38,444 nucleotides of DNA, taken from the IMG/VR virus record IMGVR_UViG_3300027865_000021, positions 1-38,444 of that record, one strand, 5' to 3'. Under the pieces are notes generated by a model, which saw only the letters and a list, made by a program, of their open reading frames with translations, searched no databases and was not told the DNA's origin. Made by a program: the position numbers and the translations under genes. Positions 1 through 38,444 of this stretch are shown here, one piece after another. This stretch comes from a virus. The number at the start of each line of letters is the position of its first letter. Position 1 is the stretch's first letter.

Positions 1-178
1 TGAGCGTCTATGAGCATCTGAAGATTGATTCTCCCCACGCCGGCGCGCAACCCGCATGCCGCACCATACCCCACACAAGCTAAGCTACAGCCAGATTTTA
101 CCCCTGTCAAGTCATTTTCGAAAAATAATCAATAAAATAAAAATTAATAAAAATTTGTTTTTATTTTGCTTTTTACTA
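1..178. other. Noncoding left edge with a GC-rich patch
   Basis: No convincing gene is visible. Positions about 31-75 are strikingly GC-rich (including CGCCGGCGCG) next to a very AT-rich stretch at 120-210. An open frame from ATG 56 runs in frame into the gene starting at 242 and would add a hydrophobic segment, but it has no ribosome binding site and crosses the promoter at 179-207, so it is not called. Confidence 0.4.
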
Positions 179-207
179 TTGATTTTAAATAGTGCAGGCA
201 TTATCAT
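179..207 (+). promoter_or_regulatory. Sigma70-like promoter of the left operon
   Basis: TTGATT (179-184) and TATCAT (202-207) are separated by 17 bp. This puts transcription start near 214, about 28 bp ahead of the first well-supported gene at 242. Confidence 0.5.
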
Positions 208-241
208 TAAGTATCGAAACAAAAAAAACGAGAGATACACA

Positions 242-460
242 ATGGAAAAGCAAGCATTAATGACAGTACTAGAAACAGAAAGCGTAATCATCTTTGTAAA
301 AGCAAACGGAGATACAAGAGAAATGAGTGCAGTGATCAATCCGGACCAACCTGTACAGTATGAAAACTCTGACGCTGTTGGTGTTATTGATACTATATTA
401 AATCAATATAGAGCTATCAAGGCTCACTCAGTACTTTCAATTAATGGGGAAATGGTATAA
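242..460 (+). CDS. Small phage protein, possibly SH3-barrel (DUF2693/WYL_2-like)
   Basis: The protein has 72 residues. The N-terminal half (VIIFVKANGDTREMSAVINP) resembles the beta-hairpin pattern of small SH3-barrel proteins of T4-like and other phages (V-x-F-x-K-x-x-G-x-x-R-x-M). ATG 242 is chosen over the longer in-frame ATG 56 because a GAGAG ribosome binding site lies just upstream and a promoter lies between the two starts. Its stop codon overlaps the next start (TAATG), implying translational coupling. The family call is tentative and no function is known. Confidence 0.6.
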   Translation: MEKQALMTVLETESVIIFVKANGDTREMSAVINPDQPVQYENSDAVGVIDTILNQYRAIKAHSVLSINGEMV

Positions 461-606
461 TGACTCATAAATTTGCACCAAACCTACAGGCTTATATTAG
501 AGCGCATAAAATTCAAGAGTGCAACGACAAGGAATTAAAGAGAAAACAAGCATTTAATTTAACTTATTTAATTGTTTCAACTACCCTTGATAATCTAGTC
601 AAATAG
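460..606 (+). CDS. Hypothetical small protein (48 aa)
   Basis: The start overlaps the preceding stop by one base (TAATG), the classic arrangement for coupled translation. The product is basic and polar with a central KELKRKQ segment and a hydrophobic C-terminal third. No family is recognised. The case for it is coupling and position in the operon. Confidence 0.5.
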   Translation: MTHKFAPNLQAYIRAHKIQECNDKELKRKQAFNLTYLIVSTTLDNLVK

Positions 607-612
607 AAATAT

Positions 613-648
613 ACTTGAACAAAGAAACAAACTTGAACAAAGAAGCAA
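613..648 (+). repeat. Tandem 18-bp direct repeat
   Basis: ACTTGAACAAAGAAACAA (613-630) is followed directly by ACTTGAACAAAGAAGCAA (631-648), with one mismatch. It fills the gap in front of the gene at 663 and may be a duplicated spacer or a binding site. Confidence 0.7.
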
Positions 649-662
649 AAGAGAGATAGCAA

Positions 663-857
663 ATGTTAATCAAGGCAGCAGCACTAACGTACATTGTAAA
701 TAATTATCGCAGATTTAAAAAAGAATTAGGTAAAGCAGCTAATTACGTTAAACCTAAATTCAATAAGACAGATGCAATAGGAGGAGTTAAGCTCTTTATA
801 GGGTTTTGGCTACTAATGCCAATTATCGCTTTCTTTATGTGGCTGTTTGGATATTAA
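663..857 (+). CDS. Small single-span membrane protein (64 aa)
   Basis: The N-terminal two thirds is strongly basic (NNYRRFKKELGKAANYVKPK). The C-terminus is one hydrophobic segment (about residues 43-62, VKLFIGFWLLMPIIAFFMWL), consistent with a C-terminally anchored inner-membrane protein. A GAGAG ribosome binding site precedes the ATG. A holin-like or host-membrane role is possible but not supported by position or family. Confidence 0.7.
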   Translation: MLIKAAALTYIVNNYRRFKKELGKAANYVKPKFNKTDAIGGVKLFIGFWLLMPIIAFFMWLFGY

Positions 858-870
858 AAAGGAGAATAAA

Positions 871-1104
871 ATGAATATAGATATGATGGATTTCCTGACT
901 GATCAGCAAGTAGGTCAAATTCAGCAAGTAATTGTCGATAAGATGATTAAGAAAATAGAAAAGTGTGATATTGATATTGACGAAATTATGACAAAAGAAG
1001 TAGAATCTATAATAGAAATCGCTTTTCAAGAATGTGAGTTAGAACCAGTTCAGAGTTTAATTACAAATTTCCTTACCAGTAAGCTGGAAAAAGCACTCAA
1101 ATAA
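871..1104 (+). CDS. Hypothetical acidic helical protein (77 aa)
   Basis: ATG 871 follows AAGGAG at 859-864. The in-frame ATG at 847 overlaps the previous gene and lacks such a site. The sequence is rich in Ile, Glu, Asp and Lys, likely all-helical, with a cluster of acidic residues (CDIDIDEIMTKEVES). No family is recognised. Confidence 0.7.
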   Translation: MNIDMMDFLTDQQVGQIQQVIVDKMIKKIEKCDIDIDEIMTKEVESIIEIAFQECELEPVQSLITNFLTSKLEKALK

Positions 1105-1124
1105 TAAAAAAAGGAGAATAGAAA

Positions 1125-1217
1125 ATGCTACGTAGATCAAAAGGTCAAAAAAGACACAACCTTACAATTAACTCAGAAATTAAAAACATTAAAAGAGAAC
1201 TTAAAGCGAGACAGTAA
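1125..1217 (+). CDS. Tiny basic protein (30 aa)
   Basis: A strong AAGGAG site at 1111-1116 precedes this short frame, and the next gene follows one base after its stop. About a third of residues are Lys or Arg (starts MLRRSKGQKRH), which would suit nucleic-acid binding, though nothing more specific can be said. Confidence 0.5.
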   Translation: MLRRSKGQKRHNLTINSEIKNIKRELKARQ

Positions 1218-1218
1218 A

Positions 1219-1389
1219 ATGCATGATGACTTTAAAAATTTAATGGAAGAATTATCACTCCAATATGTACATGCTCTTAAATATTTAAGTGCTTATGAAT
1301 TAGCAGAAATAGAGCATAAGGCTCTCAGTTATGGCTGGATGCTTGAGGATGTAGACTTATACTCTAAAACTGGGAGAATGCCGCAATGA
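1219..1389 (+). CDS. Hypothetical protein (56 aa)
   Basis: It begins one base after the preceding stop and ends in an ATGA overlap with the next gene. Mostly helical and acidic (LMEELSLQYVHALKYLSAYE). No recognisable domain. The close packing on both sides supports it as a real gene. Confidence 0.55.
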   Translation: MHDDFKNLMEELSLQYVHALKYLSAYELAEIEHKALSYGWMLEDVDLYSKTGRMPQ

Positions 1390-1562
1390 TTGCTGAAATG
1401 ATAAAGATGGTAACTGATAGAGATGAGCTAATTGAGAAGTTACTTGATTTCTTGAATGATATAGATGACGATGTAATATTTAAGCCGTGCAATACATCTA
1501 AGTTAGCTGACATATACGCCAGTATAGAAAAACTAGAAGCAAAATTACAGGTGCCATCATGA
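1386..1562 (+). CDS. Hypothetical protein (58 aa)
   Basis: It overlaps both neighbours by the ATGA pattern (1386-1389 and 1559-1562). The protein is helical with an acidic centre (FLNDIDDDVIF). It has no own strong ribosome binding site, so coupled translation is likely. No family recognised. Confidence 0.55.
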   Translation: MIAEMIKMVTDRDELIEKLLDFLNDIDDDVIFKPCNTSKLADIYASIEKLEAKLQVPS

Positions 1563-1750
1563 AGATTCAGAAAGAACTTGGAATATACTTAGCTGAAAGA
1601 GCGAAGAGTGAAAGACAAATCAACCAACGTGAGGATATCATTGATGATCTATTAACGTTAATTGGTCATATAGACGATAGCTTTAGTTTAGATCAAGATC
1701 ATATAAAGGAACTTGCAAAAATAAACACTAATATAAATAAAATGGAATAA
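1559..1750 (+). CDS. Hypothetical coiled-coil-like protein (63 aa)
   Basis: It starts within the preceding stop (ATGA). Charged and helical throughout, with heptad-like spacing of Ile/Leu in REDIIDDLLTLIGHIDD. No family recognised. Confidence 0.6.
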   Translation: MKIQKELGIYLAERAKSERQINQREDIIDDLLTLIGHIDDSFSLDQDHIKELAKINTNINKME

Positions 1751-1819
1751 ATTAAGATTGAGCTATTGACATTAAGATCTTTTAGGATTACTATTAAAGT
1801 AACAGCGAGAGTTAAGGTC

Positions 1820-1942
1820 ATGAAAATAGCGACAATTATCACATCAAAGCAGCACATGGAAGAGAGAATCGAAAGAGCAATAAGTATGAATGTTTTTATT
1901 GCTAAATTAACTAACTGGAAGCAAGATCAAAAGGTGTCGTAA
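1820..1942 (+). CDS. Hypothetical small protein (40 aa)
   Basis: A TTAAGG site lies five to ten bases upstream of ATG 1820, and the stop overlaps the next start (TAATG at 1942). The 69-bp gap in front of it contains no clear signal. No family recognised. Confidence 0.5.
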   Translation: MKIATIITSKQHMEERIERAISMNVFIAKLTNWKQDQKVS

Positions 1943-2148
1943 TGAGCAAGATAGGTGCAGAGATAGTCGTTGAGCAGGTAATAGCTGACCTCTTAAATGA
2001 GATTGAACAGAATGTAGCTGACAGAGCTATATATGTAGCTAATAACCTTAAGTTCATGATTGAACAGACTGTTATTGAATATGATCGGCTCAAAAATGAA
2101 TTGGAAGAAGCTCAGGGGGCGTACCAGTGGATATGCAAGCAAGATTAA
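1942..2148 (+). CDS. Hypothetical helical protein (68 aa)
   Basis: The start is coupled to the previous stop (TAATG). The composition (VVEQVIADLLNEIEQNVADR and a following EYDRLKNELEEAQ) suggests a helical hairpin or coiled coil. No family recognised. Confidence 0.65.
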   Translation: MSKIGAEIVVEQVIADLLNEIEQNVADRAIYVANNLKFMIEQTVIEYDRLKNELEEAQGAYQWICKQD

Positions 2149-2288
2149 AGAAAGTGCAAGAACTGTGCATTGAACATAATGTTATTAAGATAGAAATTAA
2201 CCGATTTGTAGATTTTGAATTTTTAGTGGAGAATTACTCATGCGCGGCAATACTGTCAGTAATAAGTCAGATAAAATCAACGAGATAA
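2133..2288 (+). CDS. Hypothetical protein (51 aa), overlapping both neighbours
   Basis: This frame overlaps the end of the gene before it by 16 bp and the start of the next by 49 bp. It would encode a mixed protein with two cysteines. The large downstream overlap is unusual here, so either this is spurious or the next gene starts later than 2240. Without it, 2149-2239 would be an unexplained gap. Confidence 0.4.
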   Translation: MQARLKKVQELCIEHNVIKIEINRFVDFEFLVENYSCAAILSVISQIKSTR

Positions 2289-2554
2289 TTAAAGAGTCAG
2301 GAATGGCCTGTATTTATCCAATAATACACGGTAAAGCGATCACTGAAAAGCCCAAAGAGTGTTATTTGATTAAGGAGGTTCTTGAGTATCAAGTGACAAG
2401 TAAGCGCAAGAAAGAGCCTGAGAGCGTATCTGTATTGGCCTATAATTTTGAAGGTGAATTGATAGATATTGCAATCACAGGCAGAACTATACTAACCAAT
2501 AACTATGATATATATTTAGATTGTGGCAATCTTGGAATGGATATCCATGGATAG
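2240..2554 (+). CDS. Hypothetical protein (104 aa)
   Basis: ATG 2240 follows GTGGAG at a normal distance. The sequence has an alternating beta pattern in its C-terminal half (SVSVLAYNFEGELIDIAITG), suggesting a small beta-rich domain. No family is recognised. The start overlaps the frame before it by 49 bp; a later GTG or ATG cannot be excluded. Confidence 0.65.
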   Translation: MRGNTVSNKSDKINEIIKESGMACIYPIIHGKAITEKPKECYLIKEVLEYQVTSKRKKEPESVSVLAYNFEGELIDIAITGRTILTNNYDIYLDCGNLGMDIHG

Positions 2555-2741
2555 CTTATATGATAGGTGCATACAGATACAACCTCTTGTGTGTTGCCCC
2601 GTAGCAGAGTTTCATAATTTAGAGGACAGGACCTTCTACATCTGTCAAGACAAAGAATGGACCTATACAAATGATTGCAGCTTAGATGATTTTACATTTG
2701 CAAGAGATATAAGAGAAATTTTAATAAGAAAGGATCTATAA
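2547..2741 (+). CDS. Hypothetical cysteine-containing protein (64 aa)
   Basis: ATG 2547 is preferred to GTG 2523 because it gives the short overlap (8 bp) typical of this operon. Four cysteines are present (C8, CC at 19-20 and C42), with an aromatic middle (RTFYICQDKEWTYTND). No family is recognised. Confidence 0.6.
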   Translation: MDSLYDRCIQIQPLVCCPVAEFHNLEDRTFYICQDKEWTYTNDCSLDDFTFARDIREILIRKDL

Positions 2742-2742
2742 G

Positions 2743-3132
2743 ATGGAACAGTTAATTGAATCAATGTTGACAATATTACTATTGTGTGAGAATAGCCATG
2801 TAGATAATAAGAAAGAGAATGCCATAGGTAAGTATCAGATAAGACCTATATTTGTTGAGGATGTGAATAGAATCCTTGGTGTTGATGTATTCGAGCATAG
2901 CCAAGCACGTAAAAAAGAATACGCCCGCCGCATGATAAGAACTTATTTATATCACTATGGTAAAAGATACAAGAAAGTAACTGGACAAGAGCCAACTATT
3001 GAGGTTTTAGCTAGGATCTTTAATGGTGGCCCCAATGGATACATGAAGATTTCAACTAAGAATTATGGGCTCAGAGCTAAGAATTTTTATAGAGTTCTCT
3101 ATGATTGGCCAAAAAAAGGTAAAAATAATTAA
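2743..3132 (+). CDS. Lysozyme/transglycosylase-like protein (129 aa)
   Basis: Two motifs place this in the lysozyme-like fold seen in phage transglycosylases: CENSHVDNKKENAIGKYQIRP (residues 15-35, with Glu16 as candidate catalytic acid followed by the A-x-G-x-x-Q-I turn) and LARIFNGGPNGY (residues 89-100), the conserved substrate-cleft helix. It probably cleaves the peptidoglycan glycan strand. There is no signal peptide, so it would act from the cytoplasm after membrane opening, or be packaged. It starts two bases after the previous stop. No holin is recognisable beside it, although the 64-aa membrane protein at 663 is in the same operon. Confidence 0.75.
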   Translation: MEQLIESMLTILLLCENSHVDNKKENAIGKYQIRPIFVEDVNRILGVDVFEHSQARKKEYARRMIRTYLYHYGKRYKKVTGQEPTIEVLARIFNGGPNGYMKISTKNYGLRAKNFYRVLYDWPKKGKNN

Positions 3133-3152
3133 AGTTTTTTTCTAAAAGGCTA

Positions 3153-3181
3153 TTGCAATACTTATTTATCTGTGTTATTAT
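3153..3181 (+). promoter_or_regulatory. Possible internal sigma70-like promoter
   Basis: TTGCAA (3153-3158) and TATTAT (3176-3181) with 17-bp spacing sit in the gap after the lysozyme-like gene and ahead of the kinase-like gene. A six-base inverted repeat (TGTGTT at 3171, AACACA at 3191) overlaps the -10 and could be an operator. Confidence 0.4.
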
Positions 3182-3215
3182 TAACTTATCAACACAAACT
3201 AATAAGAGAAAAAAG

Positions 3216-3326
3216 ATGCTTACAATAACTAACTTGACACTAAACAAAATCGCAATGACTTTAATCGCATTTGATGTTGTAATGACTCTTAACGCAGTAA
3301 CTAAACTAGCTTCAGCAATAGCTTAA
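3216..3326 (+). CDS. Small hydrophobic peptide (36 aa)
   Basis: A purine-rich but weak ribosome binding site (AAGAGAAAAAAG) precedes it. The peptide is hydrophobic through its middle (MTLIAFDVVMTLNAV), potentially membrane-associated. It is the first gene after the possible promoter at 3153. No family recognised. Confidence 0.45.
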   Translation: MLTITNLTLNKIAMTLIAFDVVMTLNAVTKLASAIA

Positions 3327-3336
3327 GGAAAAGATC

Positions 3337-3840
3337 ATGATCACGGCAAATCTAGAATTAATCGGCAAGGGTGCATTCACTAAAGTGTTCAAATTAAATA
3401 AAAAAGAGGTTCTTTTTAAAACAACATGTCCGGCGAAATATTGCTTTGCTGAATGGCTCGGGGGTGATCGATTCTACCCTGAGATACGCAAAGATAATGA
3501 TCATAACTTAATAGGTAAGCTATATGATAAGATTAGAGCACCCAAAAAACAACTTAAGTCGATGCACTATAGAATGTATAGACATTTGGTAGATCTTAGG
3601 AATAGCAATTATACAGCTCAAGGATACAACGAACTCTACGAAATGTTTGAGCAAATAACCTATAAATCACTTAGGGAGTCCTTAATCAATGCTCTTGATG
3701 GACTGTCCAACTATATTGATTGTGACTCTATTAGGTTTGAGATTTCCCCAAGAAATATAATGACAGACAAAAAAGGCAATTTGATTTTAAATGATGTTTT
3801 CTTTTGCTCGAGAGAGCTAGCTTTAGTGAAAGGTTATTAA
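3337..3840 (+). CDS. Protein-kinase-fold protein, T7 gp0.7-like
   Basis: The 167 residues show a compact kinase layout: a glycine-rich loop IGKGAFTKVF (9-18), a candidate ATP-binding Lys28 in EVLFKTT, and a catalytic-loop-like FEISPRNIM (134-142) followed by LILNDVFF (149-156) in the DFG position. This matches T7 gp0.7, where the corresponding stretch is FDMHSGNIMF. The metal-binding Asn140 and Asp153 are kept, but the catalytic Asp is Glu135. It is shorter than canonical kinases, lacking most of the C-lobe. In T7 the homologous region helps take over host transcription and RNA processing; the same role here is inference. AAGGAA precedes the ATG. Confidence 0.6.
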   Translation: MITANLELIGKGAFTKVFKLNKKEVLFKTTCPAKYCFAEWLGGDRFYPEIRKDNDHNLIGKLYDKIRAPKKQLKSMHYRMYRHLVDLRNSNYTAQGYNELYEMFEQITYKSLRESLINALDGLSNYIDCDSIRFEISPRNIMTDKKGNLILNDVFFCSRELALVKGY

Positions 3841-3841
3841 T

Positions 3842-3922
3842 ATGGATGTATTATATTACACTGGTTTTTGCATCATGGTTGCAATAATAGGATATTTAAT
3901 AAGACCAAAAGAAGAGAAATAA
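3842..3922 (+). CDS. Tiny membrane peptide (26 aa)
   Basis: It starts one base after the kinase-like gene's stop and ends one base before the next start. A hydrophobic span (FCIMVAIIGYLI) is followed by a charged tail RPKEEK, the usual layout of a single-pass micropeptide with cytoplasmic C-terminus. Function unknown. Confidence 0.5.
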   Translation: MDVLYYTGFCIMVAIIGYLIRPKEEK

Positions 3923-3923
3923 A

Positions 3924-4115
3924 ATGAAAATACCAAAGAAAATAAAAGATGCTGTGAGTTTCTATAATAGATGTTCTAAGAATATACTATCAGTTGATGC
4001 GATTGGAGAAGGTCCTAAATTTATATTAAGGGAGAACGGGCACCTTGTGATGGGCTCTGTGAGTGTTGAATGTATTTACGATGAAGTAGCTTCTAGAAAA
4101 ATTGACCATAGGTAA
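3924..4115 (+). CDS. Hypothetical protein (63 aa)
   Basis: A GAAGAGAAA site precedes the ATG. The N-terminus is lysine-rich (MKIPKKIKDAVSFYNRCSK) and the rest is likely beta-structured. It closely follows the 26-aa peptide. No family recognised. Confidence 0.6.
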   Translation: MKIPKKIKDAVSFYNRCSKNILSVDAIGEGPKFILRENGHLVMGSVSVECIYDEVASRKIDHR

Positions 4116-4184
4116 TAATAAAATCAACTCACGCTTACATAGAGATCGGTCATGGAGTTGAGATAATCGAGCAAGGAGAAGAGA

Positions 4185-4364
4185 ATGGGTAAGGAAGCAA
4201 AGATAACCTACACAGGTGGCTGGTGTGATGAGTATGTGCCAAAGAAAGATATAGAGGTATCTGACAATCAAGTCAGTATAAGTGTTAATGCTGAGGTTAT
4301 ACACATTAACAAAAAGGGCCTAAAATACTTGTTAGCATTGATAGAGGTGAAAAGCAATGAGTAA
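4185..4364 (+). CDS. Hypothetical protein (59 aa)
   Basis: A strong AAGGAGAAGAG site precedes ATG 4185, and the end overlaps the next start by 8 bp. The middle alternates hydrophobic and polar residues (IEVSDNQVSISVNAEVIHIN), suggesting a small beta sheet. No family recognised. Confidence 0.6.
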   Translation: MGKEAKITYTGGWCDEYVPKKDIEVSDNQVSISVNAEVIHINKKGLKYLLALIEVKSNE

Positions 4365-4635
4365 AGTTAAATTTTTAAAGAAAGTTGGTGATGAAGTTGC
4401 TATTAAAGCTAAGATAATCAAAATAGATAAGGATGATATAGAAGGCGTGCCCGTTTTATTATCAAGTCGTAATTGCGAGGAATGGATATCGACTGATGAA
4501 GCTATTGAGTTAGGTATTATTGAAAAGGATGAAAGTCCATGCAATCCCTACTGTAATAAATTAGATCATGTAGGCAATGGTATGTTTAAGTGTGATTCAT
4601 GTGGTAGTATAAATAAATATGGTATTGGAGGATGA
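4357..4635 (+). CDS. Zinc-ribbon protein with C-x-PYC/GMFxCxxCG module (92 aa)
   Basis: The N-terminal half looks beta-rich. The C-terminus carries four cysteines in CNPYCNKLDHVGNGMFKCDSCG, a treble-clef or zinc-ribbon-like pattern (C-x3-C, then C-x2-C after about 11 residues). The same module ends the next gene, which starts in an overlap at 4632. Paired zinc proteins in an early operon could bind nucleic acid or a host protein; this is inference. Confidence 0.65.
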   Translation: MSKVKFLKKVGDEVAIKAKIIKIDKDDIEGVPVLLSSRNCEEWISTDEAIELGIIEKDESPCNPYCNKLDHVGNGMFKCDSCGSINKYGIGG

Positions 4636-4952
4636 ATAAGTCTATAGAATGCCCTGCATGTGAGAGGAAGTCATTTAACTATGCTTTATATGATCATGGG
4701 TTAAGTGTTGAGTGGAGCTGTGGTACATGTGGGTATAAGGAGAATGAGTCAGTCAATGGTGATTGGTCAGTGTTATTTGGTATACCAGATGAGAATGAAG
4801 CAATAGGTTGGAAGGACTCACGCACTAATATCAGTTATCCAATGGCAGAGGCCCATAGGAATAAAGGCACATGTAAACCCTATTGTAATGTACTTAATAA
4901 TATAGGTGTTGGTATGTTTGAGTGCACTACATGCGGCTATATACATAGATAA
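4632..4952 (+). CDS. Double zinc-ribbon protein (106 aa)
   Basis: An N-terminal ribbon (CPACERKSF ... CGTCGY, residues 7-10 and 30-33) is joined to a C-terminal module CKPYCNVLNNIGVGMFECTTCG, nearly identical in pattern to the end of the gene before it. This makes the two genes partial paralogues, probably from tandem duplication with one domain replaced. Eight cysteines could bind two zinc ions. It overlaps its neighbour by four bases (ATGA). Function unknown. Confidence 0.65.
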   Translation: MNKSIECPACERKSFNYALYDHGLSVEWSCGTCGYKENESVNGDWSVLFGIPDENEAIGWKDSRTNISYPMAEAHRNKGTCKPYCNVLNNIGVGMFECTTCGYIHR

Positions 4953-4964
4953 GGAGGATAGGAA

Positions 4965-5177
4965 ATGCAGAACCCAACAGAACAGCAGATAGATGATGCT
5001 ATCGCTAACTTCACAGTAGCTAGTGAGGACGATTATACAGGCCAATTTATAGACTATAGGGTTCTTGGGCTACTTAAGTCAGGGATAGCCTTTGAGACAA
5101 CTAACTGCATCACTGAACATGCGGCCATAATGGAGTTTAAAGATATGGTAGCCATAGAGCTAGAGATGTATCCATAA
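4965..5177 (+). CDS. Hypothetical acidic protein (70 aa), last of the left operon
   Basis: AAGGAGGATAGGAA precedes ATG 4965. The product is acidic (starts MQNPTEQQIDDAIANF) with two separated hydrophobic helices or strands. No family is recognised. It is followed by the convergent AT-rich gap. Confidence 0.65.
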   Translation: MQNPTEQQIDDAIANFTVASEDDYTGQFIDYRVLGLLKSGIAFETTNCITEHAAIMEFKDMVAIELEMYP

Positions 5178-5184
5178 AGTAAAC

Positions 5185-5248
5185 ATATAATAAGAATAAC
5201 TACACAACGTGCAATGCGAAGCATGCACAAAAAATATAATAAGAATAA
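5185..5248 (+). repeat. Perfect 15-bp direct repeat, 49-bp spacing
   Basis: ATATAATAAGAATAA occurs at 5185-5199 and 5234-5248. The hairpin at 5209-5228 lies between the copies. Confidence 0.7.
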
Positions 5249-5417
5249 GATTATAAATAGATAAACAATATTAACATATACCAGACATGCGTATCAATAT
5301 AATACATACGTACAATAATAATACACATAAAGGAGTATGATATGATAGGTAAGTATATAAGTAATAGAGTACCAAAGGATGGCTACTTCTAGTTTTTATC
5401 CTTAAAATCAAAACAAC

Positions 5418-5487
5418 TGTCACCAATACTATACATATATTGTCAATAAATATATACACTAGTATGTGTCACCATAACTATACATAT
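5418..5487 (+). repeat. 21-bp direct repeat, 49-bp spacing
   Basis: TGTCACCA-NN-ACTATACATAT occurs at 5418-5438 and 5467-5487. The copies differ only in the central AT versus TA. The half-site TATGTATAG (reverse strand) resembles the TGTATAGA half-sites of the operator array at 14247-14317. Confidence 0.7.
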
Positions 5488-5661
5488 GGGGGGTGGAGGG
5501 GGCTATGTCACACAATGTATGTGGAAGGGTCATTTCCCTATCTCCCCAAAAAACTAATCCACACACACACTGGTAATAGATGATGATTAATAATTATAAT
5601 AAGGAGTGGGGGTTATCTCAATCGGCGAAGGCCTACTGCTATTAGTATACATAACCTATAA

Positions 5662-5895
5662 TCAAAAAAAATCATGAAACTCATCCTTTACCCAATTAGC
5701 TAGAGTCATGTAGTCTTCAATATTATAAGAATCAAACTCTACATAAGATTTAACTAAATCACTCAATAACCTAAGTAATTTATCAGGATCACCTTTTAAT
5801 TTATCTATTACTATATCATCTCTAAAAGAGGCTGCAGCTCCTGAATACTTAGCAAAAGCTGCATCTAATATCTCCAAATACTCTTTGTCGCTCAT
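5662..5895 (-). CDS. Hypothetical helical protein (77 aa)
   Basis: It is the last gene of the leftward operon, starting four bases after the stop of the gene before it with an AGGAA site. Likely helical and acidic (DDIVIDKLKGDPDKLLRLLSD). No family recognised. Confidence 0.65.
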   Translation of the reverse strand: MSDKEYLEILDAAFAKYSGAAASFRDDIVIDKLKGDPDKLLRLLSDLVKSYVEFDSYNIEDYMTLANWVKDEFHDFF

Positions 5896-5898
5896 TTC

Positions 5899-6102
5899 CT
5901 AATAATCTCCATCATCTACATACAACACCTTACACTCATTCCAACTATGACCAAGATCAGTTATATTTAACTCCTCATCAGGTAGTCCCTTGTTAATGAG
6001 TTCGAACTCAATCAATTCTCTAGCAGAAGTCATACAGTCAGCTTGTACTATCACTACACTACCTATATAATAACCCGGTCCTGTGTGTTTATATATATTC
6101 AT
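5899..6102 (-). CDS. Hypothetical small phage protein (67 aa)
   Basis: The N-terminus (YKHTGPGYYIGSVVIVQADC) followed by a helix (ARELIEFELINKG) resembles small phage proteins that start with a beta strand, a G-x-Y-Y-I-G turn and an amphipathic helix. Their function is unknown. It overlaps its upstream neighbour by four bases and has an AAAGAGAGA site. Confidence 0.65.
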   Translation of the reverse strand: MNIYKHTGPGYYIGSVVIVQADCMTSARELIEFELINKGLPDEELNITDLGHSWNECKVLYVDDGDY

Positions 6103-6362
6103 GACAATCTCTCTTTTAATAACTTATTAGCCAACTCAATTGCAGCGTCGAAGGCTTCAGGCACCATCTTTCCTGAGCAGAGGCCCGGAGAGAAATTACC
6201 TACAAGTATCTTTTCACATTTACGGAAGTCGGATATATCTTTATCACACCAACCGTATGATTGCTGACCATGCTCATTATCTTTTCTTACTAAGGACACC
6301 TCCCATCCGCTATCTCCATCACCAAAGGCTTGTACGATCCACTCACTATCACTACTCTCCAT
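6099..6362 (-). CDS. Hypothetical protein (87 aa)
   Basis: ATG 6362 lies inside the last codons of the preceding gene; AAAGGAGATGG there serves as its ribosome binding site. The beta-like N-terminal half (SEWIVQAFGDGDSGWEVSLV) is followed by three cysteines and a C-terminal helix. No family recognised. Confidence 0.65.
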   Translation of the reverse strand: MESSDSEWIVQAFGDGDSGWEVSLVRKDNEHGQQSYGWCDKDISDFRKCEKILVGNFSPGLCSGKMVPEAFDAAIELANKLLKERLS

Positions 6363-6600
6363 AATCCATCTCCTTTAATATATCAATCAACTCTTCATCG
6401 CACCCACTACAATACTCATCAAATGCAAAGCCACTAGCATCTATAAGATTTATCTCTACATCCCATCTACCATCCTCTCTCTTATTAGCTCTGAAGTCAC
6501 TAACCATAACCTTCCCATTGTCGAATACTCGCCTAACCATATCTGTATAATTTTTAATATTAATAGAATCTTTAATGCCTTTATATGTGCCTACTCTCAT
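6352..6600 (-). CDS. Hypothetical protein (82 aa)
   Basis: It starts in an ATGA overlap with the gene before it. The acidic C-terminus contains C-x2-C (CSGCDEELIDIL). Its last codons (Tyr-Gly-Glu-stop) are part of the ribosome binding site region of the next gene. No family recognised. Confidence 0.65.
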   Translation of the reverse strand: MRVGTYKGIKDSINIKNYTDMVRRVFDNGKVMVSDFRANKREDGRWDVEINLIDASGFAFDEYCSGCDEELIDILKEMDYGE

Positions 6601-6773
6601 CTTATTCTCTTATGGGCCGGGTGATCATCTATCTCATCAGCCATGAGTTTAGCCATCTTAGCTGCTATCAAAGCTGTATCTCTCCATGTTGCAATTGCTA
6701 AATGATCATTTGCCAACATCCCCACTAATATCTCCTTACTCGCCTCATATACCTGCTCATCTTTAATGCTCAT
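6597..6773 (-). CDS. Hypothetical helical protein (58 aa)
   Basis: An AAAAAGGAGAATATA leader precedes ATG 6773. The protein is a likely helical hairpin (VYEASKEILVGMLANDH; DTALIAAKMAKLMADEID). It ends in an ATGA overlap with the next gene and is the first gene after the promoter at 6868-6895. Confidence 0.6.
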   Translation of the reverse strand: MSIKDEQVYEASKEILVGMLANDHLAIATWRDTALIAAKMAKLMADEIDDHPAHKRIR

Positions 6774-6867
6774 TATATTCTCCTTTTTATAGTCTCTTCC
6801 TACTTCATACCTAAAGTTAGCACCTTATAGTAATTACTTCAAGTAGTTTATTGCTTAAAGATCTAAT

Positions 6868-6895
6868 ATTATACTCAACCCTGCTGGAATTTCAA
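6868..6895 (-). promoter_or_regulatory. Sigma70-like promoter within the end of the upstream gene
   Basis: On the minus strand TTGAAA (6895-6890) and a perfect TATAAT (6873-6868) are 16 bp apart. Transcription would start near 6861, leaving a leader of about 88 nt before the gene at 6773. Confidence 0.6.
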
Positions 6896-7111
6896 TTGAA
6901 TGTAATAACATTCCGTTAATTTATCCTCAGCTCTAACTTTAGTATGAGGCATTGATTTTAGTGTTTTTTCTGCGCTCTTACTCAAGACAGGATTATAAGA
7001 TCTAAAGCCTTTGGATATTGGCTGTGTAATCAATTGGATACAGGCTCCATTATCCATAAAAATATCATCTTCATCTATCTGGAAATTATTTCTTCCTATC
7101 TTTAATTCCAT
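6875..7111 (-). CDS. Hypothetical protein (78 aa)
   Basis: ATG 7111 sits directly after the repeated boundary element (AAAAGGAGAGTAGGCG). Beta-like N-terminus (MELKIGRNNFQIDEDDIFMD) and a mixed C-terminus. No family recognised. Confidence 0.65.
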   Translation of the reverse strand: MELKIGRNNFQIDEDDIFMDNGACIQLITQPISKGFRSYNPVLSKSAEKTLKSMPHTKVRAEDKLTECYYIQLKFQQG

Positions 7112-7114
7112 CGC

Positions 7115-7246
7115 CTACTCTCCTTTTAACTCTTCCATGAACTTCTTATACCTAACTTCTACCAACTCCACAGCCTTAAGCGGGCTATAGCCTTCTTTTC
7201 GAAGGTCATTATAGCTTGACTCTCTTATTCCATTTAGCAATAACAT
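7115..7246 (-). CDS. Small hypothetical protein (43 aa)
   Basis: ATG 7246 lies inside the end of the preceding gene (38-bp overlap) and the frame closes with Lys-Gly-Glu-stop inside the boundary element. The later part (GYSPLKAVELVEVRYKKFME) is a plausible amphipathic helix. The overlap is larger than usual, so a later start is possible, but the boundary element argues a gene ends here. Confidence 0.5.
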   Translation of the reverse strand: MLLLNGIRESSYNDLRKEGYSPLKAVELVEVRYKKFMEELKGE

Positions 7247-7397
7247 TATTCATCGCGTCATAACCTTCATCTTCCCAAAGCATACAGTCATGCATAGTTA
7301 CATTGCACTTGCTACAGTACACTAAGAAATCACCTCCTTCTGTTTCTTGCAATTTTGCTTTACCTCCACAAAATGGACAATTCTTTAATTTTTCCAT
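7209..7397 (-). CDS. Lar-like zinc-finger protein (62 aa)
   Basis: Four cysteines form CPFCGGKA (residues 7-14) and CSKC (28-31), the pattern of the short restriction-alleviation (Lar)-type zinc-ribbon proteins common in phages, which begin with L-x-x-CPFCGG. The C-terminus (NNVIAKWNKRV) also fits, as that family ends in an A-x-x-x-WN-R motif. Lar of the Rac prophage modulates type I restriction; whether this one does is unknown. The ATG follows the boundary element at 7395. Confidence 0.75.
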   Translation of the reverse strand: MEKLKNCPFCGGKAKLQETEGGDFLVYCSKCNVTMHDCMLWEDEGYDAMNNVIAKWNKRVKL

Positions 7398-7419
7398 CGC
7401 CTACTCTCCTTTTAGGTTT

Positions 7420-7593
7420 TTATTTATGTAGTTTGATTTGATCATAATCAGAGGTGTAATTACAGTTTTTATGTGCAGCTGCGTGTTTTGCGGAATATTC
7501 TTTCATTCTTTCATAGCTGCTAAAGTGTAGCTCCAAACCAACTTTCTCGCCAAATTCATCCCACTCAGCCCACCATTTATATACATACTGCAT
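7420..7593 (-). CDS. Hypothetical aromatic-rich protein (57 aa)
   Basis: ATG 7593 follows the boundary element. The sequence is rich in aromatics (MQYVYKWWAEWDEFG) and reads like a small alpha/beta domain. No family is recognised. Between its stop and the next ATG lies a 22-bp remnant still reading Leu-Lys-Gly-Glu-stop in one frame. Confidence 0.6.
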   Translation of the reverse strand: MQYVYKWWAEWDEFGEKVGLELHFSSYERMKEYSAKHAAAHKNCNYTSDYDQIKLHK

Positions 7594-7596
7594 CGC

Positions 7597-7806
7597 CTAC
7601 TCTCCTTTTAGGTCTTTATATTCACTTAAACTTCCCTTCATACTCTTAATATGCTCATTATAATCATCCATTAATTTTCTATGAGAATTAACCGCCTTTA
7701 TTTTACATTGCTCAACATGTCGAATATTGGCTTCTATCAAATAAGGCATTAGGTTTTGTCTTTCCTTGAATGTTAAATTATTGAATCTATTGTCAAATTC
7801 ACTCAT
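7597..7806 (-). CDS. Hypothetical helical protein (69 aa)
   Basis: The start overlaps the preceding stop by 8 bp. Charged and helical, ending in LKGE where the boundary element's ribosome binding site is encoded. No family recognised. Confidence 0.65.
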   Translation of the reverse strand: MSEFDNRFNNLTFKERQNLMPYLIEANIRHVEQCKIKAVNSHRKLMDDYNEHIKSMKGSLSEYKDLKGE

Positions 7807-8020
7807 CGCTCACCCCCTGCTCGGTGGTTAGGTTATCTAATTTCTTATCTAATTTATCAGCTTCACGGAAATTAAAAAATGAGTATGCATCAATTGCTTC
7901 CTGAGCTAAATCAGCCAACTCCTCCACTCTCGCCTTCAACCTATCGCGGCAATCCTTACTATGCCCCGAATCCGTGCCTTTTTGCCATTGGAATTGGCAG
8001 TGTTTGCAGGTGGCTTTCAT
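7799..8020 (-). CDS. Zinc-finger-like N-terminus plus helical tail (73 aa)
   Basis: A Cys/His cluster (CKHCQFQWQKGTDSGHSKDC; C5, C8, H20, C24) could bind one zinc, followed by a long acidic/basic helix (RLKARVEELADLAQEAIDAY). It starts in an ATGA overlap with the gene before it. Function unknown. Confidence 0.65.
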   Translation of the reverse strand: MKATCKHCQFQWQKGTDSGHSKDCRDRLKARVEELADLAQEAIDAYSFFNFREADKLDKKLDNLTTEQGVSDE

Positions 8021-8244
8021 GAGTGAGGTCCGTTAAATGGTCGCCAATGTGCATAGGTAAAAGCAAAGCCTACTTCAGCCGAAATTATCTCGTATTCTTG
8101 ACTTTCTTTATTAAAGGCAATAACCAAATCAAAAACCTCTGGCACCTCATCTTTTGTGTGCCTCCATCGCTGCCTTTCTTTTAAGGCTTCATTTTCTTTA
8201 TTGGCTCTTATTAATTTATCTGTAATTCTACTTAGATTACTCAT
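8017..8244 (-). CDS. DUF551-like protein (75 aa)
   Basis: The C-terminal 50 residues (RWRHTKDEVPEVFDLVIAF ... THWRP-like AHWRPFNGP) match the short DUF551 domain of phage and prophage proteins, typified by W-x-P-x-x-x-x-P and a closing HW-x-P. An N-terminal coiled coil (NKENEALKERQ) is added. Function of the family is unknown. The first gene after a terminator at 8287-8322. Confidence 0.6.
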   Translation of the reverse strand: MSNLSRITDKLIRANKENEALKERQRWRHTKDEVPEVFDLVIAFNKESQEYEIISAEVGFAFTYAHWRPFNGPHS

Positions 8245-8276
8245 TTCCTCTTCTTCTCCTTTTATTAATTACTTTA

Positions 8277-8304
8277 ACTATACCACAAAAAAGCTCATAA
8301 GCAA
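8277..8304 (-). promoter_or_regulatory. Possible promoter embedded in a terminator
   Basis: TATAGT (8282-8277, minus strand) with TTGCTT (8304-8299) at 16 bp. The -35 match is weak. If real, it restarts transcription immediately after the upstream terminator. Confidence 0.35.
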
Positions 8305-8322
8305 GTGCCTATGAGCTTTTTT
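8287..8322. terminator. Bidirectional rho-independent terminator
   Basis: A perfect 13-bp inverted repeat (AAAAAAGCTCATA / TATGAGCTTTTTT, 10-nt loop) with U-tracts on either strand. It separates the gene at 8324 from the operon starting at 8244. Confidence 0.85.
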
Positions 8323-8323
8323 A

Positions 8324-8677
8324 TTAATATTTTATTGATTTATTAAATGGGTCCGTGGACATAAGACGATCTTTGTTGAATAATGACCTAGCGGACGAAC
8401 TCACTTGATCCCATCTAAAATGTAGAACATCGCGTACTCCCTCAACCTTGTATATTAGATCTCCATCATCTATTGCCAATATTCGTCTAATACTATTGCC
8501 ACACTTATAGCGCCTACCTACAATGGGTAAGTATTTCTTTATTCGATACTCATTTGCATCCCAATTCCAACAGGGAGCGTCAACCCACGCCCACATCAGA
8601 CCAAGCTTATCACGAGACTCAATATCGCTACCATCAATATAGGCTTGCATTACCTTGATTTTTTCACTAATATCCAT
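8324..8677 (-). CDS. Hypothetical phage protein with W-x-W ... YRIK motif (117 aa)
   Basis: ATG 8677 follows AAAGGAGAGTAGG; the longer in-frame start at 8710 lacks such a site. The N-terminal segment (ISEKIKVMQAYIDG ... PCWNWDANEYRIKK) matches a common small phage protein type that begins with an amphipathic helix and a W-x-W-x(4-6)-YRIK signature. The C-terminal half is probably a small beta domain. Function unknown. Confidence 0.7.
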   Translation of the reverse strand: MDISEKIKVMQAYIDGSDIESRDKLGLMWAWVDAPCWNWDANEYRIKKYLPIVGRRYKCGNSIRRILAIDDGDLIYKVEGVRDVLHFRWDQVSSSARSLFNKDRLMSTDPFNKSIKY

Positions 8678-8678
8678 C

Positions 8679-9044
8679 CTACTCTCCTTTACTGTCATCC
8701 TCAGCTCCACTTACAGTAGCCTGTTTATTTGCATTTAAGTCAAGTGCATCTTTATAACCATCAGCAATATGTTGATTAGCTGCAAGATAAGCAGTGAGCA
8801 CTACCTTCATCTGCTTCTTCATCTTACCATAGTTATTAATCTTAGTTGCCTTAGCTACTTCTGCAGCCAATATCCTTCCCGATCTAGTAAGAGCCATATA
8901 CATATTAAGTGCATTCTCCATCTTCAGGAGCTCTCCAGCCACTTCAGTAAGATCTAAACCACCCTCTTTAATCTTATTCAGGAAGACTATTAAGTCATCA
9001 ATTTCATTAACTTCTGTTTTTATTTCTTCTTCTTTTTTGTCCAT
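8679..9044 (-). CDS. Hypothetical helical protein (121 aa)
   Basis: Charged termini flank a long helical core (ELLKMENALNMYMALTRSGR; KMKKQMKVVLTAYLAANQHI). It ends in SKGE-stop, encoding the next gene's ribosome binding site. The start overlaps the membrane protein before it by 25 bp. No family recognised. Confidence 0.65.
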   Translation of the reverse strand: MDKKEEEIKTEVNEIDDLIVFLNKIKEGGLDLTEVAGELLKMENALNMYMALTRSGRILAAEVAKATKINNYGKMKKQMKVVLTAYLAANQHIADGYKDALDLNANKQATVSGAEDDSKGE

Positions 9045-9301
9045 TCGTATACTTCTCCTTTGTTTTCTCTTGATTGGAATTTAATATAGTCTATCGATAG
9101 TCCGGGGATTGCACCGCTTAACTTTAATTTACTTATAAAGTTATCCCAATGCGAACTACTGTAAAATACGCTAAATGGACACCTCTTTATATGCCAACTG
9201 AGTTGTCTATACTTAACAATAAGGGCAATAAAATATACTGCTATCATAATCCCGAAATACCCTAATGTAAATATACCTGCTATGTTTATGATGATCGACA
9301 T
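9020..9301 (-). CDS. Single-span membrane protein (93 aa)
   Basis: A long N-terminal hydrophobic segment (residues 2-29, through LGYFGIMIAVYFIALIV) is followed by a basic soluble part with a lysine-rich end (WTKKKKK). The pattern fits an N-terminally anchored inner-membrane protein. GAGGGG precedes the ATG. Function unknown. Confidence 0.7.
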   Translation of the reverse strand: MSIIINIAGIFTLGYFGIMIAVYFIALIVKYRQLSWHIKRCPFSVFYSSSHWDNFISKLKLSGAIPGLSIDYIKFQSRENKGEVYEWTKKKKK

Positions 9302-9543
9302 GACTCGAACCCCTCTATAAATAACTCAAGGTCATCAAGATTTGAGACTGTAGCCACCTGCTCCGACTGGTTTGCTGAATTGACAATATCAATTGAATAG
9401 CAATTCCACTCAAACGCCAATCCAAGGAGCTTAGCCCTTTCAGTGACATCTATCGCTCGAATGATAGTCTGATTCGTGAGTGTCCCCAGCGAGATCCTAT
9501 CGCTTCCATGCCTATTCACAGCATCCTCTATTCCACCTTCCAT
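9286..9543 (-). CDS. Hypothetical protein (85 aa)
   Basis: The start follows GAAGGAGAATAATT, which forms the last codons (Glu-Gly-Glu-stop) of the gene before it. The sequence suggests an alpha/beta domain. It overlaps the membrane protein gene by 16 bp. No family recognised. Confidence 0.65.
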   Translation of the reverse strand: MEGGIEDAVNRHGSDRISLGTLTNQTIIRAIDVTERAKLLGLAFEWNCYSIDIVNSANQSEQVATVSNLDDLELFIEGFESCRSS

Positions 9544-9545
9544 AA

Positions 9546-9743
9546 TTATTCTCCTTCTAATTGTCTATACAATACACCTAACTCTCTAATACCATCGGCA
9601 TTAGCTGAAATAAAAGAACATAAATATATATCTCTAAAGGGCGGGGGAATAATATCTCCACCTGATATTACCCACTTACCTTTTATAATATTCATCTTCT
9701 TATTGAACGTAAGTTGCAGATCTTCCTTCTCCTGCTCATTCAT
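9546..9743 (-). CDS. Hypothetical protein (65 aa)
   Basis: The start overlaps the preceding 27-aa frame by 8 bp. A proline-rich middle (GGDIIPPPFRDIYL) is flanked by charged segments. It ends in LEGE-stop as part of the next gene's ribosome binding site. No family recognised. Confidence 0.6.
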   Translation of the reverse strand: MNEQEKEDLQLTFNKKMNIIKGKWVISGGDIIPPPFRDIYLCSFISANADGIRELGVLYRQLEGE

Positions 9744-9819
9744 CTCTCATTACCGCCAAGGCAAAGCCAGTGCCGAGTCCAAACGCAATGGCCATCAATA
9801 ATAATAACATCTCATTCAT
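9736..9819 (-). CDS. Tiny membrane peptide (27 aa)
   Basis: Overlaps both neighbours by 8 bp, with GAGGATT upstream. One hydrophobic stretch (MLLLLMAIAFGLGTGFALAV) ends in a charged MRDE tail. It could be a micropeptide modulating a membrane target. No family recognised. Confidence 0.5.
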   Translation of the reverse strand: MNEMLLLLMAIAFGLGTGFALAVMRDE

Positions 9820-9970
9820 ATAATCCTCTACTCTTTTTTGGCTTTAGTGGCTTAGTGACAGCTACTGCACCTTTCGCTGTCATGGCCTCCCTTGTCCTTT
9901 TTGCAACTTCGTCATGATGCGGTCTATACTTCTGCATAACATCAAATAATTGCTGCTTCCAAGAGGTCAT
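9812..9970 (-). CDS. Small basic protein (52 aa)
   Basis: ATG 9970 gives an ATGA overlap with the protease stop and has AAGG upstream, so it is chosen over the in-frame ATG 10045 inside the protease gene. The protein is basic with a lysine/proline C-terminus (VAVTKPLKPKKSRG). Co-translation with the protease lipoprotein is likely. Function unknown. Confidence 0.6.
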   Translation of the reverse strand: MTSWKQQLFDVMQKYRPHHDEVAKRTREAMTAKGAVAVTKPLKPKKSRGLYE

Positions 9971-10596
9971 CGCCTTAGGGTCTTTAGCCACTCCATGTAA
10001 GTTACAATTGGCAATATACCGCCGATTGCCCCACGCTCCCAGCATATAAGTAGAACGCCTACAACTTCCCCATCAGCATTAAGCACTGGGCTCCCACTAT
10101 CGCCCGGACCTGTATTGCCATCAGTAACTATATAGCCAATCTCATTGGCCTGTCCAGATACAATGACCGTGGAGACATGTAGCGGACTGCCTAGGCCGCA
10201 GCCTACTACATATAGCTTATCAAGTAACTTAATTGGCTTATTTGATATTTTTAATGGCTTAAACCCATAATTTCCATCCAAGTGCACAAGGCCGATATCT
10301 GGCTTGCCAATCTCACCTGCAAAGTCCAAGCTGAATTTATTGGTCGTGATACGGACTCTACGTGACACTAATGCAACGGTAGACGCACCATCCAGTGCAT
10401 GACCTGCGGTGATGATCGTCTCATCATCAAGAGCCCATCCCGTGCCATATCCGTAATAACCACCATATTCATTAAATAATGCTACTCTGACGACACTATT
10501 ATTCATTACATCAGCTACTTTATCTGAGATGCTAATATTGACATCTGTTGCACATCCGACTAGTGAAAGCATTACTACAATTAATATTTTTCTCAT
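9967..10596 (-). CDS. Trypsin-like serine protease lipoprotein
   Basis: A chymotrypsin-fold protease of 209 residues with a complete triad: His66 in TAGHAL, Asp100 in KPDIGLVHL and Ser167 in GPGDSGSPVL. The N-terminus MRKILIVVMLSLVGC is a lipoprotein signal peptide with lipobox LVGC, so the mature protein should be acylated at Cys15 and tethered outside the cytoplasmic membrane. ATG 10596 follows GGAGAGG; the longer frame to 10653 crosses the promoter. It has its own TATAAT and an inverted repeat upstream. An exported protease is unusual in a phage accessory operon. It may act on the envelope or on surface receptors of the infected cell, a cargo (moron)-type function; this is inference. Confidence 0.85.
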   Translation of the reverse strand: MRKILIVVMLSLVGCATDVNISISDKVADVMNNSVVRVALFNEYGGYYGYGTGWALDDETIITAGHALDGASTVALVSRRVRITTNKFSLDFAGEIGKPDIGLVHLDGNYGFKPLKISNKPIKLLDKLYVVGCGLGSPLHVSTVIVSGQANEIGYIVTDGNTGPGDSGSPVLNADGEVVGVLLICWERGAIGGILPIVTYMEWLKTLRR

Positions 10597-10617
10597 TTTC
10601 CTCTCCGTTGTTTTTAT

Positions 10618-10646
10618 ATTATAAACAGTAACACACCAAATGTTAC
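10618..10646 (-). promoter_or_regulatory. Protease promoter -10 with operator-like inverted repeat
   Basis: On the minus strand a perfect TATAAT (10623-10618) lies 22 bp ahead of the protease ATG. Immediately upstream is a 19-bp inverted repeat GTAACA-N7-TGTTAC (10628-10646) in the -35 to -10 spacer. The -35 itself is weak (TTGTAA at 19 bp), as expected for a regulated promoter. Confidence 0.55.
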
Positions 10647-10661
10647 AATGCAAGCATTTTT

Positions 10662-11063
10662 CTATAATTCCAAGAACTTATAAAAGGTACTAAGATTAGT
10701 GAAACACCAATTATACGCATGCATTTGCTCTATCTTCCCATTATCTTGCGATATACGAACGAATCTTCTATCCCCTTTGCCGACAAATTCATGAAATCGA
10801 TAACCATAGTGACCTTTCCAACCTAGCCTAAGATCCTTCATCATGCGATTCATCCACTTAGATATAAACTCACCTCGTACCATAAGATGCTTTATGTCAT
10901 CATCAAAACTACATATGGCAATCACTCTTGATGGCGGTAATTTAAATCTCTTAGCCAGAGAATGAGGGTCAGTACCGCTATCTGAAAAATAACACCAAGC
11001 CCTCACTTGATCAGCCGTTGTTATGCTTCTCGTTAATCCGGGATATACTTCAAATTCAAGCAT
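10662..11063 (-). CDS. Putative helix-turn-helix protein (133 aa)
   Basis: ATG 11063 overlaps the phosphoesterase stop (TAATG) and has GGGGAGAAGTGG upstream; it is preferred over ATG 11096. Residues about 20-55 (TADQVRAWCYFS ... SLAKRFKLPPSRVIAICSFD) resemble a helix-turn-helix, with LAKRFKLPPSRVI as the core. The C-terminal half is aromatic and basic. It follows a phosphoesterase that itself carries a DNA-binding-like N-terminus. Target unknown. Confidence 0.6.
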   Translation of the reverse strand: MLEFEVYPGLTRSITTADQVRAWCYFSDSGTDPHSLAKRFKLPPSRVIAICSFDDDIKHLMVRGEFISKWMNRMMKDLRLGWKGHYGYRFHEFVGKGDRRFVRISQDNGKIEQMHAYNWCFTNLSTFYKFLEL

Positions 11064-11923
11064 TACCACTTCTCCCCAAGATCCATGGGAAAACATAGAG
11101 GAGTCTTTCCATTATCTTTAATGATGCCACATCCAAGTATTGGCTTCTTTTTGAAGAATTTACCATAAGCGAACGCCATGTTCTTAGCATCAACACCACA
11201 TCCAGTAGCCATGCCCCAAACCAATCTATGATCTGTTGCTGTATATGAAACACCAAAATTACTATGAACGTGGCCTGATACAGAGTTCATCATCCTGTCT
11301 TTTGCGTCATTCCTAAATCCATTTACGCCAACCGCCGTCTCACCATGATGATATATGACATTATCAATAATGATATGCTGCTCAACACTCCAGCCATCCG
11401 GCATTCCATAGATTTCAGATAATGGCTTCATGTACACATCTGGATCAAGACCAAATTTAGCAAGTTTCCGCATGGGCATTCTACAATGATTTCCAGCAAT
11501 TAAAGTTAACTGTGGAAAGGCATCAAACCAAGGCTGTAGCTTAGCTTGAACCTCAATTCGCTCACCAGCAATACCCTTGAGGGATGGCTCTGAATCATGA
11601 AAGCTCATTGCGTGATGATCAAATAGATCTCCAATGTGTATAACTCTGTTAACGCCCTCTCGCTTAAATGTCTCCGCGCAGAACGCTAAGTAATCGGGGT
11701 GCTCGTATGGTAGATGTGTATCGCCGATAACTCCAACCACATTGCCTCGATTCTTCTTTTTCTTCTTGCGAGACTTCTTCCCTGTAAAAGCCCTATAGAC
11801 TACTGATCGTGATACTTTGCACTCCGCAGCAACTATATCAATTGCACTAGTTTGATTAAATCCCGCCTTAATCCTCTCCTCTACAGCTATCCTATATAAT
11901 TCCTTCTTCGTGAATTCCATCAT
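11063..11923 (-). CDS. Calcineurin-like metallophosphoesterase with DNA-binding-like N-terminus
   Basis: The dimetal site is complete: GDTH (67-70), GDLFDHH (98-104), GNH (144-146), HH (192-193) and GHVH (217-220). The product should hydrolyse a phosphomonoester or phosphodiester. Residues about 1-48 (AIDIVAAECKVSRSVVYRAFTGK) look like a helix-turn-helix of the terminase-small/resolvase type, joined by a linker RKKKKKNRG (52-60). This suggests recruitment to nucleic acid. AAAGGAGAATATG precedes the start; either of two adjacent ATGs may be used. Phage relatives include Lambda-type phosphatases and Mre11-like nucleases; the exact substrate cannot be told. Confidence 0.8.
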   Translation of the reverse strand: MMEFTKKELYRIAVEERIKAGFNQTSAIDIVAAECKVSRSVVYRAFTGKKSRKKKKKNRGNVVGVIGDTHLPYEHPDYLAFCAETFKREGVNRVIHIGDLFDHHAMSFHDSEPSLKGIAGERIEVQAKLQPWFDAFPQLTLIAGNHCRMPMRKLAKFGLDPDVYMKPLSEIYGMPDGWSVEQHIIIDNVIYHHGETAVGVNGFRNDAKDRMMNSVSGHVHSNFGVSYTATDHRLVWGMATGCGVDAKNMAFAYGKFFKKKPILGCGIIKDNGKTPLCFPMDLGEKW

Positions 11924-12111
11924 ATTCTCCTTTTATTTAAATACTGATCCCTGAATGCATTAGCCAGATCGATTGCCTCATTCTGCCTCCGACATTGATT
12001 CCAATTCAGTGGAAGACTCATCGAATAAGAGCATCCATTAGCCTCAGAAAATGGGGTAAGATCAAATTCCTTACCGTCGATAACTAAAGCTACGCCTATA
12101 CCCTCTACCAT
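11920..12111 (-). CDS. Hypothetical protein (63 aa)
   Basis: ATG 12111 is preferred to GTG 12141, since it gives a short overlap with the preceding stop. The N-terminal beta-like part (GVALVIDGKEFDLTPFSEA) is followed by a helix (QNEAIDLANAFRDQYL). It overlaps the phosphoesterase start by four bases. No family recognised. Confidence 0.55.
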   Translation of the reverse strand: MVEGIGVALVIDGKEFDLTPFSEANGCSYSMSLPLNWNQCRRQNEAIDLANAFRDQYLNKRRI

Positions 12112-12359
12112 GCGCTGAATCCCTTCGGCTCCCAACCACAAACCTTACATTTACCGGGCTTACGCTCAATTGAACACTTGGGCGAGCCACATATATTGGT
12201 ACGCTTACTCAATCGCTCCTCAATCTCCCTCTCCCATCCATCACCAAAAGTACCAGAGATAATATCCCCCTTTCCGGCTCCACCTCCCCTTTTAGTTCCA
12301 AATTCACCAATACTAGTATCTTTCTTAGTGTTCTTTGATCTTACTAATGGCTTAGCCAT
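12105..12359 (-). CDS. Hypothetical protein with C-terminal zinc site (84 aa)
   Basis: GGAAGGTTAAC precedes ATG 12359. The N-terminus is basic and glycine-rich (MAKPLVRSKNTKK; GTKRGGGAGKGD), likely disordered. The C-terminus carries C-x4-C ... C-x2-C (ICGSPKCS; GKCKVCGWEP), a plausible zinc ribbon. It could bind nucleic acid. No family recognised. Confidence 0.65.
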   Translation of the reverse strand: MAKPLVRSKNTKKDTSIGEFGTKRGGGAGKGDIISGTFGDGWEREIEERLSKRTNICGSPKCSIERKPGKCKVCGWEPKGFSAW

Positions 12360-12360
12360 G

Positions 12361-12651
12361 TTAACCTTCCTTATTGTCGATAAACTCATTTAGATCGTCA
12401 CGTAGAGCTTTAAATACACCTAGATCAATAGTCAGATCTTCCTCAAGAACCAACCTCACATCACCCTCTGCATTCTGTATAGTCACTTGAGTTTCAATGC
12501 CATTATTAAGTGTCTCAACTTCATTAACAGTACACACATCAACTTCAATATGTATCCATGACTCAGGAATACCAGATTCATGATGAGCTGATAGATTAAC
12601 TATAGCTTTTATATCTTTACTAATTAACATTACATTCTTTAATAGTTTCAT
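12361..12651 (-). CDS. Hypothetical beta-rich protein (96 aa)
   Basis: GGAGGAAAA precedes the ATG and a good promoter lies upstream at 12681-12709. Alternating hydrophobic strands (WIHIEVDVCTVNEVETL; TQVTIQNAEGDVRLVL) end in an acidic helix (VFKALRDDLNEFIDN). No family recognised. Confidence 0.7.
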   Translation of the reverse strand: MKLLKNVMLISKDIKAIVNLSAHHESGIPESWIHIEVDVCTVNEVETLNNGIETQVTIQNAEGDVRLVLEEDLTIDLGVFKALRDDLNEFIDNKEG

Positions 12652-12680
12652 TTTTCCTCCATTTCATTTTATTTGAATTT

Positions 12681-12709
12681 ATTATAATATTGAAAGTGAC
12701 TAGATTCAA
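12681..12709 (-). promoter_or_regulatory. Sigma70-like promoter
   Basis: Minus strand TTGAAT (12709-12704), 17 bp, TATAAT (12686-12681). The start would be near 12674, about 23 bp before the ATG at 12651. Confidence 0.65.
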
Positions 12710-12738
12710 TCTCATAATTGATATTTCTTCCAACTTTT

Positions 12739-13071
12739 TTATGAGTTAGGGCCACATTCATGCTGAGGCCAACTTTCAACTTCTTCAATACAATCCATTA
12801 GTTGAGAGCTGTCATGCACTGCAGGAAATGGCTCCCCTACTTCTTCCATGTCATTGCCGACACTTTTTAGAGTATCTATATACTCAAGAGCATCCTCTAT
12901 GCTCATAATATGGCCATACTCATCTCTAATGTATATAGCCTTATATTTAAAGGCCGCACCCTCCGTAGAGAGTTTAATGTATTTCGATGTCACAATTATA
13001 CTCTCTATATTACTGTAGTCGACAATTATATAGTCATCATCACCATCTAAAATTACCACTGCACTAGTCAT
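12739..13071 (-). CDS. Hypothetical acidic protein (110 aa)
   Basis: A GGAGAATA site precedes the ATG. Beta-rich N-terminus (SAVVILDGDDDYIIVDYSN) and an acidic C-terminal half. It precedes the promoter for the next gene. No family recognised. Confidence 0.65.
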   Translation of the reverse strand: MTSAVVILDGDDDYIIVDYSNIESIIVTSKYIKLSTEGAAFKYKAIYIRDEYGHIMSIEDALEYIDTLKSVGNDMEEVGEPFPAVHDSSQLMDCIEEVESWPQHECGPNS

Positions 13072-13106
13072 ATTATTCTCCTTTCTTTATGTAATGTTCC
13101 ACGAAG

Positions 13107-13128
13107 GGAATGCTGGCTAGAGCATTCC
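13107..13128 (-). other. Perfect 8-bp intergenic hairpin
   Basis: GGAATGCT-CTAGCC-AGCATTCC between two genes of the leftward operon, 36 nt ahead of the next ATG. No U-tract follows, so it is not a simple terminator. It may be an RNA-processing or stability element. Confidence 0.5.
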
Positions 13129-13142
13129 TCAGTGTCTCTGCG

Positions 13143-13484
13143 TTAAAAGTCAAACATAGTTTCTACTTTGGCCTCTAAGGGCTCTCTATCATCAATTAAC
13201 GTCCCAAGTGACATTGTAGTCGATATCATTGATAAACACGCCATAGCATGCCCTAAATGGCTTATACCACTCTCATCATCCATATCAACACCCATTTGCC
13301 ATTGTAATATATGACGCATCGCTGCTGCTGTTAATCTTGTAGCTTCCATTCCTTGCTTATAGTTACCTTTGGAATACTTCTTAGCTCCAAACTGAAAGGC
13401 TTTACACATATCTTCTATACCTGATAACTCTAAGAATTCTAATGGTATCTTACCGTCATCAAACTTCATTGCCTTTTCACTCAT
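13143..13484 (-). CDS. dATP/dGTP diphosphohydrolase-like protein (DUF5664)
   Basis: Residues 5-93 show the signature of this MazG-like all-helical family: a MKFDDGKIPLEFL start, FGAKKYSKGNYKQG, a RLTAAAMRHILQW helix and SGISHLGHAMACLSM, supplying the acidic and histidine metal ligands. Relatives hydrolyse dATP/dGTP to the monophosphate, altering the nucleotide pool during phage DNA synthesis. The family is common in phages with or without modified bases. It overlaps the gene before it by four bases. Confidence 0.75.
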   Translation of the reverse strand: MSEKAMKFDDGKIPLEFLELSGIEDMCKAFQFGAKKYSKGNYKQGMEATRLTAAAMRHILQWQMGVDMDDESGISHLGHAMACLSMISTTMSLGTLIDDREPLEAKVETMFDF

Positions 13485-13738
13485 CTACTTCTCCTTTTCT
13501 TATCATCACTCTTGTGAGTCCCATATTCCGAGGGAATCCCATACTCTGAAGGTTCACGTCTAATCCAATACTCCTTATATGATGGAGTACAGCAAGTCTC
13601 CCTATACCAGTCAGTGCATTGTCTATGGAACTCCTCTATACTTTTAACTCCAGCATACTTTTGCATAAAGTTTAGATCTGGCCGATAACATTCAACTTCA
13701 CTTCTGAATTCCTTTTGCTTACATGCGTTGTCATCCAT
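13481..13738 (-). CDS. Hypothetical protein (85 aa)
   Basis: GAGGAGAAATAG, the end of the YopX-like gene, provides its ribosome binding site. Cysteines (C6, C17, C41, CC49-50) and aromatic residues are numerous; the C-terminus is basic (DDKKRRSR). No family recognised. Confidence 0.6.
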   Translation of the reverse strand: MDDNACKQKEFRSEVECYRPDLNFMQKYAGVKSIEEFHRQCTDWYRETCCTPSYKEYWIRREPSEYGIPSEYGTHKSDDKKRRSR

Positions 13739-14224
13739 CTATTTCTCCTCTATTAGTAGCTCCGGGTTTTCGTGAATATTACCTAGTTTTTCAATTTCCT
13801 TACTATTTACAAAAGCTATATCCTTCCTTCGGCCTTTTGATACAGTGCATTCCTTGAATGTGTATCGCTCTTCATCTCCATAGCCTTCAGTAGCACAATT
13901 ATTTGATAGCTCAATAAAATACAGCGATGTGCCATTAACGGACTTACACTCAAATTTCCACCAATGTTTTCCAAAAGATAATACAACCACATCCCCCTCA
14001 TAGATCTCCTTGCCGTTCTTATCCTTAAGGCCAGTGTATTGGCCTTTAGTTTCTTTCTTAATGCAATTTTCCCTCATTACTGAACTGCAAAAATCAGGGA
14101 TGCTTTCCCCATCATCAAGCTCTCTGTGTTGAGTTAATATTAGGTGGAACCCACTTGCATTAACATAGTTACCAAAATGCCAGATACCTTTATCGTCTAG
14201 TCCGCGAAACTTTATCTCTCTCAT
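13739..14224 (-). CDS. YopX-like phage protein
   Basis: The 161-residue product shows YopX family hallmarks: MREIKFRGLDDKGIWHFGN at the start, GQYTGLKDKNGKEIYEGDVV in the middle and GNIHENPELL at the end. ATG 14224 is chosen because it begins the canonical MREIKFRG and follows AAAGGAGAAGTA. The family is widespread in phages and prophages; its molecular function is unknown. It is the first gene of the accessory operon, directly downstream of the promoter and operator array at 14247-14317. Confidence 0.9.
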   Translation of the reverse strand: MREIKFRGLDDKGIWHFGNYVNASGFHLILTQHRELDDGESIPDFCSSVMRENCIKKETKGQYTGLKDKNGKEIYEGDVVVLSFGKHWWKFECKSVNGTSLYFIELSNNCATEGYGDEERYTFKECTVSKGRRKDIAFVNSKEIEKLGNIHENPELLIEEK

Positions 14225-14246
14225 TACTTCTCCTTTGTGTGTCATC

Positions 14247-14317
14247 ATGTATAGAATAGTTGCATTATCTATACATGTCAAGACGATATGTATAGAAAAG
14301 TTGCATTTTGTATAGAC
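14247..14317. promoter_or_regulatory. Four-half-site operator array (TGTATAGA)
   Basis: ATGTATAGAATAGTTGCATT (14247-14266) and ATGTATAGAAAAGTTGCATT (14289-14308) form a 20-bp direct repeat with one mismatch, 42 bp apart. TGTATAGA half-sites lie at 14248, 14290 and 14310 and an inverted one at 14268. The steps of 20, 22 and 20 bp place all on roughly one helix face. Confidence 0.75.
14253..14281 (-). promoter_or_regulatory. Promoter of the accessory operon
   Basis: Minus strand TTGACA (14281-14276), 17 bp, TATTCT (14258-14253), start near 14246. Both hexamers overlap the operator half-sites, so a bound protein would block RNA polymerase. Confidence 0.65.
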
Positions 14318-14320
14318 ATA

Positions 14321-14352
14321 AAAAAACCCAGCCAAATTAATGACTGGGCTTA
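14321..14352 (-). terminator. Rho-independent terminator after the scaffold-like gene
   Basis: On the minus strand AAGCCCAG pairs with CTGGGTTT (8 bp, one G-U) around a 12-nt loop, followed by a U-tract (14327-14321). Confidence 0.75.
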
Positions 14353-14356
14353 GTGT

Positions 14357-15187
14357 TTATTTCTGTCCGATTAGCTTCGCACCTTGCTGGGCAAATGATG
14401 TTGCCGCTGTAGGATCTTTAACAAAGAATGCAGAACGCTGTTCGTTAGTCATGCTATTCCAACTTGCACCATCTGTGGGTGTAGTGATCGTACCACCACC
14501 GCCAGAGCTTCCTGTTGAACCAGAGCCCGTTGCTCCTGATGCTGAGAAAGCAAAACTATGAACCGGATTAGAGCTCACTACTTCAAATAGCTCAGAGAGT
14601 CCCATTGCATCTGCGCTTCCCGGTTTCTGAGAGATCATCGGAGTACCATCGGCATTAACGGCTACGATTCTACCATTCTCATCTACCTTACTCATACCCT
14701 TCATGATATTTGCAATGTATCCTTGTGGACCAGCACCGTCAACCAATTTCCCTGCGTTGGCTGCCAGTATTGAAGTAACTTCACGGTTATGGTTAGCTGC
14801 AGTCATCTTCTCAAGAGCGTCAGCACTTGTTTTGGACATCTCATCCATCTTTACTTTATACTGATCATGAACCGCCTGAATCTTAGTGTCGACATCTTTA
14901 CCATTAGTGGCTACTGAGCTCTGTAGATCTTTAATGGCATCAGCAGTTAAACCAAGTTCTGAGATCGCTTGCAAGCCCTTCAGCTGTGATCCCAAGTCTT
15001 TATTTGAACCTCGTTCCTTCTCAAGGGCTGACTTTAAACCAGCGGTATCAACAAGGCCAAGATTAACTCCTGTATCTGAATTGACGTATGGATTGACATC
15101 AAGTTGAAAGCCACCATCAACTTCCTTATATAGCGCTTTAACATTGTCTTCTACTCCATCCATGTTACCTAAGAATGCTTCTAACAT
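14357..15187 (-). CDS. Scaffold-like head morphogenesis protein
   Basis: The 276-residue protein has the usual scaffold layout: a short N-terminal domain, a long helical part (KSALEKERGSNKDLGSQLKG through DALEKMTAANHNREVTSIL, about 50-140) and a flexible Gly/Ser linker (near 215-235) leading to a small C-terminal helical region that would contact the capsid protein. ATG 15187 follows AAGGAA and lies beside a hairpin; an earlier in-frame start at 15205 lacks this site. It sits downstream of the portal, but the capsid gene is on the other strand 5 kb away. A capsid-assembly protease is not seen. The scaffold call rests on composition and position. Confidence 0.6.
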   Translation of the reverse strand: MLEAFLGNMDGVEDNVKALYKEVDGGFQLDVNPYVNSDTGVNLGLVDTAGLKSALEKERGSNKDLGSQLKGLQAISELGLTADAIKDLQSSVATNGKDVDTKIQAVHDQYKVKMDEMSKTSADALEKMTAANHNREVTSILAANAGKLVDGAGPQGYIANIMKGMSKVDENGRIVAVNADGTPMISQKPGSADAMGLSELFEVVSSNPVHSFAFSASGATGSGSTGSSGGGGTITTPTDGASWNSMTNEQRSAFFVKDPTAATSFAQQGAKLIGQK

Positions 15188-15199
15188 AATATTTTCCTT

Positions 15200-15235
15200 C
15201 ACCATCTCGGTGTTTTATTTTCGACCATCTCGGTC
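15200..15235 (-). other. Paired hairpins with identical loops before the scaffold-like gene
   Basis: In RNA sense, GACC-GAGAU-GGUC (15235-15223) and CACC-GAGAU-GGUG (15212-15200) share the loop but differ by a compensated closing base pair. The second ends directly against the AAGGAA ribosome binding site. Confidence 0.65.
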
Positions 15236-15246
15236 ATTGTATGAAA

Positions 15247-15298
15247 AGCCCCTATGAGATTCCTTGGGTCTACTCCGTGACCTGTGCTCATAGGGGCT
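15247..15298. terminator. Strong hairpin, likely terminator
   Basis: AGCCCCTATGAG pairs perfectly with CTCATAGGGGCT (12 bp). On the minus strand it is followed by UUUUCA. The 28-nt loop has a small inner stem (GGTC/GACC). Confidence 0.7.
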
Positions 15299-15339
15299 GT
15301 GTTTTATTTACCTAAAATTAACAGTAAACCAAGCTTTGC

Positions 15340-15414
15340 TCATTGAAGGTACGAAACCTTCTTGCGCTTAACTATCTTACCAGTCTTAAGTGAAACGAAT
15401 CGTAAACTGTACAT
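15340..15414 (-). CDS. Tiny basic peptide (24 aa)
   Basis: GGAGAATGCA precedes ATG 15414. The peptide is strongly basic (KTGKIVKRKKV). It is the only frame between the promoter at 15444-15471 and the terminator at 15247-15298. The transcript may equally be a noncoding RNA. Confidence 0.4.
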   Translation of the reverse strand: MYSLRFVSLKTGKIVKRKKVSYLQ

Positions 15415-15443
15415 TGCATTCTCCATTTATTAGTTCATAAGTA

Positions 15444-15471
15444 ATTATACTTTGTGAAAGAATTACTACAA
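15444..15471 (-). promoter_or_regulatory. Promoter of a short transcription unit
   Basis: Minus strand TTGTAG (15471-15466), 16 bp, perfect TATAAT (15449-15444); start near 15437. Confidence 0.5.
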
Positions 15472-15508
15472 TAATACCTAAATGTAGAACGTCAACCCTA
15501 AAATGTAA

Positions 15509-15625
15509 TTATTTTAAGCGTGTCTCAGCCGATACATCCGATCCGGTAATCCTTATTTCTATTTTAACATCACCGCCCTCGGGGTTATTTAGGTAGACAT
15601 TTGTCGTTTTACACCCACTACTCAT
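15509..15625 (-). CDS. Small protein coupled to the portal gene (38 aa)
   Basis: Its ATG overlaps the portal stop by 8 bp. The sequence (NVYLNNPEGGDVKIEIRITG) reads as a beta hairpin. The overlap and beta pattern favour a real gene; no family is recognised. Confidence 0.5.
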   Translation of the reverse strand: MSSGCKTTNVYLNNPEGGDVKIEIRITGSDVSAETRLK

Positions 15626-17165
15626 TATCAGTAGGATTAGTATCGCTAGTATCTTCATCTGTTGACTCCTGTGTTATCTTAGCTGTAGCTGCTTCGTTCT
15701 TAAGATTAAATTCAGCTGCCTCTTTTTGCTCTTTAGCTACTTCAGCTTCCATCTTCTTCAGATCATGTTGAATATCAATGCTTCCACGCCTCTTCATTTC
15801 ATAGCGAACGGTAGAGGCAGGTAAAATACCCTCACGCTTTGCATCAATCAGTACTGGTAGATCAGAAACATTACCAACAATTACGAAGTCTTTATATACT
15901 GAGAGCTTAAATTCTTCGCTCTTCTTTGCTCCTATATACTTATAAGCTAAGTCCATAGCCTTTAGGAGCCCCTTCTCAGTTGCTATAGTCCAGTTAAGTA
16001 AGTCAGAGCAGCTATTGAATGAATTTGAGATTACTTCGGATGCTGTTACATCACCACTTGAGCGATTAATTTCCGGCTTAAGGCTGAGTTCTCGCATCTT
16101 CTCTTCAATGGCTTTTATGGACTCCTTGCCAATACCAACTGCTGCACCAGTATGTTCAACAACCGATAGTTCAGCCTCTTCATTGCCTGACTTTGCCAAG
16201 TAGTTTGAATTAATACTGAAGTCCTTAAGCTCATCAGCATCGAAGCCCTTTGCAAAGAGAATACCTACACGTGCAATCTCTTCAAGTCTACGCTGGTCTG
16301 AATTGTCTTGGTAGTGCAATAGGTTAAGCTCTGCCAGCTCATAGTTAGGCGGATCAGCCCTCATAGCTCCAGTTCTTTTGAAGTAGATATTAACTAATGG
16401 AACAACTCCAAGTGAATTACGACCACTATTAAATAAAGCCCACTCAGAGCTACTAGTATCCAGCTTCTCTTGGTTTGCTTGCTGCTCATTTTGAGCTTCA
16501 GTGGCTACACTTGTCTTGCGATAGACTTCCCATCGATCACGCGTCCATCTAACGATCTCTTTCACCTGTCTGCGGCCAAAAGAGCCATAAGCTTCAGTAG
16601 CTTCACGGTGATATCTGATTTCAGTCATACCATCGCCGTCTGTATCCCAGAAGAATAGATCAAGACATTTAATGTGAACTAATGTTGCACGTGTCTCGCT
16701 ATCCATTTCATCTTTTCTCGAAACAGCATCACTTGCTGAGTAGTCAACTAAGATATGAGATTTACCATAGCTATCTGCATCTTCAAATACACGCTTAGTG
16801 AATTCTGTGATGTCATTACCTTCACCATCTGTATTATCAATAAGTGGTGCAAGTCTTGGATCTTCTGAAAAGCCCTCAACAACAATCTCATGTGAGAATG
16901 GCTTTCCCGTGTGTGATTCAATTGCAACAGCAAATGATGGATCTAAGAATGCTTTAGCTAACCTCCTAGAATATATCGTATCATCTTCCTTGGGGAATTT
17001 AGGTAAATACTCAGGGTAGAATCTCATTGCCTCTGAGCCACCTTTTAAGGCGTTAATTAATTTATATCTTGGAATCATCGCAATGTAGTCCGGATGACGA
17101 GAGTCTGCACTGTCTCCGCTATCATTTGCGCTTTTTCCAAATGCTTGTGGTTGTAAAAATGCCAT
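15618..17165 (-). CDS. Portal protein (DUF4055-like)
   Basis: The 515-residue protein has the N-terminal pattern of DUF4055 portals (RHPDYIAMIPRYKLINAL, then YLPKFPKEDD and YSRRLAKAFLDPSFAVAIES). A conserved central beta region (KCLDLFFWDTDGDGMTEIRY) follows, then the helical LLHYQDNSDQRRLEEIARV that would form the channel stem. The C-terminus is an acidic, Thr/Asp-rich tail. It forms the dodecameric head entry channel to which terminase docks. It lies between terL and the scaffold-like gene. Length matches the family. Confidence 0.85.
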   Translation of the reverse strand: MAFLQPQAFGKSANDSGDSADSRHPDYIAMIPRYKLINALKGGSEAMRFYPEYLPKFPKEDDTIYSRRLAKAFLDPSFAVAIESHTGKPFSHEIVVEGFSEDPRLAPLIDNTDGEGNDITEFTKRVFEDADSYGKSHILVDYSASDAVSRKDEMDSETRATLVHIKCLDLFFWDTDGDGMTEIRYHREATEAYGSFGRRQVKEIVRWTRDRWEVYRKTSVATEAQNEQQANQEKLDTSSSEWALFNSGRNSLGVVPLVNIYFKRTGAMRADPPNYELAELNLLHYQDNSDQRRLEEIARVGILFAKGFDADELKDFSINSNYLAKSGNEEAELSVVEHTGAAVGIGKESIKAIEEKMRELSLKPEINRSSGDVTASEVISNSFNSCSDLLNWTIATEKGLLKAMDLAYKYIGAKKSEEFKLSVYKDFVIVGNVSDLPVLIDAKREGILPASTVRYEMKRRGSIDIQHDLKKMEAEVAKEQKEAAEFNLKNEAATAKITQESTDEDTSDTNPTDNE

Positions 17166-17183
17166 GTTAATTTTCCTTGTTTA

Positions 17184-18614
17184 TTACATTTGATTTCCGC
17201 CAGATGAGGCACGTTTTTTCCTTACCTTGTATCGAAGTGCATCTAGGTTATGGTCGGGACTATCTGTATCAAGATCATCGGGATCTCTTTTATCTCTTGG
17301 GGCTACTGGCAATAGCATTAATAGCCAAGGGCAGCTGCCTCCAGACCATATTCTTAATGCTGGCATTCCAGAGCCATCATGACCTGCTTTTAACATTTCA
17401 CGTATCTGCTCCCAACCTGCTTTTCTACTACCGGATGACTTATCAGCTTTTTTCCAAGTAATGCCCATTGCACGCATTGAAACTTGTACTGAGTTACCAT
17501 TCTCAACTGTCCATATGGCTGTATCAGCAGGTCCGCCAATGACTTTCCTACCTTTCAGTAATGGATGATTCATCTCGTAGTCTCTGATGTTAATTGCAAC
17601 CTCTCTTGCCGTTAATCTCAATCCTACATTCACCTCTCCATTACATCCGTAATATTCGAGTATGCAAAATAGATCACCGCGAACAGTGGCAACATCATTA
17701 CCATCTGCATCAATATAATCAGAGCCATCTGATTCTGCATACCAAACAACACTAAATGGTTTTGATGAACCCCAGTCAAATGATCGACTAATACGCCAAG
17801 TTTTTGGAATATCGAATGGTTTACATGTATTATGCTTCTCGCTCCATACATCGCTAAATAATCCGCCCGATACAATATCCCATGAACCATAAAGCCAAGC
17901 CTTTTTCAAGTTAGGACACTTTATAGCGAATAGCGATTTAACGTAATCATCGTCCATATGTGGATTCTCAAATACCGATGATGGAATGTGGCATCTCGCC
18001 TCTTTCACTTCATTTAGTATTGGTGCATATGCGTCTCCAGCAAGTATAAAGTACTTCTTAACCCATCCATGGCCGGGGCCACTCGGGTTAGTCGTTGATA
18101 GATACTGTAGCGGCATCTTTTCGCCGTCTGTGCCGTATGTGTCAGCTGATCTATTACATGACTTCATTACCTCATAGCATTCATCTGTAGGCCAGTTAGT
18201 GATCTCTTCCCATAATATCCAAGGGAACTCTTGACCGTGAAAGCCACTATAGTCATCAATACTATTAAACTTACGGAATATGAGTTCTTCACCAGTAGGC
18301 CAGACCCACTTAAGGTCGCCCTTACCGCTAAGAAAGCGTGCCTCTGGGTATAGCTCCCGAAATAAGCGCTTAGACTTACTAATAACGTCTTCTAAGTCTT
18401 GATAGTGAAGTCTAAATATTACCCCACGCCAACGAATCCCGTAACCCTTGTCGACATTTTTAGCGAATGAGATTATCGCTGTTTCAGTCTTACCACCCCC
18501 ACGACTACCATGTAGCATTGTTTCACGGTAAGGTGAATTCAGAAATGCTGTTTGAGATCCCGGCAAAGCACTCCAGATGACTTTAGTCTCTAGTTCACTA
18601 TTCGGGCTTTGCAT
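17184..18614 (-). CDS. terL: Terminase large subunit
   Basis: The ATPase and nuclease domains of the packaging motor are complete: Walker A GSRGGGKT (36-43), Walker B and catalytic acid WILWEE (132-137), coupling motif TTNPSGPG (174-181), and an RNase H-like nuclease with Asp280 in SFDWGSSKP, Asp364 in GGPADTAIW and DHNLDALRY (454-462). The 476 residues are typical. It cleaves and pumps DNA into the prohead through the portal. It overlaps terS by 17 bp and ends 18 bp before the portal gene. Whether packaging is headful or cos cannot be told from the sequence. Confidence 0.95.
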   Translation of the reverse strand: MQSPNSELETKVIWSALPGSQTAFLNSPYRETMLHGSRGGGKTETAIISFAKNVDKGYGIRWRGVIFRLHYQDLEDVISKSKRLFRELYPEARFLSGKGDLKWVWPTGEELIFRKFNSIDDYSGFHGQEFPWILWEEITNWPTDECYEVMKSCNRSADTYGTDGEKMPLQYLSTTNPSGPGHGWVKKYFILAGDAYAPILNEVKEARCHIPSSVFENPHMDDDYVKSLFAIKCPNLKKAWLYGSWDIVSGGLFSDVWSEKHNTCKPFDIPKTWRISRSFDWGSSKPFSVVWYAESDGSDYIDADGNDVATVRGDLFCILEYYGCNGEVNVGLRLTAREVAINIRDYEMNHPLLKGRKVIGGPADTAIWTVENGNSVQVSMRAMGITWKKADKSSGSRKAGWEQIREMLKAGHDGSGMPALRIWSGGSCPWLLMLLPVAPRDKRDPDDLDTDSPDHNLDALRYKVRKKRASSGGNQM

Positions 18615-19086
18615 CTATACACTCCTCAACAAACTCACTGCCGAATCTATCAACAGCCAATCGTCTTAAGTCCGCTTCATCTTTTGGAAGGCTAGATTGT
18701 GCATTTTTACCTATCTGAGCAAATATATCTTCTGTTATACCCGGGACCTCTACTGCAGCAATGGCCCTGTGTGTAATATTGATATTTTTCTCATCTTCTT
18801 TATTCCATCCTCTGATTTTACCTTTGCGGTCTAGAACGTATTCTATTGCGCGTTGATTGCCTTTTCGGAGGTTTTCTAGAAGCTTATCCTCTGCCATGTC
18901 AAGAAAGAATCCATCCCTCTCTTTGCCGGCATCGACCTTAGCTTTAAATTCAGGATCACTCTTCATCCATTTATTATAGCCAGACCTACTAATTATCTTG
19001 GAATCACGTATGCACTTAGACATACTATCTCCACTCTTATTGAAATATTCCAATAAAGAGGCTTTCTTCTCTTCAGTGCTACTCAT
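18598..19086 (-). CDS. terS: Terminase small subunit
   Basis: The 162-residue protein shows an N-terminal helix-turn-helix (LLEYFNKSGDSMSKCIRDSK; ISRSGYNKWMKSDPEF), a helical oligomerisation core (EDKLLENLRKGNQRAIEYVLD) and a C-terminal region (LPKDEADLRRLAVDRFGSEF) that would contact TerL. Such proteins recognise the packaging site and regulate the motor. The gene directly precedes and overlaps terL. Its ATG overlaps the stop of a 20-codon upstream frame. Confidence 0.85.
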   Translation of the reverse strand: MSSTEEKKASLLEYFNKSGDSMSKCIRDSKIISRSGYNKWMKSDPEFKAKVDAGKERDGFFLDMAEDKLLENLRKGNQRAIEYVLDRKGKIRGWNKEDEKNINITHRAIAAVEVPGITEDIFAQIGKNAQSSLPKDEADLRRLAVDRFGSEFVEECIDAKPE

Positions 19087-19141
19087 AATTGCATCTCACA
19101 ATTGATGTTTTGCATTCTAGTCTACATATAGCATCTCGCAT
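19079..19141 (-). CDS. Possible leader peptide upstream of terS (20 aa)
   Basis: AAAGGATGCAGAT precedes the ATG, and the stop overlaps the terS ATG by 8 bp (ATGAGTAG). The peptide has three cysteines. terS itself lacks its own clear ribosome binding site, so this frame would feed ribosomes into terS by coupling. Confidence 0.45.
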   Translation of the reverse strand: MRDAICRLECKTSIVRCNYE

Positions 19142-19311
19142 ATCTGCATCCTTTGTGCGTTATTAAAGTAACATAAAGCCCTTCATTTTCAACCTTGCTA
19201 CACATTGCTCAAACTATGAGAATCAATATTTACGTTTTTATAAATAATGGTTTTTGTTGTACATTCAAATAAAAGCCAAGCACAAATGTATAAAAGTTTT
19301 AACGCTCGGGG

Positions 19312-19341
19312 TTGACAGACCTTTTTTTAGTGCTATATAAT
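19312..19341 (+). promoter_or_regulatory. Strong sigma70 promoter
   Basis: TTGACA (19312-19317) and TATAAT (19336-19341), both consensus, are 18 bp apart. The start would be near 19348. It is the best promoter match in the window. Confidence 0.8.
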
Positions 19342-19361
19342 ATATATGTATCCAAGAGAAA

Positions 19362-19434
19362 ATGAGGCGCAGAGCCGCTTGATCGACAGCGCTCTCCCCA
19401 AGTCCCAAACCATAACATAGCCAAGCGAAGCGCC
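19362..19434 (+). ncRNA. Structured GC-rich leader RNA
   Basis: GGCGC (19366-19370) pairs with GCGCC (19430-19434). A hairpin AGAG-C-CGC / GCG-CTCT (19371-19395) begins at the next base. Its GC content contrasts with the AT-rich flanks. A six-codon frame starts at 19362. The leader ends about 135 nt before the gene at 19570. Confidence 0.45.
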
Positions 19435-19569
19435 AAAGAAAAAAGACACAACCTGAATATAATCTATACATAATATAATATATAATCATAATATCTATAA
19501 TATATATAATATACTTGTAATAGCAATAAGAATGATATATATTATAATATAATAATAAAGGAGAATATA

Positions 19570-19872
19570 ATGGATAGAAGGGAAAAATGTAGAGATCACA
19601 CAAATAAGTGCTCGAATGATCAATGTCAATCAAGGGATACTTATATTTACAGTTATGACGAAGCAAGAGAGTTGTGGCAATGCAGGAACTGTATGCACTA
19701 TTGGTCACAAGAACAAATGTATATACCAGACACAGATGATTATATAGAAGACTTGCAAGATCAGAGGGCTCCGCTATCAGATAGAGCTAAGGAAATATTT
19801 GATGAAGAGATCTTCGACCCAATTATCGCTGCAACTATTGAGATAGAATCATACCATCAAAACAGAGGTTGA
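19570..19872 (+). CDS. Small zinc-binding-like protein (100 aa)
   Basis: AAGGAGAATATA precedes the ATG. The N-terminal half has C-x5-C and C-x2-C pairs (NKCSNDQCQSR; WQCRNCMHYW), a possible zinc ribbon. The C-terminal half is acidic and helical (DRAKEIFDEEIFDP). It is the only gene between the strong promoter at 19312 and the noncoding block before the capsid gene, so it may be abundantly expressed. Function unknown. Confidence 0.7.
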   Translation: MDRREKCRDHTNKCSNDQCQSRDTYIYSYDEARELWQCRNCMHYWSQEQMYIPDTDDYIEDLQDQRAPLSDRAKEIFDEEIFDPIIAATIEIESYHQNRG

Positions 19873-20035
19873 AGTAATTAATATTGGTGGTATTATAATT
19901 ACACAAGGGATGCTCTCCAAGTAGTCCTCATGATTAATGGTTCTCATCGATTATGGAAGCTAAGAGACTAAATTACGACATTGCGAATCAATTTTGATGA
20001 CGCAAACACTTCTGGAAAGGTCCAACAGCGATAAA

Positions 20036-20087
20036 AGAGAGTCATAGGTTTTACTTCTCCTTTGCCCTATGGCTCTCTGTCTTTTTT
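20036..20087 (+). terminator. Rho-independent terminator
   Basis: AGAGAGTCATAGG pairs with CCTATGGCTCTCT (13 bp, one G-U) followed by GTCTTTTTT. It would end the transcript started at 19348. Confidence 0.85.
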
Positions 20088-20098
20088 AGTATATGAGA

Positions 20099-20169
20099 TG
20101 GCCGGTAACCCCACTGGGAGGGGGTGCTATGACGATAGAGAGGTAGGTTCGATTCCTGCACCGCCACCA
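20099..20169 (+). tRNA. Degenerate tRNA-like element with encoded CCA
   Basis: A canonical T arm (GTAGG-TTCGATT-CCTGC), an ACCGCCA acceptor strand followed by CCA, and a D-arm-like CCCC-ACTGGGA-GGGG are present. The 5' acceptor strand TGGCCGGT pairs only with a bulged C, and the anticodon region is a shortened CTAT-GACG-ATAG stem without a 7-nt loop. It is probably not a decoding tRNA. It could be a relic or a tRNA mimic. Confidence 0.45.
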
Positions 20170-20200
20170 TCTTTTTAATAAGAGATCTTAGATCACTGAA

Positions 20201-20274
20201 GCTGGTAAAGTTTGTGATTAAAGCAGAGCACTTCTAATCCCTATTAGCTCTGTTGTGAATAGGGTAAGGCCAGC
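20201..20274 (+). ncRNA. Predicted H-type pseudoknot RNA
   Basis: Stem 1 CAGAGC/GCTCTG (20224-20229, 20247-20252) and stem 2 CCCTATT/AATAGGG (20239-20245, 20258-20264) interlock with loops of 9, 1 and 5 nt, a feasible classical pseudoknot. An outer helix GCTGG/CCAGC (20201-20205, 20270-20274) encloses it. It lies between the two tRNA-like elements. Confidence 0.45.
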
Positions 20275-20330
20275 ACATTTTATATGGCAAACATAAGTAA
20301 TGATAACAGCATGACGATTCTGTTTAGTTT

Positions 20331-20405
20331 ATGGCTCTGGTGTAGTGTTAACACACCTGCTTAGTAGGCAGGAGATGCTTGGTTCAAATCCAAGGAGTGC
20401 CCCCA
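20331..20405 (+). tRNA. tRNA-like element, anticodon AGT (Thr), mismatched 5' acceptor
   Basis: D arm GTGT-AGTGTTA-ACAC, anticodon arm CCTGC-TTAGTAG-GCAGG and T arm CTTGG-TTCAAAT-CCAAG are all well formed, and the 3' end reads GAGTGCC-C-CCA. The anticodon would be AGT, with the expected T33 and A37. The 5' acceptor strand ATGGCTC pairs at positions 4-7 but mismatches at 1-3. It is either a tRNA pseudogene or needs 5' repair. Confidence 0.6.
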
Positions 20406-20446
20406 ATTTGAACGACAAGGAATCGCTACCCTAGTTCACTACCAAC

Positions 20447-20486
20447 GCCCGTCACCCATCTTAATTGAGGGTAGGCGGGCTTTTTT
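20447..20486 (+). terminator. Rho-independent terminator
   Basis: GCCCG (20447-20451) pairs with CGGGC (20476-20480) and ACCC (20454-20457) with GGGT (20469-20472), with a small internal loop, followed by six T. It closes the noncoding block. Confidence 0.8.
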
Positions 20487-20539
20487 ATGTCTAGATCATA
20501 TGCTTAGAGGCCCATAGAAGCCCTCTAATGAAACTAAGG

Positions 20540-20567
20540 TTGATAAATGAACTTGATCCTATATATT
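20540..20567 (+). promoter_or_regulatory. Likely promoter of the capsid gene
   Basis: TTGATA (20540-20545), 16 bp, TATATT (20562-20567). It lies after the terminator and about 80 bp before the capsid ATG. Confidence 0.5.
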
Positions 20568-20647
20568 ATCAATTGACGCTCTTAGAAGGCGTTAGCTTGC
20601 CAAATAATATTATATGACAAACATTAATACAAATCAAGGAGCCATTC

Positions 20648-21673
20648 ATGGCACATGATATCACAACCGCATTTATCCCACAAATCCAAAACCCATATAT
20701 CAATGAGAAGAGTACTATTCTTTCTCGTCTATGGCGTTCTGGTATTGTTACAAGCAATAGTGACCTGAACACTCAAGTCAATTCTAATGCTGGTAATGTA
20801 TACATCACTCCTTTTAATAAATCAATTCGTGATGCTGGACAGCGTCCTGTAGTTGGCTCACATACACTAGCAACCAAGCTCGCTCCTCAAGCCCTTAGTG
20901 ATGGTGTATACCAGACTCAAGGCACTGCACGTGCTCAGTCTTGGAACGTTTCTGATTTGAATCAGATTATCATTGGTAATGATCCAGTGAATGCACTAAC
21001 CTCTGAAGTCGCTGACTACTGGGTTGATGAATATCAGTACAATCTTATCTCTGTTACTAGTGGCCTACTTAAGGACAATGTTTCTAATGATTCTGGTGAT
21101 ATGATTCATAATGTATATTCTGACGTTGCTTCGCCTGCTGCTGGTAATCTTATTAGTGCAGACGCGGTGATTGATGCACAGCACACTATGGGCGATCATC
21201 GTGGTAAGCTCAATGCTATCATGATGCACTCTAGCACTCGTAAGCAACTTGAGAAAGATGAGCCAAATAACTTCATTCCTGCATCTGCAACTAATATCGG
21301 CTTTGACACTTATCTCGGAATGGTTATTCTTGAAGATGACGGCATGCCTGTTAATGCAGACGGTGCTACACCTACGAATACAGACGCATATGACACATAC
21401 CTATTTGGTGCTGATGTCTTCCAGTATGCCTCTGACAAGCGCCTTCGTGGTGAAGAGTGGGATCGTGACATTACTTCTGGTAATGGTATGGGCGAAGACT
21501 TCCTAGTTACTCGTCGTAAATACGTGATGCACCCTGCTGGCTTCGATCTGTCTGTCACTAATCCTGAAGATCTTGTCACTGACGCTATCTGGGAAGCTGG
21601 TACAAACTGGGATCGTAAAGTTACTTCTCGCAAATCAATTCCTATTGCTGTACTTCGTCACAACGTACTGTAA
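20648..21673 (+). CDS. Major capsid protein
   Basis: The 341-residue protein starts MAHDITTAFIPQIQNPYI, typical of the P22/Gp13-like branch of HK97-fold capsid proteins. An N-terminal arm with INEKSTILSRLWRSGIV is followed by the peripheral and axial domain pattern (YNLISVTSGLLKDN; AVIDAQHTMGDHRGKLNAIMMHSST) and the late IPIAVLRHNVL end. It assembles the icosahedral shell. AAGGAG precedes the ATG. It has its own promoter upstream and a terminator just downstream, so it is expressed as a single-gene unit. The codons favour CGT and CTT more than the neighbours, consistent with high expression. Confidence 0.9.
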   Translation: MAHDITTAFIPQIQNPYINEKSTILSRLWRSGIVTSNSDLNTQVNSNAGNVYITPFNKSIRDAGQRPVVGSHTLATKLAPQALSDGVYQTQGTARAQSWNVSDLNQIIIGNDPVNALTSEVADYWVDEYQYNLISVTSGLLKDNVSNDSGDMIHNVYSDVASPAAGNLISADAVIDAQHTMGDHRGKLNAIMMHSSTRKQLEKDEPNNFIPASATNIGFDTYLGMVILEDDGMPVNADGATPTNTDAYDTYLFGADVFQYASDKRLRGEEWDRDITSGNGMGEDFLVTRRKYVMHPAGFDLSVTNPEDLVTDAIWEAGTNWDRKVTSRKSIPIAVLRHNVL

Positions 21674-21686
21674 GCGGTAATTTAAT

Positions 21687-21721
21687 GGCTATCTCTTATT
21701 ATTGGAGGTAGCCCTTTTTTT
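21687..21721 (+). terminator. Rho-independent terminator after the capsid gene
   Basis: GGCTATCTC pairs with GAGGTAGCC (9 bp, one G-U) around a 9-nt loop, followed by C and seven T. Confidence 0.85.
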
Positions 21722-21746
21722 GTTCAAATGAATTAAGGAGTGCAGA

Positions 21747-22142
21747 ATGCCAGAAAAAAAACTAAGTAAAGACGAGCTTAAAAAGCAAGTCGCAAAAACA
21801 CAAAAGCAAATAGAAGATTTAGAGAAAAAAGAGAAGCAAGCAAGAGAGAAAAAAGATAAAATGCGCTTTGCTAAACAAAAGCAAGCGGGATTATCGTACT
21901 CTCAGAAGCGAGTTAATTTAAAAAGAATGTGTAAGGACTCTGTTGGTATTGTATCACATGCATGTCGATTAATACTTAAGGATTTAGTCTCAGAGCATGA
22001 AGAAGCTCTCATTAAAGCTGTAATGAAATATTCAGAAGATAAGAGTAAGGATGCTGCAGAGGCTACCAAGAAGGCGCAGAAAGCTCAGGAAGAAGCTCAA
22101 GAGCAAGAAGAAGAATCTAAAGAAGAACCTGAAGATAAGTAA
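21747..22142 (+). CDS. Highly charged coiled-coil protein (131 aa)
   Basis: Lysine/glutamate-rich helices (ELKKQVAKTQKQIEDLEKKE; AEATKKAQKAQEEAQEQEEE) make up most of the protein, with a less charged middle (VGIVSHACRLILKDLVSEHE). AAGGAGTGCAG precedes the ATG. The position after the capsid gene suggests a virion or assembly protein. The C-terminal acidic tail could interact with the capsid. No family is recognised. Confidence 0.65.
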   Translation: MPEKKLSKDELKKQVAKTQKQIEDLEKKEKQAREKKDKMRFAKQKQAGLSYSQKRVNLKRMCKDSVGIVSHACRLILKDLVSEHEEALIKAVMKYSEDKSKDAAEATKKAQKAQEEAQEQEEESKEEPEDK

Positions 22143-22161
22143 GTAATAGGAGGGCCATTCA

Positions 22162-22251
22162 ATGGCACACAAATTTAAAACTGATGCCCTTAGGTACGCC
22201 TATTGGCGTTTGGAATATGATATCAGCAACCAATATATCAGGGATGTTTAG
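22162..22251 (+). CDS. Short frame carrying the start of the BspA-like gene
   Basis: AGGAGG and the leader CCATTCA-ATGGCACA closely resemble the start of the capsid gene (AAGGAGCCATTCATGGCACA). The frame begins MAHKFKTDA but stops after 29 codons, while the related downstream reading is in the +1 frame. It marks a frameshift in one ancestral gene. Confidence 0.5.
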   Translation: MAHKFKTDALRYAYWRLEYDISNQYIRDV

Positions 22252-22819
22252 GAATTCTGGTAATTTCAATGAAGATGTCGGTCCTTGGAATGTAGAAAAT
22301 GTCACCCATATGAGTCATACTTTTGCTGGAGCATCTACATTCAATAAAGATATTGGCTCTTGGGATGTGCGGAAAGTCATTACTATGCATAGTATGTTTG
22401 GTGATGCGGATTCCTTTAATCAATATATTGGTGATTGGCAGTTAGATGCTATATTAGACTTATCTTGGATGTTTACAGGTAATAGCGTATTCGATCAAGA
22501 TATTGGTGGATGGGGTGTGGGAACATGTACTAACTTCAGTAATATGTTTAGTGGTGCAACCTCATTCAATCAGTATTTGCCGTGGGATTTTTCAAGTGCT
22601 ACAAATCTCAATACTATGCTAGATAACTGTGGTATGAGTACTGCCAACTTTGACTCTTTCTTAGTTAATTTAAATTCTCAAGCCGCAGACCTCACAGTAG
22701 GATTAAATCTTGGAGCTCAGGGACTTACATATACTAGCGCAGGAGCTGGAGGCACAGCCCTTACTGCTCTAATGGGAGCCCCGGCATTTATGACATTTAC
22801 AGGAGTGACTGGAGTATGA
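22184..22819 (+). CDS. BspA-like (DUF285) repeat protein
   Basis: The 211-residue frame consists of repeats of about 25 residues of the DUF285 type found in BspA-like surface proteins: NISGMFRNSGNFNEDVGPWN, HMSHTFAGASTFNKDIGSWD, TMHSMFGDADSFNQYIGDWQ, then two more. They stack as a solenoid for binding. In a phage it may be a virion decoration or adhesion protein. ATG 22184 has no ribosome binding site; the good one belongs to ATG 22162 in another frame. The real product may need a +1 shift near 22177-22186. It overlaps the next gene by four bases. Confidence 0.7.
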   Translation: MPLGTPIGVWNMISATNISGMFRNSGNFNEDVGPWNVENVTHMSHTFAGASTFNKDIGSWDVRKVITMHSMFGDADSFNQYIGDWQLDAILDLSWMFTGNSVFDQDIGGWGVGTCTNFSNMFSGATSFNQYLPWDFSSATNLNTMLDNCGMSTANFDSFLVNLNSQAADLTVGLNLGAQGLTYTSAGAGGTALTALMGAPAFMTFTGVTGV

Positions 22820-23142
22820 GTTGTGATCATGATACACTAACAAATTTAGATCTCAGCAATAAAGAATACACTTTGATTTATTGCAGCAATTTCGTAGCGG
22901 CCGACTTTACCAAGAAGGTAATGGGTCGACATAATATAGAAAGCTTTACTACTTATTCAGCATGGGAATCTAGAGTTAGTACTTTGAGTCTCACAGTTGG
23001 ATTGGATTATAGCGTTAAATTCCTCGAGCAGGGAGCAGTCCCAACTCAATCGGAACTTGATTCAATTATCTCAGCAGTATGGACTCTAGATGATATAGAA
23101 TTAATTAGGCGAATGGAATCTCTTGGTCATAGTAGCCCATAG
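22816..23142 (+). CDS. Hypothetical protein (108 aa)
   Basis: It starts in an ATGA overlap with the BspA-like gene. It begins MSCDHD, like the MSCDDN of the following gene, hinting at a shared N-terminal tag. The rest is mixed alpha/beta. Probably virion-associated by position; no family recognised. Confidence 0.65.
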   Translation: MSCDHDTLTNLDLSNKEYTLIYCSNFVAADFTKKVMGRHNIESFTTYSAWESRVSTLSLTVGLDYSVKFLEQGAVPTQSELDSIISAVWTLDDIELIRRMESLGHSSP

Positions 23143-23176
23143 TGCTGATAAATAACTTTAAATAAGGAGCTGACTT

Positions 23177-23560
23177 ATGTCATGCGATGATAATTTTAAT
23201 TTCGATAATTCAGAGGAAGGCTCCTGCTCAGGCGTTGATGTGGGGAATCACTGGCTCATCAATGGATTGTATACAGATGAAGACTTAGCGCCATTGCCCA
23301 TTACTTCTGGCACTATGCAGATGGTTATAGAAGATGGAGAGGGAAGTCCGTTACTCACCTTAGACGAGGTGCTTGATAGGACTATCACTGGCATTTTTAT
23401 CAATGATGGAGCTGGAGGTGATTTCGATCTACAGATAAGCGGTGCAGATTCAACTATAGTCGGTGAAGGTGCTTTCCCATATAAGATAACATATACAGAC
23501 AATACAATAGTGAATAGATTATCGTATGGTAATATTTGCTTTCTGAAAGAGGACATTTAA
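23177..23560 (+). CDS. Hypothetical beta-rich protein (127 aa)
   Basis: AAGGAGCTGACTT precedes the ATG. A cysteine-containing N-terminus is followed by strands separated by turns (TSGTMQMVIEDGEGSPLLTL; GIFINDGAGGDFDLQISG), a layout like small Ig-like virion domains. Located just before a fibre gene. No family recognised. Confidence 0.65.
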   Translation: MSCDDNFNFDNSEEGSCSGVDVGNHWLINGLYTDEDLAPLPITSGTMQMVIEDGEGSPLLTLDEVLDRTITGIFINDGAGGDFDLQISGADSTIVGEGAFPYKITYTDNTIVNRLSYGNICFLKEDI

Positions 23561-23561
23561 A

Positions 23562-25580
23562 ATGGCTGTTACATCTACTAACGGAGGTCATCGGATAATC
23601 TTTGCTAGTAAAGGTGTTCAGGGACCCAAAGGCGATGACGGAGCTGATGGCTCAGGTGGTGTCTGGGGGTCAATTACTGGTGATATAAATACTCAGACTG
23701 ACTTACAAAATCAACTGGCAGCTAAGAAAGATGACTTCACGGAAAATACAGGATTCAATAAGAATTTTGGCTCTACTACAGGTACAGCTTGTCAGGGAGA
23801 CGACTCACGACTAAGCGATTCTCGAACTCCTACAGCACATACTCATTTAGAGTCTGAGATAACTGACTTAGACAAATACACCCAACTCCAAGTTGATACA
23901 TCATTGGCCTTAAAGGAAGATTCTTTTGTAAAGCAATCAGCCTTTAATAAAGATTTTGGTGTTTCCGTTAGCACTGTCTGTGAAGGTAATGATTCTAGAC
24001 TATCAGATGCCAGAACTCCATTAGCTCATACACATCTTGAAGTAGATATTACTGATTTAGACAGGTATACTCAGGCTCAAGTTGATGCAGCGCTAGCTCT
24101 AAAGGAAGATAGCTTCACAAAGAATACAGCCTTCAATACTAACTTTGGTGCTCTAGTAAGTACTACATGCGAAGGGAATGATCCTCGCCTCAGCGACAAT
24201 AGAGACCCTAACGCACACACTCACTTAGAAGTTGACATTACGGATCTTGACAAATATACTCAGTCAGAGGTTAATGTCCTACTTAATGGCAAGGAGGATT
24301 CCTTTTCCAAGAATACTGCTTTTAATAAGAATTTTGGATCTGCCGCCAGTACAGTCTGCGAAGGTAATGATGCAAGAGTAGTCAACTCAGTCACCTCAAC
24401 GAATGTCATAACCAATGATTCTATCGTACTTGGTGATGGAGGTAGTCGAGGAGTTAAGGAGGCTGGCACTGGCACAACTATTACACATTCGGGCCACTTG
24501 GATTTGGATTCTCTTATAGTAAATGAGATCTCAGAGCCGTCAACACCAGCAACAGGAAAAGCCAATCTCTTCCTAGATTCGGGCGACGGCGAACTAAAGG
24601 CTAAGTTTGATGATGGCGCAATTAAGGAGCTTGGTGTAAATTTCAGAGAGAATTTAATTATTGATGGGCAGTTCAATCACTGGGATGACGGAGCAGGACC
24701 CTTTACAGCAACGGGCTATACTGCCACAATGTGGTATAATGACATTTCTGGGATGATATCACCACAAGTTCAAAGAGTAGCACACACAGCGGCCTCAAAC
24801 GGACCATACTATACCGAAATAAAAAGCACCGTTAGTGATACGGTAAATGATTTTCATATTTTTAGGTTTAGGCATCGCCAAAGATCCGTACAGCATATTC
24901 TTGGCCGTGACATAACCCTTAAAATACGAGTTCGCGGGTCAGTTGCTGGAGATGTTGGCTTTAGGATGTCGGGCACTAGTTTGACAGCGCAAGCTGAGAT
25001 AATATCAATTACTACATCTTTTGCAGATTACATTGTGACAATACCTATAAATACACGCGCTACAGTTGCTGCTAGTGATAATATCGACTTTAATTTCGAT
25101 AAATACTTGGGCACTACTCATTCAATCGGCTATACGACGAACCCAACATATGAGGGTACCTTGGATATAGATGAGGTATCTATTCTTGAGGGCTCAAATG
25201 AATTTAATGGTATATGGCCCACTCCCGAAGAAGAGAGGATGAGAATAGGATCATATTATGAGAATAGCTATAATGATGGTACATCTCCGGGGGCCTCTAC
25301 AAATGCGGGAGCGGTCCTATATCAAGCTAATACAGCCAGTTCTGCAAATCACCCTAAATTTATACCCTTGCTAGCAAAAAAAATAACCACCCCGACAGTT
25401 AATATATACTCAACAACGGGGGCGATAAATAATATCAGGAACGTATCAGCAGCCACAGATTATGCTGCTAATGCCATATACGTTGGCAATTCATCTTTTG
25501 TTGGTTGGGTAAATCCAAATCAAGCGTTTGCGGAAACGGACCTAATAGGCTTTCACTATGTAGTAGATTCGAGGTTATAA
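23562..25580 (+). CDS. Tail fibre with collagen-like start and 63-residue repeats
   Basis: The N-terminus (ITFA-like RIIFASKGVQGPKGDDGADG) is a collagen-like anchor. From residue 55 a unit of 63 residues repeats at 55, 118, 181 and partly 244, each with AFN-x-x-FG, C-x-GND-x-RLSD-x-R and AHTHLE-x-DITDLD-x-YTQ. The HTH (His-x-His) motif is the metal-binding motif of intertwined fibre trimers. Residues beyond about 350 form a separate beta-rich tip (NLIIDGQFNHWDD onward), likely the receptor-binding part. It starts one base after the previous gene. Confidence 0.8.
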   Translation: MAVTSTNGGHRIIFASKGVQGPKGDDGADGSGGVWGSITGDINTQTDLQNQLAAKKDDFTENTGFNKNFGSTTGTACQGDDSRLSDSRTPTAHTHLESEITDLDKYTQLQVDTSLALKEDSFVKQSAFNKDFGVSVSTVCEGNDSRLSDARTPLAHTHLEVDITDLDRYTQAQVDAALALKEDSFTKNTAFNTNFGALVSTTCEGNDPRLSDNRDPNAHTHLEVDITDLDKYTQSEVNVLLNGKEDSFSKNTAFNKNFGSAASTVCEGNDARVVNSVTSTNVITNDSIVLGDGGSRGVKEAGTGTTITHSGHLDLDSLIVNEISEPSTPATGKANLFLDSGDGELKAKFDDGAIKELGVNFRENLIIDGQFNHWDDGAGPFTATGYTATMWYNDISGMISPQVQRVAHTAASNGPYYTEIKSTVSDTVNDFHIFRFRHRQRSVQHILGRDITLKIRVRGSVAGDVGFRMSGTSLTAQAEIISITTSFADYIVTIPINTRATVAASDNIDFNFDKYLGTTHSIGYTTNPTYEGTLDIDEVSILEGSNEFNGIWPTPEEERMRIGSYYENSYNDGTSPGASTNAGAVLYQANTASSANHPKFIPLLAKKITTPTVNIYSTTGAINNIRNVSAATDYAANAIYVGNSSFVGWVNPNQAFAETDLIGFHYVVDSRL

Positions 25581-25581
25581 A

Positions 25582-26103
25582 ATGAGCTATAAATACACAG
25601 ATCAAGAAGAGACTAGATGTATAAATACAATCACGGGCTCTAATCATGCTAAAGGCAATTGGACTTGGCGCGCAGTTAAGAGGTGGCTGGCTGCCGATCC
25701 TAACAATGAGATTGAAGCTTATAGAACTCAGAGTGAGCTGGATCAAGATTCTACATCTAAGTTAATTAGAGACAGGCGTAAATTAAAGCGCCTCTTTGCT
25801 GAATATGAACAGAGTGTAATTGATCATAGTATGTCTATTGAATTAACGCTATCAAGAGCCCTAATTGAGGCGCGAGTAGCAACCAAGGAGGATCTACCGG
25901 CAGCTAAGGCTACTAGGCAGTGGATAAAGCGGCTATATGGCTCTAAATCCGATGAGGCTAATCACTCTGGCTCATACCACTCTCAAAGGAAGAGCCTAAT
26001 AGCTGGTGAGCAACCTACTTATAAGTTTGATGACATGCCCACTCTAGATTATGACTTTTATGATCTTTCAGAGGAGAGGGAGGAATTCCTTAACAGAACT
26101 TAA
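25582..26103 (+). CDS. Hypothetical helical protein between fibre genes (173 aa)
   Basis: It starts one base after the fibre stop. It is helical and charged (LIRDRRKLKRLFAEYEQSVI; LTLSRALIEARVATKEDLP), with an acidic aromatic C-terminus (LDYDFYDLSEEREEF). It may be a fibre chaperone or assembly protein by position. No family recognised. Confidence 0.65.
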   Translation: MSYKYTDQEETRCINTITGSNHAKGNWTWRAVKRWLAADPNNEIEAYRTQSELDQDSTSKLIRDRRKLKRLFAEYEQSVIDHSMSIELTLSRALIEARVATKEDLPAAKATRQWIKRLYGSKSDEANHSGSYHSQRKSLIAGEQPTYKFDDMPTLDYDFYDLSEEREEFLNRT

Positions 26104-26129
26104 ACCGAGACATTATAAGGATAATAAAT

Positions 26130-28082
26130 ATGAGTGTTTCACTTACACAAATTCAAAATCAAATAACATTTGCTCAGAAGGGAGTTAGAGGGCTTACTGG
26201 GCCGCAGGGCATTCAAGGTATACAGGGTGAACAGGGCATACAAGGCATTCCCGGTGATTGGGGGGATATCGGAGGGACCCTGAGCAACCAAGTTGACCTC
26301 CAGAGTGCACTAGATGGCAAGATGGAGCCGGGCGATAGCATAAGTACATTGACTAACGATTCAAATTTTACATCCAATGGAGAAGATGTAATCCTTACTG
26401 CTCTGGGTGATGGAGATAAATTCTCTTCCGATGATGGTACTTATAAAGTTCCACCTCAGTCTGGAACTACCACCATGAGGGCAGAGGCTGGAATTACTGG
26501 ACCTCCCAGTGATGGTAGAGTTAGGTGGAGTAATGCTACTCAAATAAATGCCACTCAGCTATTCATGTCTGAAAAGAATGCTGAAGGAGATGATCTACAG
26601 AATTATCTTTCAGCGCTGGAGATAAATGATGGGATATATCTTCAAAATTCAGGAGATGCAGGTCAATATCAATCATGGAATATAGCAGGAATAACTGATA
26701 GTGGAACCTACAAGACATTAGATGTAGGTTTATTGCAATCAGCTGGCGGCAACTTCTCCACTAGTGGGCAAGGTCAATCGTTATTAATGACAATTAAGAA
26801 AGGCGCAGCAGCTGTGAGTCAATTACAGCAGGCCCAAACTGAAATTGCAACATCTCCCACAATTGAATCCGTAAAGCCCGAAGATTACTTCACGTTTTAT
26901 GATGCGTCAGAAGCAAATATAAGAATCACCCAATATAGGAATATATACGGTGATAGGGTTGTCGTAAATACATTAAGTGATTTAGATGACTTCTTAAATG
27001 CTGGTGTATATGAATTACCCGCTAATGTGTATGAATTTAATGGGGATATAAATTTCGGGACAAGCAGAATCCTCTTAACCGAAGCCAATAAAACATACTT
27101 TTTGTGCGGTGTAGCTCTACCCACTGTAACATACACAGGATCGAGCTCATTTATAACTACATCTCAAACAGGTGTATCACTAAAGTTATTTGGGCTTTTC
27201 TTCACTACACCAAGTTCGACTTGTGTTGATTTAGCAAATGGCAATAGCTTTATTGCTGACTTTGCAGGTTGGGTGGGTTGTCAAAAAGCAGCCAATATAG
27301 ACACCTTTGCCTTTATATCATATAGTACGGTTCTAGTTATTGCATGCGGTGATGGCACTACAGCCGATAGTGTCGGGTCGATTAATATGAGATTTCCTCA
27401 ATTTAATAATAACACTAATACAGGCGGGTGCTTTATAAGAGCTCTTGGCGCTTCAAGTGAAAGATTAATTGCAACTACAATAGATGCGCGTCCAGAGTCT
27501 ACGGAGTGCTTTATTGATATTGACGCTACTTACGGTGGTGATATTGCAATGGGTACTGGGGTAATGAAAACTGGCGGAGGTACATTCTTTAGTGGATCTG
27601 GTCGAGATCAAAGTGATGTAGATGTAGATGTGCAAGGTATAAAGAATGTCACCAATAGTAAAGTATTTGCAAATGCTCACTTTGATGGGAATACTCTTGA
27701 CACGGTAGTCTCTGCAATAGATACTCCTGCTAAGATAAATGCAGGTGGTGGAGGCTGGACTGATGTTGGCAGGTCTAGGTTTAATTTTGATTCCTCTGGT
27801 AGATGGACCTATATAGGTAAGGAAACTATCACTAAGTTCACTATACTGGCAGCTACAGTAGATCCCGTTGGTGGCGGAACTAAAGATGTATCTATATACC
27901 TAGCTAAAAATGGCACTATAATTGCAACATCAAGAGGTGAAGCCTCTGCTTCTGCTGGGTCTCAGATTGTCTCATTTGCGAATATATCCCTAGCTACAAA
28001 TGATTATGTTGAGTGTTTTGTAGAGAATAACACAGATGCCGCTGATATATTAGTTAGAAATGCATCATTTGATGACACCTAA
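26130..28082 (+). CDS. Second collagen-like tail fibre with C1q/TNF-like tip
   Basis: The 650-residue protein starts QITFAQKGVRGLTGPQG, then Gly-x-y triplets, and shares the anchor motif W-G-x-I-x-G ... Q-x-DLQ-x-x-L with the fibre at 23562. A long beta-helical middle follows. The last 120 residues (WTDVGRSRFNFDSSGRWTYI; DYVECFVENNTDAADILV) resemble a C1q/TNF-like jelly-roll found at phage fibre ends. It should be a trimeric receptor-binding fibre. Confidence 0.8.
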   Translation: MSVSLTQIQNQITFAQKGVRGLTGPQGIQGIQGEQGIQGIPGDWGDIGGTLSNQVDLQSALDGKMEPGDSISTLTNDSNFTSNGEDVILTALGDGDKFSSDDGTYKVPPQSGTTTMRAEAGITGPPSDGRVRWSNATQINATQLFMSEKNAEGDDLQNYLSALEINDGIYLQNSGDAGQYQSWNIAGITDSGTYKTLDVGLLQSAGGNFSTSGQGQSLLMTIKKGAAAVSQLQQAQTEIATSPTIESVKPEDYFTFYDASEANIRITQYRNIYGDRVVVNTLSDLDDFLNAGVYELPANVYEFNGDINFGTSRILLTEANKTYFLCGVALPTVTYTGSSSFITTSQTGVSLKLFGLFFTTPSSTCVDLANGNSFIADFAGWVGCQKAANIDTFAFISYSTVLVIACGDGTTADSVGSINMRFPQFNNNTNTGGCFIRALGASSERLIATTIDARPESTECFIDIDATYGGDIAMGTGVMKTGGGTFFSGSGRDQSDVDVDVQGIKNVTNSKVFANAHFDGNTLDTVVSAIDTPAKINAGGGGWTDVGRSRFNFDSSGRWTYIGKETITKFTILAATVDPVGGGTKDVSIYLAKNGTIIATSRGEASASAGSQIVSFANISLATNDYVECFVENNTDAADILVRNASFDDT

Positions 28083-28137
28083 GATAAATCTCTCAATGTA
28101 CCTTCAACTTCAATCATAATAAAATAGGCGATAAGAC

Positions 28138-28476
28138 ATGAATATGAAATATTTCAGTGGCATCTTAGCGGTAGTAATGAGTGCTGCATTAATCGGAATG
28201 GCCACGATGGTCATGGGGGCAACCTCAGCCAATATAGAGCAATCAATATTAATAAAAAATAACAGTAATCATATACAGAGTAGCGCAATTATAGCATCAG
28301 CCTTCCGTACAAGGATAGTTGACATTGAGAAGGACTCTATAACAAGACTCGCTATTCTGAAAAATCTAACAGCAGCGGTAAAGGATTTAAATGACACGAC
28401 TAAAGAGTTAGCCCGGCTCATATCTCACATTAAGATCCTAGAAGAGAAAATTAAACATTTAGAGGAGAGGCCATAA
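28138..28476 (+). CDS. Membrane-anchored coiled-coil protein (112 aa)
   Basis: An N-terminal hydrophobic segment (YFSGILAVVMSAALIGMATMV, about residues 5-25) is followed by a long amphipathic coiled coil (LTAAVKDLNDTTKELARLIS; ILEEKIKHLEERP). This is the layout of an inner-membrane spanin, but no outer lipoprotein partner is next to it, so other membrane roles are possible. It overlaps the next gene by one base. Confidence 0.6.
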   Translation: MNMKYFSGILAVVMSAALIGMATMVMGATSANIEQSILIKNNSNHIQSSAIIASAFRTRIVDIEKDSITRLAILKNLTAAVKDLNDTTKELARLISHIKILEEKIKHLEERP

Positions 28477-28970
28477 TGTTAATTACGGATCCAACAGACC
28501 CAGACTTTGAATCATATTGCACGGTAGCCGAGGCAGATCAAATACTAGCAGAGAGAGATGCGGATTTAGACTGGAAGTGCATGACAACCGTTCAGAAAGA
28601 AGTCCAACTTAGATTAGCCTCAGAATACTTAGACAATAAATATCATTTCATAGGATGTAAGACAGATGTCAACCAACCAATGGAGTGGCCCCGTAGTCTT
28701 ACTGGATTATCGGATGTATTGCCTAGTAGGCTTAAGAAGGCAACAGCGATTCTTGGCAAAGACGCAAAATCATTAAACCTTTATGATAATGTTGCTGGAT
28801 CAACTAGCAATCAATTAATCAAGAGTGCTGCTGGTCAATTAGGTCCAATGAGTGATGATACATCTTACTTCAAGCAAGCGGCTGGCGATACTGTCACACA
28901 GAATAAATTCATTGAGGTGAAAAATATAATTAGACCTCTCGTGCAATCAGATACATTACTAAGGGGATAA
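28476..28970 (+). CDS. Head-tail adaptor (DnaT-like ssDNA-binding family name)
   Basis: The 164-residue protein matches the phage family with YCTVAEADQIL at the start, ASEYLDNKYHFIGCKTDVNQ in the middle, then MEWPRS and PSRLKKATAILG, which is helical and builds the connector ring under the portal. The common database name refers to a DnaT-like domain, but its position before other connector genes supports an adaptor role. Confidence 0.75.
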   Translation: MLITDPTDPDFESYCTVAEADQILAERDADLDWKCMTTVQKEVQLRLASEYLDNKYHFIGCKTDVNQPMEWPRSLTGLSDVLPSRLKKATAILGKDAKSLNLYDNVAGSTSNQLIKSAAGQLGPMSDDTSYFKQAAGDTVTQNKFIEVKNIIRPLVQSDTLLRG

Positions 28971-28971
28971 T

Positions 28972-29658
28972 ATGGCAAATGCAAATGATATTAAATTCCT
29001 TGGTATTGCTACTAGGCTTCTAGATAAGTTCGGAACCCCCGGAGTATTGACACTCAAGTCAGAGGGTGAACTCAATCCGTATACAGGTGAAGTCACTCTT
29101 AATGACAGTGTAATAAGCGTACCAAAAGTATCACCGCCTGTTTATTATACAACTGATGATATTGATGGCGTCTTAGTGGTTCAAGGAGACTATAAATTAT
29201 ATGTGGCACGAAGCGATTCTGTCACTTCTCTGTCTGTGGTTGACTCGGTGTCAATCAATGGGCTAGTTGCAGATGTAATTAAGGTTAGCCCATATTACTC
29301 TGGTGAAGAGATAGCAGCATGGGAGCTTCAATGTAGATCACAAAATAAATCTCCACAAGTAATCAAGCCAGTAGAGCCTACTAGACCACCTAACGCACCC
29401 GCTAATACACTTGCACCTACAATAGACACTAAAGTCGACGACGCTACGTTAATTGCTTTTATTAATAGAGGCGATTGGACCGGCCACAATATAGTCTTTA
29501 CCTACCAATGGTACAGTGATGCTATTTTGATAAGTGGAGCCACTAGAGAGGTGTATACAGTACAACCTGCAGACCTTGGCACTACTCTTACATGTGATAT
29601 CACAGGAACAGGCAGCGATGGTGACTTAACCGTAACAACAGTAGGATACCCCGTATAA
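28972..29658 (+). CDS. Head-tail connector with C-terminal Ig-like domain
   Basis: The N-terminal 125 residues (IATRLLDKFGTPGVLTLKSE ... VARSDSVTSLSVVDSV ... AAWELQCRSQ) fit the head-closure protein fold. A proline-rich linker (133-150) joins an Ig-like domain (about 155-228) with the Trp180 and Cys208 pattern (FTYQWYSDAILISGATREVY; LGTTLTCDITGTG). Ig-like additions to virion proteins often bind surface carbohydrates. It lies between the adaptor and the neck protein genes. Confidence 0.7.
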   Translation: MANANDIKFLGIATRLLDKFGTPGVLTLKSEGELNPYTGEVTLNDSVISVPKVSPPVYYTTDDIDGVLVVQGDYKLYVARSDSVTSLSVVDSVSINGLVADVIKVSPYYSGEEIAAWELQCRSQNKSPQVIKPVEPTRPPNAPANTLAPTIDTKVDDATLIAFINRGDWTGHNIVFTYQWYSDAILISGATREVYTVQPADLGTTLTCDITGTGSDGDLTVTTVGYPV

Positions 29659-30173
29659 TGCCTAATAACTTCAAACAACTCAAGAAATCCTTTGAGAAGA
29701 TGGTTGGCAATATCGGACAGAAGACCAAGGCCAACAAGTTTAATCTAGGGTCGTTAAATGATATTAATCGAACAGTGAATAATAAATCATCTGAGCGAGA
29801 GTCAAATGAGCTAATTTCAGGTGGTATGGTAGATATGCAAGCTATGATTGCCACTAGGTTTATGGAGTTACTGAGTATAGAAACCCCAAAGAGAAAAGGC
29901 TTCTTGAACGGAGGGTGGACTTCTAGCCCTGTTGAGATAACAGATAGAGTTAACCTTTCATCGCAGCCAATCAGCTCTGAAATAGAGAATATTATATCCC
30001 TCTCAGAGCAGGGTAACATAGTCATCGACATCCGTAATGGGGTTGAATATGCGCGGTATGTGAACTATGGTACTAATCGATCAGAGGCACGAATGTTCGT
30101 TGAATTGGCAATAGCTCAACTGCAGAGGGAATTACGCTCACAAGGCTCCCATCTAAACGCAAGAGGTAACTAA
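29658..30173 (+). CDS. Neck/head-tail joining protein (HK97 gp10-like)
   Basis: The C-terminal part (TPKRKGFLNGGWTSSPVEIT; NGVEYARYVNYGTNRSEARM) is typical of the tail completion family: a processing-type GxL-x-x-GW segment followed by the YA-x-x-x-NYGT turn. It joins the head to the tail. It overlaps both neighbours by one base. Confidence 0.75.
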   Translation: MPNNFKQLKKSFEKMVGNIGQKTKANKFNLGSLNDINRTVNNKSSERESNELISGGMVDMQAMIATRFMELLSIETPKRKGFLNGGWTSSPVEITDRVNLSSQPISSEIENIISLSEQGNIVIDIRNGVEYARYVNYGTNRSEARMFVELAIAQLQRELRSQGSHLNARGN

Positions 30174-30595
30174 TGTCCTATACGAAAATAACACGATGTG
30201 ATGCAATCAGATTCTTGCAAAGCCAAATGCAGGAGGCTCTATATGATATTAGAGTCCAAACTGGCAAGACGATACGATGCGCATACGATAACGTCAAAAT
30301 TGATGAGGGTGATGACACTTTCATTCGATTCACAATTAACTTTAATGCCATTCCTGAGCGACTTACACACGACATCCAACGGCAAGCGGGTATCGCAGTT
30401 TGTAGAGTCTCAACTAAGGTTGGCGTTGGTTCGTTTGAATCGGCCCAAATAACCGACATAATTGAAAGTTCATTTACTAATTTAGAGTGGACTGACGATT
30501 CTTTAAAGATTGATCGTGTCGGCATAACAAACCTCGGTGTAGAGGATTCCCACTATAGTGAAAATGTAAGTATTCATTTCGAGTACTTCAAATAA
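30173..30595 (+). CDS. Tail terminator-like protein
   Basis: The 140-residue protein has the size and order of tail terminators, with an N-terminal helix, a central beta sheet (DDTFIRFTINFNAIPERLTH) and a last strand (ENVSIHFEYFK). It would form the ring ending the tail tube. The position between the neck protein and the major tail protein is decisive. Family DUF4128-like is suggested by eye only. Confidence 0.65.
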   Translation: MSYTKITRCDAIRFLQSQMQEALYDIRVQTGKTIRCAYDNVKIDEGDDTFIRFTINFNAIPERLTHDIQRQAGIAVCRVSTKVGVGSFESAQITDIIESSFTNLEWTDDSLKIDRVGITNLGVEDSHYSENVSIHFEYFK

Positions 30596-30607
30596 GGAAA
30601 ATAAAAC

Positions 30608-31369
30608 ATGGCTGATAATATTAATAGCACAGCAAAATCCGGCTTAGGTGCAGCCCTCGTAGTTGATGGGCAGCAATTTCCGGCGGCATGGCGTCCAGAT
30701 GCGGCTAATTTTACCCGCAATACGCTTGATGCGTCACACGCACAAACAACTAACTTCCGCGCAACCATCCTCGATGAACTTGCAGAGGAGATGACTGTCA
30801 CAGGCTCATTCTTATTCGACCCTAAACTACAAGATCTTGTAGATCTAATGACATCTCAGGGCGTTAATCAAATTCGTGACATTTATGTCATGCTCCCTAA
30901 ATCATCTGATGCGCAAGGCGTAACAACTGAAAATGGCTTTATCCACATGCCTCAAGGCCGCCTTGGTCTTGGTACATTGAATCTTGCCTATGATGACATC
31001 ATGGAGTCTGATTTTACTGCCGCTTCTGGTGAGAGTGAAGTAACTATTGAAGCTCAGAAAGTAGTTGCCGGTAATGTTCCGACAGCCACAACCTTCTCAA
31101 CATCCAACCTAGCGAGTACAGTAGATGGCGACATTGTTGCTGCTCTAGACTATCCGACTGGCCTATCTCATGGTCCGGCGATCTTCTTTGATCTCGGTGG
31201 TGCGGATGTTTCTGAATTCTACATTGAAGGTAAGTTCATTAAAGCTAATTCCACTGTCTCAACTGGCATAAAAGCATTAACAGTATCTGTTGCTGGATAT
31301 CGTGCTTGGGCCGAGGAGGATACAGTAAGTCACTTAACTGGCGAAGTTGTAGGCTTTACCCTTACATAA
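30608..31369 (+). CDS. Major tail protein
   Basis: The 253-residue product begins with the usual flexible N-terminus and GAALVVDGQQFPAAWRPDAA. A tube-forming beta fold (ILDELAEEMTVTGSFLFDPK; GFIHMPQGRLGLGTLNLAYD) follows, and it ends in the VAGYRAWAEED/VVGFTLT strands. It polymerises into the tail tube. A terminator follows directly, so it is probably made at a higher level than the genes behind it. AAGGAAAATAAA precedes the ATG. Confidence 0.8.
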   Translation: MADNINSTAKSGLGAALVVDGQQFPAAWRPDAANFTRNTLDASHAQTTNFRATILDELAEEMTVTGSFLFDPKLQDLVDLMTSQGVNQIRDIYVMLPKSSDAQGVTTENGFIHMPQGRLGLGTLNLAYDDIMESDFTAASGESEVTIEAQKVVAGNVPTATTFSTSNLASTVDGDIVAALDYPTGLSHGPAIFFDLGGADVSEFYIEGKFIKANSTVSTGIKALTVSVAGYRAWAEEDTVSHLTGEVVGFTLT

Positions 31370-31377
31370 TAGTACTG

Positions 31378-31405
31378 GGCCACTCCTTAATTGGGGTGGC
31401 CTTTT
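31378..31405 (+). terminator. Rho-independent terminator after the major tail gene
   Basis: GGCCACTCC pairs with GGGGTGGCC (9 bp, one G-U) around TTAATT, followed by TTTT. Confidence 0.8.
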
Positions 31406-31433
31406 GTCGTACATAGAAAAAGGATGGTATTGA

Positions 31434-31829
31434 ATGAGCAAGAAAAAAGAAGCAGTAGCGCCTGAGTTGACTTTTAGAGAGAAGCTAGCAGCGGCTAAGG
31501 AAAAAGATTGGTCGGCGAGATCATTTGAAGTTTCAGCGTTTGAGATTGAAGAGGATTTAAAGCTCCACATAACAGCCTTACAATCCAGCGACTACAAGCA
31601 GGTTATTGATCTTTACAGGAAAGGCGAAGCTGAAGAGAATGAGGCCCTTAAGAAGTTTTCATTAATAATCATGGTAGCTAAAGATAAAGATGGCAACCTA
31701 TGCTTCACAGAGGATGATGTTGAGTTCCTAGATTCTTTAGGACATAGATTTTATAGTAGATTAGTAACTCCGGCTAACCACTTTAGTGGAATAGGAGAAG
31801 ATTTTAGAGTCTTAAAAAAGACGAGTTAA
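31434..31829 (+). CDS. Tail assembly chaperone, short form (G-like)
   Basis: The 131-residue protein (FREKLAAAKEKDWSARSFEV onward, then the ending DEDFRV-like GIGEDFRVLKKTS) occupies the place of lambda G before the tape measure. It is charged and helical, as expected of a protein that binds the tape measure during tail assembly. The A AAA AAG slippery site at 31814-31820 lies three codons before its stop, giving the longer fusion protein. Confidence 0.75.
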   Translation: MSKKKEAVAPELTFREKLAAAKEKDWSARSFEVSAFEIEEDLKLHITALQSSDYKQVIDLYRKGEAEENEALKKFSLIIMVAKDKDGNLCFTEDDVEFLDSLGHRFYSRLVTPANHFSGIGEDFRVLKKTS

Positions 31830-32203
31830 TCAACGACCCATATTATGATTTTTACTTTGATTTAATACATGGTCCCTATCAAGGTAAGTCGTTGAGTGAA
31901 GTTCGAGCTCTCCCTATGCAGGAGATCATAGAATGGAAGATGAGATGGAATAGATGTCCATGGGGGCCAAAGATAGATGATAGACGCAATAGGCAACTAG
32001 TAAGCCTACTTGCCGGGAATTTTAAAGATTTAGATACCTCTGACTGGCACTTTGATAAAACTGAAGATATAAAGCATGAGATACAGAGAGAGGAGGCTAA
32101 TGTGGCCTACAATGAAGCTATAGACATGGAAGATAATATCAAGTGGCAGCATGAGCAATTAGCCGTGTTAGCTAAAAAATACGGTAGTAAGAAAAGCTCA
32201 TAA
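31434..32203 (+). CDS. Tail assembly chaperone, -1 frameshift form (G-T-like)
   Basis: A -1 shift at A AAA AAG (31814-31820) in TTA AAA AAG carries ribosomes past the stop at 31827-31829 into a frame open to 32203. The product is about 256 residues: 129 from the G-like frame and 127 more beginning DELINDPYYDFYF. The T part has the Trp-rich MQEIIEWKMRWNRCPWGPK. This is the pattern of lambda G/GT and most siphoviruses. The second frame has no own convincing start; TTG 31892 has no ribosome binding site. Confidence 0.8.
31814..31820 (+). other. Programmed -1 frameshift slippery heptamer
   Basis: A AAA AAG in the zero frame, the heptamer of E. coli dnaX. AGGAG at about 31793-31797 could act as an upstream stimulator, with a 16-nt spacing that is slightly long. 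Confidence 0.85.
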
Positions 32204-32212
32204 GGAGGATTT

Positions 32213-34399
32213 ATGTGGCTGTTAGAAGTAGGTATTGAGCCCCTCAACGTTAAAAGCTTTCTCAAGGGAATGGATGGGATTGTTGATCGCCTTATGGAGG
32301 GTGAAGATGAGGGAGGTAAATTTGATAAAGCAATGACCGGAGTAGCTGGTACTGTAGATGATCTAGTTTTTGTTTTTGGTGCATTAGCCGGAGTTATTGC
32401 GGCAACCAACGGTTTTTTAAATAAAGCAACAGAAGAATATGCTCAGCTGCAAGATACCATGGTAGCAGTCAAGCGTATTGCGGGATTAACTGGTGAGGAC
32501 GTAGAGGCCCTAACTGATAAGTTTACGAGCTTAGCGATAGCGACAGGACAAACTCAAGAAGAGATTGCAAAGTTTGCTGAGACTGGTGCAAGATTTGGCT
32601 TAAAGGGCGAAGATGAGATTAACTCATTCGCAGAGACTATGTCCCGATTCGGTGCAGTTGCAGGTGGAGTAACAGAAGCTACAGTTAAGCAGTTTGCTCG
32701 CATTAACACACTTACTGGCGGCACAGCAGATGATTTTGATAATTTAGCTAATGCACTAGTCGTCTTAGGTAATAACTTTGCTACTAGTGAAGATGCTATA
32801 GCTAGAACAGCATCTCGATTAGCTCAGGACTTGGCACAATTTGAAGTATCGAGTGAGTTTGTTCTTGGATTAGGTACGGCAATGGATGCCCTTGGCATAA
32901 ATGCTGAGCGAGGCGGTACAGCCATGCAGAGACTAACGGCAAATCTATCTCAGGTAAGAGAGCAGGGCGGCCCAGTATTTGAGTCTCTTGCGTCATTAGC
33001 GGGACAAACAGCAGTCGCATTTGATGAGATGGTCAAGGCAGACCCAGCGGCAGCGGCCTTGGAATTAGCAAGGAACGGTGCCGAGACCAATAGAGTCATG
33101 GAGCTACTTAGCATTAATTCAGTTAGAGCCAATGCAGTATTTGGTGCCCTAAGTAAGAATTCTGACACTCTTGGCGATGCCATGGACCTTGCAGCCGATA
33201 AGATTCAGGGTACTGGTGATCTTATGGAGCAATCTGAATTACAGGCGAACTCACTTGCTAATGTATTAAAGCGCGTTGAAAATGCTCAGAAGGCCGTCAA
33301 TCAATCATTCGCTCGACAGCCAGAAGGATCTATAGTTGAATACAATAAGAATTGGCTAGAAGCTCTAGAGGCCATAGAGGGCAGCAACAGGGCAGCAAGA
33401 GATCTACAACCCGGACTAGCTCAGATAGGCGATAAAGCTAGAGATGCACTTGAAGGCTTCTCTGCAATTAGAGCAGTTCTTAGTGAGGGTCTTCTAGTAG
33501 CCGCTAATGGTGCTGCAGAAAACACAGCTGGCCTTATAAGTACCGTTAGTGAATTAGGTCAATCAGGCTACTACAATCCAATTAGAGCCCTTACAGAGGT
33601 GTTGGCTGAGGCTGCTGGATATGATGTTGCAGAAACCTCAGGAGCTCCCAGTGAGCAAGCAACAACAGCCATAAATAGCTATCGGAAAAACCTAGCCCTC
33701 CTTAATGACGAAAAAGCAAGATCAGCAACAGTTGACGAAGCTGCAGCAGCGGCCCAGTTAGAGGCCAATAGACTAGGTATTCTGCAGTCTGAGAATTATG
33801 ATAAGAATACAGTGTCTCTCCAGAAGTATCAAGCCGCTCTTAAAGAGGCAACGACTGAGCTATCAGCTGATAATCAAATCAATCAACTAGCTGGAGTTGC
33901 AAAAGAGGTAGCACAAATACAGAATGATCTACAAGGATCAATCGCCGAAGCGTCTGGTGAATTCTCAGTAGCTCTACAAAACGCAGTTGATACAGGACAA
34001 GCCCAAGATGACATCGATGAGATGATCAACCAATACAGCAAGTTTATTGACACTCTACAGCAAGAGGCGAGTATAAAAATTGACTTGGAGTTATCTGGCA
34101 CTGCTAAAGAAATACAAAAATTAACCGATGCTAGAGATCAGGCTGCTAGGGATCTTAGGGATTTTGAGGCAGACTTGACTGTTAATGATACAAGCGCAGT
34201 AGAAGCAGCCACATCACAGCAAGAGGCTCAGCAGCAGATTAACGCAATTAGCGCATCGAATAAAGAGGATGTTGAGAGAGTAGCGGCTGCTAGAAAACAA
34301 CGAGAGACTATGGTTGCCGAGTTAATAAAACAGAATAAGAAGCTACAAGATTTAATTAACGCTCAAAAGAGCATCGGAACCAAAACAAGTTCGAGGTAA
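32213..34399 (+). CDS. Tail tape measure protein
   Basis: The 728-residue protein has a hydrophobic segment near the start (VDDLVFVFGALAGVIAATNG, 49-68), then the TP901-like pattern of helical repeats (EEIAKFAETGARFGLKGEDE; ATVKQFARINTLTGGTADDF; ALGINAERGGTAMQRLTANL). A coiled-coil C-terminus (EIQKLTDARDQAARDLRDFE; RKQRETMVAELIKQNKKLQD) follows. It sets tail length and helps DNA pass the envelope. The size would give a tail of roughly 110 nm by the usual rule of thumb. AAGGAGGATTT precedes the ATG. Confidence 0.9.
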   Translation: MWLLEVGIEPLNVKSFLKGMDGIVDRLMEGEDEGGKFDKAMTGVAGTVDDLVFVFGALAGVIAATNGFLNKATEEYAQLQDTMVAVKRIAGLTGEDVEALTDKFTSLAIATGQTQEEIAKFAETGARFGLKGEDEINSFAETMSRFGAVAGGVTEATVKQFARINTLTGGTADDFDNLANALVVLGNNFATSEDAIARTASRLAQDLAQFEVSSEFVLGLGTAMDALGINAERGGTAMQRLTANLSQVREQGGPVFESLASLAGQTAVAFDEMVKADPAAAALELARNGAETNRVMELLSINSVRANAVFGALSKNSDTLGDAMDLAADKIQGTGDLMEQSELQANSLANVLKRVENAQKAVNQSFARQPEGSIVEYNKNWLEALEAIEGSNRAARDLQPGLAQIGDKARDALEGFSAIRAVLSEGLLVAANGAAENTAGLISTVSELGQSGYYNPIRALTEVLAEAAGYDVAETSGAPSEQATTAINSYRKNLALLNDEKARSATVDEAAAAAQLEANRLGILQSENYDKNTVSLQKYQAALKEATTELSADNQINQLAGVAKEVAQIQNDLQGSIAEASGEFSVALQNAVDTGQAQDDIDEMINQYSKFIDTLQQEASIKIDLELSGTAKEIQKLTDARDQAARDLRDFEADLTVNDTSAVEAATSQQEAQQQINAISASNKEDVERVAAARKQRETMVAELIKQNKKLQDLINAQKSIGTKTSSR

Positions 34400-34401
34400 T
34401 T

Positions 34402-35382
34402 ATGGCAGTTTTAAAAGTAAGAGAGCTTAGGACTCCTTCACTGAATACTATAGAAGGTAACGGTGAGAGAGCTTTCAGGGTTACGTTGGACACATATACG
34501 AATTATGGCGCGATGATGCTTGAGGCCACTACTGCCATTGACCCAAATGATCCGACTATACGGATTCCGTCAAAGGGTGAAAGCTTCTATACTGGTGTAT
34601 TGGGCACTCAGTTCGGAACTTCAATCGTAGAGGAAGTCTATGGAGAGCTCTACAGTGAGCAAAATCTAACATGGACAGTAACGGTATCATATGGACCTCT
34701 TGAAGAGGGACAAGGCGGCAATAATGGTGGTTTTGAGTATCCATGGAACGAGCCGCCTGTAGATGATTGGGGCTCAACGATAGTTCAGCGACCAATGTTG
34801 GTTGACGTAAATGATCGACCACTGGTAAATAGTGTCGGAGCACGCTTTGCTGAGGTAATTACTAGGCCGGTTGCACTTAGGCGACTAGTAGTGAAGGAAA
34901 ATAGAAAATTCGGCAGCTTCTCGCCAATGGATGCAGCGAGCTTTATATCAACGATCAATCGATCAAGCTTTTCAGTAAGTGGACAGACCATACCAAAAGA
35001 GAAGGCCCTATGTACAGCGTATAATGGTCGCACAGCTTACGCTAATGATCAATCTGGCAATCAGATTAAATATTGGCAGATTACAGCAGCATGGGATATT
35101 ATAACAGATGATGATGATTGGCATGGATATATCTTAGATCAAGGCTATAACGAATTTGCTGAAAATGGCGGAGTGCAGGCAATTTTAATTAAGGGCGGTG
35201 TCAAACCCTCATCTCCTCAACTACTTAATGGCAATGGGAAGAGAAAGATTAATGTCGATGGAAGCACTAATGGGTCATCTACGGGTAAGCACCTACCAAT
35301 TGATTCGAGAAGATCCTCATCTGATAGGGTTTTTCTGAGATATGAGCAATTCGAGAAAACATCACATGGGAGTATTGTATAA
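34402..35382 (+). CDS. Putative minor tail / baseplate protein (326 aa)
   Basis: It starts two bases after the tape measure stop, the place usually held by distal tail or hub proteins. The sequence is beta-rich (RAFRVTLDTYTNYGAMMLEA; WQITAAWDIITDDDDWHGYI), with a Gly/Pro linker (EGQGGNNGGFEYPWNEPP) between halves and a disordered C-terminus. No family is recognised by eye. Confidence 0.65.
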   Translation: MAVLKVRELRTPSLNTIEGNGERAFRVTLDTYTNYGAMMLEATTAIDPNDPTIRIPSKGESFYTGVLGTQFGTSIVEEVYGELYSEQNLTWTVTVSYGPLEEGQGGNNGGFEYPWNEPPVDDWGSTIVQRPMLVDVNDRPLVNSVGARFAEVITRPVALRRLVVKENRKFGSFSPMDAASFISTINRSSFSVSGQTIPKEKALCTAYNGRTAYANDQSGNQIKYWQITAAWDIITDDDDWHGYILDQGYNEFAENGGVQAILIKGGVKPSSPQLLNGNGKRKINVDGSTNGSSTGKHLPIDSRRSSSDRVFLRYEQFEKTSHGSIV

Positions 35383-36134
35383 TGCCTGATGGATTTTTAG
35401 TAGACGAAAGCTTCAATAGAGAATATAATGATATTGCAAGTAGAGTTCTTGGTCCAATATCATCCGCTAGTGCCAGTAATGGCTATGAAACACAGCCTAC
35501 TGGATCTATCTATGTTAAAATAACTGAGGTTGTCGACAAGATATACACTGCAGAGGCTCCGATTGAGTTCAAAGCAAAGCAGGTACATTTTAGAATAGAT
35601 GGAACCACGGTAGATGGTCGACTTCTCTTTGATGCTGATATTACAGAGAGTGAAGGTAGTGATAGGTACAATCTCGGTAAGAACCTTCACGGCCTCGGCA
35701 TCGAATGGGATGAAACTGATATCCCAGCAGCAAAAGACAAGTGGGAGGGACTTCTGCTTACGGCCTCAGCGAGGGAGATTGTAGAGGCAGATGGTCTTGG
35801 AGAAAATGCAACAGTCACTAATATTTATAATGTATGGGCAATAGACTCGGCACCACCCGGGGAGAGTGGGGGTAACTTTGCACAATGTACAATAACTGCT
35901 GATAATGGCGGTGGAAACTATAGCGTGAGCGTTCAAACCGGCAATCCACTATCGCCAGATTTGGACCTAAAAACTGGCAAGCTTCATTTTCTATATGCCA
36001 CTGAAGGTGGGGTAAGTGTCGGCGGTCAAGTCAGGGCGGAAATTTATAGCAGTGAAGAAGAGGGCATTGACTTTGATTGTTTCCCGATTGAGACAACCAT
36101 GAATCTAATAGCAGAACCACCGCCGGAGGTATAG
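35382..36134 (+). CDS. Putative minor tail protein (250 aa)
   Basis: It overlaps the previous gene by one base. Beta-rich throughout (YVKITEVVDKIYTAEAPIEF; FLYATEGGVSVGGQVRAEIY), acidic. Probably part of the tail tip. No family is recognised. Confidence 0.6.
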   Translation: MPDGFLVDESFNREYNDIASRVLGPISSASASNGYETQPTGSIYVKITEVVDKIYTAEAPIEFKAKQVHFRIDGTTVDGRLLFDADITESEGSDRYNLGKNLHGLGIEWDETDIPAAKDKWEGLLLTASAREIVEADGLGENATVTNIYNVWAIDSAPPGESGGNFAQCTITADNGGGNYSVSVQTGNPLSPDLDLKTGKLHFLYATEGGVSVGGQVRAEIYSSEEEGIDFDCFPIETTMNLIAEPPPEV

Positions 36135-36135
36135 T

Positions 36136-37338
36136 ATGAGCTGGGAGGACTTAGGCATAATAGATCTTGAGAATATTCCTGAGGGCTACCTTGTCGGCTG
36201 GCCCTTTATAAACGCCTTTATGGTAGCTTTTCAGGAACGCGCAGATTACATTGAAGGGGCCGAAAGGACTGTAGAATATAATGACTTATTATTTGATAAT
36301 GCACAGATACTTACTTCAGAATTTGATGATAGATTATCGATATTTAACTTTAATGTGCGGAGTTGCTTCAATGCACAATGGGTAAAGGAAGATACATGGA
36401 CACAGATGGCGGCCTTCACAAAAGCCCCTGTTACCATAGGCGGCGGTGCGGGGCAACGACACGTTCCGGGCTTGGGTCTCATTGACATTATCTTGTGGGA
36501 TGAAACAGAATTGAGGCTTCTTTTGACTGATGAGGTATATGATGATATATTTACCACATATACGCGCTCTGTCAATTTTAAGCCTTCCTACTGGTCGGGG
36601 CTATATAAACTCATTAAATACGTTATGTTATTTCGCACATTAAGTGTAGCTAATAATTACGATCCAAGCAGACTCGACCCAGTACTTGTTTTAAATGACG
36701 CTGAATCCTTCAAGGAGACTGAGCCTGATTTGAATCTCAGTGGGTTAGTCTCCGACTCAATTACTAGCCCGAATACGTCAAATAATTCGTTTAATAATTT
36801 CCTATCAAGCACTGCGGTTAGTTTTCAGTCAAGATGGACAGGATCAATCCACATAGATTCATGTAGCGTAAATTATAGTGCTATAACAACCGACCCATTC
36901 TGCAAAACACCTTCTCTTATGCCTATAAGGACCTTATTGTGGCGCGACCTAGGAAACTTCCTATCCACACTAAGTGAAGAGGATAACATATTCAATAATG
37001 TTGACAACTCCATAGGGGTAGATTCAACTTCAGAGCCTTATATCGGGGATATAACCTACGAAACTATTAATACTGTGCCGCAGGACCCTGTAGAGACTGG
37101 TGAGCCAATTGGTTACAAAGCTGAGAATAGGAATTTTCCCGTATACTATGCTGACGGTAATACAAGCGTGAATATTGCAGGTCTGACTGACTTAAGATAT
37201 GGATATGACTTCACTGTGATTCCAGCACCTGACGGATCAACCCTGCGTACCAAAGAGAATGGTCATCAAGCAGTTAATTACTATTTAAACTATGCCACGT
37301 GTGAATTACCACAAAGTGATTTTGATTTCTCAGTGTAG
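36136..37338 (+). CDS. Putative minor tail protein (400 aa)
   Basis: It starts one base after the previous gene's stop. Aromatic and acidic, with probable beta structure (DNAQILTSEFDDRLSIFNFN; NFPVYYADGNTSVNIAGLTD). Located between the tape measure-proximal tail genes and the last fibre gene, so a tail-tip or fibre-attachment protein is likely. No family is recognised. Confidence 0.6.
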   Translation: MSWEDLGIIDLENIPEGYLVGWPFINAFMVAFQERADYIEGAERTVEYNDLLFDNAQILTSEFDDRLSIFNFNVRSCFNAQWVKEDTWTQMAAFTKAPVTIGGGAGQRHVPGLGLIDIILWDETELRLLLTDEVYDDIFTTYTRSVNFKPSYWSGLYKLIKYVMLFRTLSVANNYDPSRLDPVLVLNDAESFKETEPDLNLSGLVSDSITSPNTSNNSFNNFLSSTAVSFQSRWTGSIHIDSCSVNYSAITTDPFCKTPSLMPIRTLLWRDLGNFLSTLSEEDNIFNNVDNSIGVDSTSEPYIGDITYETINTVPQDPVETGEPIGYKAENRNFPVYYADGNTSVNIAGLTDLRYGYDFTVIPAPDGSTLRTKENGHQAVNYYLNYATCELPQSDFDFSV

Positions 37339-37382
37339 CTGCCTTGCTCAATAATAATTTAAAATAAAACAAAGGAAAAAAT

Positions 37383-38444
37383 ATGGCCACAACCTCAATT
37401 GCACCAATTTACTCCGCGAGTATCGAGTTGACAGAGGGACCAAGATTTCAAGTATTCCCAGATCCTCAATCAACTAACTTTGACTATTTACAATCAGCTG
37501 ATGTTATTAGCCTAATTGCTGGTAAGGCCTTCTTTGTGAGGTTGACCATTACCAATTCAGGTGAAGCGGTTAATATCGGCGCTGGTAATCTACCTACTGC
37601 AGATATGTACATTGCAGCTGAGGGGGATGAATCCGCTGCCCCGCTTAAATTAGCTGGTAGGGCTGTCTCAGGTACAGTAGTCGATACAGATGCAGCTGGA
37701 GGCATTATCACCTTCCTATGCCCGTCAGATGCTATTATTCGCTACTATGCCACACAATTTGACGACCTCAAGACAGGTAGTTGTCGCATTTCCTTTGATT
37801 TGCGTAATGCCGCAGGTGAGGATATTCAATTTCACGATAATGTAAATATCGAGGATAATCAATTTAGTAACACAGGGGCCAACCCTCCGGCTGGATTTAC
37901 TTCAGTTATCCTAGCCCCGGCAAACACTCAGGAGATTCTAGGTACAAATGCTGGAATAACTCCATTAGCAGCTCATGGCTATACTGGTCAAACAGCAGAT
38001 ATCTTCTATGCATTTGAAGAACTTGGTGTTGATGGCGTTCGAGTTATCCCAACAGGTGAATTGAGAGCCTCGGTGGATCCAACAGATATTGCTGGCGTAG
38101 GCAATCAGGCTTATAATGATGCACGTTATTCACTTGCAGCTCACAATCACACAGGAGTTTACTCTCCAGTTGGTCATACACACCTAGCCGCAGATGTGAC
38201 TGACTTTCAATCTGCCGTCTCTGCAAATGCTTCTGTTGCTGCGAATACAAGTAAAGTCACCAATGCCACCCACACGGGCGATGTTACAGGCTCAACTGCC
38301 CTTACCATGGCAACAGTCAATTCAAATGTCGGCAGCTTCACCAATGCTGATGTAACTGTTGATGCAAAGGGTAGAATCACTGCCGCTGCTAATGGTATTG
38401 CAGGAGCAACCAATCTAAATGGATTGACTGATGTGACCCTCACT
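37383..38444 (+). CDS. Tail fibre, incomplete at the window end
   Basis: Open for 354 codons to the last base, so the C-terminus is missing. The N-terminal half is a beta domain (YYATQFDDLKTGSCRISFDL). The second half carries fibre motifs: NQAYNDARYSLAAHNHTGVY, GHTHLAADVTDFQSAV (two His-x-His sites) and the repeat-type ADVTVDAKGRITAAANG found in many fibre shafts. AAAGGAAAAAAT precedes ATG 37383. It is the third fibre-type gene in the window. Confidence 0.8.
   Translation, partial: MATTSIAPIYSASIELTEGPRFQVFPDPQSTNFDYLQSADVISLIAGKAFFVRLTITNSGEAVNIGAGNLPTADMYIAAEGDESAAPLKLAGRAVSGTVVDTDAAGGIITFLCPSDAIIRYYATQFDDLKTGSCRISFDLRNAAGEDIQFHDNVNIEDNQFSNTGANPPAGFTSVILAPANTQEILGTNAGITPLAAHGYTGQTADIFYAFEELGVDGVRVIPTGELRASVDPTDIAGVGNQAYNDARYSLAAHNHTGVYSPVGHTHLAADVTDFQSAVSANASVAANTSKVTNATHTGDVTGSTALTMATVNSNVGSFTNADVTVDAKGRITAAANGIAGATNLNGLTDVTLT

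What the first reader, a model, noticed from the sequence alone, without database searches (positions are those of the whole stretch)
20201..20274. H-type pseudoknot in the noncoding block
Two interlocking stems of 6 and 7 bp with loops of 9, 1 and 5 nt sit inside a third 5-bp helix, flanked by tRNA-like elements. Pseudoknots of this size occur in riboswitches, nuclease-blocking RNAs and type III antitoxin RNAs. It may be a novel phage noncoding RNA.
Basis: partly seen in the sequence, partly recalled or inferred. Interest (0 to 1): 0.6.

Follow-up and report, generated by a model that had tools for sequence, protein, structure and literature searches.

The report
Orphan pseudoknot in phage noncoding block
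A short stretch between two damaged-looking tRNA genes of an uncultivated phage can really fold into the claimed RNA pseudoknot, somewhat better than chance allows, but it has no relatives to compare it with, so it is a plausible but unproven small RNA and none of the suggested functions is shown.

Summary
CAGAGC 20224-20229 pairs with GCTCTG 20247-20252. CCCTATT 20239-20245 pairs with AATAGGG 20258-20264. The loops are 9, 1 and 5 nt, inside GCTGG/CCAGC (6 bp with a G-U). It is the strongest H-type pseudoknot in the 775-nt noncoding block: 51 of 3000 Markov sequences reach its stem energy, and 1 of 3000 reach it together with an equally strong closing helix. It lies between two CCA-bearing, imperfect tRNA-like elements (20100-20169 and 20333-20405) and before a strong terminator (about 20447-20486).

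Conservation cannot be judged for lack of material. Three other IMG/VR contigs are identical over 271 nt. The closest divergent relative (L033, terminase 71%) keeps two terminators and a tRNA-like element but no recognisable pseudoknot. No Rfam, phage or plasmid match exists. A single look-alike in an Oceanicola genome is at the chance level. No type III toxin gene, tandem repeats or riboswitch family were found.

Best reading: a tRNA-sized, pseudoknotted accessory RNA from a degenerate phage tRNA cluster (0.4), against a chance or neutral structure (0.35). More interesting nearby: the first terminator hairpin keeps an anti-Shine-Dalgarno loop in the relative although its stem changed, and it fits early-gene but not structural-gene ribosome-binding sites.

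The parts
20201..20206 (+). closing helix, 5' strand (GCTGGT)
   Evidence: pairs with 20269-20274, last pair U-G (fold)
20224..20229 (+). pseudoknot stem S1, 5' strand (CAGAGC)
   Evidence: exact complement of 20247-20252
20239..20245 (+). pseudoknot stem S2, 5' strand (CCCTATT)
   Evidence: exact complement of 20258-20264
20247..20252 (+). pseudoknot stem S1, 3' strand (GCTCTG)
20258..20264 (+). pseudoknot stem S2, 3' strand (AATAGGG)
20269..20274 (+). closing helix, 3' strand (GCCAGC), followed by ACA
20100..20169 (+). tRNA-like element A: T-arm, acceptor stem with a bulged C, CCA end; the anticodon arm is replaced by CTAT-GACG-ATAG
   Evidence: RNAfold; BLAST to T5-like tRNA-Met over 20139-20186
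20333..20405 (+). tRNA-like element C (anticodon AGT, U-U mismatch in acceptor stem, CCA end)
   Evidence: Rfam RF00005 41.1 bits; ARAGORN only at lowered threshold
20447..20486 (+). intrinsic terminator T2 downstream of the three elements
   Evidence: stem plus T run; homologue in L033 about 4070-4035
20036..20087 (+). terminator hairpin T1 upstream, with CU-rich loop
   Evidence: 13-bp stem plus T run; homologue in L033

Best explanation
20201-20274 is a tRNA-sized (74 nt) structured RNA module inside a short stable-RNA operon of the phage: tRNA-like A, pseudoknot B, tRNA-like C, terminator T2. It would be transcribed by read-through past T1 and released from the polycistron by the host's tRNA-processing nucleases, which cut around its neighbours. 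The acceptor-like closing helix and coaxial pseudoknot would make it compact and nuclease-resistant. Its most likely job is as an accessory or decoy RNA for a host RNA-binding or tRNA-acting protein during infection, not as a decoding tRNA (it has no anticodon or T arm). Shown: the complementarity, its better-than-chance strength within the block, its position, and the terminator. Inferred: transcription, processing, folding in the cell, and the decoy role.
For: All three helices are perfect, with loop lengths compatible with a coaxial H-type pseudoknot. The combined strength of pseudoknot and closing helix is reached by 1 of 3000 Markov sequences of the block. The element is 74 nt, tRNA length, between two CCA-bearing tRNA-like elements on the same strand, and a strong terminator follows. 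No ORF of 20 aa or more covers the pseudoknot core. Bases 20093-20490 fold better than shuffles, z -2.58. The relative L033 keeps the same kind of block: two terminators and an irregular tRNA-like element.
Against: No divergent homologue, so no covariation. The three related contigs are identical over 20150-20420. L033 has no equivalent; its best candidate is no better than 47% of shuffles. No promoter-like site was found between T1 and A. There is no database match. The p-value does not account for scanning 38 kb. The decoy role has no direct evidence.
Confidence: 0.4

Rival explanations
1. Chance or neutral structure: the stretch is fast-evolving spacer or a decayed tRNA in a degenerate tRNA cluster, and the crossing complementarity has no function.
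For: 6+7-bp H-type arrangements are expected about 0.7 times per 38-kb strand. There is no equivalent in the nearest relative. The neighbouring tRNA-like elements are themselves imperfect. The element was picked out of a whole window.
Against: Three perfect helices together are rare within the block, 1 of 3000. About half of the pseudoknot pairs are G-C.
Confidence: 0.35
2. Cis-regulatory pseudoknot controlling a downstream leader peptide (ATG at 20284, 26 aa, partly hydrophobic) by hiding the AGGGTAAGG sequence in S2 and its linker.
For: A 26-codon ORF starts 10 nt after the element. Purine-rich SD-like bases lie in and after the 3' strand of S2.
Against: SD-to-ATG spacing is about 14 nt. The ORF overlaps tRNA-like C. 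Nothing comparable was seen in L033. T2 separates the element from the next real gene, the capsid gene at 20648.
Confidence: 0.07
3. Phage-borne mimic of a type III antitoxin RNA (as in the pseudo-ToxI of phage phiTE) that binds and neutralises a host ToxN-like nuclease.
For: The H-type pseudoknot core of 41 nt is near the size of ToxI units (34-36 nt, PMC5086642). Phages are known to use such mimics.
Against: There are no tandem repeats, and no match in an Rfam search of the block at E up to 5. None of the window proteins scanned matched a toxin or defence family (one hit at E 0.009 is negligible). Known antitoxins need about 2 repeats.
Confidence: 0.05
4. Highly diverged tRNA whose T-arm was lost, with the acceptor helix and a weak D-stem (GTTT/AAGC) remaining and an Arg(TCT)-like 'CTTCTAA' loop.
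For: Length 74 nt, acceptor-like ends GCTGGT/GCCAGC followed by ACA, and position in a tRNA cluster.
Against: No tRNA match to this stretch even at E 5. No anticodon stem and no TTCRA loop.
Confidence: 0.1

Closest known systems
Stable non-tRNA RNAs within phage tRNA clusters (T4 RNA C and RNA D, 'species 1 and 2'; from my own knowledge, no paper found in the library)
   Same: small structured RNA of unknown role transcribed among phage tRNA genes
   Different: no sequence similarity found by BLAST or Rfam; those RNAs are longer; expression here is not shown
Type III antitoxin RNAs (ToxI, CptI, TenpI) and the phage pseudo-ToxI
   Same: H-type pseudoknot of similar size
   Different: single unit, no tandem repeats, no adjacent toxin gene, no Rfam match
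tRNA (RF00005)
   Same: length, acceptor-like closing helix, neighbours that are tRNA-like
   Different: no T-arm, no anticodon arm, no covariance-model match
Pseudoknotted translational operators such as that of the T4 gene 32 mRNA (own knowledge)
   Same: H-type pseudoknot in a phage transcript
   Different: no adjacent gene to control; a terminator lies between it and the capsid gene

Membership tests
Type III antitoxin RNA | tandem array of pseudoknot repeats | tested here: not met
   Tandem Repeats Finder finds no array at 20201-20274
Type III antitoxin RNA | adjacent ToxN/CptN/TenpN toxin gene after a terminator | tested here: not met
   the next gene after T2 is the major capsid protein; Pfam finds nothing in the upstream 100-aa gene and PADLOC nothing in the genes scanned on either side
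Type III antitoxin RNA | H-type pseudoknot of about 34-45 nt | tested here: met
   41-nt core with all pairs; units of 34-36 nt in PMC5086642
tRNA | cloverleaf with T-arm and 7-nt anticodon loop | tested here: not met
   no Rfam tRNA match at 20201-20274 up to E 5, none by ARAGORN
Known riboswitch or ribozyme families | match to a curated covariance model | tested here: not met
   no match in 4227 Rfam families, threshold E 5 on the block
Functional structured RNA (general) | compensatory changes in the stems across homologues | tested here: inconclusive
   only identical copies available; no equivalent in L033
Functional structured RNA (general) | transcript covering the element | not testable with these tools
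   no expression data
Nuclease-blocking RNA (xrRNA-like) | halts a 5'-3' or 3'-5' exonuclease | not testable with these tools
   biochemical property

The most novel reading that the evidence does not exclude
The block is a dedicated RNA-warfare and timing locus. It would hold non-decoding tRNA-like RNAs (one with a conserved GACG loop in place of the anticodon) and a tRNA-sized pseudoknot that together occupy host tRNA-acting enzymes. It would also hold a terminator hairpin whose conserved loop base-pairs with early-gene ribosome-binding sites to shut off early translation.
Probability: 0.1. Interest if true: 0.7.

Novelty: new member of a known kind. Interest (0 to 1): 0.3.

Why it matters
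If real, it would add an orphan phage RNA to the poorly understood non-tRNA and tRNA-like RNAs that accompany phage tRNA genes. Phage tRNAs are now linked to evasion of tRNA-targeting defences (PMC10264068, PMC11555353; listed, abstracts only). The pseudoknot itself is not yet more than a good candidate. The conserved anti-Shine-Dalgarno terminator loop beside it is the more testable lead.

Tried and rejected
Pattern scan of IMG/VR for the core: only copies of this virus plus matches without the downstream S2 strand. Pattern scan of bacterial genomes: one Oceanicola match (L178) with a few further shared bases, but about 2 such matches are expected by chance (my estimate). It is absent from 295 other genomes of the family, and its surroundings from 6 other genomes of the genus, so I treat it as chance. 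My notebook entry called it a probable homologue; that was too generous. A pseudoknot equivalent in L033 (4563-4488): 236 of 500 shuffles are as good, rejected. Origin of the pseudoknot by rearrangement of the T1 hairpin (ACTTCT...CCCTAT...CTCTGT shared): p 0.05-0.15, a lead only. Closer relatives by portal, terminase and capsid: only L033 is useful. Terminase relatives in bacterial genomes: none. tmRNA: considered because of a 9-bit match and GGCAAAC downstream; not supported, the gathering score is 84.

Full report
What the window is. The window is a 38,444-base IMG/VR virus record of a siphovirus: portal, terminase and scaffold genes lie on the minus strand, capsid and tail genes on the plus strand. 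The finding lies in a noncoding block between a 100-aa gene (19570-19872) and the major capsid gene (20648-21673). Nothing in the phage collection is close; the best capsid match is 35%.

Check of the observation. In the window, exact 6+7-bp H-type arrangements with short loops occur at two places, this one and an AT-rich one, with 0.67 expected per strand. Within the 775-nt block it is the strongest pseudoknot by stem energy. In 3000 first-order Markov sequences of the block, 51 hold an equally strong pseudoknot and 1 holds one with an equally strong closing helix. Without the pseudoknot the stretch folds no better than shuffles. The structure is therefore better than chance locally and unremarkable if one allows for the whole window.

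Anatomy of the surroundings. From left to right on the plus strand the block holds the following elements. (a) T1: a 13-bp hairpin, 20036-20078, followed by a run of six T (20082-20087), with the loop TTTTACTTCTCCTTTGC. (b) Element A, 20100-20169: a tRNA-like fold with a D-arm, a good T-arm and CCA. Its acceptor stem has a bulge, and a short CTAT-GACG-ATAG hairpin stands where the anticodon arm should be. Its 3' part resembles T5-type tRNA-Met. (c) The pseudoknot, 20201-20274. (d) Element C, 20333-20405: an Rfam tRNA match of 41 bits with anticodon AGT and a mismatch in the acceptor stem. (e) T2: a strong terminator. The 398 nt from A to T2 fold better than shuffles, z -2.58. A perfect sigma-70 promoter consensus lies at 19312-19341, and a weaker extended one at 19869-19896. 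None was found between T1 and T2 on the plus strand. Expression of A, the pseudoknot and C therefore probably depends on read-through of T1, which is an inference.

Relatives. Three IMG/VR contigs carry the same block with no difference over 20150-20420. The only informative relative is L033 (terminase 71%, portal 57%). Its block, on the strand equivalent to ours, holds an irregular 109-nt tRNA-like element (Rfam 35 bits), a T1 homologue with a different stem but the same CU-rich loop, and a T2 homologue with a conserved leader TCGCTACC...AGT....TACCA. A systematic search for a closing helix around a pseudoknot in L033 gave a best candidate that 47% of shuffles match. The pseudoknot is thus either specific to our virus or too diverged to see. 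Viruses at terminase 50% have terminase, portal and capsid genes on one strand and no such block between them.

Is it a known family? No Rfam model matches at E up to 5. BLAST finds nothing in phages or plasmids beyond short random matches. Against type III antitoxins: there are no tandem repeats. The upstream neighbour is an unrecognised 100-aa protein and the downstream one is the capsid protein. Published units are 34-36 nt in 2.8-5.5 copies, and about two copies are needed (PMC5086642). A single-unit phage mimic, as the phiTE pseudo-ToxI began, is not excluded but nothing points to it. A loose pattern in all bacterial genomes gave one match in an Oceanicola genome. It is absent from the 295 other genomes searched in its family, and its surroundings from six other genomes of the genus. 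About two matches are expected by chance, so I give it no weight.

Mechanism. Committed reading: a tRNA-sized accessory RNA released from a degenerate tRNA cluster, protected by its closing helix and pseudoknot, and acting as a decoy or scaffold for a host RNA-binding protein. Shown: complementarity, local rarity, position, terminator. Inferred: transcription, processing, fold in the cell, target. The main rival is that the structure is neutral.

Something better supported next door. The T1 loop reads as the complement of AAAGGAGAA(GTA). Among genes on the minus strand between 5.6 and 14.3 kb, 9 of 24 ribosome-binding regions contain at least 8 contiguous bases complementary to the loop, up to 13. 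Among structural genes 0 of 24 do (Fisher p 0.0016). The plain 16S anti-SD sequence shows no such split in the same output. The loop is conserved in L033 although the stem is not. This suggests a terminator-derived small RNA that represses early genes. It was noticed after the fact, and the match in L033's own genes is weaker (9-10 bases in three genes). It deserves its own test.

Noticed in passing
window 20036-20087 (T1); L033 4181-4118 minus strand: Terminator hairpin whose CU-rich loop (GGTTTT..CTTCTCCTTT.GC) is conserved in the relative while the stem is completely different. The loop is an anti-Shine-Dalgarno sequence matching at least 8 nt in 9 of 24 early-gene and 0 of 24 structural-gene leaders: a possible phage sRNA.
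   Followed up: partly
window 20127-20138 and 20312-20317; L033 about 4455-4440 minus strand: tRNA-like element A and the L033 tRNA-like element both carry a hairpin with the loop TGACGA on different stems (CTA/TAG versus AGTC/GACT) in place of the anticodon arm. A further TGACGA sits in an AACAG/CTGTT hairpin loop at about 20305-20323.
   Followed up: partly
L033 4482-4374 minus strand: 109-nt tRNA-like element with perfect acceptor stem and T-arm and an extra hairpin (CGCTTATTAGCG) between the GACG hairpin and the T-arm.
   Followed up: no
window 20423-20444; L120 reverse strand 6384-6404: Conserved leader TCGCTACC..AGT....TACCA directly upstream of terminator T2 in both viruses; not found in this setting in any other IMG/VR contig.
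   Followed up: partly
window 19312-19341 and 19456-19557: Perfect sigma-70 consensus promoter (TTGACA-18-TATAAT), followed by a structured GC-rich stretch (about 19360-19435) and a very AT-rich repeat region, possibly a replication origin.
   Followed up: no
window 23724-24380: Internal direct repeats of about 65% identity within a tail-protein gene (self-hits).
   Followed up: no
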